Below are positions 1 through 64,000 of a DNA stretch of 64,000 nt, piece by piece; position 1 is the first letter of the stretch; each line of letters begins with the position of its first letter. Below the pieces are notes generated by a model. That model made no database searches and was not told the DNA's origin. It was given only the letters and a program-made list of their open reading frames with translations. Source of the stretch: Stichopus chloronotus (lineage: Eukaryota; Echinodermata; Holothuroidea; Aspidochirotida; Stichopodidae); contig CM037840.1 in the NCBI GenBank assembly GCA_021234535.1, positions 28,905,520 to 28,969,519 on the forward strand. Direction: 5' to 3'. The position numbers and the translations under genes were made by a program.

Positions 1-151
1 GTCAACAAGGAACCAGTCCAGGACACAACCTACACGGTTCTCAAGCTGTCGGAGGGCCGCCAGTACAAGTTCAGGGTCTACGCTGAGAACCGAGCCGGTC
101 CTGGGCACCCCAGTCCCGAAACAGAGACAATGACAGCCAAGCCCGAATTCG
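1..151 (+). CDS. Exon 1 (partial): C-terminal half of an Fn3 module
   Basis: The window opens in frame with Val-Asn-Lys. The exon carries the Fn3 strand-F signature YKFRVYAEN followed by RAGPG, typical of titin-family Fn3. The donor is G|GTAAGA at 152, phase 1. The N-terminal half lies upstream of the window. Confidence 0.93.
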
Positions 152-3100
152 GTAAGAGAGTTTTTGAAAAAAGTTCTGGGACACGCGAATAGGATTATGT
201 GTCAGAACAAACTGCGATCAATGTGTTTGAGTATACTTACAATATTGTTCTAAGTATTGCGTTATTTTCTCAGTGATGAATCAATGAACAGTTTTTAGCT
301 TCATTTATGAAGAGTTAAATACCATCAAAATAAAGGAGATGTTTTGTTTTAGCAAACACAGTTTAACAGGTGTTGTGGCCTTTAGCATCGACCTGCCTTC
401 ATATGGGAACAGTGTCTTCAGAAATGTCACCAGCTAAGGACTAATGCAGTCCATTTTTATTTGGTCATTATGTTGCAGAATATAAAGCAAAAGTGCATAT
501 AAAGTTGAAAAAGGTGTGGTTGTAGGCTATTAAAAGTATTCACTTTGCCTAGAAAGGACAGCTGTGAAAATTCAGGTTTAATAAGTCTCTTTTCATGTAA
601 AAGATTACTTTCTCTCCAGCAAGCTGAGGAAAAATGGCAAAAGTCATTAAAGACAGTTACTTTGTATCCCTGAAACCTCTTTATAATTTACATAATTTTG
701 CACATGCTCATTTTGCCATAGCCTTTTCACTTTCTCAATGCTATGAATGACTTTTTAACCTGAAATTCATTTGATGTAATTTTTGTTGAAATTTGATTGC
801 TAATATCTTTTCATCAGTTCACACATAGATGCATCTTTGTGCATGGCCTAGTATTAAATTGAGTTGCTTTCTCCTCTTTGCTCCCCGCAGAGGCTCCACG
901 CATCGACAAAGATTCTTTCTCTCTCAAGGATATCCAGGTCAGAGCAGGTGAACCATTCACCATCAAGGTACCCCTGACAGGGAGTCCCGAACCTTCGGTC
1001 GTCTGGGACAAGGACAGTCGGGACATCAAGGTCTCGAAGACGCTGACCGTGGAGACGACGGAGAAGGAGACTGTCGTGGACAACACCAGCAGCGCCCGGG
1101 AAGACAGCGGAAAGTACAAAGTCACCCTGGAGAACAAGATGGGCATCGACAGCCACACCGTCAAGGTCTTGGTCGTAGGTGGGCAATTCGTCTTGTGTCG
1201 ATCGTGTATAAACATAAGTTGTGGTCTTGAAGTAACTAATGCATATCTATCGTGCACTGTATGTATGTCGGAGAGCCTCTGCAAATGACATTGACACCAA
1301 CACTGTCAAGGATTAGTTGTGGGATAACTGGGCTATCGTCAAGTTTATTTTGTATCAAGGCCAAGATCGTGGGCTGTTGAGGATCCTCCCTGCAGGTCAT
1401 TTACATCCCCTTCCCCTCGCAATCGATTGCTCCCTTCTTCCAATCACACTGTACTGAGATGATCATTTAAAGTTTTCTAAGGGGTTGATTGTTCAATCCA
1501 TTACATTTGTCCAAGGAGCTGTTACTGTGTAGGAGCCACAACCCTCTGAAGTGAAGTGTGCAGTCGTCAAGGTCACACAGTAAATCTGTCTGTTGTATCT
1601 CTTCTGACATTTGTATATTAAAGGCTTATATGTGATTAGAAAATGCCACATAATATGGTACTTGATGTCTGCTACAGTTACTGTGGGAGATTGGGGTTGT
1701 CTGTGCTGCCACAGCATTACCACTCATCAGGGAATTGAATTATTATTCAGCCTTTGCTTGCTCGTTGCTGTGTATGACAATGTAACTGCCAGGTGGAAGG
1801 TCAAAAGGTGAAATAAAATCTATAATGATCTGGATATTTCAGGAAATGTCTGGAAACTACCCATCTAGTCATCAAAACATAAGTCTCCTGCCTTAGTCAG
1901 CTCATTTGCATAGAATCCCTTGTTAAGGTAGATTAAGTAAGGCTATCTGTATTCATTGACTTAATTAAACAGTTGTCGCGAGCTTTAAGACACCTGCTCT
2001 GAAAGCCTTGGCGTCAACACATACAGGATCAAAGTATTGTTCTGAACGAGCTAATTGCATGAAGATCAGTTCACTGTAAATAAATGATGTAGCTCTGTGA
2101 ATGAGATGTAAGTGGAACCGTCAAACAGAGGGAAGAAATGCCTTTGAGCCAACTGAACAGCTTATCTGCGCTTGGTATGGTGGGTCGTAAAGTATTACCA
2201 TTAATTCCCTGATTTGTCTACCTGGTGCTGTAGCTTCAAGTGCACCATCTCTTTTGTAATTGCAGTCAGTTCTGTTTCAGTTCTTTGCTAGTAAAGACTT
2301 TATCACTTCATTGACATGGAGGTTGACAAGAACTACCATCAATTTCCAAATTTTTAAACTCCCTTTAAAAAACAAAGGTAATTAAAAAAAAAAGGGAAAA
2401 TAGACACTTTCTGATATGCATCTCACTAGACAAACCCACTGTACCAAAGGGCCCCATCGAGTATTCCGACTTCACCAAGGAATCTGTCCGGCTGACCTGG
2501 AAGGAACCAGAAGATGACGGTGGTGTCCCTATCACCGGCTACACCGTCGAGAAAAAGGATGCCAAGAAAGACAACTGGAGTGAGGCTATCAGGAACACGC
2601 CCAGCCTATCTGGTGTGGTCAGCAACGTCACCTACGGGAAGGATTACGTCTTCAGAGTGACCGCTACCAACTCCATCGGCACCAGTCTGCCTCTTGAGGG
2701 GAGACCCACAAAGATCAAGCTGCCATTTGGTAAGGATGACAGGTTTCAGCAAGTCAATGTTCGGTGATGATGTGAAATTGTTTTTTTTTTAATATTATTT
2801 TATTGTGGAGAATGTTGATCAATAACATTTGTAAAATCTGTCACAAGTTTGTTAGTTTGTGCACTGTCGAAAGTCTGCACGTTAAGTTAAAGCAACAAAG
2901 AAGAGCATCACGATATGCTTGTCGTCATGGCTCTTTGCTTTTTTTCATTTTGGGGTAAAGAAATTTACAATTAGAATAATTATTTTTGTGGGGGCAAAGG
3001 ATGATGGGACTAAGTATGATGCGTAAAATGGAATCTAACACTGGCGTCATTCAACTTAAAAGTAATTTTTTGCCTGCTTTTGTTTAAGAGCAATTACCAG

Positions 3101-6100
3101 TTTAATTAGCTTTATAGTTTAATCACCGAGACTCAAATCAATGAACTCTAGAGCTGAATAACCAGGAGGCGTTATGCTGAAATATGGAGCAAATTTACCG
3201 AACCCAAAAATCTTATTCATATGTAGATGAACCAGATGCATCCTCTGCACCGGTGGTCGAAGCCATCGACAAAAAGAGCGCGACCCTAGCCTGGAGCCCC
3301 CCAGCCAGCGATGGTGGCAGTCCAGTCACGGGTTACCACGTAGAGATGAAGACTCCTGGTACCAAGGAATGGACCCGGGTGAACCCATTCCCGATCCGCG
3401 AGCCCGGCTACGTGGTCCCGGATCTGAAGGAAGGACAGGAATACCAGTTCAGAGTCCTGGCAGAGAATGAAGCAGGCGAGGGCAAACCCAGCAGATCTTC
3501 GGAGCCTGTCATCGCCAAAGATCCAATTTGTGAGTTTCAAATTTTAACCTCGTTGACACTTTTGTGCATTAGAAGGTCAAGTCAGGTTTCTTTTGTTGCC
3601 AAACTTTGAAGCCTTCAATCACATGCTTTGCAACAATTTTCATGTCTCATTCTTGTTTTGCAATGTGTGACTTTGTGTAGAAGGATCAGTCCAGAGGGAT
3701 GAAAGCTTTCTCTTCCAACAGAAGAAACTCCTCCGTTCCAACAGAATGGAGCAGAGTGCTATGGAATGCATCTTTTGCAATTACATATCAATCAGGCCCA
3801 ACTGCTTGAGAAATGTTTGGTATCATCTTGCAGACACTTTTTCAAAATGGCAAACATATTTTGGTAAAAGAAGCACTATAAATCAACATGGAAAATAAAG
3901 CTGTTGGTGTAAATCAGGAAGTAAATTATGTGGATGTATACTCAAGTTATCTTTTGTTTGTTTATTACAGGGAAGTATGTATGTTTTTATAGAAAAAAAA
4001 GACATTTTAAACCCAATATTTGTGGACACAGAATGATAGGTCATTCAAAATAGGGAAGAGCAAGAGCCTTCTTGTATCAAGAAATAAGTACCCACTGACA
4101 GAAATTAAGTTATGCATAGCTCAGGAATATGTTGTTGTCACCCAAGCTTTCAAAATTTTAAGTGATCCATCTTACATCATGTGCATGGATGTTTTGAGGA
4201 GAAGAAGCTATTTGCTGGTGTTTATTGGTGAGATTTAATGGTTTATTCAGTGACTTATGTTATTTCCTTTTTAGGCCATGTTGATGGTTTTTGAATCCCA
4301 ATATTTTTCTTTACTAATGATCCATCTCTTTTGTAAGACAGAGAACGACAACATTTGCATCATTGTTCATTGTCTTAACTGTCCAGGAACCAGCGGAGTA
4401 AACTGTAGAACTCTAATACCCTGGTATCTGTTTTATACCAATGACCATGCACTTGATAATTTCATGCGACTTTTTACAGCATCCTAATCCTGTGTATACT
4501 ATGGCATTTGTAACCATCATTTTATAATTAATTTCATCTTGTTTAAACGTCTTTCCTCCTCCTCGAACCTCAGTGCCTGCAGATTCCCCGAGCCGTCCCA
4601 ACGTCGACAAGGTCAAAAAGGACTCTGTTGCCCTCTCTTGGAACAAGCCGGTCAATGATGGAGGTTCAAAGATCACCGACTACGTGATCGAGAAAAAGTC
4701 ACCCGGTGGAGAATTTGAACCTGTAAGTTTTTCCTCAGAGTAAGAGTTCATTCTGAAGCGAAGCTTAATGAAAAGCAAGCTGTTAGGTATAAACATGAGA
4801 TATGCTCACTTTAATGTCACATTTCAGACAAATGGTGCTGAGACTTCATGTTTCATTCGAGTTAATCTCTTTGTTTCAAAGGTCATGGAGGTCCCCGCCA
4901 GGGAAACCCAAGCTGTGGTCCCAGACCTTGTCGAAGGAGAAAACTATGAGTTCCGCATCAGAGCTAAGACCGAAGTCGGACCAGGAAAACCGAGTACCGC
5001 CATCCCAGTCACAGCAGAGGACAAACCAGGTAATATAAATGAGAATAAACTATAACAAAAATATTCGTTTTCCGACATCTGTTAAAGAATCTTTACCTCT
5101 CTCATTACGTTTTTTTTTTTCGAAGGATAAACGCTTGAGATTAAATCTTTATGCATCTGTTTCGTAAGTTATCCCTCAATTTAGCGGCTCCTTAATGCAA
5201 AACTCAAATTTTTCGTGAGGTGTACATCTCGGTTGGGAAGTTGTGTAAGAGATATTCAGCCAAACATTAGGACGTTGTAAAGCAAGAAAAGGTCATCATG
5301 GTAATCATGGAACTTGTAAGGTTCTCCAAAAGTGTCACTAGAGGCTGGGGCACTGACGTCACAACACTGGTGACAGAGTTACACTCGTAGCAGACTGTTG
5401 TCGCCCTTAATAATCGGCTCATTTTCTTTTCCCCAAAAGGTTCGAGTCTACTTGGTGAGACTGCTTTGTCTATCCTTGACAATATTAACAACTTTTTTGG
5501 GGAGTGGTCAATGAAAATGTAGTCAAAATATCTCCCCAGTTTGGAGGGGATAGGCTGGCACAAATTTCATCTCTGGTTTGTGTGTCAAACACGTCTCTGA
5601 ACTTGTTGCCATCGAGCAAAGTTGTTCGGGTTTCTTGCAACATGGTAGATGCCCACGATCCCTGTTGACACAGTGACCCCTCAGGTGGGATCATGTTTGA
5701 TTAGTGGTGAGTGAAGTGTATATGCCAACAGGGATCATGTGGAATTGGCGATTAGTCTCATAACATGATAGAGTGTCACTTCACTTTGACAATATTCAGC
5801 AAACGTCGAAGGATGCAAATGATTGTGTCCGTTAGTAATGTTTGTGGTTTGCGCACCAGTTTGCTGAAATGTGTCAATTTGCAGACACACAAGGATATTT
5901 GAGAAATGGTGACAGCTGTGACAGAATGGTGAGAAGAACATTGATATTCACATGTTTTTGTTGAAGTCTGTCATCTACCAATTAAGTCTGAATTTCTTTC
6001 TTTGAGCAACTCTCCCGAAGAGCTTGGGTTTTATTTAAAGTAAAGTCAAAGAAGTGATCAGATTTTAAGATGCTGCCACATTGAAGAAAACCAGAAATCA

Positions 6101-9100
6101 ATATACAGAACAGAAATATTTGCTTTTGTAATAGGTAAGACGTAACCATGATGTTATGGTCACGTAATTTAAAGTGACGGTCATATCGTAGTCATGTAAT
6201 GCAATAGACGCATTGAACAGAAAATATCTCCCATCATCATCAAACTAGGACACGGATGAACAAGAGATGGCGTGAATTGATATTCAAAGTACCATCACTG
6301 GTGACATTACAAACATTCTAACAAGTTGTTTCATTCCTCTCAACTCGAAGAGCGGCCATCTTTGAACGTCAGTGACCTCAAGGACATCAAAGTGAAAGGT
6401 GGAGAGCCGTTTGAGATTCCTCTTCCGTTCACCGGTGTGCCAACCCCAGAGATCACCTGGGAGGTCAACGGCGCCCCCGTGAAGGAAGACGGCAGGGTCA
6501 TGGTGAAGACCACCAGTGAGGTCACCACCCTCAAATGTGACAGCGCGAAGAGGTCGGAGAATGGCAGATTCCAGGTCACCCTGAAAAATCCGTCCGGCAC
6601 GGAAACGGCCAAGGTGAAAGTCACCGTCTTGGGTGAGTGCAGTTGGTATTTGTCAGGTCTTATTTCTAAGGCAATTAGACTGTTAATTACAAACATTGTC
6701 ATGATGAAAGGTATATTTAATTAAAACTCTCAAAAGGAGGCGTACAAACGAATACTCAAGTCGTGGTGTAACCATCCTTACTTTCAGTGCCATCAAGGAG
6801 TTCGCTTCATTTTTTGTTGCACCAAATTCCGAGGCATGGAAGAAAGGAATGCAACTGATAAATAAAGTCAGACAAACTAGAGGCAGGTGATGCATCTTTT
6901 TGCCGTTGTGTTAAAAAAGGACCTGATCTCATAGGAGTTGTCATGATTAGTACTTTTTTTCCTGTAATTCTGAAGAGAACAACAAAGAAGGAAACTAATC
7001 ACGAGGACAAACGACAATCAAATTGACAGTCGAATTGACAGTTGAATTCTTTTACTGACAGTAACTGTTATCACATGAATTATCCAAGGGGATGAAACTT
7101 TTTCAGAGATTGCTAAATGTTTCCATCAAGTTTCTACTGGTAGTGTTGTCAATGTAGCAGCATTTTCAGTGCTTATTTCCATTTTGGTTGAACGTAAAGG
7201 TCAGAAAAATATTTCTTAAAAGAACATTTTAACAGTTGAAGATGATTCAACTGCCTCAGACCTTGTCAGAGCCTCTTCGACATTTAATCATGACGTTGCA
7301 TGATACTTTTTCACTCATCATTTTTGGCCAGTAAATCTATTTTCACTTACTAATTTTTTGTGATGATACATGAATGGCTGATTTCATCGTATTCGTTTCC
7401 TTGTGATCCCAGTGTGATAATAGAACACCTCTATTGATATTTGTCACAGAGTTGCACTGTCTATGTATCAAAAATTTGTAGTCATTTCACCAGATCAACG
7501 TTTGAAAGTAAGTTTCCCCATACACTGCCAGTTTTAAAGACAATTCAAGCATACTTGGGAAGAATCCCCGACAAGTATTGGTTCACTTCAGTCACGTGAC
7601 TGTGTATTATCCCACAGATAAAACACAGTCAATTAGAGAATAAAGTCACAGGCATATGAAAACAAAAATACATAGCTTACTTTCAAAACATAGCTGTTTA
7701 CTTTTCTCGGTGTTTGTTTTCAATAAAAATGTTTTTATTTACAAACTCAAATTTTCTTTTGTTTTCCTCTTTTGTATCAAAATCTTGTTTTGTATTTACG
7801 AACAAGATTAGTCAACTTTGGACCTGTGTGCTAATTGTAGGATAATGCCCATTTTGTGCATCTAATAATGCCATTATTCTCCCCTGAGATTGCATTCTCC
7901 CTCAGTTAATGCACAGTCCAGCATCGAGTAACCTTACATTAATTCATTTCGAAAATAAATACCTTCTCTTCCCCACCACCTACATTCACCATTCTCTATA
8001 TCCATGATTCAGTTGAACCTGATGCTCCTCAAGGCCCCCTGGTTGTCTCTGACATTACCCCTAACCAAGCCACCCTCTCCTGGAAGGCACCGGCCGTAAA
8101 TCCCGAAGATGTCGATAACTACGTGGTTGAGAAGTGCGAGAATGGGGTCTGGTCAAAGGTCAGCAGCGCGGTACCCGGTACTTCCTTCAGGGTGCGAAAC
8201 CTCAAGGATGGTGGAGAATACCAATTCAGGGTGTCAGCAGAGAACCAGTACGGTGTCAGCAAGCCCATCACCAGTGAATTTGTTACAGCGAAACATCCAT
8301 TCGGTACGACGTGCGAAGGATAAATGGGAAACAGAAGCTTGACCTACTGTTGTTCCAGTAGAGCATGCAAGAATTTTGTCTTGATCTTCAGCTTAAAAGA
8401 AAAGTTGCAGAAGAAAAAAAAATACCGTAGAGCTGTATGGAGGGATAGAAAATGTGAGAAGTGAAAAGTTGGAGGGATAGCTGTAATATATTTACAGTTC
8501 AGTTGGTGTGAATCTCTGCCATCTTTTATACTCATGGCACCTTTGATCCGTCAGTGTTTCAAGAATGCATTAACAGTTACAACAGGGCCATCACTTCACT
8601 TTTAATCATAAATCTTTACACTCAGTCTAATACTGACCATATAAGAAATGTCCTCTACGGACAAGAAGTGAGGAAAAATGCAAATTTGCAGAAATTTTCT
8701 GTGTGCACAATTCAAGAGAAACAGTTTTTCAATTGGATGCCATTTGTCTGTACATAGCCAAAATCAAAACAGCCAAGAAAGTTGTATTAAATTGGGTTTA
8801 TTGAATGTTCAGTGTCAACTCAAAGGACAGAGTAAGTGTTGACTGCAAGATTCGCAGCCAAAAGAATGTAATTAATCCAAATAACCTCTGGTTAATAACA
8901 CCTGAATGTTAATCGGAAGGTGAACCACAAGGGATCTAACATAAAGGAGAATATTTCTTAATCTCTAAAATAAATTCTGAAAAAGAATGAAATGACTATG
9001 AATGATCAGTTTTTTAAAGTTTATTTTTGCTAATTGTCTAACTTCTCTTGATGGTTATCTACTTTGAGACACCCACCAGGGGGGGTCTTAGGTCACTTCT

Positions 9101-12100
9101 CTTCACAACCCTTCATTCAGCCACTACCTCGGTGCAAATATGAAAATGTCACGTCATTATTTGAAGAAGTGAATAAAGTGTGTGACTTAATGTATGAATG
9201 AATGAGTGAATGAATGAATGAACAAATAAACAAATGAATAAATGAATGAGTGATGTAAAAGACAAGTCAAAATAAACAATATTTCACGATGTAGATTAAC
9301 TCATGCTCGTCTTTTTTCGCCAACACCTTTAGATCCTCCTGGTAAACCGGACCCTCCCGAGTGCACGGAGACGACCCGCACCACCATCACCGTCTCAGTG
9401 GAAACCTCCTTCAAATGACGGTGGCAATGCCATCACCCACTACATCCTGGAGAAGATGTCTGCACCCGCTGGTGACTGGGAGCCGGCGTCGAGAGCCCCT
9501 ATCCGTACCACCAACTACACCGTGGCTAAACTGAAAGAGGGGTCCCAATATCATTTCAGGGTAAAGGCAGTCAACGACGCTGGAGCCAGCAAACCCAGCG
9601 ACGAATCGGAAGTCTTCATTGCAGAGCCGACGCCAGGTGACCCTTGACTTCTGTTTGTAACGTACTTTTGTTCCTTTCATTTGTAAACAATAAAACACAG
9701 TTCGTAGAATTATATTCAAAGCTGGAGTCATTGCAACTGGAATATAAGATTCCAGTTGCAGCCACTCAATGTCAATGAGCCATAAGACAAATAAAATCAA
9801 CAATACATGTTAGAAAAGCAGTGAAGGAGATTGGCCATTAAAGGGGATTGAAATTTCACAAAATTTATTGAAACTTTTCACTGTTTATTGTTGAAAAATC
9901 AATATTTTAATAGCATGTTCTCACACTTATTCTTGCTTTTTTTCACTCATTTGAAGGTTAACATCTTATTTGCCACCAGTTTTTCGTTTGCACTCTTTTC
10001 CCTTTTTAAATGATGCTACTTTTTTTTAAAAACTAACAGTCAAACCAAAGGTCACAGGAGACGGTCGTCCAAAGGACGTCATTGCAGTTGCCGGACAACC
10101 ATTCAAGGTGGAGATTCCATTCCAAGCCAGTCCCATCCCCGAGGTGACGTGGACAAAAGAGGATGGCACTACCATTGAACCTGATGACAGAGTCCAGTTT
10201 GAAGTCAGTGAAACATTTCCCTCCCCCCCGACATTCACCTTTGCAACCAATCATATGCTATGCTTGCCATAGAAAAATCTGTGGCATTTCAGTTCTAGTT
10301 TGAGATTTCAATTTAACACAGAGTCATTTAAAGACTATAAATTCCGTTATGGTTTAGTAGTCTAAGTAAAGAGCTTTGAACCAAGAAAGATGCTTTCCCA
10401 GTTGTCGCTCATTATTTCAAGATGCAAATTAAGTTGCTTTAATGTTTATGGGTGTCAGGATTATTGAAAGTAACACCAGTTTTGGTTTAGAGACAATATA
10501 TTTTTATACCATGTTTATCTTGTAATATTTGAAAATCTGGCCTCTCATACAAATAAACTAAGAATAAGAAAAAACGTCCAGTCGCAGTACGTAGAAACTT
10601 CATCAACATTGAATTAAGCCACTCTGTCAGATCGATTAGAATTCAAGTTGTTATCTTTAATCTGTGTTAGGAGGAACCTCATGAGTTTATCCTCAAGAAC
10701 TCCTGTGCCAAACCCAAGGATTCTGGAACGTATGTTGTGAAGCTGAAGAACAAAGTTGGAGAAGAGGAGATCCAGGTGAACATTACGGTTGTAGGTGAGT
10801 GATCGATGAGTCGCGTTGAGTCATCTTTAGTCACAATGAGTCAACAGGAGAAGGATTTAGAAGTAAGGGGGTCTTGATGTATTGATAGCAGCAAAGTGTT
10901 CATCAATTTAATGACAAAGTTGTTTGGTCAAGTTTCGAGCCACCGGTATCCAGGGAAGGTACGAAGGCCTGTGTCACATTCCATGGAAATGATCAAAGAT
11001 GTAAATTTTGTTTTTGTGCCTCCCACTGCCATTGTGTTTGATCTCTTGTTAGGGCACACCATTATGATACTGTGCAGTTACAAATAAGCTTTGCTGTGCC
11101 ACTGTATTAAAATGTTATTCAAAAGGAAAAAGTTGTCTGTGCACTGAATCAGGGTGGCAAGAGTGCAAAATGGTGGTGCTTGCTATCAGCTTGTACACCT
11201 GTGTTTAAACGCTATGGCAGGAGAAATTTGTTTTTCTTGTTTAGCTTCCACATAGCATTATGAAAGCTTTGTTTTTCATTCGCAGCACATGTTAACTCAA
11301 CTTGATGCTCAACGGCTTGTATGCTGTTTCATAGTGTGCTATCTTTTTCAGGAGTAATATATTTTATTAAGTCATGACTCCATTTTAATAGGGACATAAA
11401 TGAGATTCTCAGCTGCCCCAGTCGTCCTAAGCGTGAATGATTTAGTGTTCAAATTTTGCGCAACAGTTTTCAGGTTCCTTTGGTATTTTGTTGCAAAATT
11501 AAAGAAAACCATAATGTTGTATGTTCATAAACCTGCTACGCAATATTCCATTCGTGCAGCAATTCTATAATTTTGTGTAGCAAAATTAAATGTGACCCAG
11601 ATAAATTATTTACCGCTTAGCCAAACATTTTACTCCGGAAAGTTTGTACATACTGCCACCATTTTCATCATCAGGATTATCTTCTATTTCATGTTTTTGG
11701 AGTTTTGAAAAATTTTTCAGAAAAGTTGCTTTTACAAAGTGATCGATTGATCGTTTATTCAGACAATGAAATGTAACAACGAAACATTGAAAATGGCGAC
11801 GTTCCAAATTATTTGTAAAAGTGAATGCATGATACGATAAAAATAGATGCAGATGACTGTAAAGATATATGTACCAGGATGATAAGACAGTTTAAGAGAG
11901 CAGAAATACAGTAGAAAGCTGAGAATTGGAACAAAAAGAGACAAATACATTCAACAGTTTGATGACAGATGGGATGAAGCATACCCTCGTGCAGACACAG
12001 GATGTCATATTTCATATAGTGTATACTGCTCAATATTTACCAGTCCTCCCAGTTTTGTAAGACTGATTTAAATATGGAGGTGTCTCATTCGTTGCATGAT

Positions 12101-15100
12101 TTTCATTCTTCTGTTTGTTTCTCTCACAGATAAGCCTGGACCCCCCGTCGGACCCCTCGAACCATCCAAAGTTACTGCTGAGTCATTAACGTTGTCATGG
12201 AAACCACCCGAGAGCGACGGTGGTAGCCGTGTGACAAACTACGTCCTCGAGAAGAGACCAGATACCAGCAAAGTTTGGACCAAGGTGTCCACCTTTGTCC
12301 GGCAGCCCACTCACGACGTGGCCGGCCTCGATGAGGGCGTCACGTACTATTTCAGGGTGTCGGCAGAGAACAAATACGGCATCGGCGAACCCCTGGAGAA
12401 CAACGTGGGCATCAAAGCCAGAGATCCGTATGGTAAGTATTTAGTGACAAAGTTGAATTATTTCACTGCTATTTGGAAAGGCACTGCAGAAGTAAAATAA
12501 TGTTGCAGTCATACACCGAGAAAGGAGAAGGTTAGAGTGGCTAGTCGTGATTGTCAACATTCTTTTGAATGATAACGTACGGTATACAGAGATACTCGTG
12601 GACAATCAAGGTACATGGACAGCCATTCCTTGACATTCCTTGACTGATGGCTGCACCATACATCACCGTTTCATGGTGAAAATAGGAAGCAGTCACCGGG
12701 AAGACCCTTATCAATGGAGAGTGATCCTTGATTGAAAGAAAGCCAACCCCCTGCAAGGAGCTGGATGTTTACCAGCTTGAGGAAAATTGAAACAAATGAA
12801 TTGATATTGAAATTTTTGCATCTGAAAAGTTTAAATATTCAGGAAACTTTGCAAACAATGCAGCAGAAGAGACATAAGGGTGAATGCCAGAATTAAAGGA
12901 ACTGCAGAGAAAATTGTAAAGAAAGTATTTCATAATCGTTGGTATCCTGTTGATAAGATTTCTGGGTATGCATGGTGTTGAACTACATTTCAGTGTAGAA
13001 TCAATAAAACTGAAATATGAGTTGAAAATTTGTCAGTGAAAGTCAAATTCCATGGGATATGTCATAGTCACTTCAAAGTAATGTTGTTTCAACCCTATTT
13101 TGGCATATATTCATGTCCATTCTCAATTGGTCTGTTTGATTTCAAGTAACCATCATTGACTGCTATGCTTTCTTGGATAGTCTGAATTTTGTAGGGCCAA
13201 CAAAAATGTCGAGGCAATTATCATACTGAAATATCTAGAAGATGAGAGCATAATTCTCTTTCAGATTTTGTGGCAGGTGATCTTTTCCCCTACTTTCTCT
13301 TCCCTGATACATTGACAAAGAACAAAGGTAGATGACCAGGTGATTACCAGTGCAACTCATATTCCAACACAGCAGTGCTGGTGTTGAGTGCAACCAGTAC
13401 GTCATCAGTTCTGTTGTATTTTGGAAAAGGAGGGTTACTCGATAATTTGTAGTAATATATAATTAAAAATAGTAAAATATAATTAATGTTAACAAATAGT
13501 GGCAATTATTAATATTTGTCATTTTACCATCAGTGTGTGTTTGTAGTGCTAGCCTCAGTATTTCTGTGGATAAAACATAATGAATGTAATTGTTGAAGAC
13601 ATGTTGAAATATTAAACTAGTAGAAGCACTTGTGAAGAGCACGCAGTACGTTATTGTAGCATGCGTTGATCAGTACTACTCAACTCTCTTAAAATGAAAT
13701 TTGAGTGTCAGTTGTAGGTGAGAGAGATACAAAAAGCAACATGCACAACCAAATGTAATTGGCTAAATGAACAAAAACTCCATTTGACAGGAAAATAAGA
13801 TATTTGAACTATTCAAAAGAAATTTTTTTGCTTCTTCAGAAAGAAAAACATAACTGAAGCTGTGAAGTCGGTAATCATATCCAAGAACATGCCTTCCAGA
13901 AACATTGCCGACATTAAAGCCGTTGACATATTTTCTCGTAATTAGGACGACTCTCTGCTCTTTTTCCTCAGCATGCCATCATATTTTAAGTATCAGGCAT
14001 GAGAACCCTTCCCTCGTTTGTTCCCCTCAGATCCTCCAGATCAGCCTGGCAAGCCTCAAATCAAGGAGATCGACCGCGGGTACGTGTCCATCACCTGGGA
14101 ACCGCCGGAGAACGACGGAGGTGCTCCCATCATAGCGTACGTGGTCGAGAAGAAAGACGAGGACGGCGACTGGGAGCAGGTCCGTTTTGACAGCCTCTCT
14201 CTAATTATTAAGAAGGGCGACAATGTCGCAGTTGAATTTAAGTTGAATCAACTGAACCCGTCATCATCTGAGTAGGGCAATATAGTAGCCACTACCTACT
14301 TGCTGTTAATTTCATGACTCTGTCCTAGAAGATTCGGATAGGATTCATGGTGCATCTTCAAAAAGAATCTGCCTTATGTTGCATTGTCACCTTGACTGCT
14401 TCAGTCCATTCAGCTGTCAACATCATTACCATCAAAGCTGAGATTGATTTGCGATAGACTGGTGTCCTGTCCAGGGGGAGTTAAAAAACTCCTGTCCGCT
14501 TAATGCAGCGAATACCGCAGTCAAAAGCTGGCCTTACGTGCTTTGGTTTGAAAGAATTTAAGCGCTGTATTGTTTTATTTATAATATCAGTGCTGCTGTA
14601 AATGTCTTGTTATGTGAAAAAGCACATGCAGGTAGCCATCTGTCTGAATACAGAATATCATGACTGAGGATGTAATCGTTAGCTGTCAGGGAGATTGAGT
14701 ATGACTCGGAGATCTGTAAGCAATCAAAATACATGCATTTGCACCATTTTCAGCAGTGACTTTATTAAAATGACTTGTTTTTCAAAGGGAATGAATCCAC
14801 AGTGTCTGCAGGTAATATCTGAAATGTCTGCCGAGAATTTGCAGTTTCCCAGATAATGCAGATAATCTGAACACTATTTGAGTGTGCACACGGGATTTAA
14901 GAGCCAAGAATACTTAATATCAAGGATATTCTAAACTAACTTTGACTATGATGGAGTAATGCACACATTCCTTTGACACCTAAACGGCAATTGTCAATCA
15001 CAGAGTCATTTGGTTGCCCCTGTCTATGTGGCCAGTAGTCACCCACCCACCAAAAGTCCCCCACCCTCCATCAGTCTGCCACCTTCCCCCCTTGTCAAGC

Positions 15101-18100
15101 CTCCTTTATGAAGCTTGCTGCAAACCATTGCTGCAAACTTGATTGGCTTTTAGCACCCAGTAAAAGCCAGACCACCCCTAGGTTTTTTTTGGGGGGGGCA
15201 AAACTTACCTGCTTGATAAATGGAGACAGTACTTTGTAAATTGTTATTCTTCTTTATTTAATTTCTTTTTCAGTGTAATTCCTTCCCAGTTAAGGACACA
15301 ACTTTCAGCATCAGTAACCTCAAAGAAAACAAGGAGGTCAAGTTCCGAGTCAAAGCCAAGAACAAGGCCGGGTTAAGCGAACCCAGCAAGGGATCAGAGT
15401 TCGTCCTTCCCGTCTCACAGACTTGTAAGTTTTACATTTTCTCTAACCTGCCTGTTCAAATTCTAAACAAGTGTGGCTTCCTGCCTGCTTATCAACCCTA
15501 CTGTACATACATCCAGTGGATTGTATCAAAACTCTCCACCAATTGCTTTTGACATCAATGTAGATAAATGGGAAAAGATAGCCAGAGTGAAGTGTTTCCC
15601 AGTTTTGCAAAATCTGAAGATTTTGAGTATTGACACAGTCTCGCTCAACATTTGAGATGAGGAAAAACAAAGCGTAGAAGAAAGTCTGTTTGCATAAGAA
15701 CGACCAGTTGAATTGATTATTGTGACCATGAATACAAGAATAATCCAGCTCAAAAGGAATGTTTGTCACACAATAGAGGAGACTGTTCCAAGCATATCTG
15801 GTGGCATGAGGAACAATTTCCTTGATTTTCATGTCTTTTCTTTACATTTGATGTATTTTTGGGGGCTGATGTTGTGATATTTTACAGTTGAAATGAACTG
15901 GAAGCAAGCAGTTGTGATGTCATTGCTACCTTTCTGCAGATCTTATTTTGTTTTACTTTCAAGTTTTCACAGAATTTGAATGTAGTACTGTACATGATGG
16001 ACATTTGACATTACCTAACTTTAAAAAAAAAAATTGGCAAATGAAAGATCAACCAAAAGGTCTGGGCTCATGAACTATGCTCAAAGCAAGAAATTGTGCA
16101 GACCCATTCGACAATGTCCTCTTTTGATCTCCGACAATGCACTTAAATTGAATATGGACAGAGAGAGGTAGTAAACATAATCAAGTGTTTGAGCAAATAT
16201 CTTGCTTACCTGAGCTACATGGGGCAACTCAGGTGTTCCTAGGTGATGGCCACTTCCTGCAGTGTACATCCAGACTTGTGTATACATTTGCTGTATGATT
16301 GGTCTGATTTACCCTTCATAGCATCTTCAAGCAGGCTTGCAACCCGTCCATGTCTAGGTAAACCACGAGTGTGTGGCTAGACGATGTAGAAATTGACTAG
16401 AAAATGTAGAAAAAAAAAGCAAGTTGTTGCGACTGTGCAACTCTGACATCACATCTGTTTTGTAAGTCATTAATGATAAATTCTACTAAGTTTGGTAAGT
16501 CAAGTAACATAGTGGAAAGTAACATAATTTCAAATTGGTAAAATTGAGAAACCAGAAGAATTTTTTCTGAAGGACTTAAAACAAACCGTTTACTTTGAGC
16601 ATCTTAGTTATTAGGCAAGCTGATTTTTTAAAAGAAAGTTTTTGAGAAACAAGGTATGTTGTAAGCAATAGCATTGCTAATATCTTATTCACCTTCCTGT
16701 ACATATGCAAATGGAACACATTTTTATTGTTGGCAAATAAATTTTTCATTTTAACATGTTTCTTTTAGCTGCTCCATCTGCCCCTGGTGTTCCTGAAGCA
16801 GTGAACATCGGCAAGGACTCTGTCGATCTAGAGTGGACTAAACCACCCTCTGATGGGGGTGCGCCTATCAAAGGTAAGTGTCCTTCATACTTGAAAACCA
16901 TTCCTAAGCACAATCATGACAGCTTTGATGGTTGTGTGTGACACAGCAACAATGTGACACCATCTTAACTGTGTATATGAAATCCCGTTATTTTGTGAAA
17001 CAAAAATCAGAACAAACATGCTGTGGCCGTTGCTATAAAACAGTCTACGCTGAAACCTCTCCACATTAAAGGCGACATGGGGTATGGTTAGAAGTCCAAC
17101 CTTATCTGTGACAATCAGTGTTCTGGCATTCATTCTCCTTATTATGGAGAAAGAATTAGCAAATTCATAATTAAACAGAGACCTCTTGATATAAATTTCC
17201 TTAGCAGTAGGGTATCAGGTATATGCAGTGTTTTATATTTTCTCCCTGAGCTGATAATATGTAATCAATCAGAGAATTGGCATATAACAAATTTACAGGA
17301 GGAAAGTTTCATCATACATAATGGATTTATTATCAGACTTTATTTTTGTATTTAACCCTTTTGGTGACGCACCTTGAAGAGTCTTGGTTAGTGTCTTGGA
17401 AGAGTCTTGGTCTTACTTGGTTATTAATGTACTGTGAAAGAGAAAAAAATCTGCAACTCCAAGGTAACGTGTCATTAGTGTAAGTAGTATTTCATTGCAA
17501 CCAAAGGTTAGAAGAAACCAAAGAAAGAATTGTCTTGTGTTTTTGTGGGTTTGTATAAAGCAGTTTTAGTTATTTCCCCCTCCCCCTTCTATCTCAAAGA
17601 TCCGTTGAAGTGGTGTCAATTACGACCAGCATAGATTCCTTGGTTTATGTAAGTTGACCTGTCAGACCATAGTAAGTTTCCTTGGGCACCACATTGGTTT
17701 GGAGTGTTGCGGTTTGCAGGCTTTGTATGTCAACACTGGAGAAGATGATCTTTTTTTTTTTTCAGCAAAATGTGATGTGTGTTATTGGATCGCATAATTG
17801 GATTTCAAAGTTTAAGGAAATGCCCCATCCATTTCCAGTGAAAATCTTGACCTCGTATGAAGCATATAATGCGTGACCTCATTTTTATCTCAGACCATAA
17901 GGCATTGATGCTACCAAACCTTTCTCATCTTTGCAGCCTACAAGGTGGAGAAACGTCCGGTAGGCGAGACCGAGTGGCAACCAGCTAGCAAATATCCGGT
18001 AAGGGGCACCAACATGACAGTCAAGGATCTAGAACCCGGTGTGGAGTACGAGTTCCAGGTATCTGCCGAGAACGAGGCCGGTGTAAGCGAGCCTGCTGTC

Positions 18101-21100
18101 ATCGCCTCCCCAGTGACTCCCGTAATGGCCAAACGTAAGAAAGTTTGTGGTCTATTAAGTTGTGGTTTCTTGTCTTTGAGGTTAGAGGACTGCTGTATAT
18201 GGGAATATAAAATTACATTGAACACAGGTTGGTGCTCGTGAGAAGATTTCCTTTCTCTGTAAGCGAATCAGAAGCCTCCGTCCTACTAGAGGTTACAAGG
18301 AAAGACAACCTACTGTACACCAGGCTTTCTCAAATGGTGCTACATACATCACATGTTAACCACCATTTGGTCTCAAGGGGGTGCAAAAAATTCCTGGAAG
18401 AATATAAGAAAACTACTGTTTAAAAAAAATTGTTTTGAGAGTTCCCTCAAAACTGACATAATTACCAATAGGTTTGACATTTTGTGGAAATATGTAGCTT
18501 GCTAATGGAAAAGTAAGCAGACATTGCACCATTTTGCATCTATACCTCTGCTGGGGTATCAAGGGGTACAAGGGCAGGGGAACATAACCTCTACCCCTCC
18601 CTGGATGGCCATTAGTGGTATGTTCTTATTACTTCAAAATAATTTTGCCATGTACAGCAGCACTTCATCGATCTTAATTGACTAAAGCCTGACGGAAACA
18701 TCGAAAGTTGTGGCTCAAGCATTTTTTCAGCCGACAGGGAGCAAAACTTTTTTTCAAACCTTTGTGATCTGTGAGTACCACTGGCAAGCATAAATTAAAA
18801 ATATATTTGCAATCATTATTGAAAGGAACTCTAAGTCGGATTTTTTTTTTGCTGGCAAGCAAGTTTTTAACTAGTATCTTTGATGGATGTATGTTTTTGT
18901 GTTCACTGTAGAGCATAGAATGTAAATCCTTTCTTACACCACAGGGTTTAAGCTCTCAAATGTTCTCTTCCATAACTTTTAGTTGGCTTTCTCTTTCTGT
19001 CAGGTTGTCATAATTGAATGAGGTACTACATTTTCTTCAATGCAGTAATTATGTTCTGCTATTAGTCATAGTTATATGTGTCAAGAAACGTGCCCTTTAA
19101 TGTATTTCTACGAAAATTGTTCAGCCATGCGTGAAATGTTGCCCTGCGTCCTCTAACCAATTGTTCCATTTCATGTCTGTGGCTCAAAAAACTTGATCAA
19201 ACACCCATATATCAGAAATGAAGAAGTGTGCATTCCTGTAAGGGGCCATAATAAGCAAAAGAGAAAGACACTGAATAGGTTCTTTTTTATCTGTGAACTG
19301 AAACGTATCGGTTTCTCTAATCCTGACAGCAAAGGGAAGTGTCCCATTCTTTGAAAAACGTCTGGATGCGAAGATGCAGGCGGGCGAAGGAAACACTTTC
19401 ATCTTGGATGTCAAGGTCTCCGCTACTCCAGAGGCAACGGTTAAATGGTAGGAGGAAGCAAGAATTACCTGTGGCTTGATTTTAATTTAGTTTCCACCTG
19501 ATGGAAACAAAAACCTTCTCGTAACACAGAGTTCTTATGGTCTGGAAAAGTCATGATTTTTTTTTTTTTCCAAGCCTGAAAAGTTGTGACATTTGGTAAA
19601 ACTGACAGAGGTCATGGAAAAGTCACAAAATTTAGAATAGACTGTGATTTTTTTGGAAGTTAAAAAAGTTTGCTTTTTTTCTGGATTTTTGTGCCATTAT
19701 TCATCTCTTATTTTTGGTCACAAAATAGTCATTATAAAGTCATGAAATTGAAGTTTCCTTAAGGCACAGGAACTCTGAAACAAATACTGTGGAAATACTG
19801 CTATTATGATTATTTTGTTCCATTTTAAGTCTATTTGTTTTGAAATAATCGTAAACATAATGTAATAATTGGTAAGCAAATGCTTTATAAGCTGAGAAAT
19901 AATACAAAGTGCCTGTTAAATTAGTGATGAGTGATAGGTTGTCCTTGAAAACTGCATGTGTCATTACAAACTATTTCATTGTAAACAGCATGCAACTGCA
20001 GGATTGGGTTACACAAGCCTACTTTACGTTAACACCAGTCCTGATTTGGCTCCAAATATGTGAACTGGTCTTCTTGATTCATTTTTGATCATGACAGGCT
20101 GCTGAACGGGAAGCCAGTTATGCTCGGATCTCGTCACCGTGTCAAGGAGGTGGATGGAGAATTCTCGCTGATATTAGATTCGGTCAGCGAAGATGATGCC
20201 GGGGATTACACCTGCGAGGCGACCAATGCTCTGGGAACAGAGAAATGCAGGGGAAAGATGAACGTTGTATGTAAGTGCACCCTTCCGTAGCAACCCATGC
20301 AACCCCGGAAACAAACATATAGCTTAGAGGAAATGTGAATGTTGAATGTGCCCTATGCCCACCCCTTCCTCAGCTACCAACGTTTCTTGGACAGTGACGT
20401 TCAGGCACAATTTGAATGTTTTTGTGTATGAGTAATGACGCTCTGTTTTTTTTTTCCCATAAGCCTCATATACTCTAAGAAACCTGTCATGACACTTCTG
20501 ATAATAGCAAAATAGTTACTCATGCAACAATCAGCAGCAAATCCAACCCATAGTGTTTCACTCTGTTTGTGAGGTACATTTTGTTTTTTGCATTCATATA
20601 CTACTTTTTATTACATGGGCTTTGTCAGTTAGGGTCGGAAGATGTATAAGGTCAACTTTATTCAACCCTCCATAGCAGAATTGAATGCTTGTTTAAAAGA
20701 CATAAAACAGGCGTCAAAGCACAAGTACAATTTAAAAAGGATAGAAGTATTTACACAGATGAAAGAGAACATAAAACTTAAAATTATGAAGAAAGGTCTC
20801 ATTATAGTAACCTTCATTAAAATTTAAGATTCAAACTGTGACATTTCATACATTGTTTTGATAAATCAGGAAAGTTCGTCCGTTTGTGTTAAAGGGGCTC
20901 ATTGCGTTGATTTTGAAAAGTTGGGAGGATTTTGAAGGGTAAAAATACATTACAAAATTTCAATTCAGCGTGATAAAATAGCGTCCAACAATTCCGGAAA
21001 CTTACCCCAACTTCTATGGACTGTGTATGTGTATGAATATTTACCAATGTGAAAGTGTCTGCACATAAATTTAAAAAAAAAAAAAGCGAACAGGATTGTT

Positions 21101-24100
21101 AATTACTCACTCATTGACGTTCCTTTGCTTGGGACACATGGGGATTCTCTTAGTTGGATCATTTGTCATTAATATGTGAAGGAAACTCGATAAGGTTAGG
21201 AAATTTAAGTGAAATTTCACGAAGCAACTCAATTTTCCTCTTTGACCCCATGGTCTCTTCATCCTGTCTCCTTTGGAGGTATCAGCGGCCGATCAAGATG
21301 TATGTAAAGTAGGTGGTCATCACCAAGGAAAATATCATCAAGTTAAACCCCAACAAAATTTCTTTGTAGCATATGGTCATGATTACTGACTGAAGGTTCT
21401 TGTAATCCCATGATTTCTTTGATTTCATCCGCCGGTGATGAATTAACATCAGGAAGCAAAATGTCACGAGGAAAGTGAGGTGTTATGCCTGTACGAATGT
21501 CAATATGATAAAAAACCTGGGATGAAAAGCAACTTTCTATCCAGGAATAGATAGACAGCGGTGTTTTGCAGAGAGTGTAGTACTGGACCAAATGAGTGTG
21601 AATAAAACTTTGAAATTAATCACCCAATCCACAAGCTAAAGAGAACGCTGCATGAAGCATACTTTGAGCTTATTGGGGGTACATCTGTCGGTCTTTTCGT
21701 TCTCTTCGTAGTAGATGGAGTGCACTCTTTCTTTTCATCCAAATAATTTTTAAATCTCATCCTTCCACTTCTAGTGACTCCCAAAATTAAAGGAACCGTT
21801 GACACACAGACGGTGGAAGTGGGCAATCCGCTCAAAATCAAGATCCCGTACCGTGGTCAGGGAGACGTCAAAGCCACCATCGCCCTGGAAGGTCAACCCA
21901 TCGAAGGTAGCAATTAATTACATGTGTTTCATCTTGAATTTATCATTCTCTGAAAGCCCTTTCAAAGTAAAATAGTAATGATTTCTTTATTTTGAAGGAG
22001 GGCAACTGCTTGGTGAGAAATACTTTACTCTCTGTTCAGTGTAGTTGTTATTCAAGAGATCTAGAAATGCATCTTCTGTAAAAGATACACTTGTTTCTCA
22101 ATAATAGGTGTGGCCGGTGTAAACCAGCTTTATGTATCGAAACTGGTAGCAACATGTTCAGATTTGATTTGATCATTGCGTCAAAGTAAAATTTGAAAAT
22201 GGGCTCTATCCTTATATTCAATGAAAACCATGAAAAGTCAGATGGAATTGTCACTTATAGAAAATAACCTGAAATTGTAATTACCTGTACCCTGTAATTA
22301 TGAAATGATTGTTTAAATATCAGAGAGATAAATTGATTGAAAAATCCTGGAATCGCTGCTGAGATTTCACTAGCCTCCAGGGCATACAAACTAGCCAAGT
22401 TATGCTTATGCAAAGTGTGTGTAAACACAGTTATAATCAAAGTACAGTTTATAAGGCATCCACTCATACCGGGTGTCTTTTCTGAGATAGTATGAAAGCC
22501 TTCTATTATTCCATGTTTGTTTTTAATAGGATTAATAAAATCACAGCCTAGTTCATATTTTTTTTCTTTTCCTCTGTGGTTCATTCAGAGGACGACCGAG
22601 TGAAGACAAACATTTTCGACGACTACGTCCAGTTTGTGATCCGATCGGCCGACATCAGCGATGATGGAAACTTCAAGGTGACCCTCAGCAACGAAGCAGG
22701 AGCCGATTCCGTCTCTTTCAGGGTCAAAGTTCAAGGTTTGCAATGTTTTCTTTTTTTTTCAACTTCTAGGAGATGTAACATCATCGACGAGTTGAGGATG
22801 TACTATTGTAGTGTGTTGATATGGCGACATTTTAACTTTTATTCCCTTCAGTGCAACATGACGATAATATGTTGCCGGGGTCAAAATAACCTGGTTTGCG
22901 TCACAATTCAATTTGCAACCCATGAAAGCCTGGTGCTGCCTTAAAAGCAGTAGAATTTTCCTCATAATCTTTTGCAGCCGAAGTCAAAACTTTGCTTTAC
23001 GGCACATATTCTGAGTGTGTTCAGTTTTTAATTTACTCCCACTGCAATGTTTGTTTAACATACGCTGATCAAAATGGATTGACCGCTAACCAGTTCAACC
23101 ATTGATTGGCAGAAACTGGTCATCAACCTGTTGACATGCTTTATTTCACCCCTTGTGTTGTTGAGGAAGAAATTGTGGAATTTTGAAAGAAAATGTGAAA
23201 ATACACCACTTGTATATCCACTGTGCATGCAGTATACTCCATTCAACACTTTACACATCAAAGCTCCTCCTTTTCAAGTACGGAAGCGTCTGCCTAGCCT
23301 TTGCCGCTACTGACCTGATATCTCAGTCTGTTCAAGGAATTGAAAAAATTAGAATCTGGTAGTTTTGTAGGATTTGTAGTGCGAGTAGAATTTTGAGTGC
23401 CTGAGCCAATACATCTAGGAAGTCCACACACTATGGACAGATGAAATCTTTTCAGAAAGTTACGTTGAGTACATTCTCAATATTTTCTGTCCTACTTTAA
23501 GATTTTAGTAGAGCAAGGTCAGGTTTTCTCTATCGTACAATATTTGCCACTGATTGATGAGATCTTACTCAAAATATTTAAACACAACCATTTTTTTTTT
23601 TATTCGATTGACCCTCGTGCCAAGTGACAACTTGGAAATGTAAATATCATACTTGTCAGGTCATCTCATTTGTTGCATGTTCGCTTTCAGCCAAACCCGG
23701 TACCCCTCGTGGTCCCCTCAACATCGAGGAAGTCACCGACCACACTGTCACGGTCTCCTGGAAACCGCCTTCCTTCGACGGAGGATGTCCCGTCAAATCT
23801 TACGTGGTCGAGAGGCAGGAGGTGGACACACCCAACTGGGTCACAGGTGAGTCCCAAAACTCTGAAGGTCAAACAAACAAACACATGGTTCCACGTGACC
23901 AGAGTATTGCTCGTAAGTGTAACCGCAGCGTCTCGAAGTCTGGGTATTCAGTGCCCTTTCTCTGGCCGTTACACTTTTATCTTTCTTGGAGGGGGTTGTG
24001 CTGGTGGATTAGAGGAGCAAGGGATGTGTGAATGGCTGAGGGGAAGAGGGGGACAAAATGAGGAAGGGAACTGGATTGAGGAAGGTAGGGATTGAGGAAA

Positions 24101-27100
24101 TGGAGGGGAAAAGTGGATAGATGGTGGTGTGGATAAGTATTCCTTATATATTTGTCTTGTTATTTAGTCTCTACTATTTTAGGATTTTCTCTCTTTTTTT
24201 TCCAATTTTTACAAGTTTGCATTGTACAGTTTTGTAATATTCTTTTTTTGTCTGTACTTAATACTGTAGCTGTACTTCTTTAAATTTAGACGAAAGAAAT
24301 CAAACATAATACCCTTTACAGGCCATGTATGTGGTATGGAAAATACCTGTTGTTTGTGACAAAAGAGTAATCTTTTAAGGGTTTTGGCTTTAATATATAT
24401 GGTAAATTTTTGTGACTGTTTTCCAACTGATTTTGTCACCTATCCATCTACAGCCAGTAGCTATGTCAAGGAGACAAAGTTTGTCATCCAGGGGCTCAAG
24501 AAAGGAACTCCTTACATCTTCAGGGTGTCGGCTGAAAACGAGATCGGTGTCGGTAAACCGTTGGAAGGAAAGGAACCTGTCTTTGTCAAGTCACCATTTG
24601 GTATGTCAGACCCATTTTTCTGATACTGAAATGATATTTTCTCTTCTTTTTTGGCATAGCAATCGCTGCCCATGATTGCCAAGGCTTTATCAATCTCACC
24701 TGTGGTGTGTTGAAACTGTACCATTGAGCTAGTTATTGACTTTTGTTCGATGCAATCTATTCCATCGGTTTAGTATGTCCTCTGTACTGTTATCTAACAA
24801 ACAAAGGGGAAAAAATGATAAAACTTATATAACTCCTTTTTTTTCTAATGTTTGTTTATCAACAGATCCTCCTGGCCCACCAGTGGACCCCGAGGTAACG
24901 GAGGTAGGCAAGGACCACGTAGAGTTGATGTGGAGCAAGCCAGAGTTTGACGGCAACTGCCCCATCATCACTTACATCATCGAGAAGAGCGAAGCCGGAC
25001 TCGACAGATGGGTAAGCCTCGATCCGGGATGTTTAGATTCCGGTTGCCGCATCACTGCTTTCCCTTCTTTGATCCATCTGATCTTTGGCATCACTTCGTT
25101 ATTGTGAAAATAAAAATTGCTCCTACATAGTTGCTGCCACCTGAAATGCCACAGAAATATGCTCCTTCAATAGAAGAATATCGTCTCTGAAATCCTGATG
25201 ATTGGACATCAAACTGGTCGAGGTCTTGCAGCAGAGCATGTTCCAAGTTTTTTTGTAAGATTGTGGTGTGCATCCGCTTCCCATCCAAAATGGACTGTTT
25301 AAATTATAAGATTAACCGTTTGCCAAAGACGAAGACGTCCCTTCGGAAAGGGGGAATTGTTAATGGCAGGAGATGGGAGCAACTGAGTATTAAATGTACA
25401 TTACACATGAGAGTGAACACGTTTATTGTCATTTTGTGTGTAGAAGAACATTCCATGTAAGAACGAAACATGCACAGTCCTGTTAATCAAGTTCGTCCCA
25501 AAGGCAACTTTGAAGTTTTAAAGTACTCTCTAGGAAAACAGAGACAAACAAAAAGCAGAAATCACATCCACTTTCAAGGTGCTGCTTTTTGCAAACCGCA
25601 AGGTCGCTCAATGTAGGTTTGCTTTCTTGAAAATACTGGATCCTTGAATGAAATAGCCTTTTTTTTAAAACAAACATGTTTTGCCAAGATGCTGACTTCA
25701 CCCATCTCTATATGCAGGTCCGTGTCAACCGTAACAACGTCAACACCTTTAACTATAGGGTGGACAATCTCATCGAAGACAGGGTGTACGAGTTCCGCAT
25801 CTCGGCCCTGAATGACGCAGGCCAAGGTCCGGCTTCGGAAACCACCATGCCGACGAGGATCAAAGATCCCCATGGTAACTGAACTGTTCTTTGAATCAGC
25901 CAACTCTTGTTTAATATTTGGACTTTGAATGCCAGTTGCAGTATGTATTAACATGGCTTGAAATAAGCAGAATTAAAATAATCCTTGAAATGGGCACAAA
26001 CAGCGTTTTTTTTTTCCACTAAGTTTCAGTGATAGATTTTACTGCATGTGCAGACCCTCAAATTTGCTACCAAATTTTCAGAAATCAAGTTTCTGGGAAC
26101 GGAGGAAAATAAAATGTAATACAAAATTTAAGCCAAATTTTCTGATTTTCAAAGCAGAAAAATAGTTGCTCGATCAGTGTTACTTGTTGAAACTCCACAA
26201 TCAGCAATGGCAAAAAGGTCAGCAACAGCAAAACAAAAGGCGTGAATTATTTCTGTCAGTATTTAAGGGGTATTTTTCAGGGGCATCAAGGCAAACATAG
26301 TAGGTAGATGGCTGCCCGCTCATAGTGCCCTCATTTATTTCGAGCTATGAATTGAAGGGGAACAGGGCATGTAGAATGCTCCAATATGGCAAACAACAAA
26401 ATAGCTTATATCACTGTTAGAGAATCTAGTCGCATCAACAAACATCTAAAAACGTTTCTTCTCCTGAAAACATCATGCACAAGAAGAGTTATAGAAGACA
26501 CATCATTTGAATTTTTGAAACTGTGGGTGATCGAATTACTCTTGAGAAACAAACAACTAAATGTCCGTCGGTGAGAAACAAAATTTTTGAAAAGAAAGAC
26601 ACTGCCCTGCCTTATTGTGAATAATCTATCACTCTGTGTTCATAAACATTGGTTGTGATAATTTTTTTTCTGTGAAACAAAACTCCCTATTTTCCTTTAA
26701 GATGAAGTATGTCCCAAAATTGCAGTCATAGTGACCTGTTGGTTTGTTGCATGAGCAAAGAATTTTGGTATCACAAACTGACACTTGCTAAAAGCCAAGA
26801 TGACAAATGTCTATCAACTTACATTTTTTTTTTCATATTTTTTTGTCATATTTTTTCATCTGCAGAGGTCCTCAAGCCGCGATTTACCGAGAACATGGAA
26901 AATGCGGAGGGCGAGGAAGGAAGATCGGTCAAGTTCACCTGCGGGTTTACTGGCAAGCCCGCACCAGAAATCAAATTGTGAGTGCAGATTGGCATAAGAC
27001 AAAATTTTGCAGTTGTGCAAGAAAATGGGAAGAAATGGTGGAAGATCATAGTACAACACAGAGAGTGTGAAAAAAATTGAGAAGATAAGAAAAATTGTGA

Positions 27101-30100
27101 AAATTGAAATTGTCCAAATATTTAGCAACTTTACCACCAATTCTGAACGAGTATCATGTCACCTATTGGAATTCAAGACTGCATCCACACTGAAAATGTA
27201 AACAGTCAATGTGGTCTTCTTGCTTAACTCGATAACAGTACCGAATTCTAGCTTTGCAAAATGGGATTTTTCATTCTTTTTTTGCACTCATAAATATCAA
27301 TTGAAATTTAGAGAAACAGAAGAAAAAATAGAAATTGGCATAATTTACGAAACATTAAATCTTGTCGTTAGGCGCAATGAAAATCTTTGATGGCGTGTGA
27401 TTTTTTCCAGCTTCACATGCACACATGTTGCTTGTGTACAATCTAGTGAAGGGCTATCTCTTTCTTGTAAAAGGATATTTTTTGTGTTGCTGATGTTGTG
27501 TGCATTTTATCTCACTTTGAGGTGTGCAAATACAAAACATTTTTCCAAAAATCAATCGATTGAGCGGGATACCTCGAGTCAGGGGTCAATCAAAGTATTG
27601 ATTTATTGATGTATCGATAATCAGAATAAATAATACATAATTATCTGAATGACCGAGGACAGCATACGACATCAATAAGTCGGGTCAGAAAATCAAATTT
27701 TTGGCCTGTCTCCCTGCTCTCTTGCCAGCTTTAAGGGACAGAGGGAGCTCTTCAACAATGACAAATTTACCATAAATGTAGAAGACGACAAGGCCACTCT
27801 GTCTGTCGGCAACCTCAGCGACGACGACGCGGACGAATATTCAGCAGAGATCAGCAACCGCGGAGGCCGTAAATACAGCCGCGCCACTTTGATTGTTAAA
27901 AGTAAGTCCGTTAACTTCAACAGGCTTTTCCATCTGATCAGACCAAATTCAGATCTATAGAATTACTATGGTTGCAACTGGGAGTGGAACAGAGGTGCCA
28001 AATTCATCTGCTCAAATTGATTAGCATATGGCTGTAAATATCATGCTATTCTTAAGCAGTGGCCTGCTTAGAGGAGACTTGGGTGCTGGCAGGACCATTT
28101 AAGCATGGCACCACCATCGGCCGGTGCAGAACGTACAAGACAAAGATTTTGCTCCATGTACCCCCCCCCCCCCCTGGTTTCAGGAAATGACAATCTCTAG
28201 GTCTTGTGAGATGTAACAAAATGTTAAGTAATATGCTTGCAAATTTGAATTCTTCAGTAGGAAAAATACATACACGGTACATGTGTCTTAGGACCCACCA
28301 AACATCTGTGAGAATTGACATGTCTGCATCTGTCGTGCTTGGATTTGAGAAAAATGTCGTGAGGAATTTGTCCGTTTATCTTGATGAGAAATGGAGACTG
28401 ATCTCACTGTCAGTAATATTTTTGCAATGACATAAAGCGTTTATTGGTATGTTTATTACCAATGATTCTAATATCATCTCAGTAAAATTATTCTTTTTCA
28501 TGTGTATTGCATTACATTGGCAACAACAAAAGTTGCTGGTTGCCAGGCACAACACTACATTTACCATCCAAAGTCAAAATTCATGTGTAAAGTTTCCCAC
28601 TCGTCCTAAATTCTGTTTCATGTTAGAGTCTTCTCCCGTAGAATTTGTTCAATTTTAATTCCACTACTGAGTTGTTCACAGCTGCATACAATCTCTTGTA
28701 TTTATCTCCAAACTTTCCTCATCCTCAGCTTCTCCAAAAATTAAAGTTCCCACTAAATATGAAGATGAAGTCCGATTCTTCAAGGGGGAATTTGTCAAGA
28801 TAAAGATCCCTTACACAGGCTTTCCTAAGCCAGAGATCTCCTGGGCCAAGGACGGGCAGCCGCTCACTGCGAATGTCAGTGCCACGCCGAGGTTTGCGAT
28901 CCTGACGATTGAAAACCCCACACGGGAAAATTCAGGAACATACAGACTGACAGCAGAGAACTCTGTAGGCAGTGATTCTGCCACCATCAGAATAAAAATC
29001 ACAGGTATGAAAGGTGTCGATTGCTCCGATTTAATAGCTTCATAGAAATATTCACTTTTTTTTCAGAATATGCATCATGTTAACGTCATTGCTTGTGTTG
29101 CTTTAAGGTCGGCATTGTTTTTGCGTCATCATAATTAAGGTAAACACATTTCAATTTAGCAGTCTGTGCTCTCTCTCCTTCCATTGTATTTTAATCAATT
29201 TCATCTTCTGCTTTATGTTAATCATATGTCTCAGTGCAGACTTCCTCTAATGGCAGAGCAGTTGTGGTGCGCACCATGATCTGGAGTGGGCAAATAATAT
29301 TACTGGAAGAATATTGACGAAAGAACTATTTTTTAAAAAATTTAAATTATTTGAAAGTTACTTCAAAAGTTCATTACCAAAATATTGGACATTTTGCAGA
29401 GAAACTTTACTTGGCATTTGAAATATACTTTGCGCCATTCTGCATCTGACCCTCTTCTGAAACAAGGGAAAAAAATTTCAAGGGTAATAAGCAATTGGAA
29501 CTCGAGCCCCGAACCCCTCTCCTGAGGACGGCAATTAGTGCCAGCCTGCTGCATCAACAGAAGTTTGTCATCTTGCACTTTATCAAATTTTATTGAGTAA
29601 GCTTGCCTCCCAGCATTGTTTCTTTAAATTATTCATGAGAATCTAGTATATTAATACCAGTATCATCTTTTGGGATGATGCATGCCTTAATTTTGCATTC
29701 GCCTGGCCTGTTATCATTGACGGTTTTGTGTTTCTCCCAGGTTAGGCTGCTGAAATTACTAGACTGAGGTGACCAGATACCCCTGATTTTTCTCTCAAAT
29801 TCTTTATTAATACACCTTATACAGAAAGAGAAATCAAAGTGGATGCCCTTTATCCATTTTGTCTTCTTTAAAACTCAGATGTTCCCCATGCACCAGAGAA
29901 TGTCAGGGTAAACGACATCAGCCACGAATCCGTAACGGTCTCGTGGACGGCACCACCAGAGGACGGCGGCACCCCGGTCACGGGTTACTTGATCGAGAAG
30001 GCAGACGCCGGTTCCGATGTATTCATGAGGTGCGCCACCTCCTCGGAAACAAACTGCACGGTGAACTTCCTCAGTCCCAACAAGGAGTATCACTTCAGGG

Positions 30101-33100
30101 TGAAGGCGGAAAATATCATCGGTGCCAGCGAACCCGCAGGGGTGAAGCACACCATCACAACACCAGGTAAATGTCCATGTTATCAGTTTAATGGCAAACA
30201 CTGAACTTCACTTTCTGAAATTTGCCGGCAGGACTATGCTCTATAACCTTATTATTCTTTTCTGTGTGAAAACACTAAACTAATGATTTAACTTACTGTT
30301 TGCAAAGAGACGGCACTTACGTTTGAAGTAATCCCTGTAGTTGTGCTAAATGCACTTAGAATACAGTGACATGGCATTAAAAGAAAATATCTTGAGCTGT
30401 TTGTTAAACTATTCAGTCTTATTGATAAACATCTACAAATAAACCATTCAGTCTCATTGATCTACAAAAGCCTCATCTCCTCACAGAATTATGCTTGTGA
30501 TGACAAAATGGAAGATGCATCATTTGAATTTTGGAAAGTTTGGGCGAAAACATTATTGTTCAGCAAAAAAATAATTTAATTTTGTCTGTTAAGGCCGCTG
30601 CCTTTCCTTATTTTGAGTGGCCTGTCATTCTGTCTCCACAAACATTGGTTTTTAAAAATGTGATTGTTTTCTGTACAACAAACAGATTATTTTCCTGTAA
30701 GGGATATTGATGATGATCATACCACCTGTAAAATATAACTATTTATGTCAACTTAAAAAAATTCCCCTCTAAATGTTTTAGTACTTCTGCAAAATATCTG
30801 CAAATCTGAGCAGCATCTTTGGCCATTTAACAAAGTAACTGCAGCAATAATACCATTGTTTATACAAAGTTTATTGTTCATTTTTCTGTAAGAAAGAATA
30901 AGAAGCACAAAGGTGTCTACTTTTGATCGTGCCTTGAAACACTGGTAAGTTCTTTTGCAACTCACAACTGAAATTCGTAGCCGTTGTTTCATTAAAATGA
31001 TAACAAGAACACAGATTGTAACCCTTTCTGTTTCTTTACACCCTCCAGAACCAGAACGTAAGATTAAATTCCAGTTGGAAGAGGAAGAGGAATCTGGTGA
31101 GTCTTTGACCGAAACCATAACGATCGTTACCCTCGAAAAGTTACAAAATGTTCCACATTTGAGGTAACCCAAAGATGTTAAAAACAAAATAATTCATGCA
31201 AATGTGGTTATGTCATTTGTAAGTCAGTTTGTGAATATTTTATTTTGATTTTTGGTTTGCTATCCTACAGCTGCACCTTCGAAGAGGGCATCAAGACGAC
31301 CAGCAGATTACGATTATTTGGGTGAGTTTTCATACCAACCATTTACATTTCATGCTACCACCACTCCCCTTCCCCCATCTTCCCTGGGAAAGGATAAGTA
31401 ACTTATCAAAGAAAATACAAAGTAACAAAATGTGATGGGGTGGCAAAGAAGAAAGAAGTTCAACTGACTGTTCGCAAAATAAAAAAAAGATTTGAAATTG
31501 CAAGCAGATGATTTTTTTTTTATCAGTAACTGAAGTGTATTTTTACATTCACTTTTGTGGTTGACAGGAGCAAAAATGGGGATTAGATCAATTTAGATAA
31601 ATTTTAAAGGAAAGTATGCAGCTGTGAGAAAGACTTTTGCATAACTTATCCTCCTTCATGTGGAAAACAGCCTAGAAGGTGGCATTAATAGCTGAGGAGG
31701 AGTAGAAACAGTAATCTGGCTAATTGAAAGGAAAATGACCAGATACTTGACAGGAAGGATCAAGGCAAATAGTAAATTTTGGAAGTCTCAGACTTTTCTT
31801 GAAAATGAGTATTAAAAGTGAGTATGAAATAGGTTGTGGAAGAGTAAATGAAATGATCAAAGCAATGGTGCCTGTCCAGAAAAAGGAAAAAAAAATTAAA
31901 CGGTACGTTATTGTTCCTTTACTTCATCTGCAATTTTAATTTCAGTCGATGACACTTTCAAAGCGGTCAAAGCCAGGTGGAGGAAAGGAAAGGCAGAAGA
32001 CAAATACGACATCATGGAAGAGCTTGGAAAGTAAGTGACCCCCCCTCATGCATAGCACTCTCTTCTATAGCTTACCCTAGTTGGCAGAATGATGGCAAAA
32101 CTATATCATGGAAAATTCATTCAGTGTTTTAATCATAAGATGGTTGCTATGGAAATAAGTTACATAAGATGACAAAAATGTGAGATGCTGACTTGTGAAC
32201 GAATTGCAACTTTCACCAATTGCTTGACACCTTTCTGTGGCCCCCATCATCCCCCCTCCCTTCTTCTGTCAATGCCTCCTGAAATGACTCTACACCACAT
32301 GTCATGCCTCTCGATTCTGTCCCTTTCGCTCAGGGGTCCATTTGGCGTCGTGCACCGTGCTGTCGAGAGGGCCACTGGCAGGAACTTTGCTGCCAAATTC
32401 ATCGACGTTGAACCCAAGGACAAGGCTCTCCTCAAGGAGGAGATGGAAGTGATGGGAAACCTCCAGCACCCTCGCCTCCAGAGACTCCACGATGCCTTTG
32501 ACCAGGATGATGATAAAGTCGTCCTCATCCTTGACCTGTGAGTCTTCCTCTTCTTCTCGTTAATTTGTGTAATGTGAAACTTTCAGAATGCAAAACTTCA
32601 GAGATTTTTGTCTTCAGCTATATTATTCCTGTCTACGGTATGTTGGTTTTTTTTTTTTAGGAAAAGTCTAAAAAAATAATTGTCTTTGTTTTACAGAAAA
32701 AAAATGATACTTTTGAAATGAGTTTTGACAGACACCAAACACTAGATTAAGGGGAATAGAGGCAGGATGGTGGCCCTTTTCTATTCAAGAAATAGGTGTC
32801 TCACAGATACACATTCAGTCATCTGTTGCTCAGGAATAATTTGTTCACCGAAACTTTCAAAAATTCAAATGATGCATCTGCTGTGAACTCATCTTATTCA
32901 TTATGCTTGGAAGAGATGAAGCTATTGCTGATGTTTCTCAGTGAGACTGAATGCATTAACAGTTATTTCCTTTTCATGTCATCTTTGAGCCTTGAACTTA
33001 ATACTTGCTTGTGGCAGTTATTAAACCATAATTTCGATTAGCACGTACTTTCTGTAATAATGTCGTTTGTGTTTATTTTTGCAGTGTCAGAACATTTATT

Positions 33101-36100
33101 GAATAGTGTGATGCAAAGTCATGCATCAAGTCAAGTCAAGTCGTGCAATCATTCATTTTCTGCTAAAACCTCATCAATGAATCACAGAAGTTTTAGTAGC
33201 ATTGCTAGGTTTTAAAATTGTATTTTTTTTTTACTTAGATATGAGATGACATCTTTTTAGTTTTCCCTTTCCTTGTCTTTCCGAGTTTACATCATGCTTT
33301 GTCAACCTGTCTACCCCCCCCCCCAAGTGATGGATGTATGCAAGTATGAAAACACCATTTACAGTATGAATAAAGTGTAAATAAAAAGTAACTATTTTCT
33401 TGCTCACTAATGATTTGTTTCTCCTTTTCTTTGTAACTGATTTTCAGTTTGAGTGGTGGTGATGCATTCCAGAGAGCCAGAGACCTCGGCTCACTCAGTG
33501 AAGATGAAGTCCGTCTTTACACCAAACAAGTATGCGAAGGTCTGTTGCATATACACAAGGAAGGCTACATGCATCTTAATATGAAGGTCAGTCTTTACAT
33601 CCCTGCCCAACTCCAATCTTTCCTCTTCCCCTCTCCCCCCAAAAATCTCCACCCCCAAAAAAGGAACAAAGCGTGCATCATGTGCTTTAAAAGAAGAAAG
33701 AAGCAATGGTTGGAGATAGCTTTTGGTACATGTTTGGGTGAAATCCTTACACTGCTTGTAAATACTATATTTGTTGACCACCTAAGTGCAGGAAGAAATA
33801 GGACTGGTTTCCTTGAATGAATGAATGAATGAATGAATGAATGAATGAATGAATGAATGAATGAATGAATGAATGAATGAGCAATTAATGAATGAGCAAT
33901 GAATGAATGAATTTACAAATTTTATGTTAAAATAGAGAGAAAAAATGAGATGAATCGTATGGTTATGGAAATGTTTGGTTGATGCTTTGAGAGACAAGCA
34001 GTAATCCAAAGTGCTATATTCACACTCATTTTCATGGCAGATGTTACTCATTTTCAGTATTTCAAAGAATGAACATCCATCACAAGTCATGAGAGATCAA
34101 TAAATCAAAAGTGAATGGGAGTTTATGTCATCACCACAATGGCAAACTCTCGGCATTCATTGCCTGGTGTGTAATCAAACATGTAGTGTCACAGTGGGTC
34201 TATCTGGAGCTTGTCAAGTTCAGTGTTTTCACCAGTGGGTAACCATCCCACACAGGTCACACACATCCATGTTCATTGAAAGTAAAGGAATTCAGTGGAG
34301 AGTGAGGGCGGTATGAATTGTAACCAAGGTAAAAGCAGAGGCAAGGCGGGATCATTGCTCAAGACATGTTTTGTCCTCATTCCCACATTCCTTTCATCAT
34401 TCACACTTCTGAAATCTGTAAAAAGCGACCTCTGTTGGCTAGACATCATTCGTAGAAGTACATATGGATTGGAGGGCTGATTAATCTAAGACATCAAACA
34501 GCGACATTGTCACAAGAAAAATGCTGGTACTGTCAATGGATGCTTCCTTTTGCAGTTCTAAAATGCGAATGTTCTGTGGTGAAGTTTGATGTTAGCAAGC
34601 TTCTTAATGCTTGTTTCAATATGTCCTCCGTCTAAACTTCAGAGGTTGTTTTTTTTTTCATCACCAGCCTCAAAATATTCTCTATGAGACCAAGAAGTCA
34701 GATTCTCTCAAGATCATTGACTTTGGCCTGGCCATCAAGCTCGATCCCGACGAGAGGGCGAAGATCGTCCAAGCCAAGCCAGCCTACTCCGCACCAGAGG
34801 TCCTCAACAACGATGCCGTCGGCTTCGGCACGGACATGTGGACCGTCGGTGTCATCGTCTACACCCTGTGAGTGATCCTGAAATAAAATTTGGCTCAGAG
34901 TTTCAAAGATGTATGCTTTTAGCGTCAGTCAGATGTTTATTGCGACATTTCTGTCATCCAAAACCTCGTCACAATACTACATATAATGTGGCAATGTATG
35001 ACGGTTCATCATTTGCAGCGTAATTTTACGGAGAGTTTGCCTAACGATAAAAACTGACCACCCACGTTACATAATTGCTTGTATGTGTCGTTGCATGAAA
35101 AATTTGGAGACTGCTGGCAATTCAGGTAATATTATTAGCACATCCGCCAGAGATGTGGCTTTGTTAATCCTGAGTTCACCTGTTTGAGTTTTCTTGCTCT
35201 CAGCCCACGAATTTCCTTAAGTCTTTGGTTCCTGTTAGAGACATACTAAATACATTTCCCCATCAGGTTGAGCGGTATCCATCCTTTCGACGAGTCGGCC
35301 GACAAAATCAAGAGCTGTGATTGGAGCTTTGACCGCAGTGCTTTCCGTGAAATCTCTGAGGACGCACAAGACTTCATCTCAAAACTTTTGGTGAAGAGCA
35401 AAGAGTATGTCACGTTTATTTGTTTTTGAATGTTAAAAATGCTCTGGACAATCATGAGTATCTTAAAGTTATGCCAGTAGAATCTTGGATTTTTAACCAA
35501 AGCATGTGGATAATGTCTTTGCGGCCTTCTGCTATATTCTTACCTCCGTGTCGGTGGCAACAGGACTTTCTTGGTAGATGCTAAGGAACTGTTGGCTCTG
35601 CCCACCAACCGCAACTCTAGAAGCGCAGTACTCATAATAGTGTTGTCATATTTTCAGTTCAGCTATGTAAATTTGTGAATACTAGTGTATAAAATGATGT
35701 AGAATGTTAAAAGACAGCTCTGTGTCCAGCATCTTTCTTGTCTACGACTGAAACCAAAGACAGATGAGAGATGTAGAAATGGTCTTCCCTGAAATCTAAA
35801 GACAATCACTAATGTTGATGGAGTCCAACCTTGAAAGAAGCTGCAATAGAGTTTGCCCACAGCTTCAGTTAAGGCAAGAACAATTGTCCCCAGTAGCTTG
35901 CTCTTTTTAAAGCAAGAGGAATTGTCCTTGATAGTCTGTTGGGTTTTAAGTGGTTGTTTGGGTAGACTGAAAATAAAAACATTTAAATTTCATGTCCAAA
36001 AGTCTAATATTTGGTTTGATTGCATCATCCAGACAGTTCTGGAGAACACGTAGGATTTCACTTTCTTTTAACAGTGTTAAATGCTATAATATAGTGGTTG

Positions 36101-39100
36101 ACAGTTTTCATACAACTTAACCGTGCGATTCTTTGAACAAGGACAACGGGAAATGTAATTGTAATTAATATTCAGTTAGCCAAGACATCCAGTCACTGAT
36201 TCCAAAATTACATAAACTAGGTCATTTGTTAATTCAGTCTTCCTTTTTAGTATTAGGATTCCTGGTAGCAATCAAAGTGCAACAGCTTTAGTAGTATGTT
36301 TTTGATACACCAGTGAAACCTGTACTCTTGCATATTCATTGGGTATGGGCTTAGGATAAAAATCTTTTTTCTTTTTGAGTATTTTCCTTTTACTGCTCTT
36401 ACGCTGTGTCTGTTGGTTTTTCAAAGTAATTGCTGTTATATCTTATTCCTGAGCGATGTATTCCATTGTGAACAATCTCACATGTACATTTAGAAATAAT
36501 GAAAAAGTTAAGGTCAAACTTAATCTTATTCTTCTGGTTTTTCAGTAGACATGCAGTCATTTTAAAACATGTGCATTATTCCCAGATACTTAGCTTCTGT
36601 GAGCAAAAATGTTTGTCCCAAATACTTCACTTGAATTAAAGTAAGAACAATAATCACTTATACTTATCTTAAATTAAATAAAAAACAGTTGTATTAAATA
36701 TTTTGCTTGAATGGAAGCAAGAGCAATTGCACCAGATACTTTGCTTACATTATAACAAGAAGCATTGCCCTAGATACAGCACTTTTTGGGGAGATACTTT
36801 GCCCAAGTTAAAGTATGAGCAATTGCCCCAGAAAATTTGCTTAAATTACGGCGAGAATGATCTTTCCACATAGTTTGTTTAAAGAATTAATGTACCAGAT
36901 GCATCATTGAAAGCAAGAGCATCTGTGCCAGACACTTTGCTTAACACAAGAATGATTTTTCCCAACGCTTTATTTCTTGTACATATCAGACATACTCTTC
37001 ACGCTGGCTGAGTAATACATGAATTGTTGTAGTCAACTGCAACCATACATTCATGTCATAGTATGTCATGATGTGAAAAAGTTTATCCTATTAATTTATA
37101 AACTTGATTGTTGATTTTCTTTCTCCTCACAGCGAGAGAATGGGAGCCCACGATTGTCTCGATCATCCGTGGTTGAAGGTTTGTGTAAAAAATCGCTACT
37201 CTGCGCTGATGTGAAACGTTATATCACCTTTGAGACCTCTCATGCTGTTTAACACCAACCTTAACAAAACTTGCAATCGATAGAACTACTTCCTTCCTCC
37301 ACTTGAATTAGTGGGAGGTAGATCACATTAGATTAATTCAAACACATTTTCTTTACTAAGGAAGAAGTTAATGTCAAACCGCTGTCAGACCTCGGACATG
37401 TATACATATCCTGTTTACACAATGAAATGGTTTGACAGAGAATAAAGTCGATTGACTTCTGCTTTGCACTTTTTTGCAGGGCTCCAGCAAAAACTACAAA
37501 GCTCGCATCGATGTCAGCAAGCACAAGGCCATGTGTGAGTCCAATGACTGGATAGTAAGTATCGCCTTTATAGTGTCGCAAGGGTAGTGATGCGTGGGTG
37601 AGGAGGTGTGGACAAGCATCGATGCTGCTGCCGTAAGAAAGGCATTTGTTTCCAGTGAGTCTCAGAATATTGAGATATTCTCTAAGGAGTGCATTGGGGA
37701 TCGCTGTGAGGTAGTGATGGAATTCTTGAAGAGGTGGTTGGCAGAAGGGGGTGGGGACGGAAGAGGAATTAAAGGGAAATAAGGGGTTTGTTTTACAGAA
37801 GGCAACCATATTTTTAAAACCAATGTTTGTGGACGTAGAATGATAGATTATTCACAATAAGGAAAGGCAGTGGTCTTCTTTTCAAGAAATAAGTCTCTCA
37901 CAGATAGAAGTTCAGTTATTTGTTGCTCAACAATAATTTGTTCACCCAAACTTTTCAAATTTCAAATGATGCATCTTCCGTTACTCATCACATGCATAAT
38001 GTTTGGAGGAGATGAAGCTTTGGCAGATGTTTATTGATGAGACTGAATAGTTTAACAAAACTGAAGATATTTTCTTTGTATGCCATGTTGGTATATTCCA
38101 AACGCCCTTTTTCCCTCTAAATGCATTTGTTGCAAGGGGTTGACAACGTCTTTTCAGACTTGCTGTCAATCCTTTTAAACAGATCGGTCAAGGTAAGCAA
38201 AGGGCAATCAATCCTGATGGTACAAATTCTCCTCTGTACACTGTTCTGTGCTGTGCAATATAATCCTTCAATGTATGCACAGTACAGTAATGTCCTTCAC
38301 TGTCATACTCAGTGCACTAATGAACACAACAGTACTGTCTGTTATTGTAATACTACACTACCTCATTGTTAATACAATACTGGCCTTTACTGTCCCTTGT
38401 TCTGTCCTGTTTCAAGGTCTCATGTACCTGGTGGCTGCAGTTGTTCGCTTTGTCAATGAAAAGTTACTGTACTTTTTCCTCGAAAAATACTCTTTTGGAA
38501 TGATCGTTGCTGTTCCCGATTCAATACTTTGTCAAATTTCATTAGTCAATATCCTCTTCTTTCCCTTCGTCTCAAACATTCCAATTTAAACCGACAGAAA
38601 TGAGGCAGAGGTTAAAAGAAATTGCAAAGGTGTACTATTTGGTTGCATCATATCATTCTGTAAATGAGGAGGGGTCTGTTAGCTGACATTCCGCTTTATA
38701 CAAATCTTCCCTTACAGGAAGGTGAAGCCACTCTTCCCATTGGTCGTATAGCTGCGTACGGTGCTCACAGGAGGAGGCGACCTCTGCAGAGCGACACCGT
38801 CATTTTCGAAGCTCGCATCGGTGAGTGTGCTGTTGGCAATTATTACTGCACACTTTATAGGCACCTCCCCTTCCTACCATCTCTCTCCATCGAACTGTAA
38901 ATAATCCTGACATAACAAATAGAAAAAGAACCAAGTGAATGTAGAGATTGCATGTGACATGAAGTCGTGTTGCTTTAAGTATCTTTCAAGATTGTTCCCT
39001 TAGATTTTTTTCCTTTTTTTTGAAGAGGAGGGGCTGAGCCAATGATGTCCATGTTAAGCATTGTTTTTGCTGTTAAAATTAAAAGGAGATGATAAACTCA

Positions 39101-42100
39101 TTTTTCTTCAATGAGAAAATTTGTGTGAAATGTGGAGGGACTTGTATTCCAAGTTTGGTGCTGCTCTGCATGGTGACTTTTTCAGTTACTGATTAAAAGT
39201 TTCTTTCACATATTTCCCATTTGCTAAACACAGTGTCAAAAATTGAATAGGGCCCCTTTTTATCACAGGTTCTTTAAATTTTTGCCTTTTTCCCCTTTTG
39301 GTCTACTTTGCAGACAAGAAGGATGCCAAACCACGTTTCCTGAAACGTCCACACAACATTGCTCAAATGGAAGACAGAGACATTGCCTTCCAGTGCCATG
39401 TGGCTGCACCGGTAGATTCAGATGTTACCTGGTTAGTATATCATACCACAATGAGAAACCATATGATAACCATGTGAAACCACATGTAACCATGCAGATA
39501 TTTACCATACTAATCATCCCCAAACTAGTCAGTGTTTACTATTGAATTATTTAATTCTCTTGACATCAGAGTGAAATATGTATCAGGCCATGTGAAGCCA
39601 TATGTAACCATGCAGGATGTCATAGTGTAATATGTATCAGAGCTTGTGATACCATGTGAAGCCACGTGTAACCATGGGGAATGTCAGAGTGTAATATGTA
39701 TTAGACCGTTTGATACCATGTGAAGCCGTATGTGAACATGCAGAATGTCATAGTGTAATATGTATCAGACCGTGTGATACCATGTGAAGCCATATGTAAC
39801 CATGCAGAATGTCATAGTGTAATATGTATGAGACCGTGTGATACCATGTGAAGCCACATGTAACCATGCAGAATATCAGACTGTAATATGTATCAAACTG
39901 TGTGATACCATGTGAAGCCATATGTGAACATGCAGAATGTCATAGTGTAATATGTATCAGACCGTGTGATACCATGTGAAGCCATATGTAACCATGCAGA
40001 ATGTCATAGTGTAATATGTATGAGACCGTGTGATACCATGTGAAGCCACATGTAACCATGCAGAATGTCAGAGTGTAATATGTATCAAACCGTGTGATAC
40101 CATGTGAAGCCATATGTGAACATGCAGAATGTCATAGTGTAATATGTATCAGACCGTGTGATACCATGTGAAGCCATATGTAACCATGCAGAATGTCATA
40201 GTGTAATATGTATCAGACCGTGTGATACCATGTGAAGCCATATGTAACCATGCAGAATGTCATAGTGTAATATGTATCAGACGGTGTGATATCATATGAA
40301 GCCATATGTAACCATGCAGAATGTCAGAGTTTAATTTGTATCAGACCGTGTGATACCATGTGGAGCCACAAGTAACCATGCAGAATGTCATAGTGTAATA
40401 TGTACCAGCTCAGTTCATTGGAGAAATACTCAACAAAATCATCAAGAGCAAACTTTCTTCATTTTTCTTTATGAAAAGCCAGGAAAAGAATAAGAGAATA
40501 CCATTCAGCATTGTAAAGGAATAAAATATTCTCAAAAACGTAATTAAGTTCAGTAAACAGTAGACCAAATTTTACGAGGCCATTGGTATTTTTTTTTTGG
40601 TGAAGAAAAAGGTCAGTACCAACACAGCTACAATGAAAATGTAGCATGTACTTGTTTTCCAGAGTACAGCAGGAATATGGCTGATCGAGTGGGCTTGGAA
40701 AATGGAAGGAAATACACTTAAGGCAACCCAAGATTATGCAAGCATTCTAAACTTTATTTGGGTCCTGTTCCTCTGCAATTCTTCTTGCATCCCCAAGACA
40801 TAACAGAAATTGCAGAAGTACCAAAATTTGCAAAACAAATGGAGTACATTGACGGTTAACTTCATTACTATTAACCTTACACTGTAAACCTCTCAAACGA
40901 TTACAAGGAGAGCTTGAGTAATATTTCCTTTTTGTATTTTTCTTGTCTCCCAGGTACCACAATGGTCAGCAGATTAAACAGAGTGTCAGACACAGGATAT
41001 CCTATGACAAAATCTTCCACAACCTCAACGTCATGAAAGTAACGGAGGCAGACCAGGGAGAGTACACCGTCAAAGCGGTCAACCAGTACGGCGAGATGAC
41101 CCACACAATGAATGTGGAAGTACAACGTGAGTGGATGACATTGTCAGTGACGTCACACTGTTTCTTTTTTTTCTCTGCCCTTTGTCTGGTGCTAAGGTTG
41201 TTTATAGTTTTTTTTATTTTTATTATAGTTTTTTTTTTTTTTGTCTGCGTATCCTCTGATTGTCCTCCTTTTGTTGAATTGTTCCCCATCATCGCATGAA
41301 CATCAATATAAAAAAGAAAGCCCTACAACTCACGACAACTCACGAAACACTGATAAAAGACACATGTGTAGTTTCCAAACATGCTTGCAATCACCCAATG
41401 AGTAAATGTTCAATTTTTCAGCTATTCAGCAATGGTGAAGTTTGTTTACTATTGTTTGCTCCGCGGAACCTGGACGATGACAGCAGGATTGGGTCCTGAA
41501 ATTGCTCTTCTGATCCCAATTTTCACTATTTACATACATCGTATGTTGGAACAGTTCATTGTCATGCAAGTACATAAGCTAGCTACATGGTGTTACAGTA
41601 TATTAACATGCAAAGTCGATGATGTATTATGACTTTACAATGGACTTGCAGTTGAAAGAAAATTATCTTTTGGGTCACCCAGGTGGCCAACCCACTATAG
41701 ACTTCAGGTATCCTGGTCTGAATTTTTGTTCCTCTAACTTTGAATTGGTCTTCTGGATTTCGTATCAAATCGCCAGTTGATTCCAGTGTGTTCTGCAGGG
41801 CATCTGGACATGTCCTCTACAAGGTGCCCATCACAAGGGGTTAAAGGGGCTCATTTAGTCGCTGTTGGTAGGTGTGAGTGAAATACCAAGGGTAAAAACA
41901 CATGGTAATGCTTGTAATTAGCATAAGTTGTGAAGTTTCACTTTCAATAGTTATGAGAACAGGGAAGAAAAAGGAATGTTTGACTTTGGCACTGCATGAC
42001 ACCGGCTGTGTAAAAATGCAAAAATGTCTTGTCACGAATTTTCAAGAATCTAATGGAATCACTCATTACTAAACCATTATTGTCTCTCTGTATGTGACAC

Positions 42101-45100
42101 CTGGGGTGATCCACGTGATCCTCTTGGTGATCCACTTGTCATCAGTATGTGAAGAAAACTTAACAGGTTTAGGAAAATGACCTGAATTTCATGACGCATA
42201 TCAATGGGCCTCTTTAAAAACTGCGAAAAGAATGGGAAATGTTTTCATTTATCATTTCGACAAGACTTTCTTTTTTGCTTTTCAGATGATCCACTGAAGA
42301 GAAGAGTAAAACTTAAACCAAAGTAAGACTCAATGTTTGTCAGATACAACTGTGATTGTTTCAGTAAATAGTTGGTTCCATGTCTTTAAAGTTATCTCAC
42401 ATTTTATGATGATGAAACTAAACCTGGACTCTTTGAAACTATACTTAATGTTGATTATTCACCTCTTTTTTTGTCTTCGTGATTAATGCACTAAAGAAAA
42501 ACTTTCGTATTGGAAGTACTTCTACAATGCAATGGACATTTTCAAATACTAATGAAACACAATAAAGAATGTGCATCATAACCCCATCCTGTTACAGATA
42601 TGTAGCAATGCCAATGCCAGAGAAACCAACCCACCGACCAGAGTTCACTTTCCAACTGAGATCAAGAACAGTCCAAGAAGGAAGCCACGCCAAACTCAGT
42701 TGTATTGTCCACGCATATCCACCAGCTAGAGTGAGTTACCACCAATTTTTGATTGGACGTTTTTATTTGTTAACACCACTTAATTGATTATGCTTCTACA
42801 AGCCCCAAAACTACTGCAATCTAAAGCTGGTAAAACAGCCTGGGACTTCCTTTTTGACAATAAGTTCTACTTCTTTGCAAAACATCTGAACTCCATTCTC
42901 CTGTAGTAAATCAATATGTAAAACTTTTAAACTGAAATTTCTACCAACCCAAAACTTCATAATTGAACATATTATCATCACCGTCTAATCGTCTTTTGAT
43001 GGCCTTTTCAGGTCAGGTGGTATTTCAACGGCAACGAGGTGACTCGCTCAGACCCGGACATGAAGCTGGAATTCTCCTATGGAATGGCAACGCTGGAGGT
43101 GGACAGGATCATGGCGGAGCACTCCGGGAAGTACACCTGCACGGCCTACAACGAGGTCGGGGAGGCCACCACGGAGTGCATGGTCCGCGTACACGGTAAC
43201 GACCTGCCTGCCCAGTTTGACGTGGCCACCCTGCAGGCCCGTCTCCGTGTCTCCTGCATGGGGTTTGTACCCAGGAGGCACCGTTACTACTGAAGAGATA
43301 GAGACACAAGGATATGGCATGCGGTCAGCTTGCATGGTTTGAAAATAGCCGAACATTGAAAACCGTCTCAACCTGCAGTGTAAAGATGGAATGCACTGAA
43401 GGAAGCTGCTAGTGGCTTTTTAAAGTGTCATGAAGTCCATATTGGATTTAAAGTAGAACAGTTAATACCATATGAAGGCATAAAATGTTTACACAACGTA
43501 TTTTGAATTGATAGCATTTCTTCTCTTTTTCTCTTTAACTAGGAGTTTTAAATTGTTGCAGAGACATTTTTCTCTCCAAAATGTGTGAAAGAGGCTGATG
43601 TAGATAATGTAGCTGGTTTTGTGCAATTCTGAGCATGTCTGTAAATTTAAGGACAACAAATACTCTTAAAGAAATTAAAACTTACAAACTGAACCGCCAA
43701 TATTCATATCATCAGAGAATGATGAATATAGCTTTTAACTTCAAAAGTGCAAAAATTTGGTCTCCTGAGTGTCAAAATTCTTGCTCCAAGTCAATGTAAC
43801 AATTAATAGCCTGTAATTGTGACACATTTACATCAATGAAAGGCAGTTGAAGGGCTACCCTGAGTTGTTTTTTGAAATTCACCGGATGAATTTTTTCAAA
43901 CCTGTCAAGTTTCCTTCGAATGCTAATCACAGATGGTCAAACTCAGAGGATCTGCATATGTCACATGCAAATGAAGATGAATGGGTGAGTGAATTAATGA
44001 TTCAGTTTGGATTTCGAAAATTCGTGATCAGATATTTTTCACGGTGGTACTAATTGATATACACACGCAGCCAGTACAAGCCAGTGTCAAAAATTTAAAA
44101 AAAAAGATGTATAATGAAAGTTTGAATGATGCAGGTTACTCAAGTGGTTGTACTCTTCAGAATCTTCACAAACTGATTAATATCATACTCAGTGTGAAGC
44201 TATTAGGTCATTTTGATCTTAACCATTTATTCATCAAATTCCACATGAGGCAGGCAGTCTAGGTTTTAAATCCGTAGTATTTTTGGTTGGTCTAGCACCA
44301 CTGAAAATCTTCAGCAATCCCCCAGAGAAAAGGACCAGTCCACTATCTACTGAAGGTGAGGTTAAGATTATGGTTTCACACATGGTAAATGGAATTGGGA
44401 TAATATGAAGTGGGGGTATGGGGTAGGATAGAGTTCAAGTGTATAAATTCGAAGGAGGATTGTGTATTTGCAATACAAGAGCTGTCAGAGAATGTTATTT
44501 CCCCCCAAAGCTCTTCATTTACTATCTGTAGGAAGCAAAAGCTGAACAAGTTGACAAACACAGAATAAAAGTAAGAGATTCCTGCGACTTGAAAAGTCTG
44601 CTGCAAACTGTTTAAAAATTAGGAAGAATCACTTTATTGATCCTCGAAAATGAAACCATAGAGCTCACATTACAAATAGGAAAAAAAGCGCAATCAAAAT
44701 GAAAAACATAAGAAGAACAGATGCACACCATGAGGAATGAACGTGAAACGCAAAATTAAGAAAATTGAAGTTTATAAATTAGAAGAAATAGGACACAAAA
44801 ATAGGACATAAAGGGACGTTGGTTGCCTGAGTCTTATCACTGTGCAGAAAGCGCATATCCTGTAAATTGTATGTGAAGCGGGTCACCACTGTCAGCTCAG
44901 AGGTGACTCAAGCTCTGCTAGCTACCGGTAACCCATACTGTCTAACTGTTGCATACCTTGCCAGAAACAGTCTCACTTACTTGACAAACATCTGGGTCAC
45001 GTTTTCTTCAGTTTTAAGTAGAGAAAAATTGACAAAGTTTTGAATCACAAGATGCCAATTGGGATTTTTTTTTCTGTTAAAGTGTGTTTTAAGAGAAATT

Positions 45101-48100
45101 AGCAAATATTGTTTTCTCCTCTTTACAGGTGGATGCATGCCATTTTTGCTTCCTTTTGGTAATTTAAATAGAAATATCATCACATTGCCAATGGAGCGTC
45201 GAATAGAGTTGATACCAATAAGTTTGTGATGAATTTGAAGGGTGTAAACACATGACAATACATATAATTAGCATAATTAGTTAAGTTTCACATCCATAGT
45301 TGTAAAAACTGTCAAAAGTTTGATCTTTACTTGCACTGGCTGTGCATATGAATGAGTACTAATACGAAAAGTGTCTGGTCACGAATTTTCGAAAACCAAA
45401 TTGAATCATTGATTATTCACTACCTTTATGTTCCTTTGTATGTAAAACATTGGGATCCTCCTAGTTGGATCATTTGTCATCAGCATATGTTGAGCAAACT
45501 TGTCACGAGGTGTATTTCCACGAAACAGCTCAATGGGCCTCTTTGCAAAATCGGATAGATTGCACACTTTACTCTGATTTACATTACACATATGCATTTT
45601 GGTTATGATTTCACTTGTAATAAACCATTCAAGCATTCAACTCACTCTGAGATATGGGATTCAAGCTCACTGTGGGATATGGAAAGAAGTAGATCTGTAA
45701 CATCCATCGGTCATATGGAACACTCGATAGATCGCTTAGATGAATTTTTGGAATCTGGTCACCGCGTAAGGCAAAATTGGCTAAAATTTACATAAAACTC
45801 TCATGGAAACAATGGATAATCAAAAAATTGAAATAGTTGCTTTGACCCTAAGAATATCCACATATTTCTATGTTAGAACCGTAGCATTTTCCTTCAAAAT
45901 GGTATTTTCATTCAAAATGTAATTTCAGTTTGAAAACTTTAACTTGAGTTACACCATTTTTTGGGGGGAGGGGAGTTTGGGTGTTTCATGCCTGCATTGC
46001 ATGTTTATATTCGTTTGCAGTGGTTTTTCTCTTTGTAGAAGGCATTTTGAAAGCTGATTTTATTTTTATTGAATACTCTTTGATATTCCCATTAATGTAA
46101 CAGATATTCCATCTAGGCACATTTTAGAAGGCTACCTTTAGTTTTGCTGTGTGTTTGCATGGACCATGCCAAAGTTTAAAAGTGGCAATCAAATCAGCCA
46201 AGAAAATATATTACTTATCAACCAACTTTTTCTCCTGATGGACCATGGGCACTTAATGGATTGCCACAATGTATCCTCTACACCATATCGCCCTAGACTA
46301 TTTTAACCCAACAGTTTACTTTCCTCTGTCAAGGACAAAGTGTGGGTTCGTATTGGTTTTGAATGCCAAAGACAAAGTAAATCTATTGGTGTGAGGGTTT
46401 GTGACCCTGCCCATTTTGTCATCAACCCACGTTCCTGCATTCAAGTTTAAATGACATATAGTACCTCTGTGCTCATTCATTTTAAATTGTCTTCATGTGA
46501 GTTCACCGGCGGATCCAAGTCCCTGGTTTGTAACAGGCCAAACTGGTGGTACAGTGATATATGGGCAAGTGGGTGTCCCCCTCCCCTGTAAAAGAGTTTT
46601 CTATATCTGAATGCCCTCAAATGCGATTTGGCGCAATAAAAGTGTTCATTTGTGAAGTTACTTTTCTTCTGAAAAGTTTTCCCTATGTTTATTGGCATTT
46701 AGTCCTTAATTTGTCAGCGAAGTTTTGGAAACTTGGCCCAACTTTGAGCGGAACCATAGCCCCCCCCCCCCCCCCTCTGCTCCTCCACTAAATTAACTCA
46801 ATTGTATTTTCTTTGAGATAGACAACAGACAACCTGACTGAGCAGGGAGATGATGTATCTCGTACATTGCCGTAGTCATCCAATCCTTTCCGGGGCTCGG
46901 GTTAAAAAGGAACCTTAAGTCAGAGATTTCAAAAACATGTGTGACACAGCTTACGAAAATGAATTCAAATGGTCCAATTCCCATCTTCACAGGACATTGC
47001 TAAGCCGAGATATGAACCGTTGAAGTTTATGTACTCAAATTAAAATGGTAGATTGCACAATAAGTTGCGAAGTCATTCTAGCACTTCACAAATTATTTTC
47101 TATTTTTTTTTCTTGTCGAGACCCATCTTACCTTATCCCGAAATGTGTGTCATCGTCTTATTCTTATGAAGTGACTTTACTACACCGTACGTCCTCATTA
47201 CATACAGAGTGCTGTGCAAGAAAACAGTTATTTTTTCAAGGTTATGTAAACACTTTAATTTCAAAAAGAAACAAAAGAAGGTAATGTGAGTTGCATAAGA
47301 AGACCTTCTAAACTTTTGCGCATTTCACGTCTCGGCAACGGAACGAGCTATGAAAATGGGAGTTTGGTGAATAGGATTTTCCAGCCTCTAAAATATATTG
47401 TCTCGTAATTCTTGGCATTAGGTACCCTTCATTTCATCCATTCATTTCTCATTTTCGTCGGTACAATATAATGAAAAGTTGCTGGTGTTTATACTACCCT
47501 TGATGTTTAATAGATCGTCACACTACCCTCATAATTGTTTAGAAGGGATTGGATGATTGATTCGACCCTACTTTGTATCTTTAAAGCAACATTCCACTCG
47601 ATATTCCAGTGACAATTTAAGAGGTCCCTTTTGAAAGAAAAGATGTATACCTATTTTTTTTTTAATTTGCAAAAAATTAGATTGAGCTTAAAGCTGTTTT
47701 TTTTTAATGTATCCTAAAAATTACAACTCTTCAATCATAACGTTTCTCTGAAGCCTGTTGAATTTCTAAAGAAATACAGAGGATATGCAACTAGTTGGTC
47801 TGTTAGGACGTCAACGATATCCCATAATGCAATTCAACACTGATATAAAGAGGGCGAAAATTTCCCTCATTGGTGATGAAATTTCAGTCCTTCACTGGTA
47901 AGTTCCTTTAACGTTGATTGAAGGAAGTGGCAAGAGTACAAGTTCAAACTGGGAGTCACTTTTATTGTTTTTTGGGGGTTTTTTTTGACAGGGTAGGTGT
48001 CTGCTATGCTTCACGTTCTCTTAAATTTGACCGCCAACCCTGCAAATTTCCAGTCCTTTAATTTCATACCACCGGTTGCGTCTGATAAGAGAATCCGGGG

Positions 48101-51100
48101 ATAGCTGTATTTCATTCTTTGCTGAACTTTTGTGTTTCATCATTAGCTGAACACTCGTATTTCGTTATTAACTGAATCTAATACAGCTTATTTCACAGTT
48201 TTTTTTTTTTTTCAACATTTTTTTAAAATTGCGTTTAGCTCCCAACCCGACCGCTCCATGTTTTCAAAGTTGTTCGCGAAGAAACACTGTAACGGGCCGC
48301 ATTGCTGTTGCAATGGAAAAACAGAAAAAAATCACCGGAAAGTCGCAAAAACTTCGCGTGTTAAGTGCGCGATAATCTTTAAACATATGTATAAAATCGC
48401 GCGTTATGTGGAAAATGTATGCATACATTACACAGCACGCCAAGCGCGAGAAACGTTCGTGTTGTGGGGAAAACTTTCTTTGCCGGGAAGCAACGAAAAG
48501 CCAGTAATACCTTGGTGGGGATTTATGTTGGGAAGCGCGCGAAAATTTTTGGGTACGTGTATCCCACCCTACCGCTACAGAAATCTATAACTTATATGCA
48601 GTTTCCGCGGATTATTATATTTTTAAAAAAAAATCCCTCTCGGAAAAGTGGGGAGACTAATCCTCCACCCCGTGTGTTTGTTTTTGCCTCCTAATTTCAA
48701 ATGCTTAGTTGAAGAATATCGGTGTCTGATTCATTTGGTTGATTGTTGTTACGGAAACGAGCACATCATTTTGTAGATACGTCGCAATCACCCAATCTAC
48801 TAAAATTACGTTAACTTTAGTCTGTTTCCAAACTAGCGATGAAACCTCCATCCTAGCAAATAGCTTAGCCTGAAATCTTGATGATTTTCTTCTTTTGTTT
48901 TCTCTTTTGCTCTTGCTCGTAGAGATGTAAAATAAACCCCGTTTAAGGTTTTCTTGCCCGTTTATTTCCTTCATTCATTTTTGTATCTCTCGCATGTTTT
49001 CCATTTTGTTTTGAAGTGTCGTTTGGCTCATTCATAATCGTTAAGTTTAATAAATTTTGCCGACATTGTAACGTGTATTTCTTCTACAGATTGTCATACT
49101 ATAACATTCTTTACATGCACCGAAGTGAGGGGGTGGCTCCCCTTTTAGGGGGTCAAGATGTACTGCAACATGTCTCCCCCCCCCCCCCCATTAATCTCTG
49201 GGCCGAAAATATCTCCATAACTGTATCACATCACCATCCACGACACCTCTGTTGGGTTGTATTTCTAGCCTACGGTACTATTCTACTTTTATTTATTAAT
49301 GAATACATAGATGGTGGCTATGTATAGCCTAATATTGCCCCCCAGGATACCTTCCCTTGAACGTAGTCCAATGACCGGGGCCATACTTTTACATTTCTCA
49401 TCATATCCCCCATCAAATTTTAAAAATGAATCCCCACCTCTACTCCCATTCATCTTGCAATCACTTCTAAATGTCTTCACATGTCAGTGGGCTGTCCAAA
49501 TGCATGTTTTGTCCCCCCCCCCCCTCCCACAAATGATAACAGAGTTGGAAGTTTTAAGCCACTGTAGTGGGGCAAAAATGTTCATCATACAATTGGATGC
49601 ACATATAGGTACTGCAATCCTTCCAAATTATTTGGAACATTTTTGGTTGTGACGCAAAGAAGCATCACTGGACAGATTCGATTGTTTCCATACACTACGC
49701 GCACTCATGCCCACAGGGAAAAAAGTTTTGACAACTAAGTCACACTCTGCGATACGATCAAACCAAATGTTCTCGACGTTTATTATTATTAATATTTTGA
49801 AATTATCCCCGAAGACGACTAGGTTAAGAGTTACGTTAAATTGCGTAGAATAGGTCTAGCTATAATTGGGAACAAGGTATTGATGAGTAATCGGAATTCA
49901 AAACGTTTTGGGGTGGCTGAAAGAATGTATCAGGGGAGAAATAAGGTGCGTTTTTATTGGCTCGTTTCCTCTTCTTTACACAATTCTGTCATTTCATCTC
50001 TACAAGCAAAAATCCACCACCGAAATGATCGACCACCCCCCCCACCCCCCCCCCCATATCATATTGTGTGATGTATTTCATTTTCTGCATAGTGTCCTTT
50101 TGAGGAATTTTGAGTTCGTGTGCATCTCCGTTGAGTGTCAGGAATTCGTTTTTGTTTCTCGAATCCTCTCCCCCCCCCCCCCCCACATTCTACAACCACT
50201 CTCCTCTGCTTCACACCCTCTCGATATCTTAAAAAAATAAAAAAACAATGTGTGATTGATGACGTCGTGCGTTACTTTCGTAATCATCTTTTCTTTCACC
50301 TGATAAAATGTGAATTCCTTGCAGTCGGTAAAGAGAAAGCTGAACCAAGGGTATCGAGAACATCCAGAAAAACGAAAAGGGAAGCATTCGACGAAGAATT
50401 CGAAGAATTTAAGAGGCAGGAAGATGAAGACATCGCCGCCAGGAAGATTCAGAGAGGTCTGAAGACGATGAGGAGCAGGAGCAGGACAGAGGACGGTAAG
50501 TTGAGATCAGGGAGCTGTGATTCGGAAGGATCGAAAGTCAGCTGGGAGTTTATCGTAATGCTTTTGGCATTTTGCCTGTGTGATACGAGTTTCATTTAAG
50601 TCGTGACTACGCACTTTCTCTTCCGTGTGATACATCCATGTCTAGTTAGTATCCAAGCAACCGTTATTCATACCAGTGCTTTTACCCAATTGAGTAGGAT
50701 TACGTAAAACAATGTTCTGATGCCGGGGACATTGCCGATGTTCAAGTTCTGTTTGCGGACTGTCAATCACTGGCTCATAAGTCAAAACGATTGCTTGTAA
50801 TCTCTTCGAAATCAAGATAGAACAGTTGGATGTTGTTGAATGTAGATATGAGCCACGCGGAAAAGGCAGAAAGTCTATTTTTCTTTTCTTTTTTTTACGT
50901 CTAAATGAGACATTTCCTGAAATGTCCTGAAATAGCCATGTGCCAATTCTTTTTCATGTTTTAACTTACAACTTAAATGTTATAACACACACACACATCC
51001 TGCCCCACCACCCAAAAACCGCACACAAAGATCAAACACACAGAGCTATCCCGGTCTCAAGTTTACTTGAAATAGTCATCGGCATAGGCACCCATCCATT

Positions 51101-54100
51101 CGAACCAAAAGTGGCACTTATTTAAGTCTTCAACATTTTAAATGCTTTCTGTTGACAAATGACCCATGAAAATCATACATCTATATTTGTAACGTGGTTC
51201 CTCTTATCTTTAGAACACCATGAAGAACACCACGAAGAGCACCATGAAGAGCACCATGAGGTACACGAAGACGGTTTCCACGAAGAACGGCATGTAGAAC
51301 GACACGAAGAACGTCACGAGGTGTCTGAGGGTGTCGAGATAGACACTTCCTCAGGACAACAACTCGAAATTACCGACGTGACAGAAGGTACAAAACAAAC
51401 AAAGGGCATTGATTAATTTAATCGATTTGTTGATTAATCAATCGACAAATCATTACACAAATATATGAATCAGTTAGGAAATCAATGTATTCATTAAATA
51501 GCTAAAAGTAATTATAAAATACCAATGAGAAATGAATCAGTGAAGGAGAAAACAAAACACTAAATCAATGAACAACGGTGAGAATGAAAACAAAACAAAA
51601 AAATGAATCGTGAGCTCTGTGAAACGAGGAGTCAATTAAATAATTTCATTAATCAATGCTTGAAACAATTTTAACAATCTAAAATCAACTTGAACAAACA
51701 ATGATTTCACTCAATTATCAAATATCTATGAATCGATCATCATAAAATTATAAAAAAACAATGAATTCACCTTGACCATATCAAACAACTCATGAATAAA
51801 TTAATAACTAAATCAATCAATCCTCGAATCATTGACGGATCAGAGAATCAGAGATTCATTGATTATTTAGATATTTAGCTGTATATTTATGCTAAGTGTT
51901 TAGTTGTCAAGACCTCATTTGGTCATCAAGACATTAATTTAAGTCGTCAAGGTGATATAACCTACTTTACGTATGAGTGAAAGATACAGGCCTTTATTGT
52001 TAAAGATAAGATATAATGGTATGCACGTCTTTGCTATGCTATAAAACTGGAACCTATTCAAAAGCCTGTTAGTGCATGAGGAGGAGTCTGATTTCGTTTT
52101 GTTATTTTGTTGCCTTGTCTTCCTTTTTCAGAGGCACACGAGGAAAATGAGATCCAAGATGGCGGAGAAGCAGCTGAAGACGAAGGTGAAGTTGAAGCGG
52201 CAGTAACAAGTAAGGAAAAACACCAGAGCTTCCCTGGACACGAGAATGACGTCATAATGACATCAAAATATTAGGACTATGACGTTCTGTTATCCCACCA
52301 AAACGAAAAAAAAAGCTGATCCAGTCAGCTTTTGGCTCAGCAGTACTAAGCATACCAGCCGTAATAGAATCCCTGTGTTAGGCTATACGTCCTTTACAGA
52401 ATCGGCCATTTTGTCGTTCGTCCAAGTTGATTCGTCGATTCTGTATTTGACGAATGGCCACTAATTCCGAAGAGAAGTTTTAGCGGGAAAATGCAGGACT
52501 TGGTAAAAAAGGAAAATGCTGTGTTGTCTGTCCGGAGTAGCCTTACGATGACGTAATTAACCCAAATATAGCTAATTCACTTAGAATACTAATTATGACG
52601 ACATCAGTACCACTAACGGCTTGTCCATCTTACGTACAGTAGTTACTAACACGGCTTAGAGTGACAATTTATACCGAACTAACTTCCTGTAGATGAGTAT
52701 TTACAGAATTGTTACTGACCGATCCAGGTAATGACGTCACAACTGTGTATTGCAATGAACGGAATGTTGAAATTACGATCTCCAATGAAAAGGTAAAATA
52801 AAAATACAGCCTTTGAATTTTGATAACGTAACTGTTAGGAAGGTGGGGGCACTGTCCCTTTATTGGGAAAGAACGAGTCACTCTCTGTTTCTGTACTTGG
52901 AAATGAGAAGCTGTATCTCGAGTCCTAACTAACAACCTTTAAGAAATGGCATTTTCATTGGCAATATAACCAGGTACCAAAACGGGCACATCATTTGCAA
53001 AAAAATGTGTATATATATTTTTCAGCTTTTAATATGTGAGATTGTAGGAGGCGTGGTTGCTGGGGTCACATAACTTCTAATTTTCAAGTTCAATGTAGAA
53101 AAGAAAGTAACACTTCCCAAGATATACATTCTCTTTTCGCCATACATGTTTTCTCTTTGGTCCCATGACTCTCATAGTGAAAGGGTATTTCCGAGAACGA
53201 ATCCCAACTTTCATTGTAACAACGTAGGAGAGTTTAAAGGCCCTGAGAGGGGATGGATCGGCTACCTTTGAGAAAACAAAAATGAGCAAAGTTCACACGA
53301 GGTTCTGCAGGTGAAAACCAAAATATATCGGCTTTTGAAGTTTTGACTCTGGCTTAGATTATTTGTGTGCATATGTAAATTGATAACTGACGTGAAAAGT
53401 GTCTGGTAAAGAAGTTTCAAAAACCAAATGGAATTGTTTTTAATTACCCGCTGATTAATGTTTACTTGACATTGTCACAGAGGATCTTCTTCGTCTGATC
53501 ATTAGCTTATGTAGAAAACTTGACAGGTTTGGGAAAGAAAAATTTAGTGAATTTCACAAGACAACTAAAAGTGTCTATTTAAAAGCTATTGGGTAATATT
53601 TTGCTGTATCGGTTGAGTTCTCTTTCAGGGTATAGCGGTTGCTGTGCTTGGTGTGTTCTGCTGAGCGTTTTTACTTCCTCATTTTACAACAAGAAGCTCT
53701 GTCGTTTTTCGTCTTTTTTTTTCTCTGTATCTCGTCTTCTCGTTCTACATGCAATATATATATTTTTGATATTTCGTTGTACAATTTAAGGCTTTTGTCA
53801 CATACATCCACTTTATCATTGATGGATAACGACGTTGCAGTTTGCGAATCGATACCTGGCCCTTGTGAAAATATGGTAAGACCAACCTAAATCGTATGTT
53901 TTACTTCTGTTAAAAAAATGTAAAAAAATTAAAAATAATAATTAAATGCGCCATTTAGTGTATATTAACAAGATATGCTTTCTGAAAAATGAAATAACTG
54001 AGGTACGAGTTAGGAATGGCGGGGGGGGAGTGTCGCCGACGAGAATTATATGTCACTTGACAAATCTTTTCAATCAGTTGCAGACGTGTTCAAAAAAATA

Positions 54101-57100
54101 TAAAAATATGCATATATGTATCAGAATTTCATACTTTGACAAGTACTCAGAAAATGTACCATGTTTATTTCAAGTAAATATTTAACTAAACATAAGGGAA
54201 TATGTAATCAATTTCTTTAGGGTGAGGGAGTCCAGTAAGAGAAATAAAGGCCTACATTCACTTTGGTATAAGTAATGACCGTATCTTCTCCTTGAACTAC
54301 ACCCTATACTCCCCACACTCACACCCCCCCCCCTTACTCCCCTTGCCACCCCTTCTCCCCCATTATCTCCATTGGCCAAGTTAATTTCCACTTCAATTAC
54401 CAATTCATTAGGCCAAGAGAATTCCTTGTATAAGTAAACTACAGCCAAAAACTTACACTGTTTTTCAGTATCTTTACTAGAATTAATTTTCCGATATGTC
54501 TCGTCGATACATCCCATAGATTATTTTTAAATAAACTTATAACATGACTGGGCAAATAAAAAAAAATGTTTCCTTCAAAGTGAGCAGTTAAGCATATCGT
54601 TATTTTTTTTCTTAAAGAACATCCTTGTTAACTTGAGTTCGAATTTGTGTTTCTTGATTTGTTTTGCCCATTCTTATATTTTGTGTTTTGTTTTACTTGG
54701 CTTTGTTTTGCTGTTTATTTTATTCTTTTTATATTCTCCTTTGTTTTTTTTTTTGTTGTTGAACAGAGCCTACTGTTTTGCTTAGCTATCATTTATCACA
54801 ATTAATAAGTTTACATGCATGTCTTGAGAGAAGAAGCCTCCATCATATTTACCTTTAACCCCTTACCTTTTTCTTTGTCCCCTTTTTACCTTAGTCTTTT
54901 TAATATTCATTTTTATTTTTCACTTTAATTTATTTTCCAATTTTTTTTGTTTTTGCAATTTTCCTCTTTCGTATATGATTATGTGACTTTAATGTACATC
55001 CACATGTGGACATCAACTTACAATGGTTTCGAGAATACGCCTGCGATATAGAAAAGAAAATATTTCCAAATACGGTTTGCTCTTGTGATGGCATGGCAAT
55101 AGATTTAAAAAAAATGGAGTTTATAGTTCCATGGATCCTCTTCACATTCGTCCCCATACATACTAAATTTCTGACTGAAGAAGATACTCCTTCGTAAATT
55201 TGCTACGAAGGGATTTTCCTTGCCGAACACCACCTTTCTGTTCACCTGGGCCCCACCCCCAACTCCCTTCAGGCTTAAATTTGACGGTGAAAGATTAAAT
55301 CACTTAAGCGGTTTCTTACAAAAAAGAAAGACATTTATTTCATGCTTCTTTAACCTTCAATGAAACTTTAAATCTCGCTAGGATACTTGGCTTCATCAAA
55401 TGAAAAGTTTCAGTAGAAAATTATCATGGATCTTCATGAAGTTATGAAGTTTACTGAGTAATCTGTAATTTTCGAAAAAAAGAAAGAATAAACACAATGT
55501 GAAAAGAGCTTTATGTACATCCTTAAAAGTTATGTTATAACAGCATCAGGATACGTGACAAAAGGCAACATATGTACATAGACAAACCAGGGAGGTGCCA
55601 GAGAAGGAGATACAACGGGACGGTTAAGTTATGCTAATCCTGTTAGATTTTCTCCGGCTTGATAACTTTCAATTCATAAAGGGATGAGAACAGCTTAGAG
55701 TGTCGTTTTACTTTTGTGTGATGTATCTTACTGCTAGGGACATCCAAGTAATCTTCATTCACACCTGCTTGTAATCTTTGAAGCAAACAGCTTTGATGCA
55801 AGGTTCGTCGCCAACAATCATCCCAAAACCACTGTCTCAAAAATCGAAACGACGGGCTATCTTTATGGAATCAAGACAGAGTGGTATATAAGAATAAGAC
55901 AAAGACATTTTCCATATGCAAATGACAAAAACGATCATAAGACTATATTCTACTGTTGCATTTCATCGACTTTCACTGATTTTCACAAGTTTGCAGAGGG
56001 TGTATCCATGTTCAATAAGTTACACAACATCAAATTTTTCCACTGTGATGGGCGTCGGACTGCGTCGGAAGTTGAAAACTGATTTTCAAGAATAACGACT
56101 GGCAATGCTATAGCTATAGACAAAATTTGTCGATAGGTAATTTACAACGGAGTAGACAACGTACACCTTTTACGTTAAGTTCCTAATACCCTTAATCCCA
56201 TTGAATCTTCAAAAGGTGAACAAAAGACAATTACAGCGGAAAATAAGGCTACTTCAAAACAAGAAGCTTCTGTTGTATCTCCTTCTCTAGCACCTCCCTG
56301 GACAAATTAACAAGTTATTCTTTCAAGATTTAGATTCAGCCACTCAATCTCCCCACGCACACCTCCTTCTTATCCGCCCCTCTTAAGAAACGAGACCCGT
56401 AATCCCTGCCTGCCCCCCCCCCCCTCTTCGCCAACATACACACCATCAGACCATACCCATAGGTAGCTGTTTCCAAAGTGTCGGGAGAGGTATAACGGAA
56501 AACTAGCCCCCGACAGATGGGGTATTTGGGGTGGCGGGGATGGTTCTTGTCAACCATTTCCATACACTTCATTTACATGCTGTCTTCGCTCATCTTCCTT
56601 AGATATCTCTTTCCTTTGCCCATCTACTTTAATAAGTTTATCGTTTTAATTTTCACATTCGCTATTTCCGTTTAGTTGAAATATTTTTTTTTTTTTTTGT
56701 GCCTTTTTAATTTTGTGGTACTATTGGCGTTTTTTTTTTTAATCAGAAACTGCGCTTTTTATAAGAAAACTGCTTTCTCTTTTTAATTGATTTACGTTAC
56801 GCATATGTTATTGGAAGACGTAGACTTGGTACCTCCAAATCAACATTACTCTCCATTTGTTACCTATTTAGCACCCCATGCAGGCTACAAAGGACCGGTA
56901 GTACTTGTGAAGCCGGAGAACTTAACCATTGACGAGGGTCAGAGCGCCAAGTTTTACTGCAAGTTATCAGAGGAGGTCGACACAAGTAAGTCAAACAAAG
57001 GCATTAACAAAGAAACTCCAAACATGAAAAATTAATTACATAGGCAGTCGCAGAAGATAAATTTAAGTTCAAACGCTTATGGCGCGCCTAGCGTGTCATA

Positions 57101-58309
57101 GGTGCTGAAAATTGACATATGTCTACTAAAGTTGGCATCTGTCAGTTTCTCGGAATTCCAGTTGGCTGGGATTGTCACATGTACATACGACAGTTTCCAG
57201 TTCTGCCATTGGCTAACATTTACACAGGACACAATCTAGAGCTGTGATAGGAAGAAACCGTCATATGTCGAATGAACAACCCCCCCCCCCCCCCGTCACT
57301 AAACCACATTGCAGTATCTTCCAATCAGCGGTCTACGAGCTATATTACGTGCCCTTGTTGTTCACTGAGATAACGAGAAACTGCGAGATGCTGATTAAAA
57401 TTGGCGTATGTCGACTTGGATTTGACATACGAAAATGTGTCCCAGTCAATCGATTTACTGGACATGACGATTTAATCGAATCGAATCACAGGAAACACAC
57501 AAATGAATTTCTAAACATTTCTTTTCTGTAAAAACTTTCTAAAAACTTCTGCATGTATACTCCTCACTCTGTTATGACGTCAGATGTCTTCAGCTACGTA
57601 AAGATCACATGCTGTAGGCACTGGTAAATCGATTGTTGGAAAAGAAAAGCAATTACATTGAAAGAAACTAAGACAGGATTTCATTTTCAAAATATTTTAC
57701 GTAGAGAGGTCACTAGATTACGTTCACCTTCTAAGGTATAAATATTTGTGATAATGGCCACTGGGTTAACACTTTATACCTTAGGCCAGAAATTATTCGA
57801 TCATATTCCCTTGGCTAAACACTGACGTATACCGCTCACTAGTCTCCGTGTAAACACTTTGGCATCTAAATATGTCTTTTAGAACGTTTGTCCTTGTATT
57901 TAACTTTAAGTCTGACTAATGGTTATCCGGAGTACATCAGATTAATAAGCAATTTATTGGCACGCAAAATATGCCAAAATTACGCATGCTACCATGCGCA
58001 TGCTCGTGGGCCAGTAAAAAAGGCCTAATTTTATTCCATAACTGTCGATTTCTGTTCTCTTGTTTAGTCGAATGGATACTAGACGACCGATATATCGAAG
58101 ATGGCGGTAGATTTAAAGTCTTCAACGAAGGTCCGGAATATTTCATGCAGATACCGATGGCTTTGGCTGTAGACGACGGCACCTACGTCTTCCGAGCTAA
58201 AAACGACGCCGGAGAATGCAAGACCTGTTTTACGCTCTTCGTCCGAGAGAGCGAGGAGGGCGCCCCACCGGACGTGGATGTCTCGGAACTGATAAAGTCA
58301 GTGGAATAG
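1..58309 (+). CDS. Giant titin/twitchin-family muscle protein, 3' part of gene (48 exons)
   Basis: This gene-level entry spans introns; the exons are listed separately. It encodes about 2,650 residues of tandem Ig and Fn3 modules, a Ser/Thr-type protein kinase domain, its C-terminal tail and three further Ig modules, ending in TAG at 58307-58309. The 5' end is outside the window. Proteins of this family (titin, twitchin, projectin) lie along thick filaments of the sarcomere, set elasticity and relaxation, and bind through Ig/Fn3 modules; this role is inferred from family membership. The module order before the kinase and the tail after it favour twitchin/projectin over vertebrate titin. Internal check: every complete module is a multiple of three bases with phase-1 borders, except exon 9, which is one base too long. 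I did not recognise the species, and orthology needs a tree. Confidence 0.95.
891..1178 (+). CDS. Exon 2: complete Ig (I-set) module
   Basis: The acceptor is ccccgcag and the exon is 288 bases with phase 1 at both ends. The translation starts EAPRIDKDSFSLKDIQVRAG and has strand-C VVWDKD and strand-F SGKYKVTLEN. Strand F has no Cys, as in many titin-family Ig modules. Confidence 0.93.
1179..2429. other. Introns of the first 18 kb: no further features
   Basis: This entry stands for the introns at 152-890, 1179-2429, 5030-6350, 6633-8012, 10795-12129, 12433-14030, 14180-15273, 15425-16768 and 16874-17936. I read them on both strands and saw no module, RNA gene or strong repeat, only AT-rich sequence. 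A small inverted repeat CAGCCAT/ATGGCTG lies at 12620-12653. Confidence 0.6.
2430..2729 (+). CDS. Exon 3: complete Fn3 module
   Basis: Acceptor ctcactag, donor G|GTAAGG, 300 bases, phase 1-1. Landmarks are DKPTVPKGP at the linker, VRLTWKEPEDDGG in strands B-C and YVFRVTATNSIG in strand F. It begins a run of three Fn3 modules. Confidence 0.94.
3227..3529 (+). CDS. Exon 4: complete Fn3 module
   Basis: 303 bases, phase 1-1, donor T|GTGAGT. The translation includes ATLAWSPPASDGGSPVTGY and YQFRVLAENEAGEGKPS. The acceptor atgtag has a poor pyrimidine tract, but the frame and module boundary fix it. Confidence 0.92.
3957..4330 (+). mobile_element. Short interspersed element, family B, copy 1
   Basis: It contains AATATTTGTGGACACAGAAT, TCAAGAAATAAGT and GAGGAGAAGAAGCTATTTGC, which match the copy at 37780. 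It lies in the intron before exon 5. Boundaries are approximate. Confidence 0.6.
4574..4722 (+). CDS. Exon 5: N-terminal half of an Fn3 module
   Basis: Acceptor cctcag, donor GTAAGT at phase 0. It encodes strands A-C with VALSWNKPVNDGG and DYVIEKKSPGG. It joins exon 6, and together they give a 297-base module. Confidence 0.93.
4882..5029 (+). CDS. Exon 6: C-terminal half of the split Fn3 module
   Basis: The acceptor is tttcaaag, phase 0 in and phase 1 out. Landmarks are VPDLVEGENYEFRIRAKT and VGPGKPS, the usual end of a titin-family Fn3. Confidence 0.93.
6351..6632 (+). CDS. Exon 7: complete Ig module
   Basis: 282 bases, phase 1-1. It encodes ERPSLNVSDLKDIKVKGGEP, strand-C EITWEVNG and strand-F ENGRFQVTLKN. 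The donor is G|GTGAGT. Confidence 0.93.
8013..8303 (+). CDS. Exon 8: complete Fn3 module
   Basis: 291 bases, phase 1-1, with acceptor gattcag and donor G|GTACGA. Strand B is ATLSWKAPAV and strand F is YQFRVSAENQYGVSKP. The loop after strand C' is short, which explains the lower length compared with neighbouring Fn3 exons. Confidence 0.93.
9192..9254. repeat. Imperfect AATG microsatellite
   Basis: A stretch of AATG and AAAT units lies in the intron before exon 9, about 80 bases upstream of its acceptor. Confidence 0.85.
9333..9636 (+). CDS. Exon 9: Fn3 module broken by a one-base frameshift
   Basis: Acceptor cctttag, donor G|GTGACC. The exon opens in frame with DPPGKPDPPECTETTRTTIT, but after ACC GTC TCA the frame slips. 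The expected VSWKPPSNDGG of strands B-C is only read if one base near 9397-9398 is dropped, and the unshifted frame meets TGA at 9416-9418. After the slip the module is intact: YILEKMSAP, YHFRVKAVNDAG, ASKPSD. The length is 304, the only complete module not divisible by three. It is either an assembly error, a real null mutation, or a degenerate exon removed by splicing; phase 1-1 borders would allow skipping. Confidence 0.85.
10040..10203 (+). CDS. Exon 10: N-terminal part of an Ig module
   Basis: Acceptor ctaacag, donor GAA|GTCAGT at phase 0. It encodes VKPKVTGDGRPKDVIAVAGQ and PEVTWTKEDGTTIEPDD. It pairs with exon 11, and the two sum to 288 bases. Confidence 0.9.
10671..10794 (+). CDS. Exon 11: C-terminal part of the Ig module
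   Basis: Acceptor gtgttag, donor G|GTGAGT. Landmarks are EFILKNSCAKPKDSGTYVVK and the final strand QVNITVV. Confidence 0.91.
12130..12432 (+). CDS. Exon 12: complete Fn3 module
   Basis: 303 bases, phase 1-1, with acceptor ctcacag and donor G|GTAAGT. It contains LTLSWKPPESDGGS, NYVLEKRPD and YYFRVSAENKYGIGEP. It is one of the best-matching Fn3 modules in the window. Confidence 0.95.
14031..14179 (+). CDS. Exon 13: N-terminal half of an Fn3 module
   Basis: Acceptor cccctcag, donor CAG|GTCCGT at phase 0. It encodes DPPDQPGKP, VSITWEPPENDGGAP and YVVEKKDEDGDWEQ. The split point matches that of exons 5/6 and 23/24. Confidence 0.93.
15274..15424 (+). CDS. Exon 14: C-terminal half of the Fn3 module
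   Basis: Acceptor ctttttcag, donor T|GTAAGT. It contains FSISNLKENKEVKFRVKAKN and AGLSEPSKGSEF. Exons 13 and 14 together make 300 bases. Confidence 0.93.
16769..16873 (+). CDS. Exon 15: N-terminal third of an Fn3 module
   Basis: 105 bases, acceptor cttttag, donor G|GTAAGT. It encodes SAPSAPGVPEA, VDLEWTKPPSDGGAPIKG and then breaks in phase 1, earlier in the fold than the other split Fn3 modules. Confidence 0.92.
17937..18134 (+). CDS. Exon 16: remainder of the Fn3 module
   Basis: 198 bases, acceptor tttgcag, donor C|GTAAGA. It opens with YKVEKRPVGETEW and has strand F YEFQVSAENEAGVSEP. Exons 15 and 16 sum to 303. Confidence 0.93.
18340..18615 (+). mobile_element. Interspersed element, family C, copy 1
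   Basis: It shares CCTGGAAGAATAT, TTTTGCATCTATACC-like, CCATTAGTGG-like and nearby words in the same order with the sequence at about 29265-29550. About 280 bases long; ends not defined. Confidence 0.5.
19330..19447 (+). CDS. Exon 17: N-terminal part of an Ig module, intron splits the core Trp
   Basis: 118 bases, acceptor ctgacag. It encodes VPFFEKRLDAKMQAGEGNTF and ATPEATVKW. The intron lies after TG of the strand-C Trp codon (phase 2, donor GTAGGA). The same break is seen in exons 25 and 39. Confidence 0.92.
20098..20270 (+). CDS. Exon 18: C-terminal part of the Ig module
   Basis: 173 bases, acceptor atgacag, donor T|GTAAGT. It contains LLNGKPVMLGSRHRVKEV, FSLILDSVSEDDAGDYTCEA and ATNALG. 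Strand F has the canonical DAGDYTC with Cys. Confidence 0.94.
20889..21247 (+). mobile_element. Short interspersed element, family A, copy 1
   Basis: It begins TTAAAGGGGCTCATT and ends with a degenerate AATTTTCCTCTTT. It shares internal words with the copies at 41841, 45188 and 53234, for example TTGGATCATTTGTCAT and GAATTTCACGA-like sequence. The ends are imperfect inverted repeats; no coding capacity. Confidence 0.7.
21775..21906 (+). CDS. Exon 19: N-terminal part of a degenerate Ig module
   Basis: 132 bases, acceptor acttctag, donor G|GTAGCA, phase 1-1. It encodes LTPKIKGTVDTQTVEVGNPL and GDVKATIALEGQPIE. The strand-C Trp is absent (ATIALEG), so this Ig core is unusual. Confidence 0.9.
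22589..22735 (+). CDS. Exon 20: C-terminal part of the degenerate Ig module
   Basis: 147 bases, acceptor cattcag. It contains DDRVKTNIFDDYVQFVIRSA and SDDGNFKVTLSNEAGADS. Its donor G|GTTTGC is weak against the consensus, but the frame and the end of strand G (FRVKVQ) support it. Confidence 0.88.
23691..23846 (+). CDS. Exon 21: N-terminal half of an Fn3 module
   Basis: 156 bases, acceptor ctttcag, donor G|GTGAGT. It encodes AKPGTPRGPLNIEEV, VTVSWKPPSFDGGCP, YVVERQEVDTPNWVT. Phase 1 within the module. Confidence 0.94.
24454..24600 (+). CDS. Exon 22: C-terminal half of the Fn3 module
   Basis: 147 bases, acceptor tctacag, donor G|GTATGT. It contains KFVIQGLKKGTPYIFRVSAE and EIGVGKPLEGKEP. Confidence 0.94.
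24866..25011 (+). CDS. Exon 23: N-terminal half of an Fn3 module
   Basis: 146 bases, acceptor tcaacag, donor TGG|GTAAGC in phase 0. It encodes DPPGPPVDPEVTEVG, VELMWSKPEFDGNCP and YIIEKSEAGLDRW. The intron before it is only 265 bases. Confidence 0.94.
25718..25874 (+). CDS. Exon 24: C-terminal half of the Fn3 module
   Basis: 157 bases, acceptor tatgcag, donor G|GTAACT. It contains FNYRVDNLIEDRVYEFRISA and NDAGQGPASETT. Exons 23 and 24 sum to 303 bases. Confidence 0.94.
26330..26720 (-). mobile_element. Short interspersed element, family B, copy 2 (inverted)
   Basis: On the minus strand it matches the family: the + strand reads ATCAACAAACATCTAAA, ACACATCATTTGAATTTTTG and CATAAACATTGGTT, the reverse complements of family B words. 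Confidence 0.6.
26866..26977 (+). CDS. Exon 25: N-terminal part of an Ig module
   Basis: 112 bases, acceptor ctgcag, donor TT|GTGAGT in phase 2. It encodes KPRFTENMENAEGEEGRSVK and FTCGFTGKPAPEIK. Strand B has Cys. The residue split by the intron becomes Phe (TT|C) where the other Ig modules have Trp (TG|G). Confidence 0.93.
27729..27901 (+). CDS. Exon 26: C-terminal part of the Ig module
   Basis: 173 bases, the same length as exons 18 and 40; acceptor ttgccag, donor A|GTAAGT. It contains FKGQRELFNNDKF, ATLSVGNLSDDDADEYSAEI and NRGGRKYSRATLIVK. Strand F has Ala where Cys would be expected. Confidence 0.93.
28729..29004 (+). CDS. Exon 27: complete Ig module
   Basis: 276 bases, phase 1-1, acceptor tcctcag, donor G|GTATGA. 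It encodes SPKIKVPTKYEDEVRFFKGE, PEISWAKDGQPL, and NSGTYRLTAENSVGSDSA. It is the second Ig of the Ig-Ig-Fn3 trio in front of the kinase. Confidence 0.94.
29265..29550 (+). mobile_element. Interspersed element, family C, copy 2
   Basis: It shares ACTGGAAGAATATTGA, CATTCTGCATCTGACC and GGCAATTAGTG with 18340-18615 in collinear order. It lies between exons 27 and 28. Confidence 0.5.
29879..30166 (+). CDS. Exon 28: last Fn3 module before the kinase
   Basis: 288 bases, phase 1-1, acceptor actcag, donor G|GTAAAT. It contains VTVSWTAPPEDGGTPVTGY, YLIEKADAGSDVFM and YHFRVKAENIIGASEP. An Fn3 directly before the kinase is a fixed feature of the titin/twitchin family; in twitchin it packs against the kinase together with the N-terminal linker. 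Confidence 0.95.
30395..30710 (-). mobile_element. Short interspersed element, family B, copy 3 (inverted)
   Basis: The + strand reads GATAAACATCTACAAATAAA, GATGCATCATTTGAATTTTG and CTCCACAAACATTGGTTTTT, reverse complements of the copies at 32770 and 37780. Confidence 0.65.
31049..31096 (+). CDS. Exon 29: acidic linker micro-exon
   Basis: 48 bases, phase 1-1, acceptor ctccag, donor G|GTGAGT. It encodes EPERKIKFQLEEEEESG. No fold is recognised; it begins the linker between the Fn3 and the kinase and could be skipped without a frame change. Confidence 0.85.
31271..31321 (+). CDS. Exon 30: linker micro-exon with YDY motif
   Basis: 51 bases, phase 1-1, acceptor cctacag, donor G|GTGAGT. It encodes AAPSKRASRRPADYDYLG. 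The basic stretch SKRASRRP then Tyr-Asp-Tyr resembles the N-terminal linker of twitchin kinases, which runs into the kinase through a Tyr-rich segment (family comparison from memory). Confidence 0.86.
31946..32030 (+). CDS. Exon 31: kinase N-terminal linker and first strand
   Basis: 85 bases, acceptor tttcag, donor AA|GTAAGT in phase 2. It encodes VDDTFKAVKARWRKGKAEDK and YDIMEELGK. YDI-EELG is the usual start of the myosin-light-chain-kinase-like / titin kinase domain, and the glycine-rich loop begins here. Confidence 0.94.
32334..32537 (+). CDS. Exon 32: kinase N-lobe (glycine loop and ATP-anchoring Lys)
   Basis: 204 bases, phase 2-2, acceptor gctcag, donor CT|GTGAGT. It completes the glycine-rich loop LGKGPFGVV and has the ATP-anchoring Lys in FAAKF (codon 32395-32397). 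The helix-C Glu candidates lie in KEEMEVM. RLHDAFDQDD and LILDLL lead to the hinge. The nucleotide pocket of the N-lobe therefore looks complete. Confidence 0.95.
32770..33010 (+). mobile_element. Short interspersed element, family B, copy 4 (partial)
   Basis: It shares TATTCAAGAAATAGGTGTCT, TCAAATGATGCATCTGC and AGAGATGAAGCTATTGCTGA with the copy at 37780. The left third is missing or diverged. It lies in a kinase intron. Confidence 0.6.
33448..33586 (+). CDS. Exon 33: kinase hinge to catalytic loop, catalytic Asp replaced by Asn
   Basis: 139 bases, acceptor ttttcag, donor AAG|GTCAGT in phase 0. It encodes LSGGDAF, LSEDEVRLYTKQVCEGLLH and YMHLNMK. In active family members the catalytic loop reads His-x-Asp-x-Lys; here His is at 33572-33574 and the next-but-one codon is AAT (Asn, 33578-33580), followed by Met and Lys. 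The proton-accepting Asp is thus missing. The downstream Lys and the Asn of KPQN (exon 34) are kept. Confidence 0.95.
33813..33911. repeat. GAAT/AATG microsatellite in a kinase intron
   Basis: About 20 near-perfect tetranucleotide units lie in the intron between exons 33 and 34, followed by a few interrupted units. Confidence 0.95.
34668..34867 (+). CDS. Exon 34: kinase DFG, activation segment and APE
   Basis: 200 bases, acceptor tcaccag, donor CT|GTGAGT. It contains PQNILYE, LKIIDFGLAIKLDPD (DFG at 34719-34727), YSAPEV (APE at 34791-34799) and GFGTDMWTVGVIVYTL. The metal-binding Asp of DFG is intact, unlike vertebrate titin kinase, which has Glu there. Confidence 0.95.
35267..35404 (+). CDS. 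Exon 35: kinase C-lobe
   Basis: 138 bases, phase 2-2, acceptor catcag, donor GA|GTATGT. It contains LSGIHPFDE, KIKSCDWSFD, FREISEDAQDFISKLL. Compared with what I recall of twitchin, a few residues are missing between HPF and KIKSCDW (helix G region). Confidence 0.94.
36560..36990. repeat. Degenerate ~50-bp tandem repeat in a kinase intron
   Basis: Successive variants of GCAAGAGCAATTGCCCCAGA, followed by a TACTTTGCTTAAATTA-like part, appear at least five times. Two more related units lie at about 35865-35950. The copies are strongly diverged. Confidence 0.7.
37133..37178 (+). CDS. Exon 36: end of the kinase C-lobe
   Basis: 46 bases, acceptor cctcacag, donor AAG|GTTTGT in phase 0. It encodes DERMGAHDCLDHPWLK, the standard last helix of the kinase fold. 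The preceding intron (1.7 kb) is the longest within the kinase. Confidence 0.92.
37480..37554 (+). CDS. Exon 37: kinase C-terminal regulatory tail, part 1
   Basis: 75 bases, acceptor tttgcag, donor ATA|GTAAGT in phase 0. It encodes GSSKNYKARIDVSKHKAMCE and SNDWI. In twitchin and titin this tail folds back into the active site and inhibits the kinase. An inner GTGAGT at 37535 gives the wrong phase for the next exon, so I keep the outer donor. Confidence 0.87.
37780..38110 (+). mobile_element. Short interspersed element, family B, copy 5
   Basis: It runs from about TTTGTTTTACAGAAGG through ACCAATGTTTGTGGACG and TCAAATGATGCATCTTCCG to TTTATTGATGAGACTGAATA. It lies between exons 37 and 38. Confidence 0.65.
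38718..38820 (+). CDS. Exon 38: kinase tail, part 2, twitchin-like segment
   Basis: 103 bases, acceptor cttacag, donor G|GTGAGT. It encodes LPIGRIAAYGAHRRRRPLQ and TVIFEARI. The run from Leu-Pro through Gly-Arg-Ile to Arg-Pro resembles the equivalent stretch of twitchin tails as I remember them, and favours twitchin/projectin identity. This is from memory and needs an alignment. Confidence 0.88.
39314..39431 (+). CDS. Exon 39: N-terminal part of first post-kinase Ig
   Basis: 118 bases, acceptor tttgcag, donor TG|GTTAGT in phase 2, splitting the core Trp codon. It encodes AKPRFLKRPHNIAQMEDRDI and AFQCHVAAPVDSDVTW. Length and break are the same as exon 17. Confidence 0.92.
39451..40408. repeat. 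64-bp minisatellite with 192-bp higher-order period
   Basis: Twelve complete 64-base units run from 39619 to 40386 (starts every 64 bases), with partial units before and after. Units starting at 39747, 39939 and 40131 are identical by eye; those at 39811 and 40003 are identical; and those at 39683, 39875 and 40067 share the variant TATGTGAACATG. It lies in the intron that splits the first post-kinase Ig. Confidence 0.95.
40954..41126 (+). CDS. Exon 40: C-terminal part of first post-kinase Ig
   Basis: 173 bases, acceptor ctcccag, donor C|GTGAGT. It contains YHNGQQIKQSVRHRISYDK, LNVMKVTEADQGEYTVKAVN and QYGEMTHTMNVEVQ. Confidence 0.94.
41841..42217 (+). mobile_element. Short interspersed element, family A, copy 2 (best preserved)
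   Basis: It runs from TTAAAGGGGCTCATT to AATGGGCCTCTTTAA. The two ends are inverted repeats of about 13 bases with a few mismatches, flanked by TTAA on both sides. It looks like a non-autonomous DNA transposon. Confidence 0.75.
42286..42322 (+). CDS. Exon 41: basic linker micro-exon
   Basis: 37 bases, acceptor tttcag, donor AA|GTAAGA in phase 2. It encodes HDPLKRRVKLKPK between two Ig modules. Exons 41 to 43 sum to 354 bases, which keeps the phase-1 pattern. Confidence 0.86.
42598..42730 (+). CDS. Exon 42: N-terminal part of second post-kinase Ig
   Basis: 133 bases, acceptor gttacag, donor AGA|GTGAGT in phase 0. It encodes YVAMPMPEKPTHRPEFTFQL, TVQEGSHAKLSCIVHAYPPA. The break lies two residues before the core Trp, unlike the phase-2 split Ig modules. 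Confidence 0.92.
43012..43195 (+). CDS. Exon 43: C-terminal part of second post-kinase Ig
   Basis: 184 bases, acceptor ttttcag. It contains VRWYFNGNEVTRSDPDMKLE, HSGKYTCTAYNEVGEATTE and CMVRVH. The donor G|GTAACG is not a strong match. The open frame continues to TGA at 43291-43293 with codon use like the exon, so this may also serve as a terminal exon (see findings). Confidence 0.92.
43196..43293 (+). CDS. Possible alternative C-terminal extension of exon 43
   Basis: If the weak donor at 43196 is not used, translation continues for 32 more codons (GNDLPAQFDVATLQARLRVS, then Cys-Met-Gly and a basic end) to TGA. The stretch is GC-rich like the exon and unlike the AT-rich intron that follows. 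It may be a second protein end or chance read-through. A clear polyadenylation signal is not close by; ATTAAA occurs near 43673. Confidence 0.4.
45188..45544 (+). mobile_element. Short interspersed element, family A, copy 3
   Basis: It shares GTGTCTGGTCACGAATTTTC, TTGGATCATTTGTCATCAGC and the end AATGGGCCTCTTT with copy 2. Its left end is degraded, so the start is approximate. Confidence 0.65.
48245..48600. promoter_or_regulatory. CpG-dense patch in the 7.1 kb intron (candidate internal promoter)
   Basis: I count about 26 CpG in 360 bases, including clusters such as TTCGCG, GTGCGCG, ATCGCGCG and AAGCGCG, whereas most upstream introns show none or one per 60 bases. It lies about 2 kb upstream of exon 44. 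The promoter role is an inference. An open frame here (48258-48590) shows no recognisable protein. Confidence 0.35.
50325..50495 (+). CDS. Exon 44: charged linker, helical, IQ-like
   Basis: 171 bases, phase 1-1, acceptor ccttgcag, donor G|GTAAGT. It encodes VGKEKAEPRVSRTSRKTKRE, AFDEEFEEFKRQEDED and IAARKIQRGLKTMRSRSRTE. It looks like a charged helix ending in ARKIQRG..., which resembles half of a calmodulin-binding IQ motif but lacks the full IQxxxRGxxxR spacing. Only the phase-1 frame is open across the exon, which supports it. Confidence 0.85.
51214..51387 (+). CDS. Exon 45: His/Glu repeat linker
   Basis: 174 bases, phase 1-1, acceptor tcttttag, donor G|GTACAA. It begins with four tandem EHHE units (EHHEEHHEEHHEEHHE), then more spaced HEE and RHE units, and ends VEIDTSSGQQLEITDVTE. 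I count 13 His in 58 residues. The DNA shows an imperfect 12-bp tandem repeat (51214-51262). The function is unknown; a metal-binding or pH-sensitive spacer is possible. Confidence 0.85.
51410..51860. repeat. AT-rich degenerate AATC/AATG simple sequence
   Basis: Low-complexity intron sequence made of AATCAATG-like words, with imperfect palindromes such as GATTAATCAATCGACAAATC near 51430-51455. Confidence 0.6.
52132..52209 (+). CDS. Exon 46: acidic linker exon
   Basis: 78 bases, phase 1-1, acceptor tttttcag with a strong pyrimidine tract, donor A|GTAAGG. It encodes EAHEENEIQDGGEAAEDEGE and VEAAVT. It is strongly acidic and probably disordered, and it continues the charged linker of exons 44 and 45. 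Confidence 0.85.
52210..56871. other. 4.7 kb intron before the last Ig
   Basis: It contains one short interspersed element (about 53234-53583), an 8-base G-run at 54021 and C-runs at 54324 and 56413. No coding module or RNA gene was recognised. Confidence 0.7.
53234..53583 (+). mobile_element. Short interspersed element, family A, copy 4
   Basis: Left end TTAAAGGCCCTGAG, right end near GTGTCTATTTAA. Internal words AAAGTGTCTGGT and AACTTGACAGGTTTGGGAAA match the other copies. It is the most diverged of the four. Confidence 0.6.
56872..56985 (+). CDS. Exon 47: N-terminal part of the C-terminal Ig
   Basis: The acceptor tatttag (start 56872) follows a good pyrimidine tract; a second AG gives an alternative start at 56884, 12 bases later and in the same frame. 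It encodes GYKGPVVLVKPENLTIDEGQ and SAKFYCKLSEEVDT, with the strand-B Cys. The donor is A|GTAAGT, phase 1. Confidence 0.9.
58068..58309 (+). CDS. Exon 48: C-terminal part of the last Ig and protein end
   Basis: 242 bases, acceptor ttgtttag. It contains IEWILDDRYIEDGGRFKVF, AVDDGTYVFRAKNDAGECKT and LFVRESEEG, then a short acidic tail ending DVSELIKSVE and TAG at 58307-58309. A single Ig ending the protein is common in this family and in myosin light chain kinases. Confidence 0.95.
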
Positions 58310-58860
58310 AAACGTATGAAGGAACTGTTTTGCCTGCTGACCCTGACCTCTGACATTCACGTAAACGTATCTACATGCATTTCTGTAAACAGAAAAATTA
58401 ACACAAAACCCATTTCAGTCCTAGAGCGTCAAAACAGAAAAAGCTGCAGTCCTGTGTCAAACTGGATTACAAAACGTCTGAGCGTGACTCTGCTCTGCCC
58501 TTTTTATGATATCATCAAATAATTAGTGAAATCATTAAATATTTAAAGATGTCTACTATTATTTTGACATTTTTAATTTATTAAAGGCATCTGCAATTCT
58601 TCCTGGCTCTTTGCTGATATCAGTAAATCAGATTCATGATATTTGGAATATGTTTCACGATATCTGTAATAGATACATCCTATTCATGAAATGATGAACT
58701 GATTTGATGATATCTGAAATTTGCTTTAATGACATTAACAATTATTTGATGACATCATCAAAACGGGGATAAGAAGTAGAACGACTTGTCACGTGATCGA
58801 GCGTAAGTTTCCATCAAAGTATAAAACCAAAAACAAAATAAATAAAAAAAACTACGCTGT
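58310..58860 (+). other. Probable 3' UTR with overlapping AATAAA signals
   Basis: AT-rich sequence follows the stop. Two overlapping AATAAA hexamers occur at about 58837-58846, some 530 bases after the stop, in an A-rich context. The actual cleavage site cannot be read from the sequence. Confidence 0.45.
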
Positions 58861-60640
58861 CGATATGTCACGTGACAACTTGTTCATGTCGTTTCTCTAC
58901 GATTTTTTTGTCGACGATATGTTGACGATATACTTGAAATCCAAACAAAAAGCTGCATAAAAGTTTCTTGTGATGTACATCGCTGTTGATAATCGTTTTA
59001 AATTTTTAGTTTCTACCGTTTTCAAGTCCGTTTGTGTTTTACACTCTTTAAGGTTAACGTGCATTTATTCTTCACGTGGTCTCATTTTTTTTTTCATTTT
59101 GTTGATGTGTTGCAAAGGACATTCTACGACCCAGTGGAAATTTCTTTCGACGTTTTCGGAGCCGTGGAGTTATCAGTTTGTAAATTCACCACAACATCCG
59201 AACTGGATTTCTCCCACGAAAATTTCCGTCCATAACAATTGTTTACGATATGAGTTTAAAAGTCATATACATATGATCTCTGACGTAAACAAATGACGTC
59301 ACGTCGTTTTGGCGAAGGCAGGTTGAAGATTGTTTTTTTTTTTGTTTTTTTGTGGTATCTACCAAAAGTTTATATTTGAAAAAGAAGGACGAAATACCTT
59401 ACATAGTCGCTCTTATTTATTACCCGCCTGTTATAATGTAAATGAACTAAGTGCTCGCTGTATTCAGTTCTAACTGTACCGACAGTGAGTACTTGTTTGC
59501 TGTTATTTCTAATAGATTTTGCTCTACGAAATGATAACGACTCGTATCGCTTTTATGCGTAAGGTCTCTCTGATTTATGTGTTTCAATGGTCTCCTCGAA
59601 GTCCGTGGCGAACCACAATTTCAATGCAGAGAACTGAGTCGCGTGAAGTTGAAGAAAGCGTTCTTGATCTTACCATCTCTTCAGTCGTAAGAGAAAAGCT
59701 GAATGTCTCGTGGTTCGAGAAATTTAGAAACGTGTTCGGACGATAAGGAACGAAAGCAAAAGGAGATATGCGTCATGAGAATCCATTGCGTACCGCAAGA
59801 ACGATTTTGCTTTGAACAGATGTAATTTGTGAACTGGTACATTTTATGTTTACGATAGCAACCTCAAGGCACTCTATTGGACGATAGAAAGTAAGACCTA
59901 TTCATTTTGCACGCATGGATCTCATTTTCGTGATCCGAAGAACGGTTATTAAAGAAAAAGAAACAGAAAGAAAAAAAAACGAATAGAAGTTAGAATTCGA
60001 TCTGCGACATGAAGAGTTTATTATGGCGTAAAATATATACCGGAACCCTTTTGGATAACACAACTTGATGGTATAACTACATAATATGCATTTGGTAACA
60101 ATCCAGATGCGAGAGTCATTTTGGTAATAGTAAAAAATAACGGTTATTTATTGACTTATTTGACAGTTATCCGTACTTTGAAAAAAATTCCCATACGCTG
60201 TACGGCAATCAATGGTGCCTCTCCTAGATCCTTTTCTTAATTTCAATATAATTTTATTTTTAAAGTCTGCCATCAAAAGCTCATCTTTTGGCATCTAGAA
60301 AATCCTACTTGAAAAAGAAGATAAAAATCGTACGTTGCGCGGCAACCGATGGTGTTGCTCCGCTCAAACAGTCAATACCGCATGAATATAGGACCGCTGT
60401 AGTCCATGGCCAATAAATTCATTCAAATAGTGTTCTGGGCCGTCGTAGAAATTACTTGGGAATCCCTGATATAAAATATATATCCAACTTATTTTTTTTT
60501 TTCTGAGAAGGTGAATAACATTTTCTCAGTGTAAATCTATCGTGTGTTGCTATGATCGTATTTTGTAGAATATCGATATAAATTGTCGCTTCAAAGAAAA
60601 AAAAAACAGAGCATGCATTCATAAACCCACTAAGGCTTTA
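58861..60640. other. 3' flank without recognised gene
   Basis: AT-rich sequence after the probable polyadenylation region. A short duplicated word (GTACGGCAATCAATGGTG at 60199 and GCGGCAACCGATGGTG near 60338) is the only structure I noticed. Confidence 0.6.
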
Positions 60641-61200
60641 AAGGGCTTTGCAATTTGCATAACTTCACAGACATTATCAAAGTTCACACGTGGACTTTTG
60701 ACCCAAACTTCCATAGAATGATAAATAGTCACTGGCCAAACATCATTGTGACAAACGGTTGAACTCTATATAATATTAACTGAAGGAGTTTTGCAATATT
60801 TCGCAGAATGGATCCTTATTCACCCCCTTGGGAGTAAGACCCCAAATTTCTGAACACCCTGAAGGTAAACATTAACAAACTATCATTAAAACGAACCACC
60901 AATATTGGACGACAGAATTTTTAGGAGGGAAAACATTTTGCACAATGTCAAAAAATGAAAGACAGTGCCCCAAACAGGACATTGAAATAAATTATAAAAA
61001 AAAAACAATAAAGAACGTACCAGGAATTACCACGATAGGCTGTCAACTGTTGTGATTAACTTGGAACCTTGGACCCAAAATTCCTGCAAAGAGCACCATA
61101 TAACAAACCATCAACATTTTACAAGAGTATCTCTAGCAGGAGAAGCACTTTGCAGAATTTCAAAATATGGGCCATAGTTCACACATAGGATCTTGGACTA
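60641..61200. repeat. Degenerate tandem repeat in the 3' flank
   Basis: Four diverged copies of a roughly 150-210 base unit are marked by TTTGCA-AATTTC-like words at about 60641, 60786, 60930 and 61146, each followed by a GGACC/TTGGACCCAAA-like word. I see no coding potential. Confidence 0.55.
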
Positions 61201-61202
61201 AA

Positions 61203-61339
61203 AGGCAAACAGATACAGACAGACAGACAGACAGGCAGACAGATAGACAGACAGATATACAGAGAGACGGGCAAAGAGGCAGGAGACAGACAGAGGCAGA
61301 CGGAGAGACAGACAGGTAGACAGACAGATGGACAGATAT
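61203..61339. repeat. GACA microsatellite
   Basis: Imperfect CAGA/GACA units over about 135 bases in the 3' flank. The minus-strand open frame here, rich in Ser-Val-Cys-Leu, is just the repeat translated. Confidence 0.95.
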
Positions 61340-63642
61340 CAAAATAACATGGTCACATGACGCCTTACCAATCAATCACAAGACCGGAGATTTAAAATAT
61401 CGGAATGGTTAAGAGTTGTCGAAAGACAGCTGTGTGTTCTTCCATGTGACTGACTTAAAAAAAATGAAGGCACCTGTTAAAGAAATAAACGAATATCGGT
61501 AACAAATGAATATTATGAAAACTACCATTTTAAAAATATCATGCAAGTATTATATAAGCAGCGTACAAGGGAGCAATTAAAGCATGTCGGGTCCAGAAAA
61601 AACTACTATACTATGAAAGAGAGAGAACGTTTAAATTTTGATAATATGTATTTTAAATTAAAAAGAAAACAAGTAAGAAGAGAGTCAGTGCCTAGTAAAT
61701 ATGTATGTCTGAGTTATACCCAGTAATGTTCTTTGTCTTATTATCGTCGTCCCGAAACACCAAAATACTGCAAAAACGAAGTGAACCTTAACACACACAT
61801 GCAGAAATAGCAATCCAATATAGGACTAACTACTTGAGTATACAATCACAAAAGGTGATATAAAACGTCACGCAACAACTAAATATGACAACAATTTTAA
61901 AGACGACGAGAAAGATGTTTCGCACTGTGGGGATTACCAGGTGGTGAAAGGGCTCATATACATGCCTGACAGGGGGCTTCCCTATCACAGCACAAAACTC
62001 TGGCAGTGGTGGCTAATCTCTGATAGTTCTGAGCTTCGCTGAGAGCAAACCCGTTACGTACTTTGCAGCTGAACTTTCACGCACCTTACATACCAGTCAC
62101 CGTGGCGTATGTGCGCAGTGTGAGTGGAGATAACTCCACCGGAACCAACGTTGGAGGGACTAAAACCGGGCCGCGTCCTACATCACAGCTATACCCTAGC
62201 CAATATCACTTATCCTGAACATTTGAAATTGAATTAAAGTGTAAACTTGGAGGCAGACCTCTAATTTTTGTTGTACCGACGTTTGAAAACAGACAATGAC
62301 ATACACACAGCAAAATTATCATACAGTATCTTGTATTCAATTTTACTTTATGTAATTTCAACAACATGCTAACATGGCTATGTGTTGCAGACAAAAAACA
62401 ACTACGTTACCGAAGCTGTGGTAGCCCACTGAACTTCAAGTCAAACAGACATTCAGGTGTCATGGCACGAAAGCTTTTTTTTTTTCTTTTCCTTTACGCC
62501 CTACAAGGCCAATTAATCATCACTTTCCAATAAATGAAAACTTTTGCTGGTGAAGAAATTTATCTGCATTTTATCACATGTATCGCATGAGATAAGCTAC
62601 CTGATTTATCATACCAGGTCATGAAGTACAGAAAAGTCAGTCCAAACTACGAAAGTACAACATCCGGAGATGACGTAACTTAAATGGTAGAAACCACCTA
62701 ATTAATGACTAAATGTTAAAATCGTTTCATCGGAAGACTTCCAGTACCTTACATGAAAACACATCTTTCTACCAAGTTTATTGGATCACGTGACCTCAAA
62801 AGATTAATAAGAAAAGCTACGAATTCCCGAAATGGATCGTGTATGCAAGTCGTGATTCATACTGACAGCAATTAATGTAGCATCATTGGACGAGCGATTA
62901 AATTATCATATAATCATTCTCCAATTGCAGTTCGATGGACGAAACAGGAGGATATATATTGATGAAGACATATTAAAAAGGATATACTGTATTTAAAAGG
63001 ATATACTGAAAAGGATTCATTAAAAGATATACTTCAAAAGATATGTTTCAGTTGTAAGACTCTGTGTGATGCATGGAAAGTTCGCCAGGCACGTAACTGG
63101 GGGCCCCGAACCAGACATATGTGTGGGGGCCACCGTCACATGCGACGTAATGCTTTTTTTACCCAAAACATTTTAGGGAAGAAAATTTTTAATCTGCGTC
63201 GCTTGACTAAGGCTTGGATACTGCTAATCGTGCAATAAAACGAGAACAAATGACATCATTGGTTTAACAACCGGATAAGAAACGAGTGTCTAGTAACTCG
63301 CAAAAGTACATCGTTTAACTACATAACTGAACGAAATCCGTTGGAACGCCACGATCCCCATTATCCATGTTGGCTATACAGGATTACAGTAAGCAAAATA
63401 CATCCGCTCGTTTTGTACCAACATTGGTAACTTACTGTACGTCATAATCGAAACTAAGATACCAGAATAGAATACTAAAATTGTCGCAACAGTTTTGTCC
63501 AAGATTTTCTGAGAGTTCTTGTGGATACATCCTGTGTCAATAAGCTGTGAAAGGTGGTAATTTTTCTTCTCGCCAGAGAAGAAAAATTGACAATCACTTT
63601 AGCAGTGTACTGGTGGCATATCGTGGGCTCATTTGACAGTTA
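61340..63642. other. 3' flank between microsatellite and hAT element: nothing recognised
   Basis: I saw no open frame with a recognisable protein, no tRNA-like fold and no module of the upstream gene. Confidence 0.55.
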
Positions 63643-63650
63643 TTTTAATG

Positions 63651-63980
63651 CAGTGGGGTCAACCTTCGGTTCGCGGACCAAAAGCGACCCACACCATCCT
63701 TTCCAGAACACCCTTTGAACAGAAACCAAATCAACGAGAAAAAAACGGACGAAAGGGGATAGTAATGAAGGTATTTTTCACACTTTTTTTCATTCGTTTT
63801 GCCGTAAATGTCTACACCTTAGTCACAAAATTTAACTGCCCCAGTCGATACACGTTTTTTTTTTCTTAGTACCGACAGTATAATGAGAATAATTGAAGAT
63901 GAGCTCCTAATTTGTTTGGTCCACTACCGGTTCAACGGTGGCAGTATGGCCTATTGATTAAAAAGGGTTGGTCACCCCTG
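63651..63980. mobile_element. hAT-type non-autonomous transposon with 8-bp target duplication
   Basis: The left end CAGTGGGGTCAACC and right end GGTTGGTCACCCCTG are imperfect inverted repeats with the CAG...CTG termini typical of hAT elements. Flanks are TTTTAATG (63643-63650) and TTTTATTG (63981-63988), a 7-of-8 target duplication. Length 330 bases, no transposase. Confidence 0.8.
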
Positions 63981-64000
63981 TTTTATTGCAATAGTATTTG

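Follow-up and report, generated by a model that had tools for sequence, protein, structure and literature searches.

A twitchin-type kinase domain with asparagine in place of its catalytic aspartate is a predicted pseudokinase that keeps its ATP pocket and regulatory tails

A kinase domain of the titin/twitchin type, encoded in the C-terminal part of a giant Ig/Fn3 gene, carries asparagine at the position of its catalytic aspartate. We consider it rather probable that this is a twitchin kinase domain turned pseudokinase, which has kept its ATP pocket and tail plug and would serve as a force-gated scaffold rather than as an enzyme. The gene lies on the plus strand of C12:28905520-28969519 in a 719 Mb genome, and this stretch of 64,000 nucleotides is called the window below. 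Phosphotransfer has probably been lost, as predicted from the residues that are changed, and the domain may have a role in scaffolding or stretch-sensitive docking, by analogy with what is thought for vertebrate titin kinase.

Ig/Fn3 matches found by domain search span bases 16 to 58243 of the window and continue into the 10 kb upstream of it, and none was found within the 10 kb downstream. A model of 15 exons from 28729 to 42322, with GT-AG borders and a single open frame of 659 residues, encodes the domain order Ig-Fn3-linker-kinase-tail-Ig (Table 1), in which the tail was assigned by alignment with 1kob and the other domains by Pfam. When applied to the spliced model, Pfam reports Pkinase with an E-value of 3.2e-60, I-set in two stretches and fn3 in one. 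The kinase domain extends from 32002 to 37178, with the tail running on to the Ig exon at 39314, and its glycine loop is split across exons 31946-32030 and 32334-32537. An earlier note on this DNA had given the range 33448 to 34867, which contains the exon with the Asn codon but spans only two of the kinase exons. Of two automatic gene models, one bypassed the catalytic exon via a spurious path, and the second favoured the 15 known exons by homology; several small exons of both are probably spurious. The predicted exon 42598-42730 of the additional Ig has a weak exon score, but also a homology match.

Table 1. Features of the kinase region, in window coordinates
Feature	Coordinates	Strand	Basis
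Ig (I-set) exon, 5' of kinase	28729..29004	+	exon model, Pfam
Fn3 exon immediately preceding the N-terminal linker	29879..30166	+	exon model, Pfam
N-terminal linker (NL), three exons: 31049-31096, 31271-31321, start of 31946-32030	31049..32001	+	
YD motif in NL	31309-31314	+	alignment with titin NYD..VDET; motif per PMC12862963 (available part)
Kinase N-lobe: exon 31946-32030 from 32002, and exon 32334-32537; GKGPFG, alphaC Glu	32002..32537	+	
AAK lysine codon	32395-32397	+	N-lobe exon 32334-32537
Kinase exon with YMHLNMK at its end; Asn codon AAT at 33578-33580 for catalytic Asp	33448..33586	+	
Kinase exon PQN...DFG...AKPAYSAPE	34668..34867	+	exon model, alignment
E170>Q; Asn171 kept; DFG (in exon 34668..34867)	34671-34673; 34674-34676; 34719-34727		
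T201>K; E203>A; APE kept (in exon 34668..34867)	34776-34778; 34782-34784; 		
Kinase C-lobe end, exons 35267-35404 and 37133-37178; alphaF-alphaG loop shortened	35267..37178	+	
C-terminal regulatory tail (CRD), exons 37480-37554 and 38718-38820; PIGR-IAAYGAH-R	37480..38820	+	
R-7x-R of CRD, Ile at -2	38745-38771	+	motif per PMC12862963 (available part)
Ig after tail, exons 39314-39431 and 40954-41126	39314..41126	+	exon model, Pfam
Additional Ig, predicted exons 42598-42730 and 43012-43214	42598..43214	+	homology, exon prediction

The introns of this region also hold repeats. About 13 copies of a 64-bp tandem repeat occupy window positions 39460-40463, in the intron that splits an Ig domain, and two dispersed pairs were observed (32779-32884 with 37876-37981, 85% alike; 26491-26553 with 30508-30570, 75% alike), whose copies possibly belong to a mobile element family.

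The best matches in the PDB are Aplysia twitchin 1kob (E-value 3e-93) and C. elegans twitchin 1koa/3uto, followed by titin (4.2e-65). Using a 2574-residue spliced model as the query, restricted to the kinase region, we found P0232 ('twitchin-like') of Saccoglossus kowalevskii, which is 49% identical in the kinase and 41% identical over 1274 collinear residues, kinase included. A tree of 39 kinase rows places the window kinase among the twitchins: it pairs with Saccoglossus (100/97), and the pair joins the protostome twitchins (99/97, with a bootstrap not fully settled). Together with the PDB matches, this tree supports the twitchin-like identity that had been proposed earlier. Further membership features are the order Fn3-linker-kinase-tail-Ig, the YD motif of the linker, and a CRD with R-7x-R and a C-spine residue at -2. 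With human titin added to a shorter alignment, the window and Saccoglossus are still paired (98/98). In two near-identical runs of this kind, the union of the pair with protostome twitchins received 80/90 in one and was unrecovered in the other. A union with titin was not rejected in the run recovering the twitchin grouping (p 0.44) or in the other (p 0.63), in which window, Saccoglossus and titin together were 2 log units better than the free tree. Since the placement with human titin is unsure, we describe the domain as a titin/twitchin kinase of twitchin form. To judge from the Saccoglossus ortholog, the gene belongs to Ambulacraria and is probably an ambulacrarian twitchin, a giant muscle protein. 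Three homolog searches covered proteins from 0.55 to 1.75 times as long as the query (at most about 4500 residues) and listed 350 different proteins, taken from the best 120 each of 1159, 1827 and 191 matches; among these, no closer ortholog of an echinoderm or another hemichordate was found by source name, many matches being nameless.

Exon 33448-33586 (LSGGDAFQRARDLGSLSEDEVRLYTKQVCEGLLHIHKEGYMHLNMK) has an in-frame AAT at 33578-33580, and the catalytic loop reads YMHLNMK/PQNILYE, where the slash marks a phase-0 intron. The Asn reported in the earlier note is therefore borne out in a spliced, open kinase domain, and the glycine loop, AAK lysine, DFG and APE that it listed are all found in the 15-exon model. 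Between 32600 and 34660, 52 AG-GT candidates of 60-260 bases are open and in phase, and no alternative exon encoding Asp was present among them. In five of them the translation ends in HxD/N-x-K; these five share the end at 33586, and all read Asn. Three paralogous kinases on C20 of the same genome keep HLD and DFG (further C20 matches, near 2.7 and 2.9 Mb, lie outside these three).

Residue numbers are those of PKA, and we take the corresponding roles to hold for window residues 166, 170, 201 and 203 and for the ATP and metal sites. Twenty-five kinase rows with Asp, from 23 proteins, have 29 invariant columns, and the window breaks two of these, namely Asp166>Asn and a Thr of the alphaG loop; among 46 columns conserved at at least 95% it departs at four, including Asp166 and Glu170. 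The nucleotide and metal residues are intact at nine of nine positions (G50, G52, G55, K72, E91, K168, N171, D184 and G186). On the substrate side, four residues differ (Asp166>Asn, Glu170>Gln, Thr201>Lys and Glu203>Ala) and the P+1 loop is altered, although Thr201 and Glu203 vary in the wider family, and thus their change is weak evidence. The Asp of HxD, expected of an active twitchin kinase, is replaced by Asn, and of the three residues of which a pseudokinase lacks at least one (beta3 Lys, HRD Asp and DFG Asp), the HRD Asp is the only one absent. The lesion first described, Asp to Asn with Lys and DFG kept, accordingly stands, but that description had missed E170Q, T201K and E203A, as well as the kept linker and tail motifs. 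Saccoglossus departs at more conserved columns (3 of 31 and 7 of 50), one of them the HRD His, so that the catalytic loop drifts in this lineage, with Asp still kept there. A shortened alphaF-alphaG loop was considered as a pseudokinase mark and rejected, because it is common to Saccoglossus, which keeps Asp.

Among the matches listed, 406 kinase matches cover the Asp166 column, with Asp in 315, Gly in 50 and Asn in 41; these counts are no census, as fly obscurins weigh heavily in them. Most of the Gly166 rows belong to proteins that bear the name obscurin or unc-89, and the 41 Asn166 rows comprise P0132, the bivalve proteins P0283 and P0292, 35 dipteran obscurin-type second kinases, and the unnamed P0121, P0122 and P0164.

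In twitchin and titin, linker and tail wrap around the kinase. The regulatory tails of twitchin kinases are described in the available part of PMC12862963 as bearing a YD motif in the linker and R-7x-R in the tail, with a residue at -2 that fills the ATP pocket and is commonly Leu or Ile in active twitchins. The linker of the window (DYD..VDDT) aligns with titin NYD..VDET, and its CRD reads PIGRIAAYGAHR, with Ile at -2 as in TwcK; the tails of Saccoglossus and P0132 have R-7x-K. The second Arg of R-7x-R is paired to the catalytic Asp in twitchin structures and in medaka TKb (PMC12862963, available part), and that of the window would face Asn.

Because the catalytic base is lost and the substrate face altered, very low phosphotransfer is predicted, whereas the kept ATP residues predict nucleotide binding, and the kept tail anchors predict a pocket that stays plugged until force opens it. 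In resting muscle, the ATP pocket would be filled by the C-terminal tail, with Ile at -2 completing the C-spine and R-7x-R clamping the hinge and the catalytic loop. Muscle stretch would then peel the tails off the kinase, and the exposed face, carrying out little or no phosphotransfer, would be a docking site, gated by force, for nucleotide and/or partner proteins. Saccoglossus, the sole ortholog seen, keeps Asp, so conservation of the loss draws no support from that ortholog.

Several other readings need to be weighed against the proposed pseudokinase scaffold, two of which concern the Asn codon itself. It seems improbable to us that AAT is a wrong assembly base or a polymorphism in an animal whose usual allele is Asp. 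The codon, as read from the assembly, differs from GAT by a single transition. In one of the three C20 paralogs the exon ends CATCTTGATATGAAG before GTGAGG and resumes with CCGGAGAAT, encoding Asp with the intron at the same position as in the window, where the exon ends CATCTTAATATGAAG before GTCAGT; the two ends are identical over 15 bases except for this base. However, the flanking intron start differs from that of the paralog, and E170Q, T201K and E203A, in a separate exon, point the same way as the Asn. Nor was a near-identical second copy found in the assembly: when the animal's own genome was searched at the protein level (123 of 164 candidates scored, with 61 matches), identity to the kinase exons exceeded 80% at no locus but this one and was at most 51% in the other matches. 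Recoding, by A-to-I editing of AAT to GAT in muscle transcripts or by deamidation of Asn, could switch activity on, and we regard it as very improbable. A single inosine would make AAT an Asp codon, and the T on its 5' side suits ADAR, but of the 24 inverted-repeat pairs listed in 32300-35500 none places an arm over 33578, and the exon with part of its intron is no more stable than shuffles when folded (z -0.53). Neither analysis revealed an editing hairpin. Asn-Met is a slow deamidation context. Deamidation was raised for PSKH2 in PMC9988210, which notes, in the part available, no evidence for it.

The remaining readings accept the Asn and differ on what the domain still does. Asn might lower phosphotransfer rather than abolish it, leaving a very slow or autophosphorylating kinase, and the intact ATP and metal residues would suit this, as would HER3 and JAK2 JH2, which have Asn here and are weakly active (PMC4718504 and PMC9988210, available parts). 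We nevertheless judge such residual activity unlikely, given that the substrate face is changed as well (E170Q, T201K and E203A) and that PSKH2, with Asn, has no detectable activity and is also inactive when its Asn is converted to Asp (PMC9988210, available part). At the other extreme, the gene might be decaying and its kinase domain without function. An essential residue has been lost, and the kinase sits on a long end branch, with 0.62 changes per column where the median is 0.35 and Saccoglossus has 0.51. Yet none of the 15 exons or their splice sites is damaged, most conserved columns are unbroken, and the kinase is 49% identical to that of Saccoglossus against 41% over the collinear stretch, so that decay appears very improbable.

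A comparison with characterized systems places the predicted pseudokinase nearest to the twitchins. The Aplysia and C. elegans twitchin kinases (1koa, 3uto and 1kob) share with it the linker-kinase-tail arrangement, YD, AxK, Leu or Ile at -2, and R-7x-R. Their catalytic loops carry HLDLKPEN or HLDIKPEN; in the window this segment is HLNMKPQN, and the P+1 loop is changed. Saccoglossus P0232 is an ortholog with the same shortened alphaG loop, but it keeps Asp and PEN, has Tyr for the His of HRD (YLDLKPEN), carries R-7x-K in its tail, and finishes with seven acidic IQ repeats; no more than one degenerate copy of these is seen in the window. The seven similar repeats occupy P0232 residues 1308-1656 (e.g. 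IDIDLDDPETEKAALKIQASFKGLKARK), resemble PEP-19/PCP4 modules, and form a possible calmodulin-binding tail on a giant muscle protein. A predicted exon at window positions 50325-50495 contains one degenerate stretch resembling an IQ motif, AARKIQRGLKTMRSR, which may be left over from Saccoglossus-type repeats; Pfam gave no IQ match in the window stretch scanned.

Vertebrate titin kinase is likewise a titin-like kinase with mechanosensory tails and is termed a pseudokinase, with Asp kept and with AxK changed to MAK and DFG to EFG or ELG (PMC12862963, available part). The window is the reverse of this, in that AAK and DFG are kept and the catalytic Asp is changed; the titin signature of a bulky AxK residue and Glu in DFG is absent. 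The suggestion of a route different from that of titin consequently holds, but to treat Asp>Asn as unprecedented would be an overstatement, as it is present in PSKH2, HER3, JAK2 JH2, P0132 and fly obscurin PK2. To our knowledge, the pseudokinase domains of PSKH2, HER3 and JAK2 JH2, which like the window have Asn for Asp166, have no Ig/Fn3 filament context and no stretch-sensing tails.

Sarcomeric kinases without this Asp are also found among the obscurins, with Gly in arthropod PK1 and Asn in dipteran PK2. PK1 additionally has Asp for the metal residue Asn171 and only a short tail (PMC10129394, available part), whereas the window combines Asn166 with Asn171 and has full tails. Fly PK2 is also without Lys168, which the window keeps. 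In Drosophila melanogaster, PK2 (P0271, residue 3701) reads HLNIQPDN, that is, Asp>Asn and Lys168>Gln; Asn is also found in other dipteran obscurins, and the PK2 of a bee, two aphids and one beetle that were looked at have HLD. PK2 is described as probably active in the available part of PMC10129394, where Drosophila PK1 (Asp>Gly) has no detectable activity, binds ATP without Mg2+ and interacts with PK2. From these residues, both fly obscurin kinases may be degenerate. In the CAMK-group protein PSKH2, Asp>Asn is the defining change and activity is undetectable, and natural Asp-bearing PSKH2 orthologs are inactive too (PMC9988210, available part), so this one residue need not decide activity. 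PK1 and PSKH2 are the closest measured precedents found.

P0132 is the other Asn-bearing twitchin-like protein. Shared descent of P0132 with the window kinase was rejected (AU p 0.00096), and by this comparison Asp>Asn arose separately in P0132. Compared with P0001, its record is 41 residues short between the hinge and helix alphaE; it also reads DFA, and may therefore be incomplete or faulty. A second twitchin-like group contains P0132, with HLN and DFA, and P0004, with HLD and DFS; as read from these records, catalytic motifs are relaxed on another branch of the twitchin tree.

The kind of change described here is already known from titin kinase, obscurin PK1, PSKH2 and HER3. Invertebrate twitchin kinase is called active in the available part of PMC12862963, and the kinases of C. 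elegans and Aplysia are described there as catalytic and tail-inhibited. No twitchin pseudokinase was found in the titles and abstract starts of the papers listed from the literature searched, which was mostly outside subscription journals; three sea cucumber papers among them contain the word twitchin. In the available part of PMC12198301, a kinase tree legend names acorn worm and sea urchin, and the word 'catalytic' is absent from the main text.

These results bear on the question of whether titin-like kinases sense stretch via phosphorylation or via force-gated docking. A twitchin-type kinase whose tails and ATP pocket are normal but which has no base would separate these functions naturally, as a counterpart to vertebrate titin kinase, whose ATP side is altered. 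A broader reading, which we offer tentatively and hold to be somewhat doubtful, is that both deuterostome titin/twitchin branches gave up phosphotransfer by opposite routes, the vertebrates on the ATP side (AxK and DFG) and an ambulacrarian lineage at the base and substrate face with its ATP side intact. If this is true, the titin/twitchin kinase domain would not need catalysis for mechanosensing, and in its ambulacrarian form would act as a scaffold that binds nucleotide and is gated by stretch.
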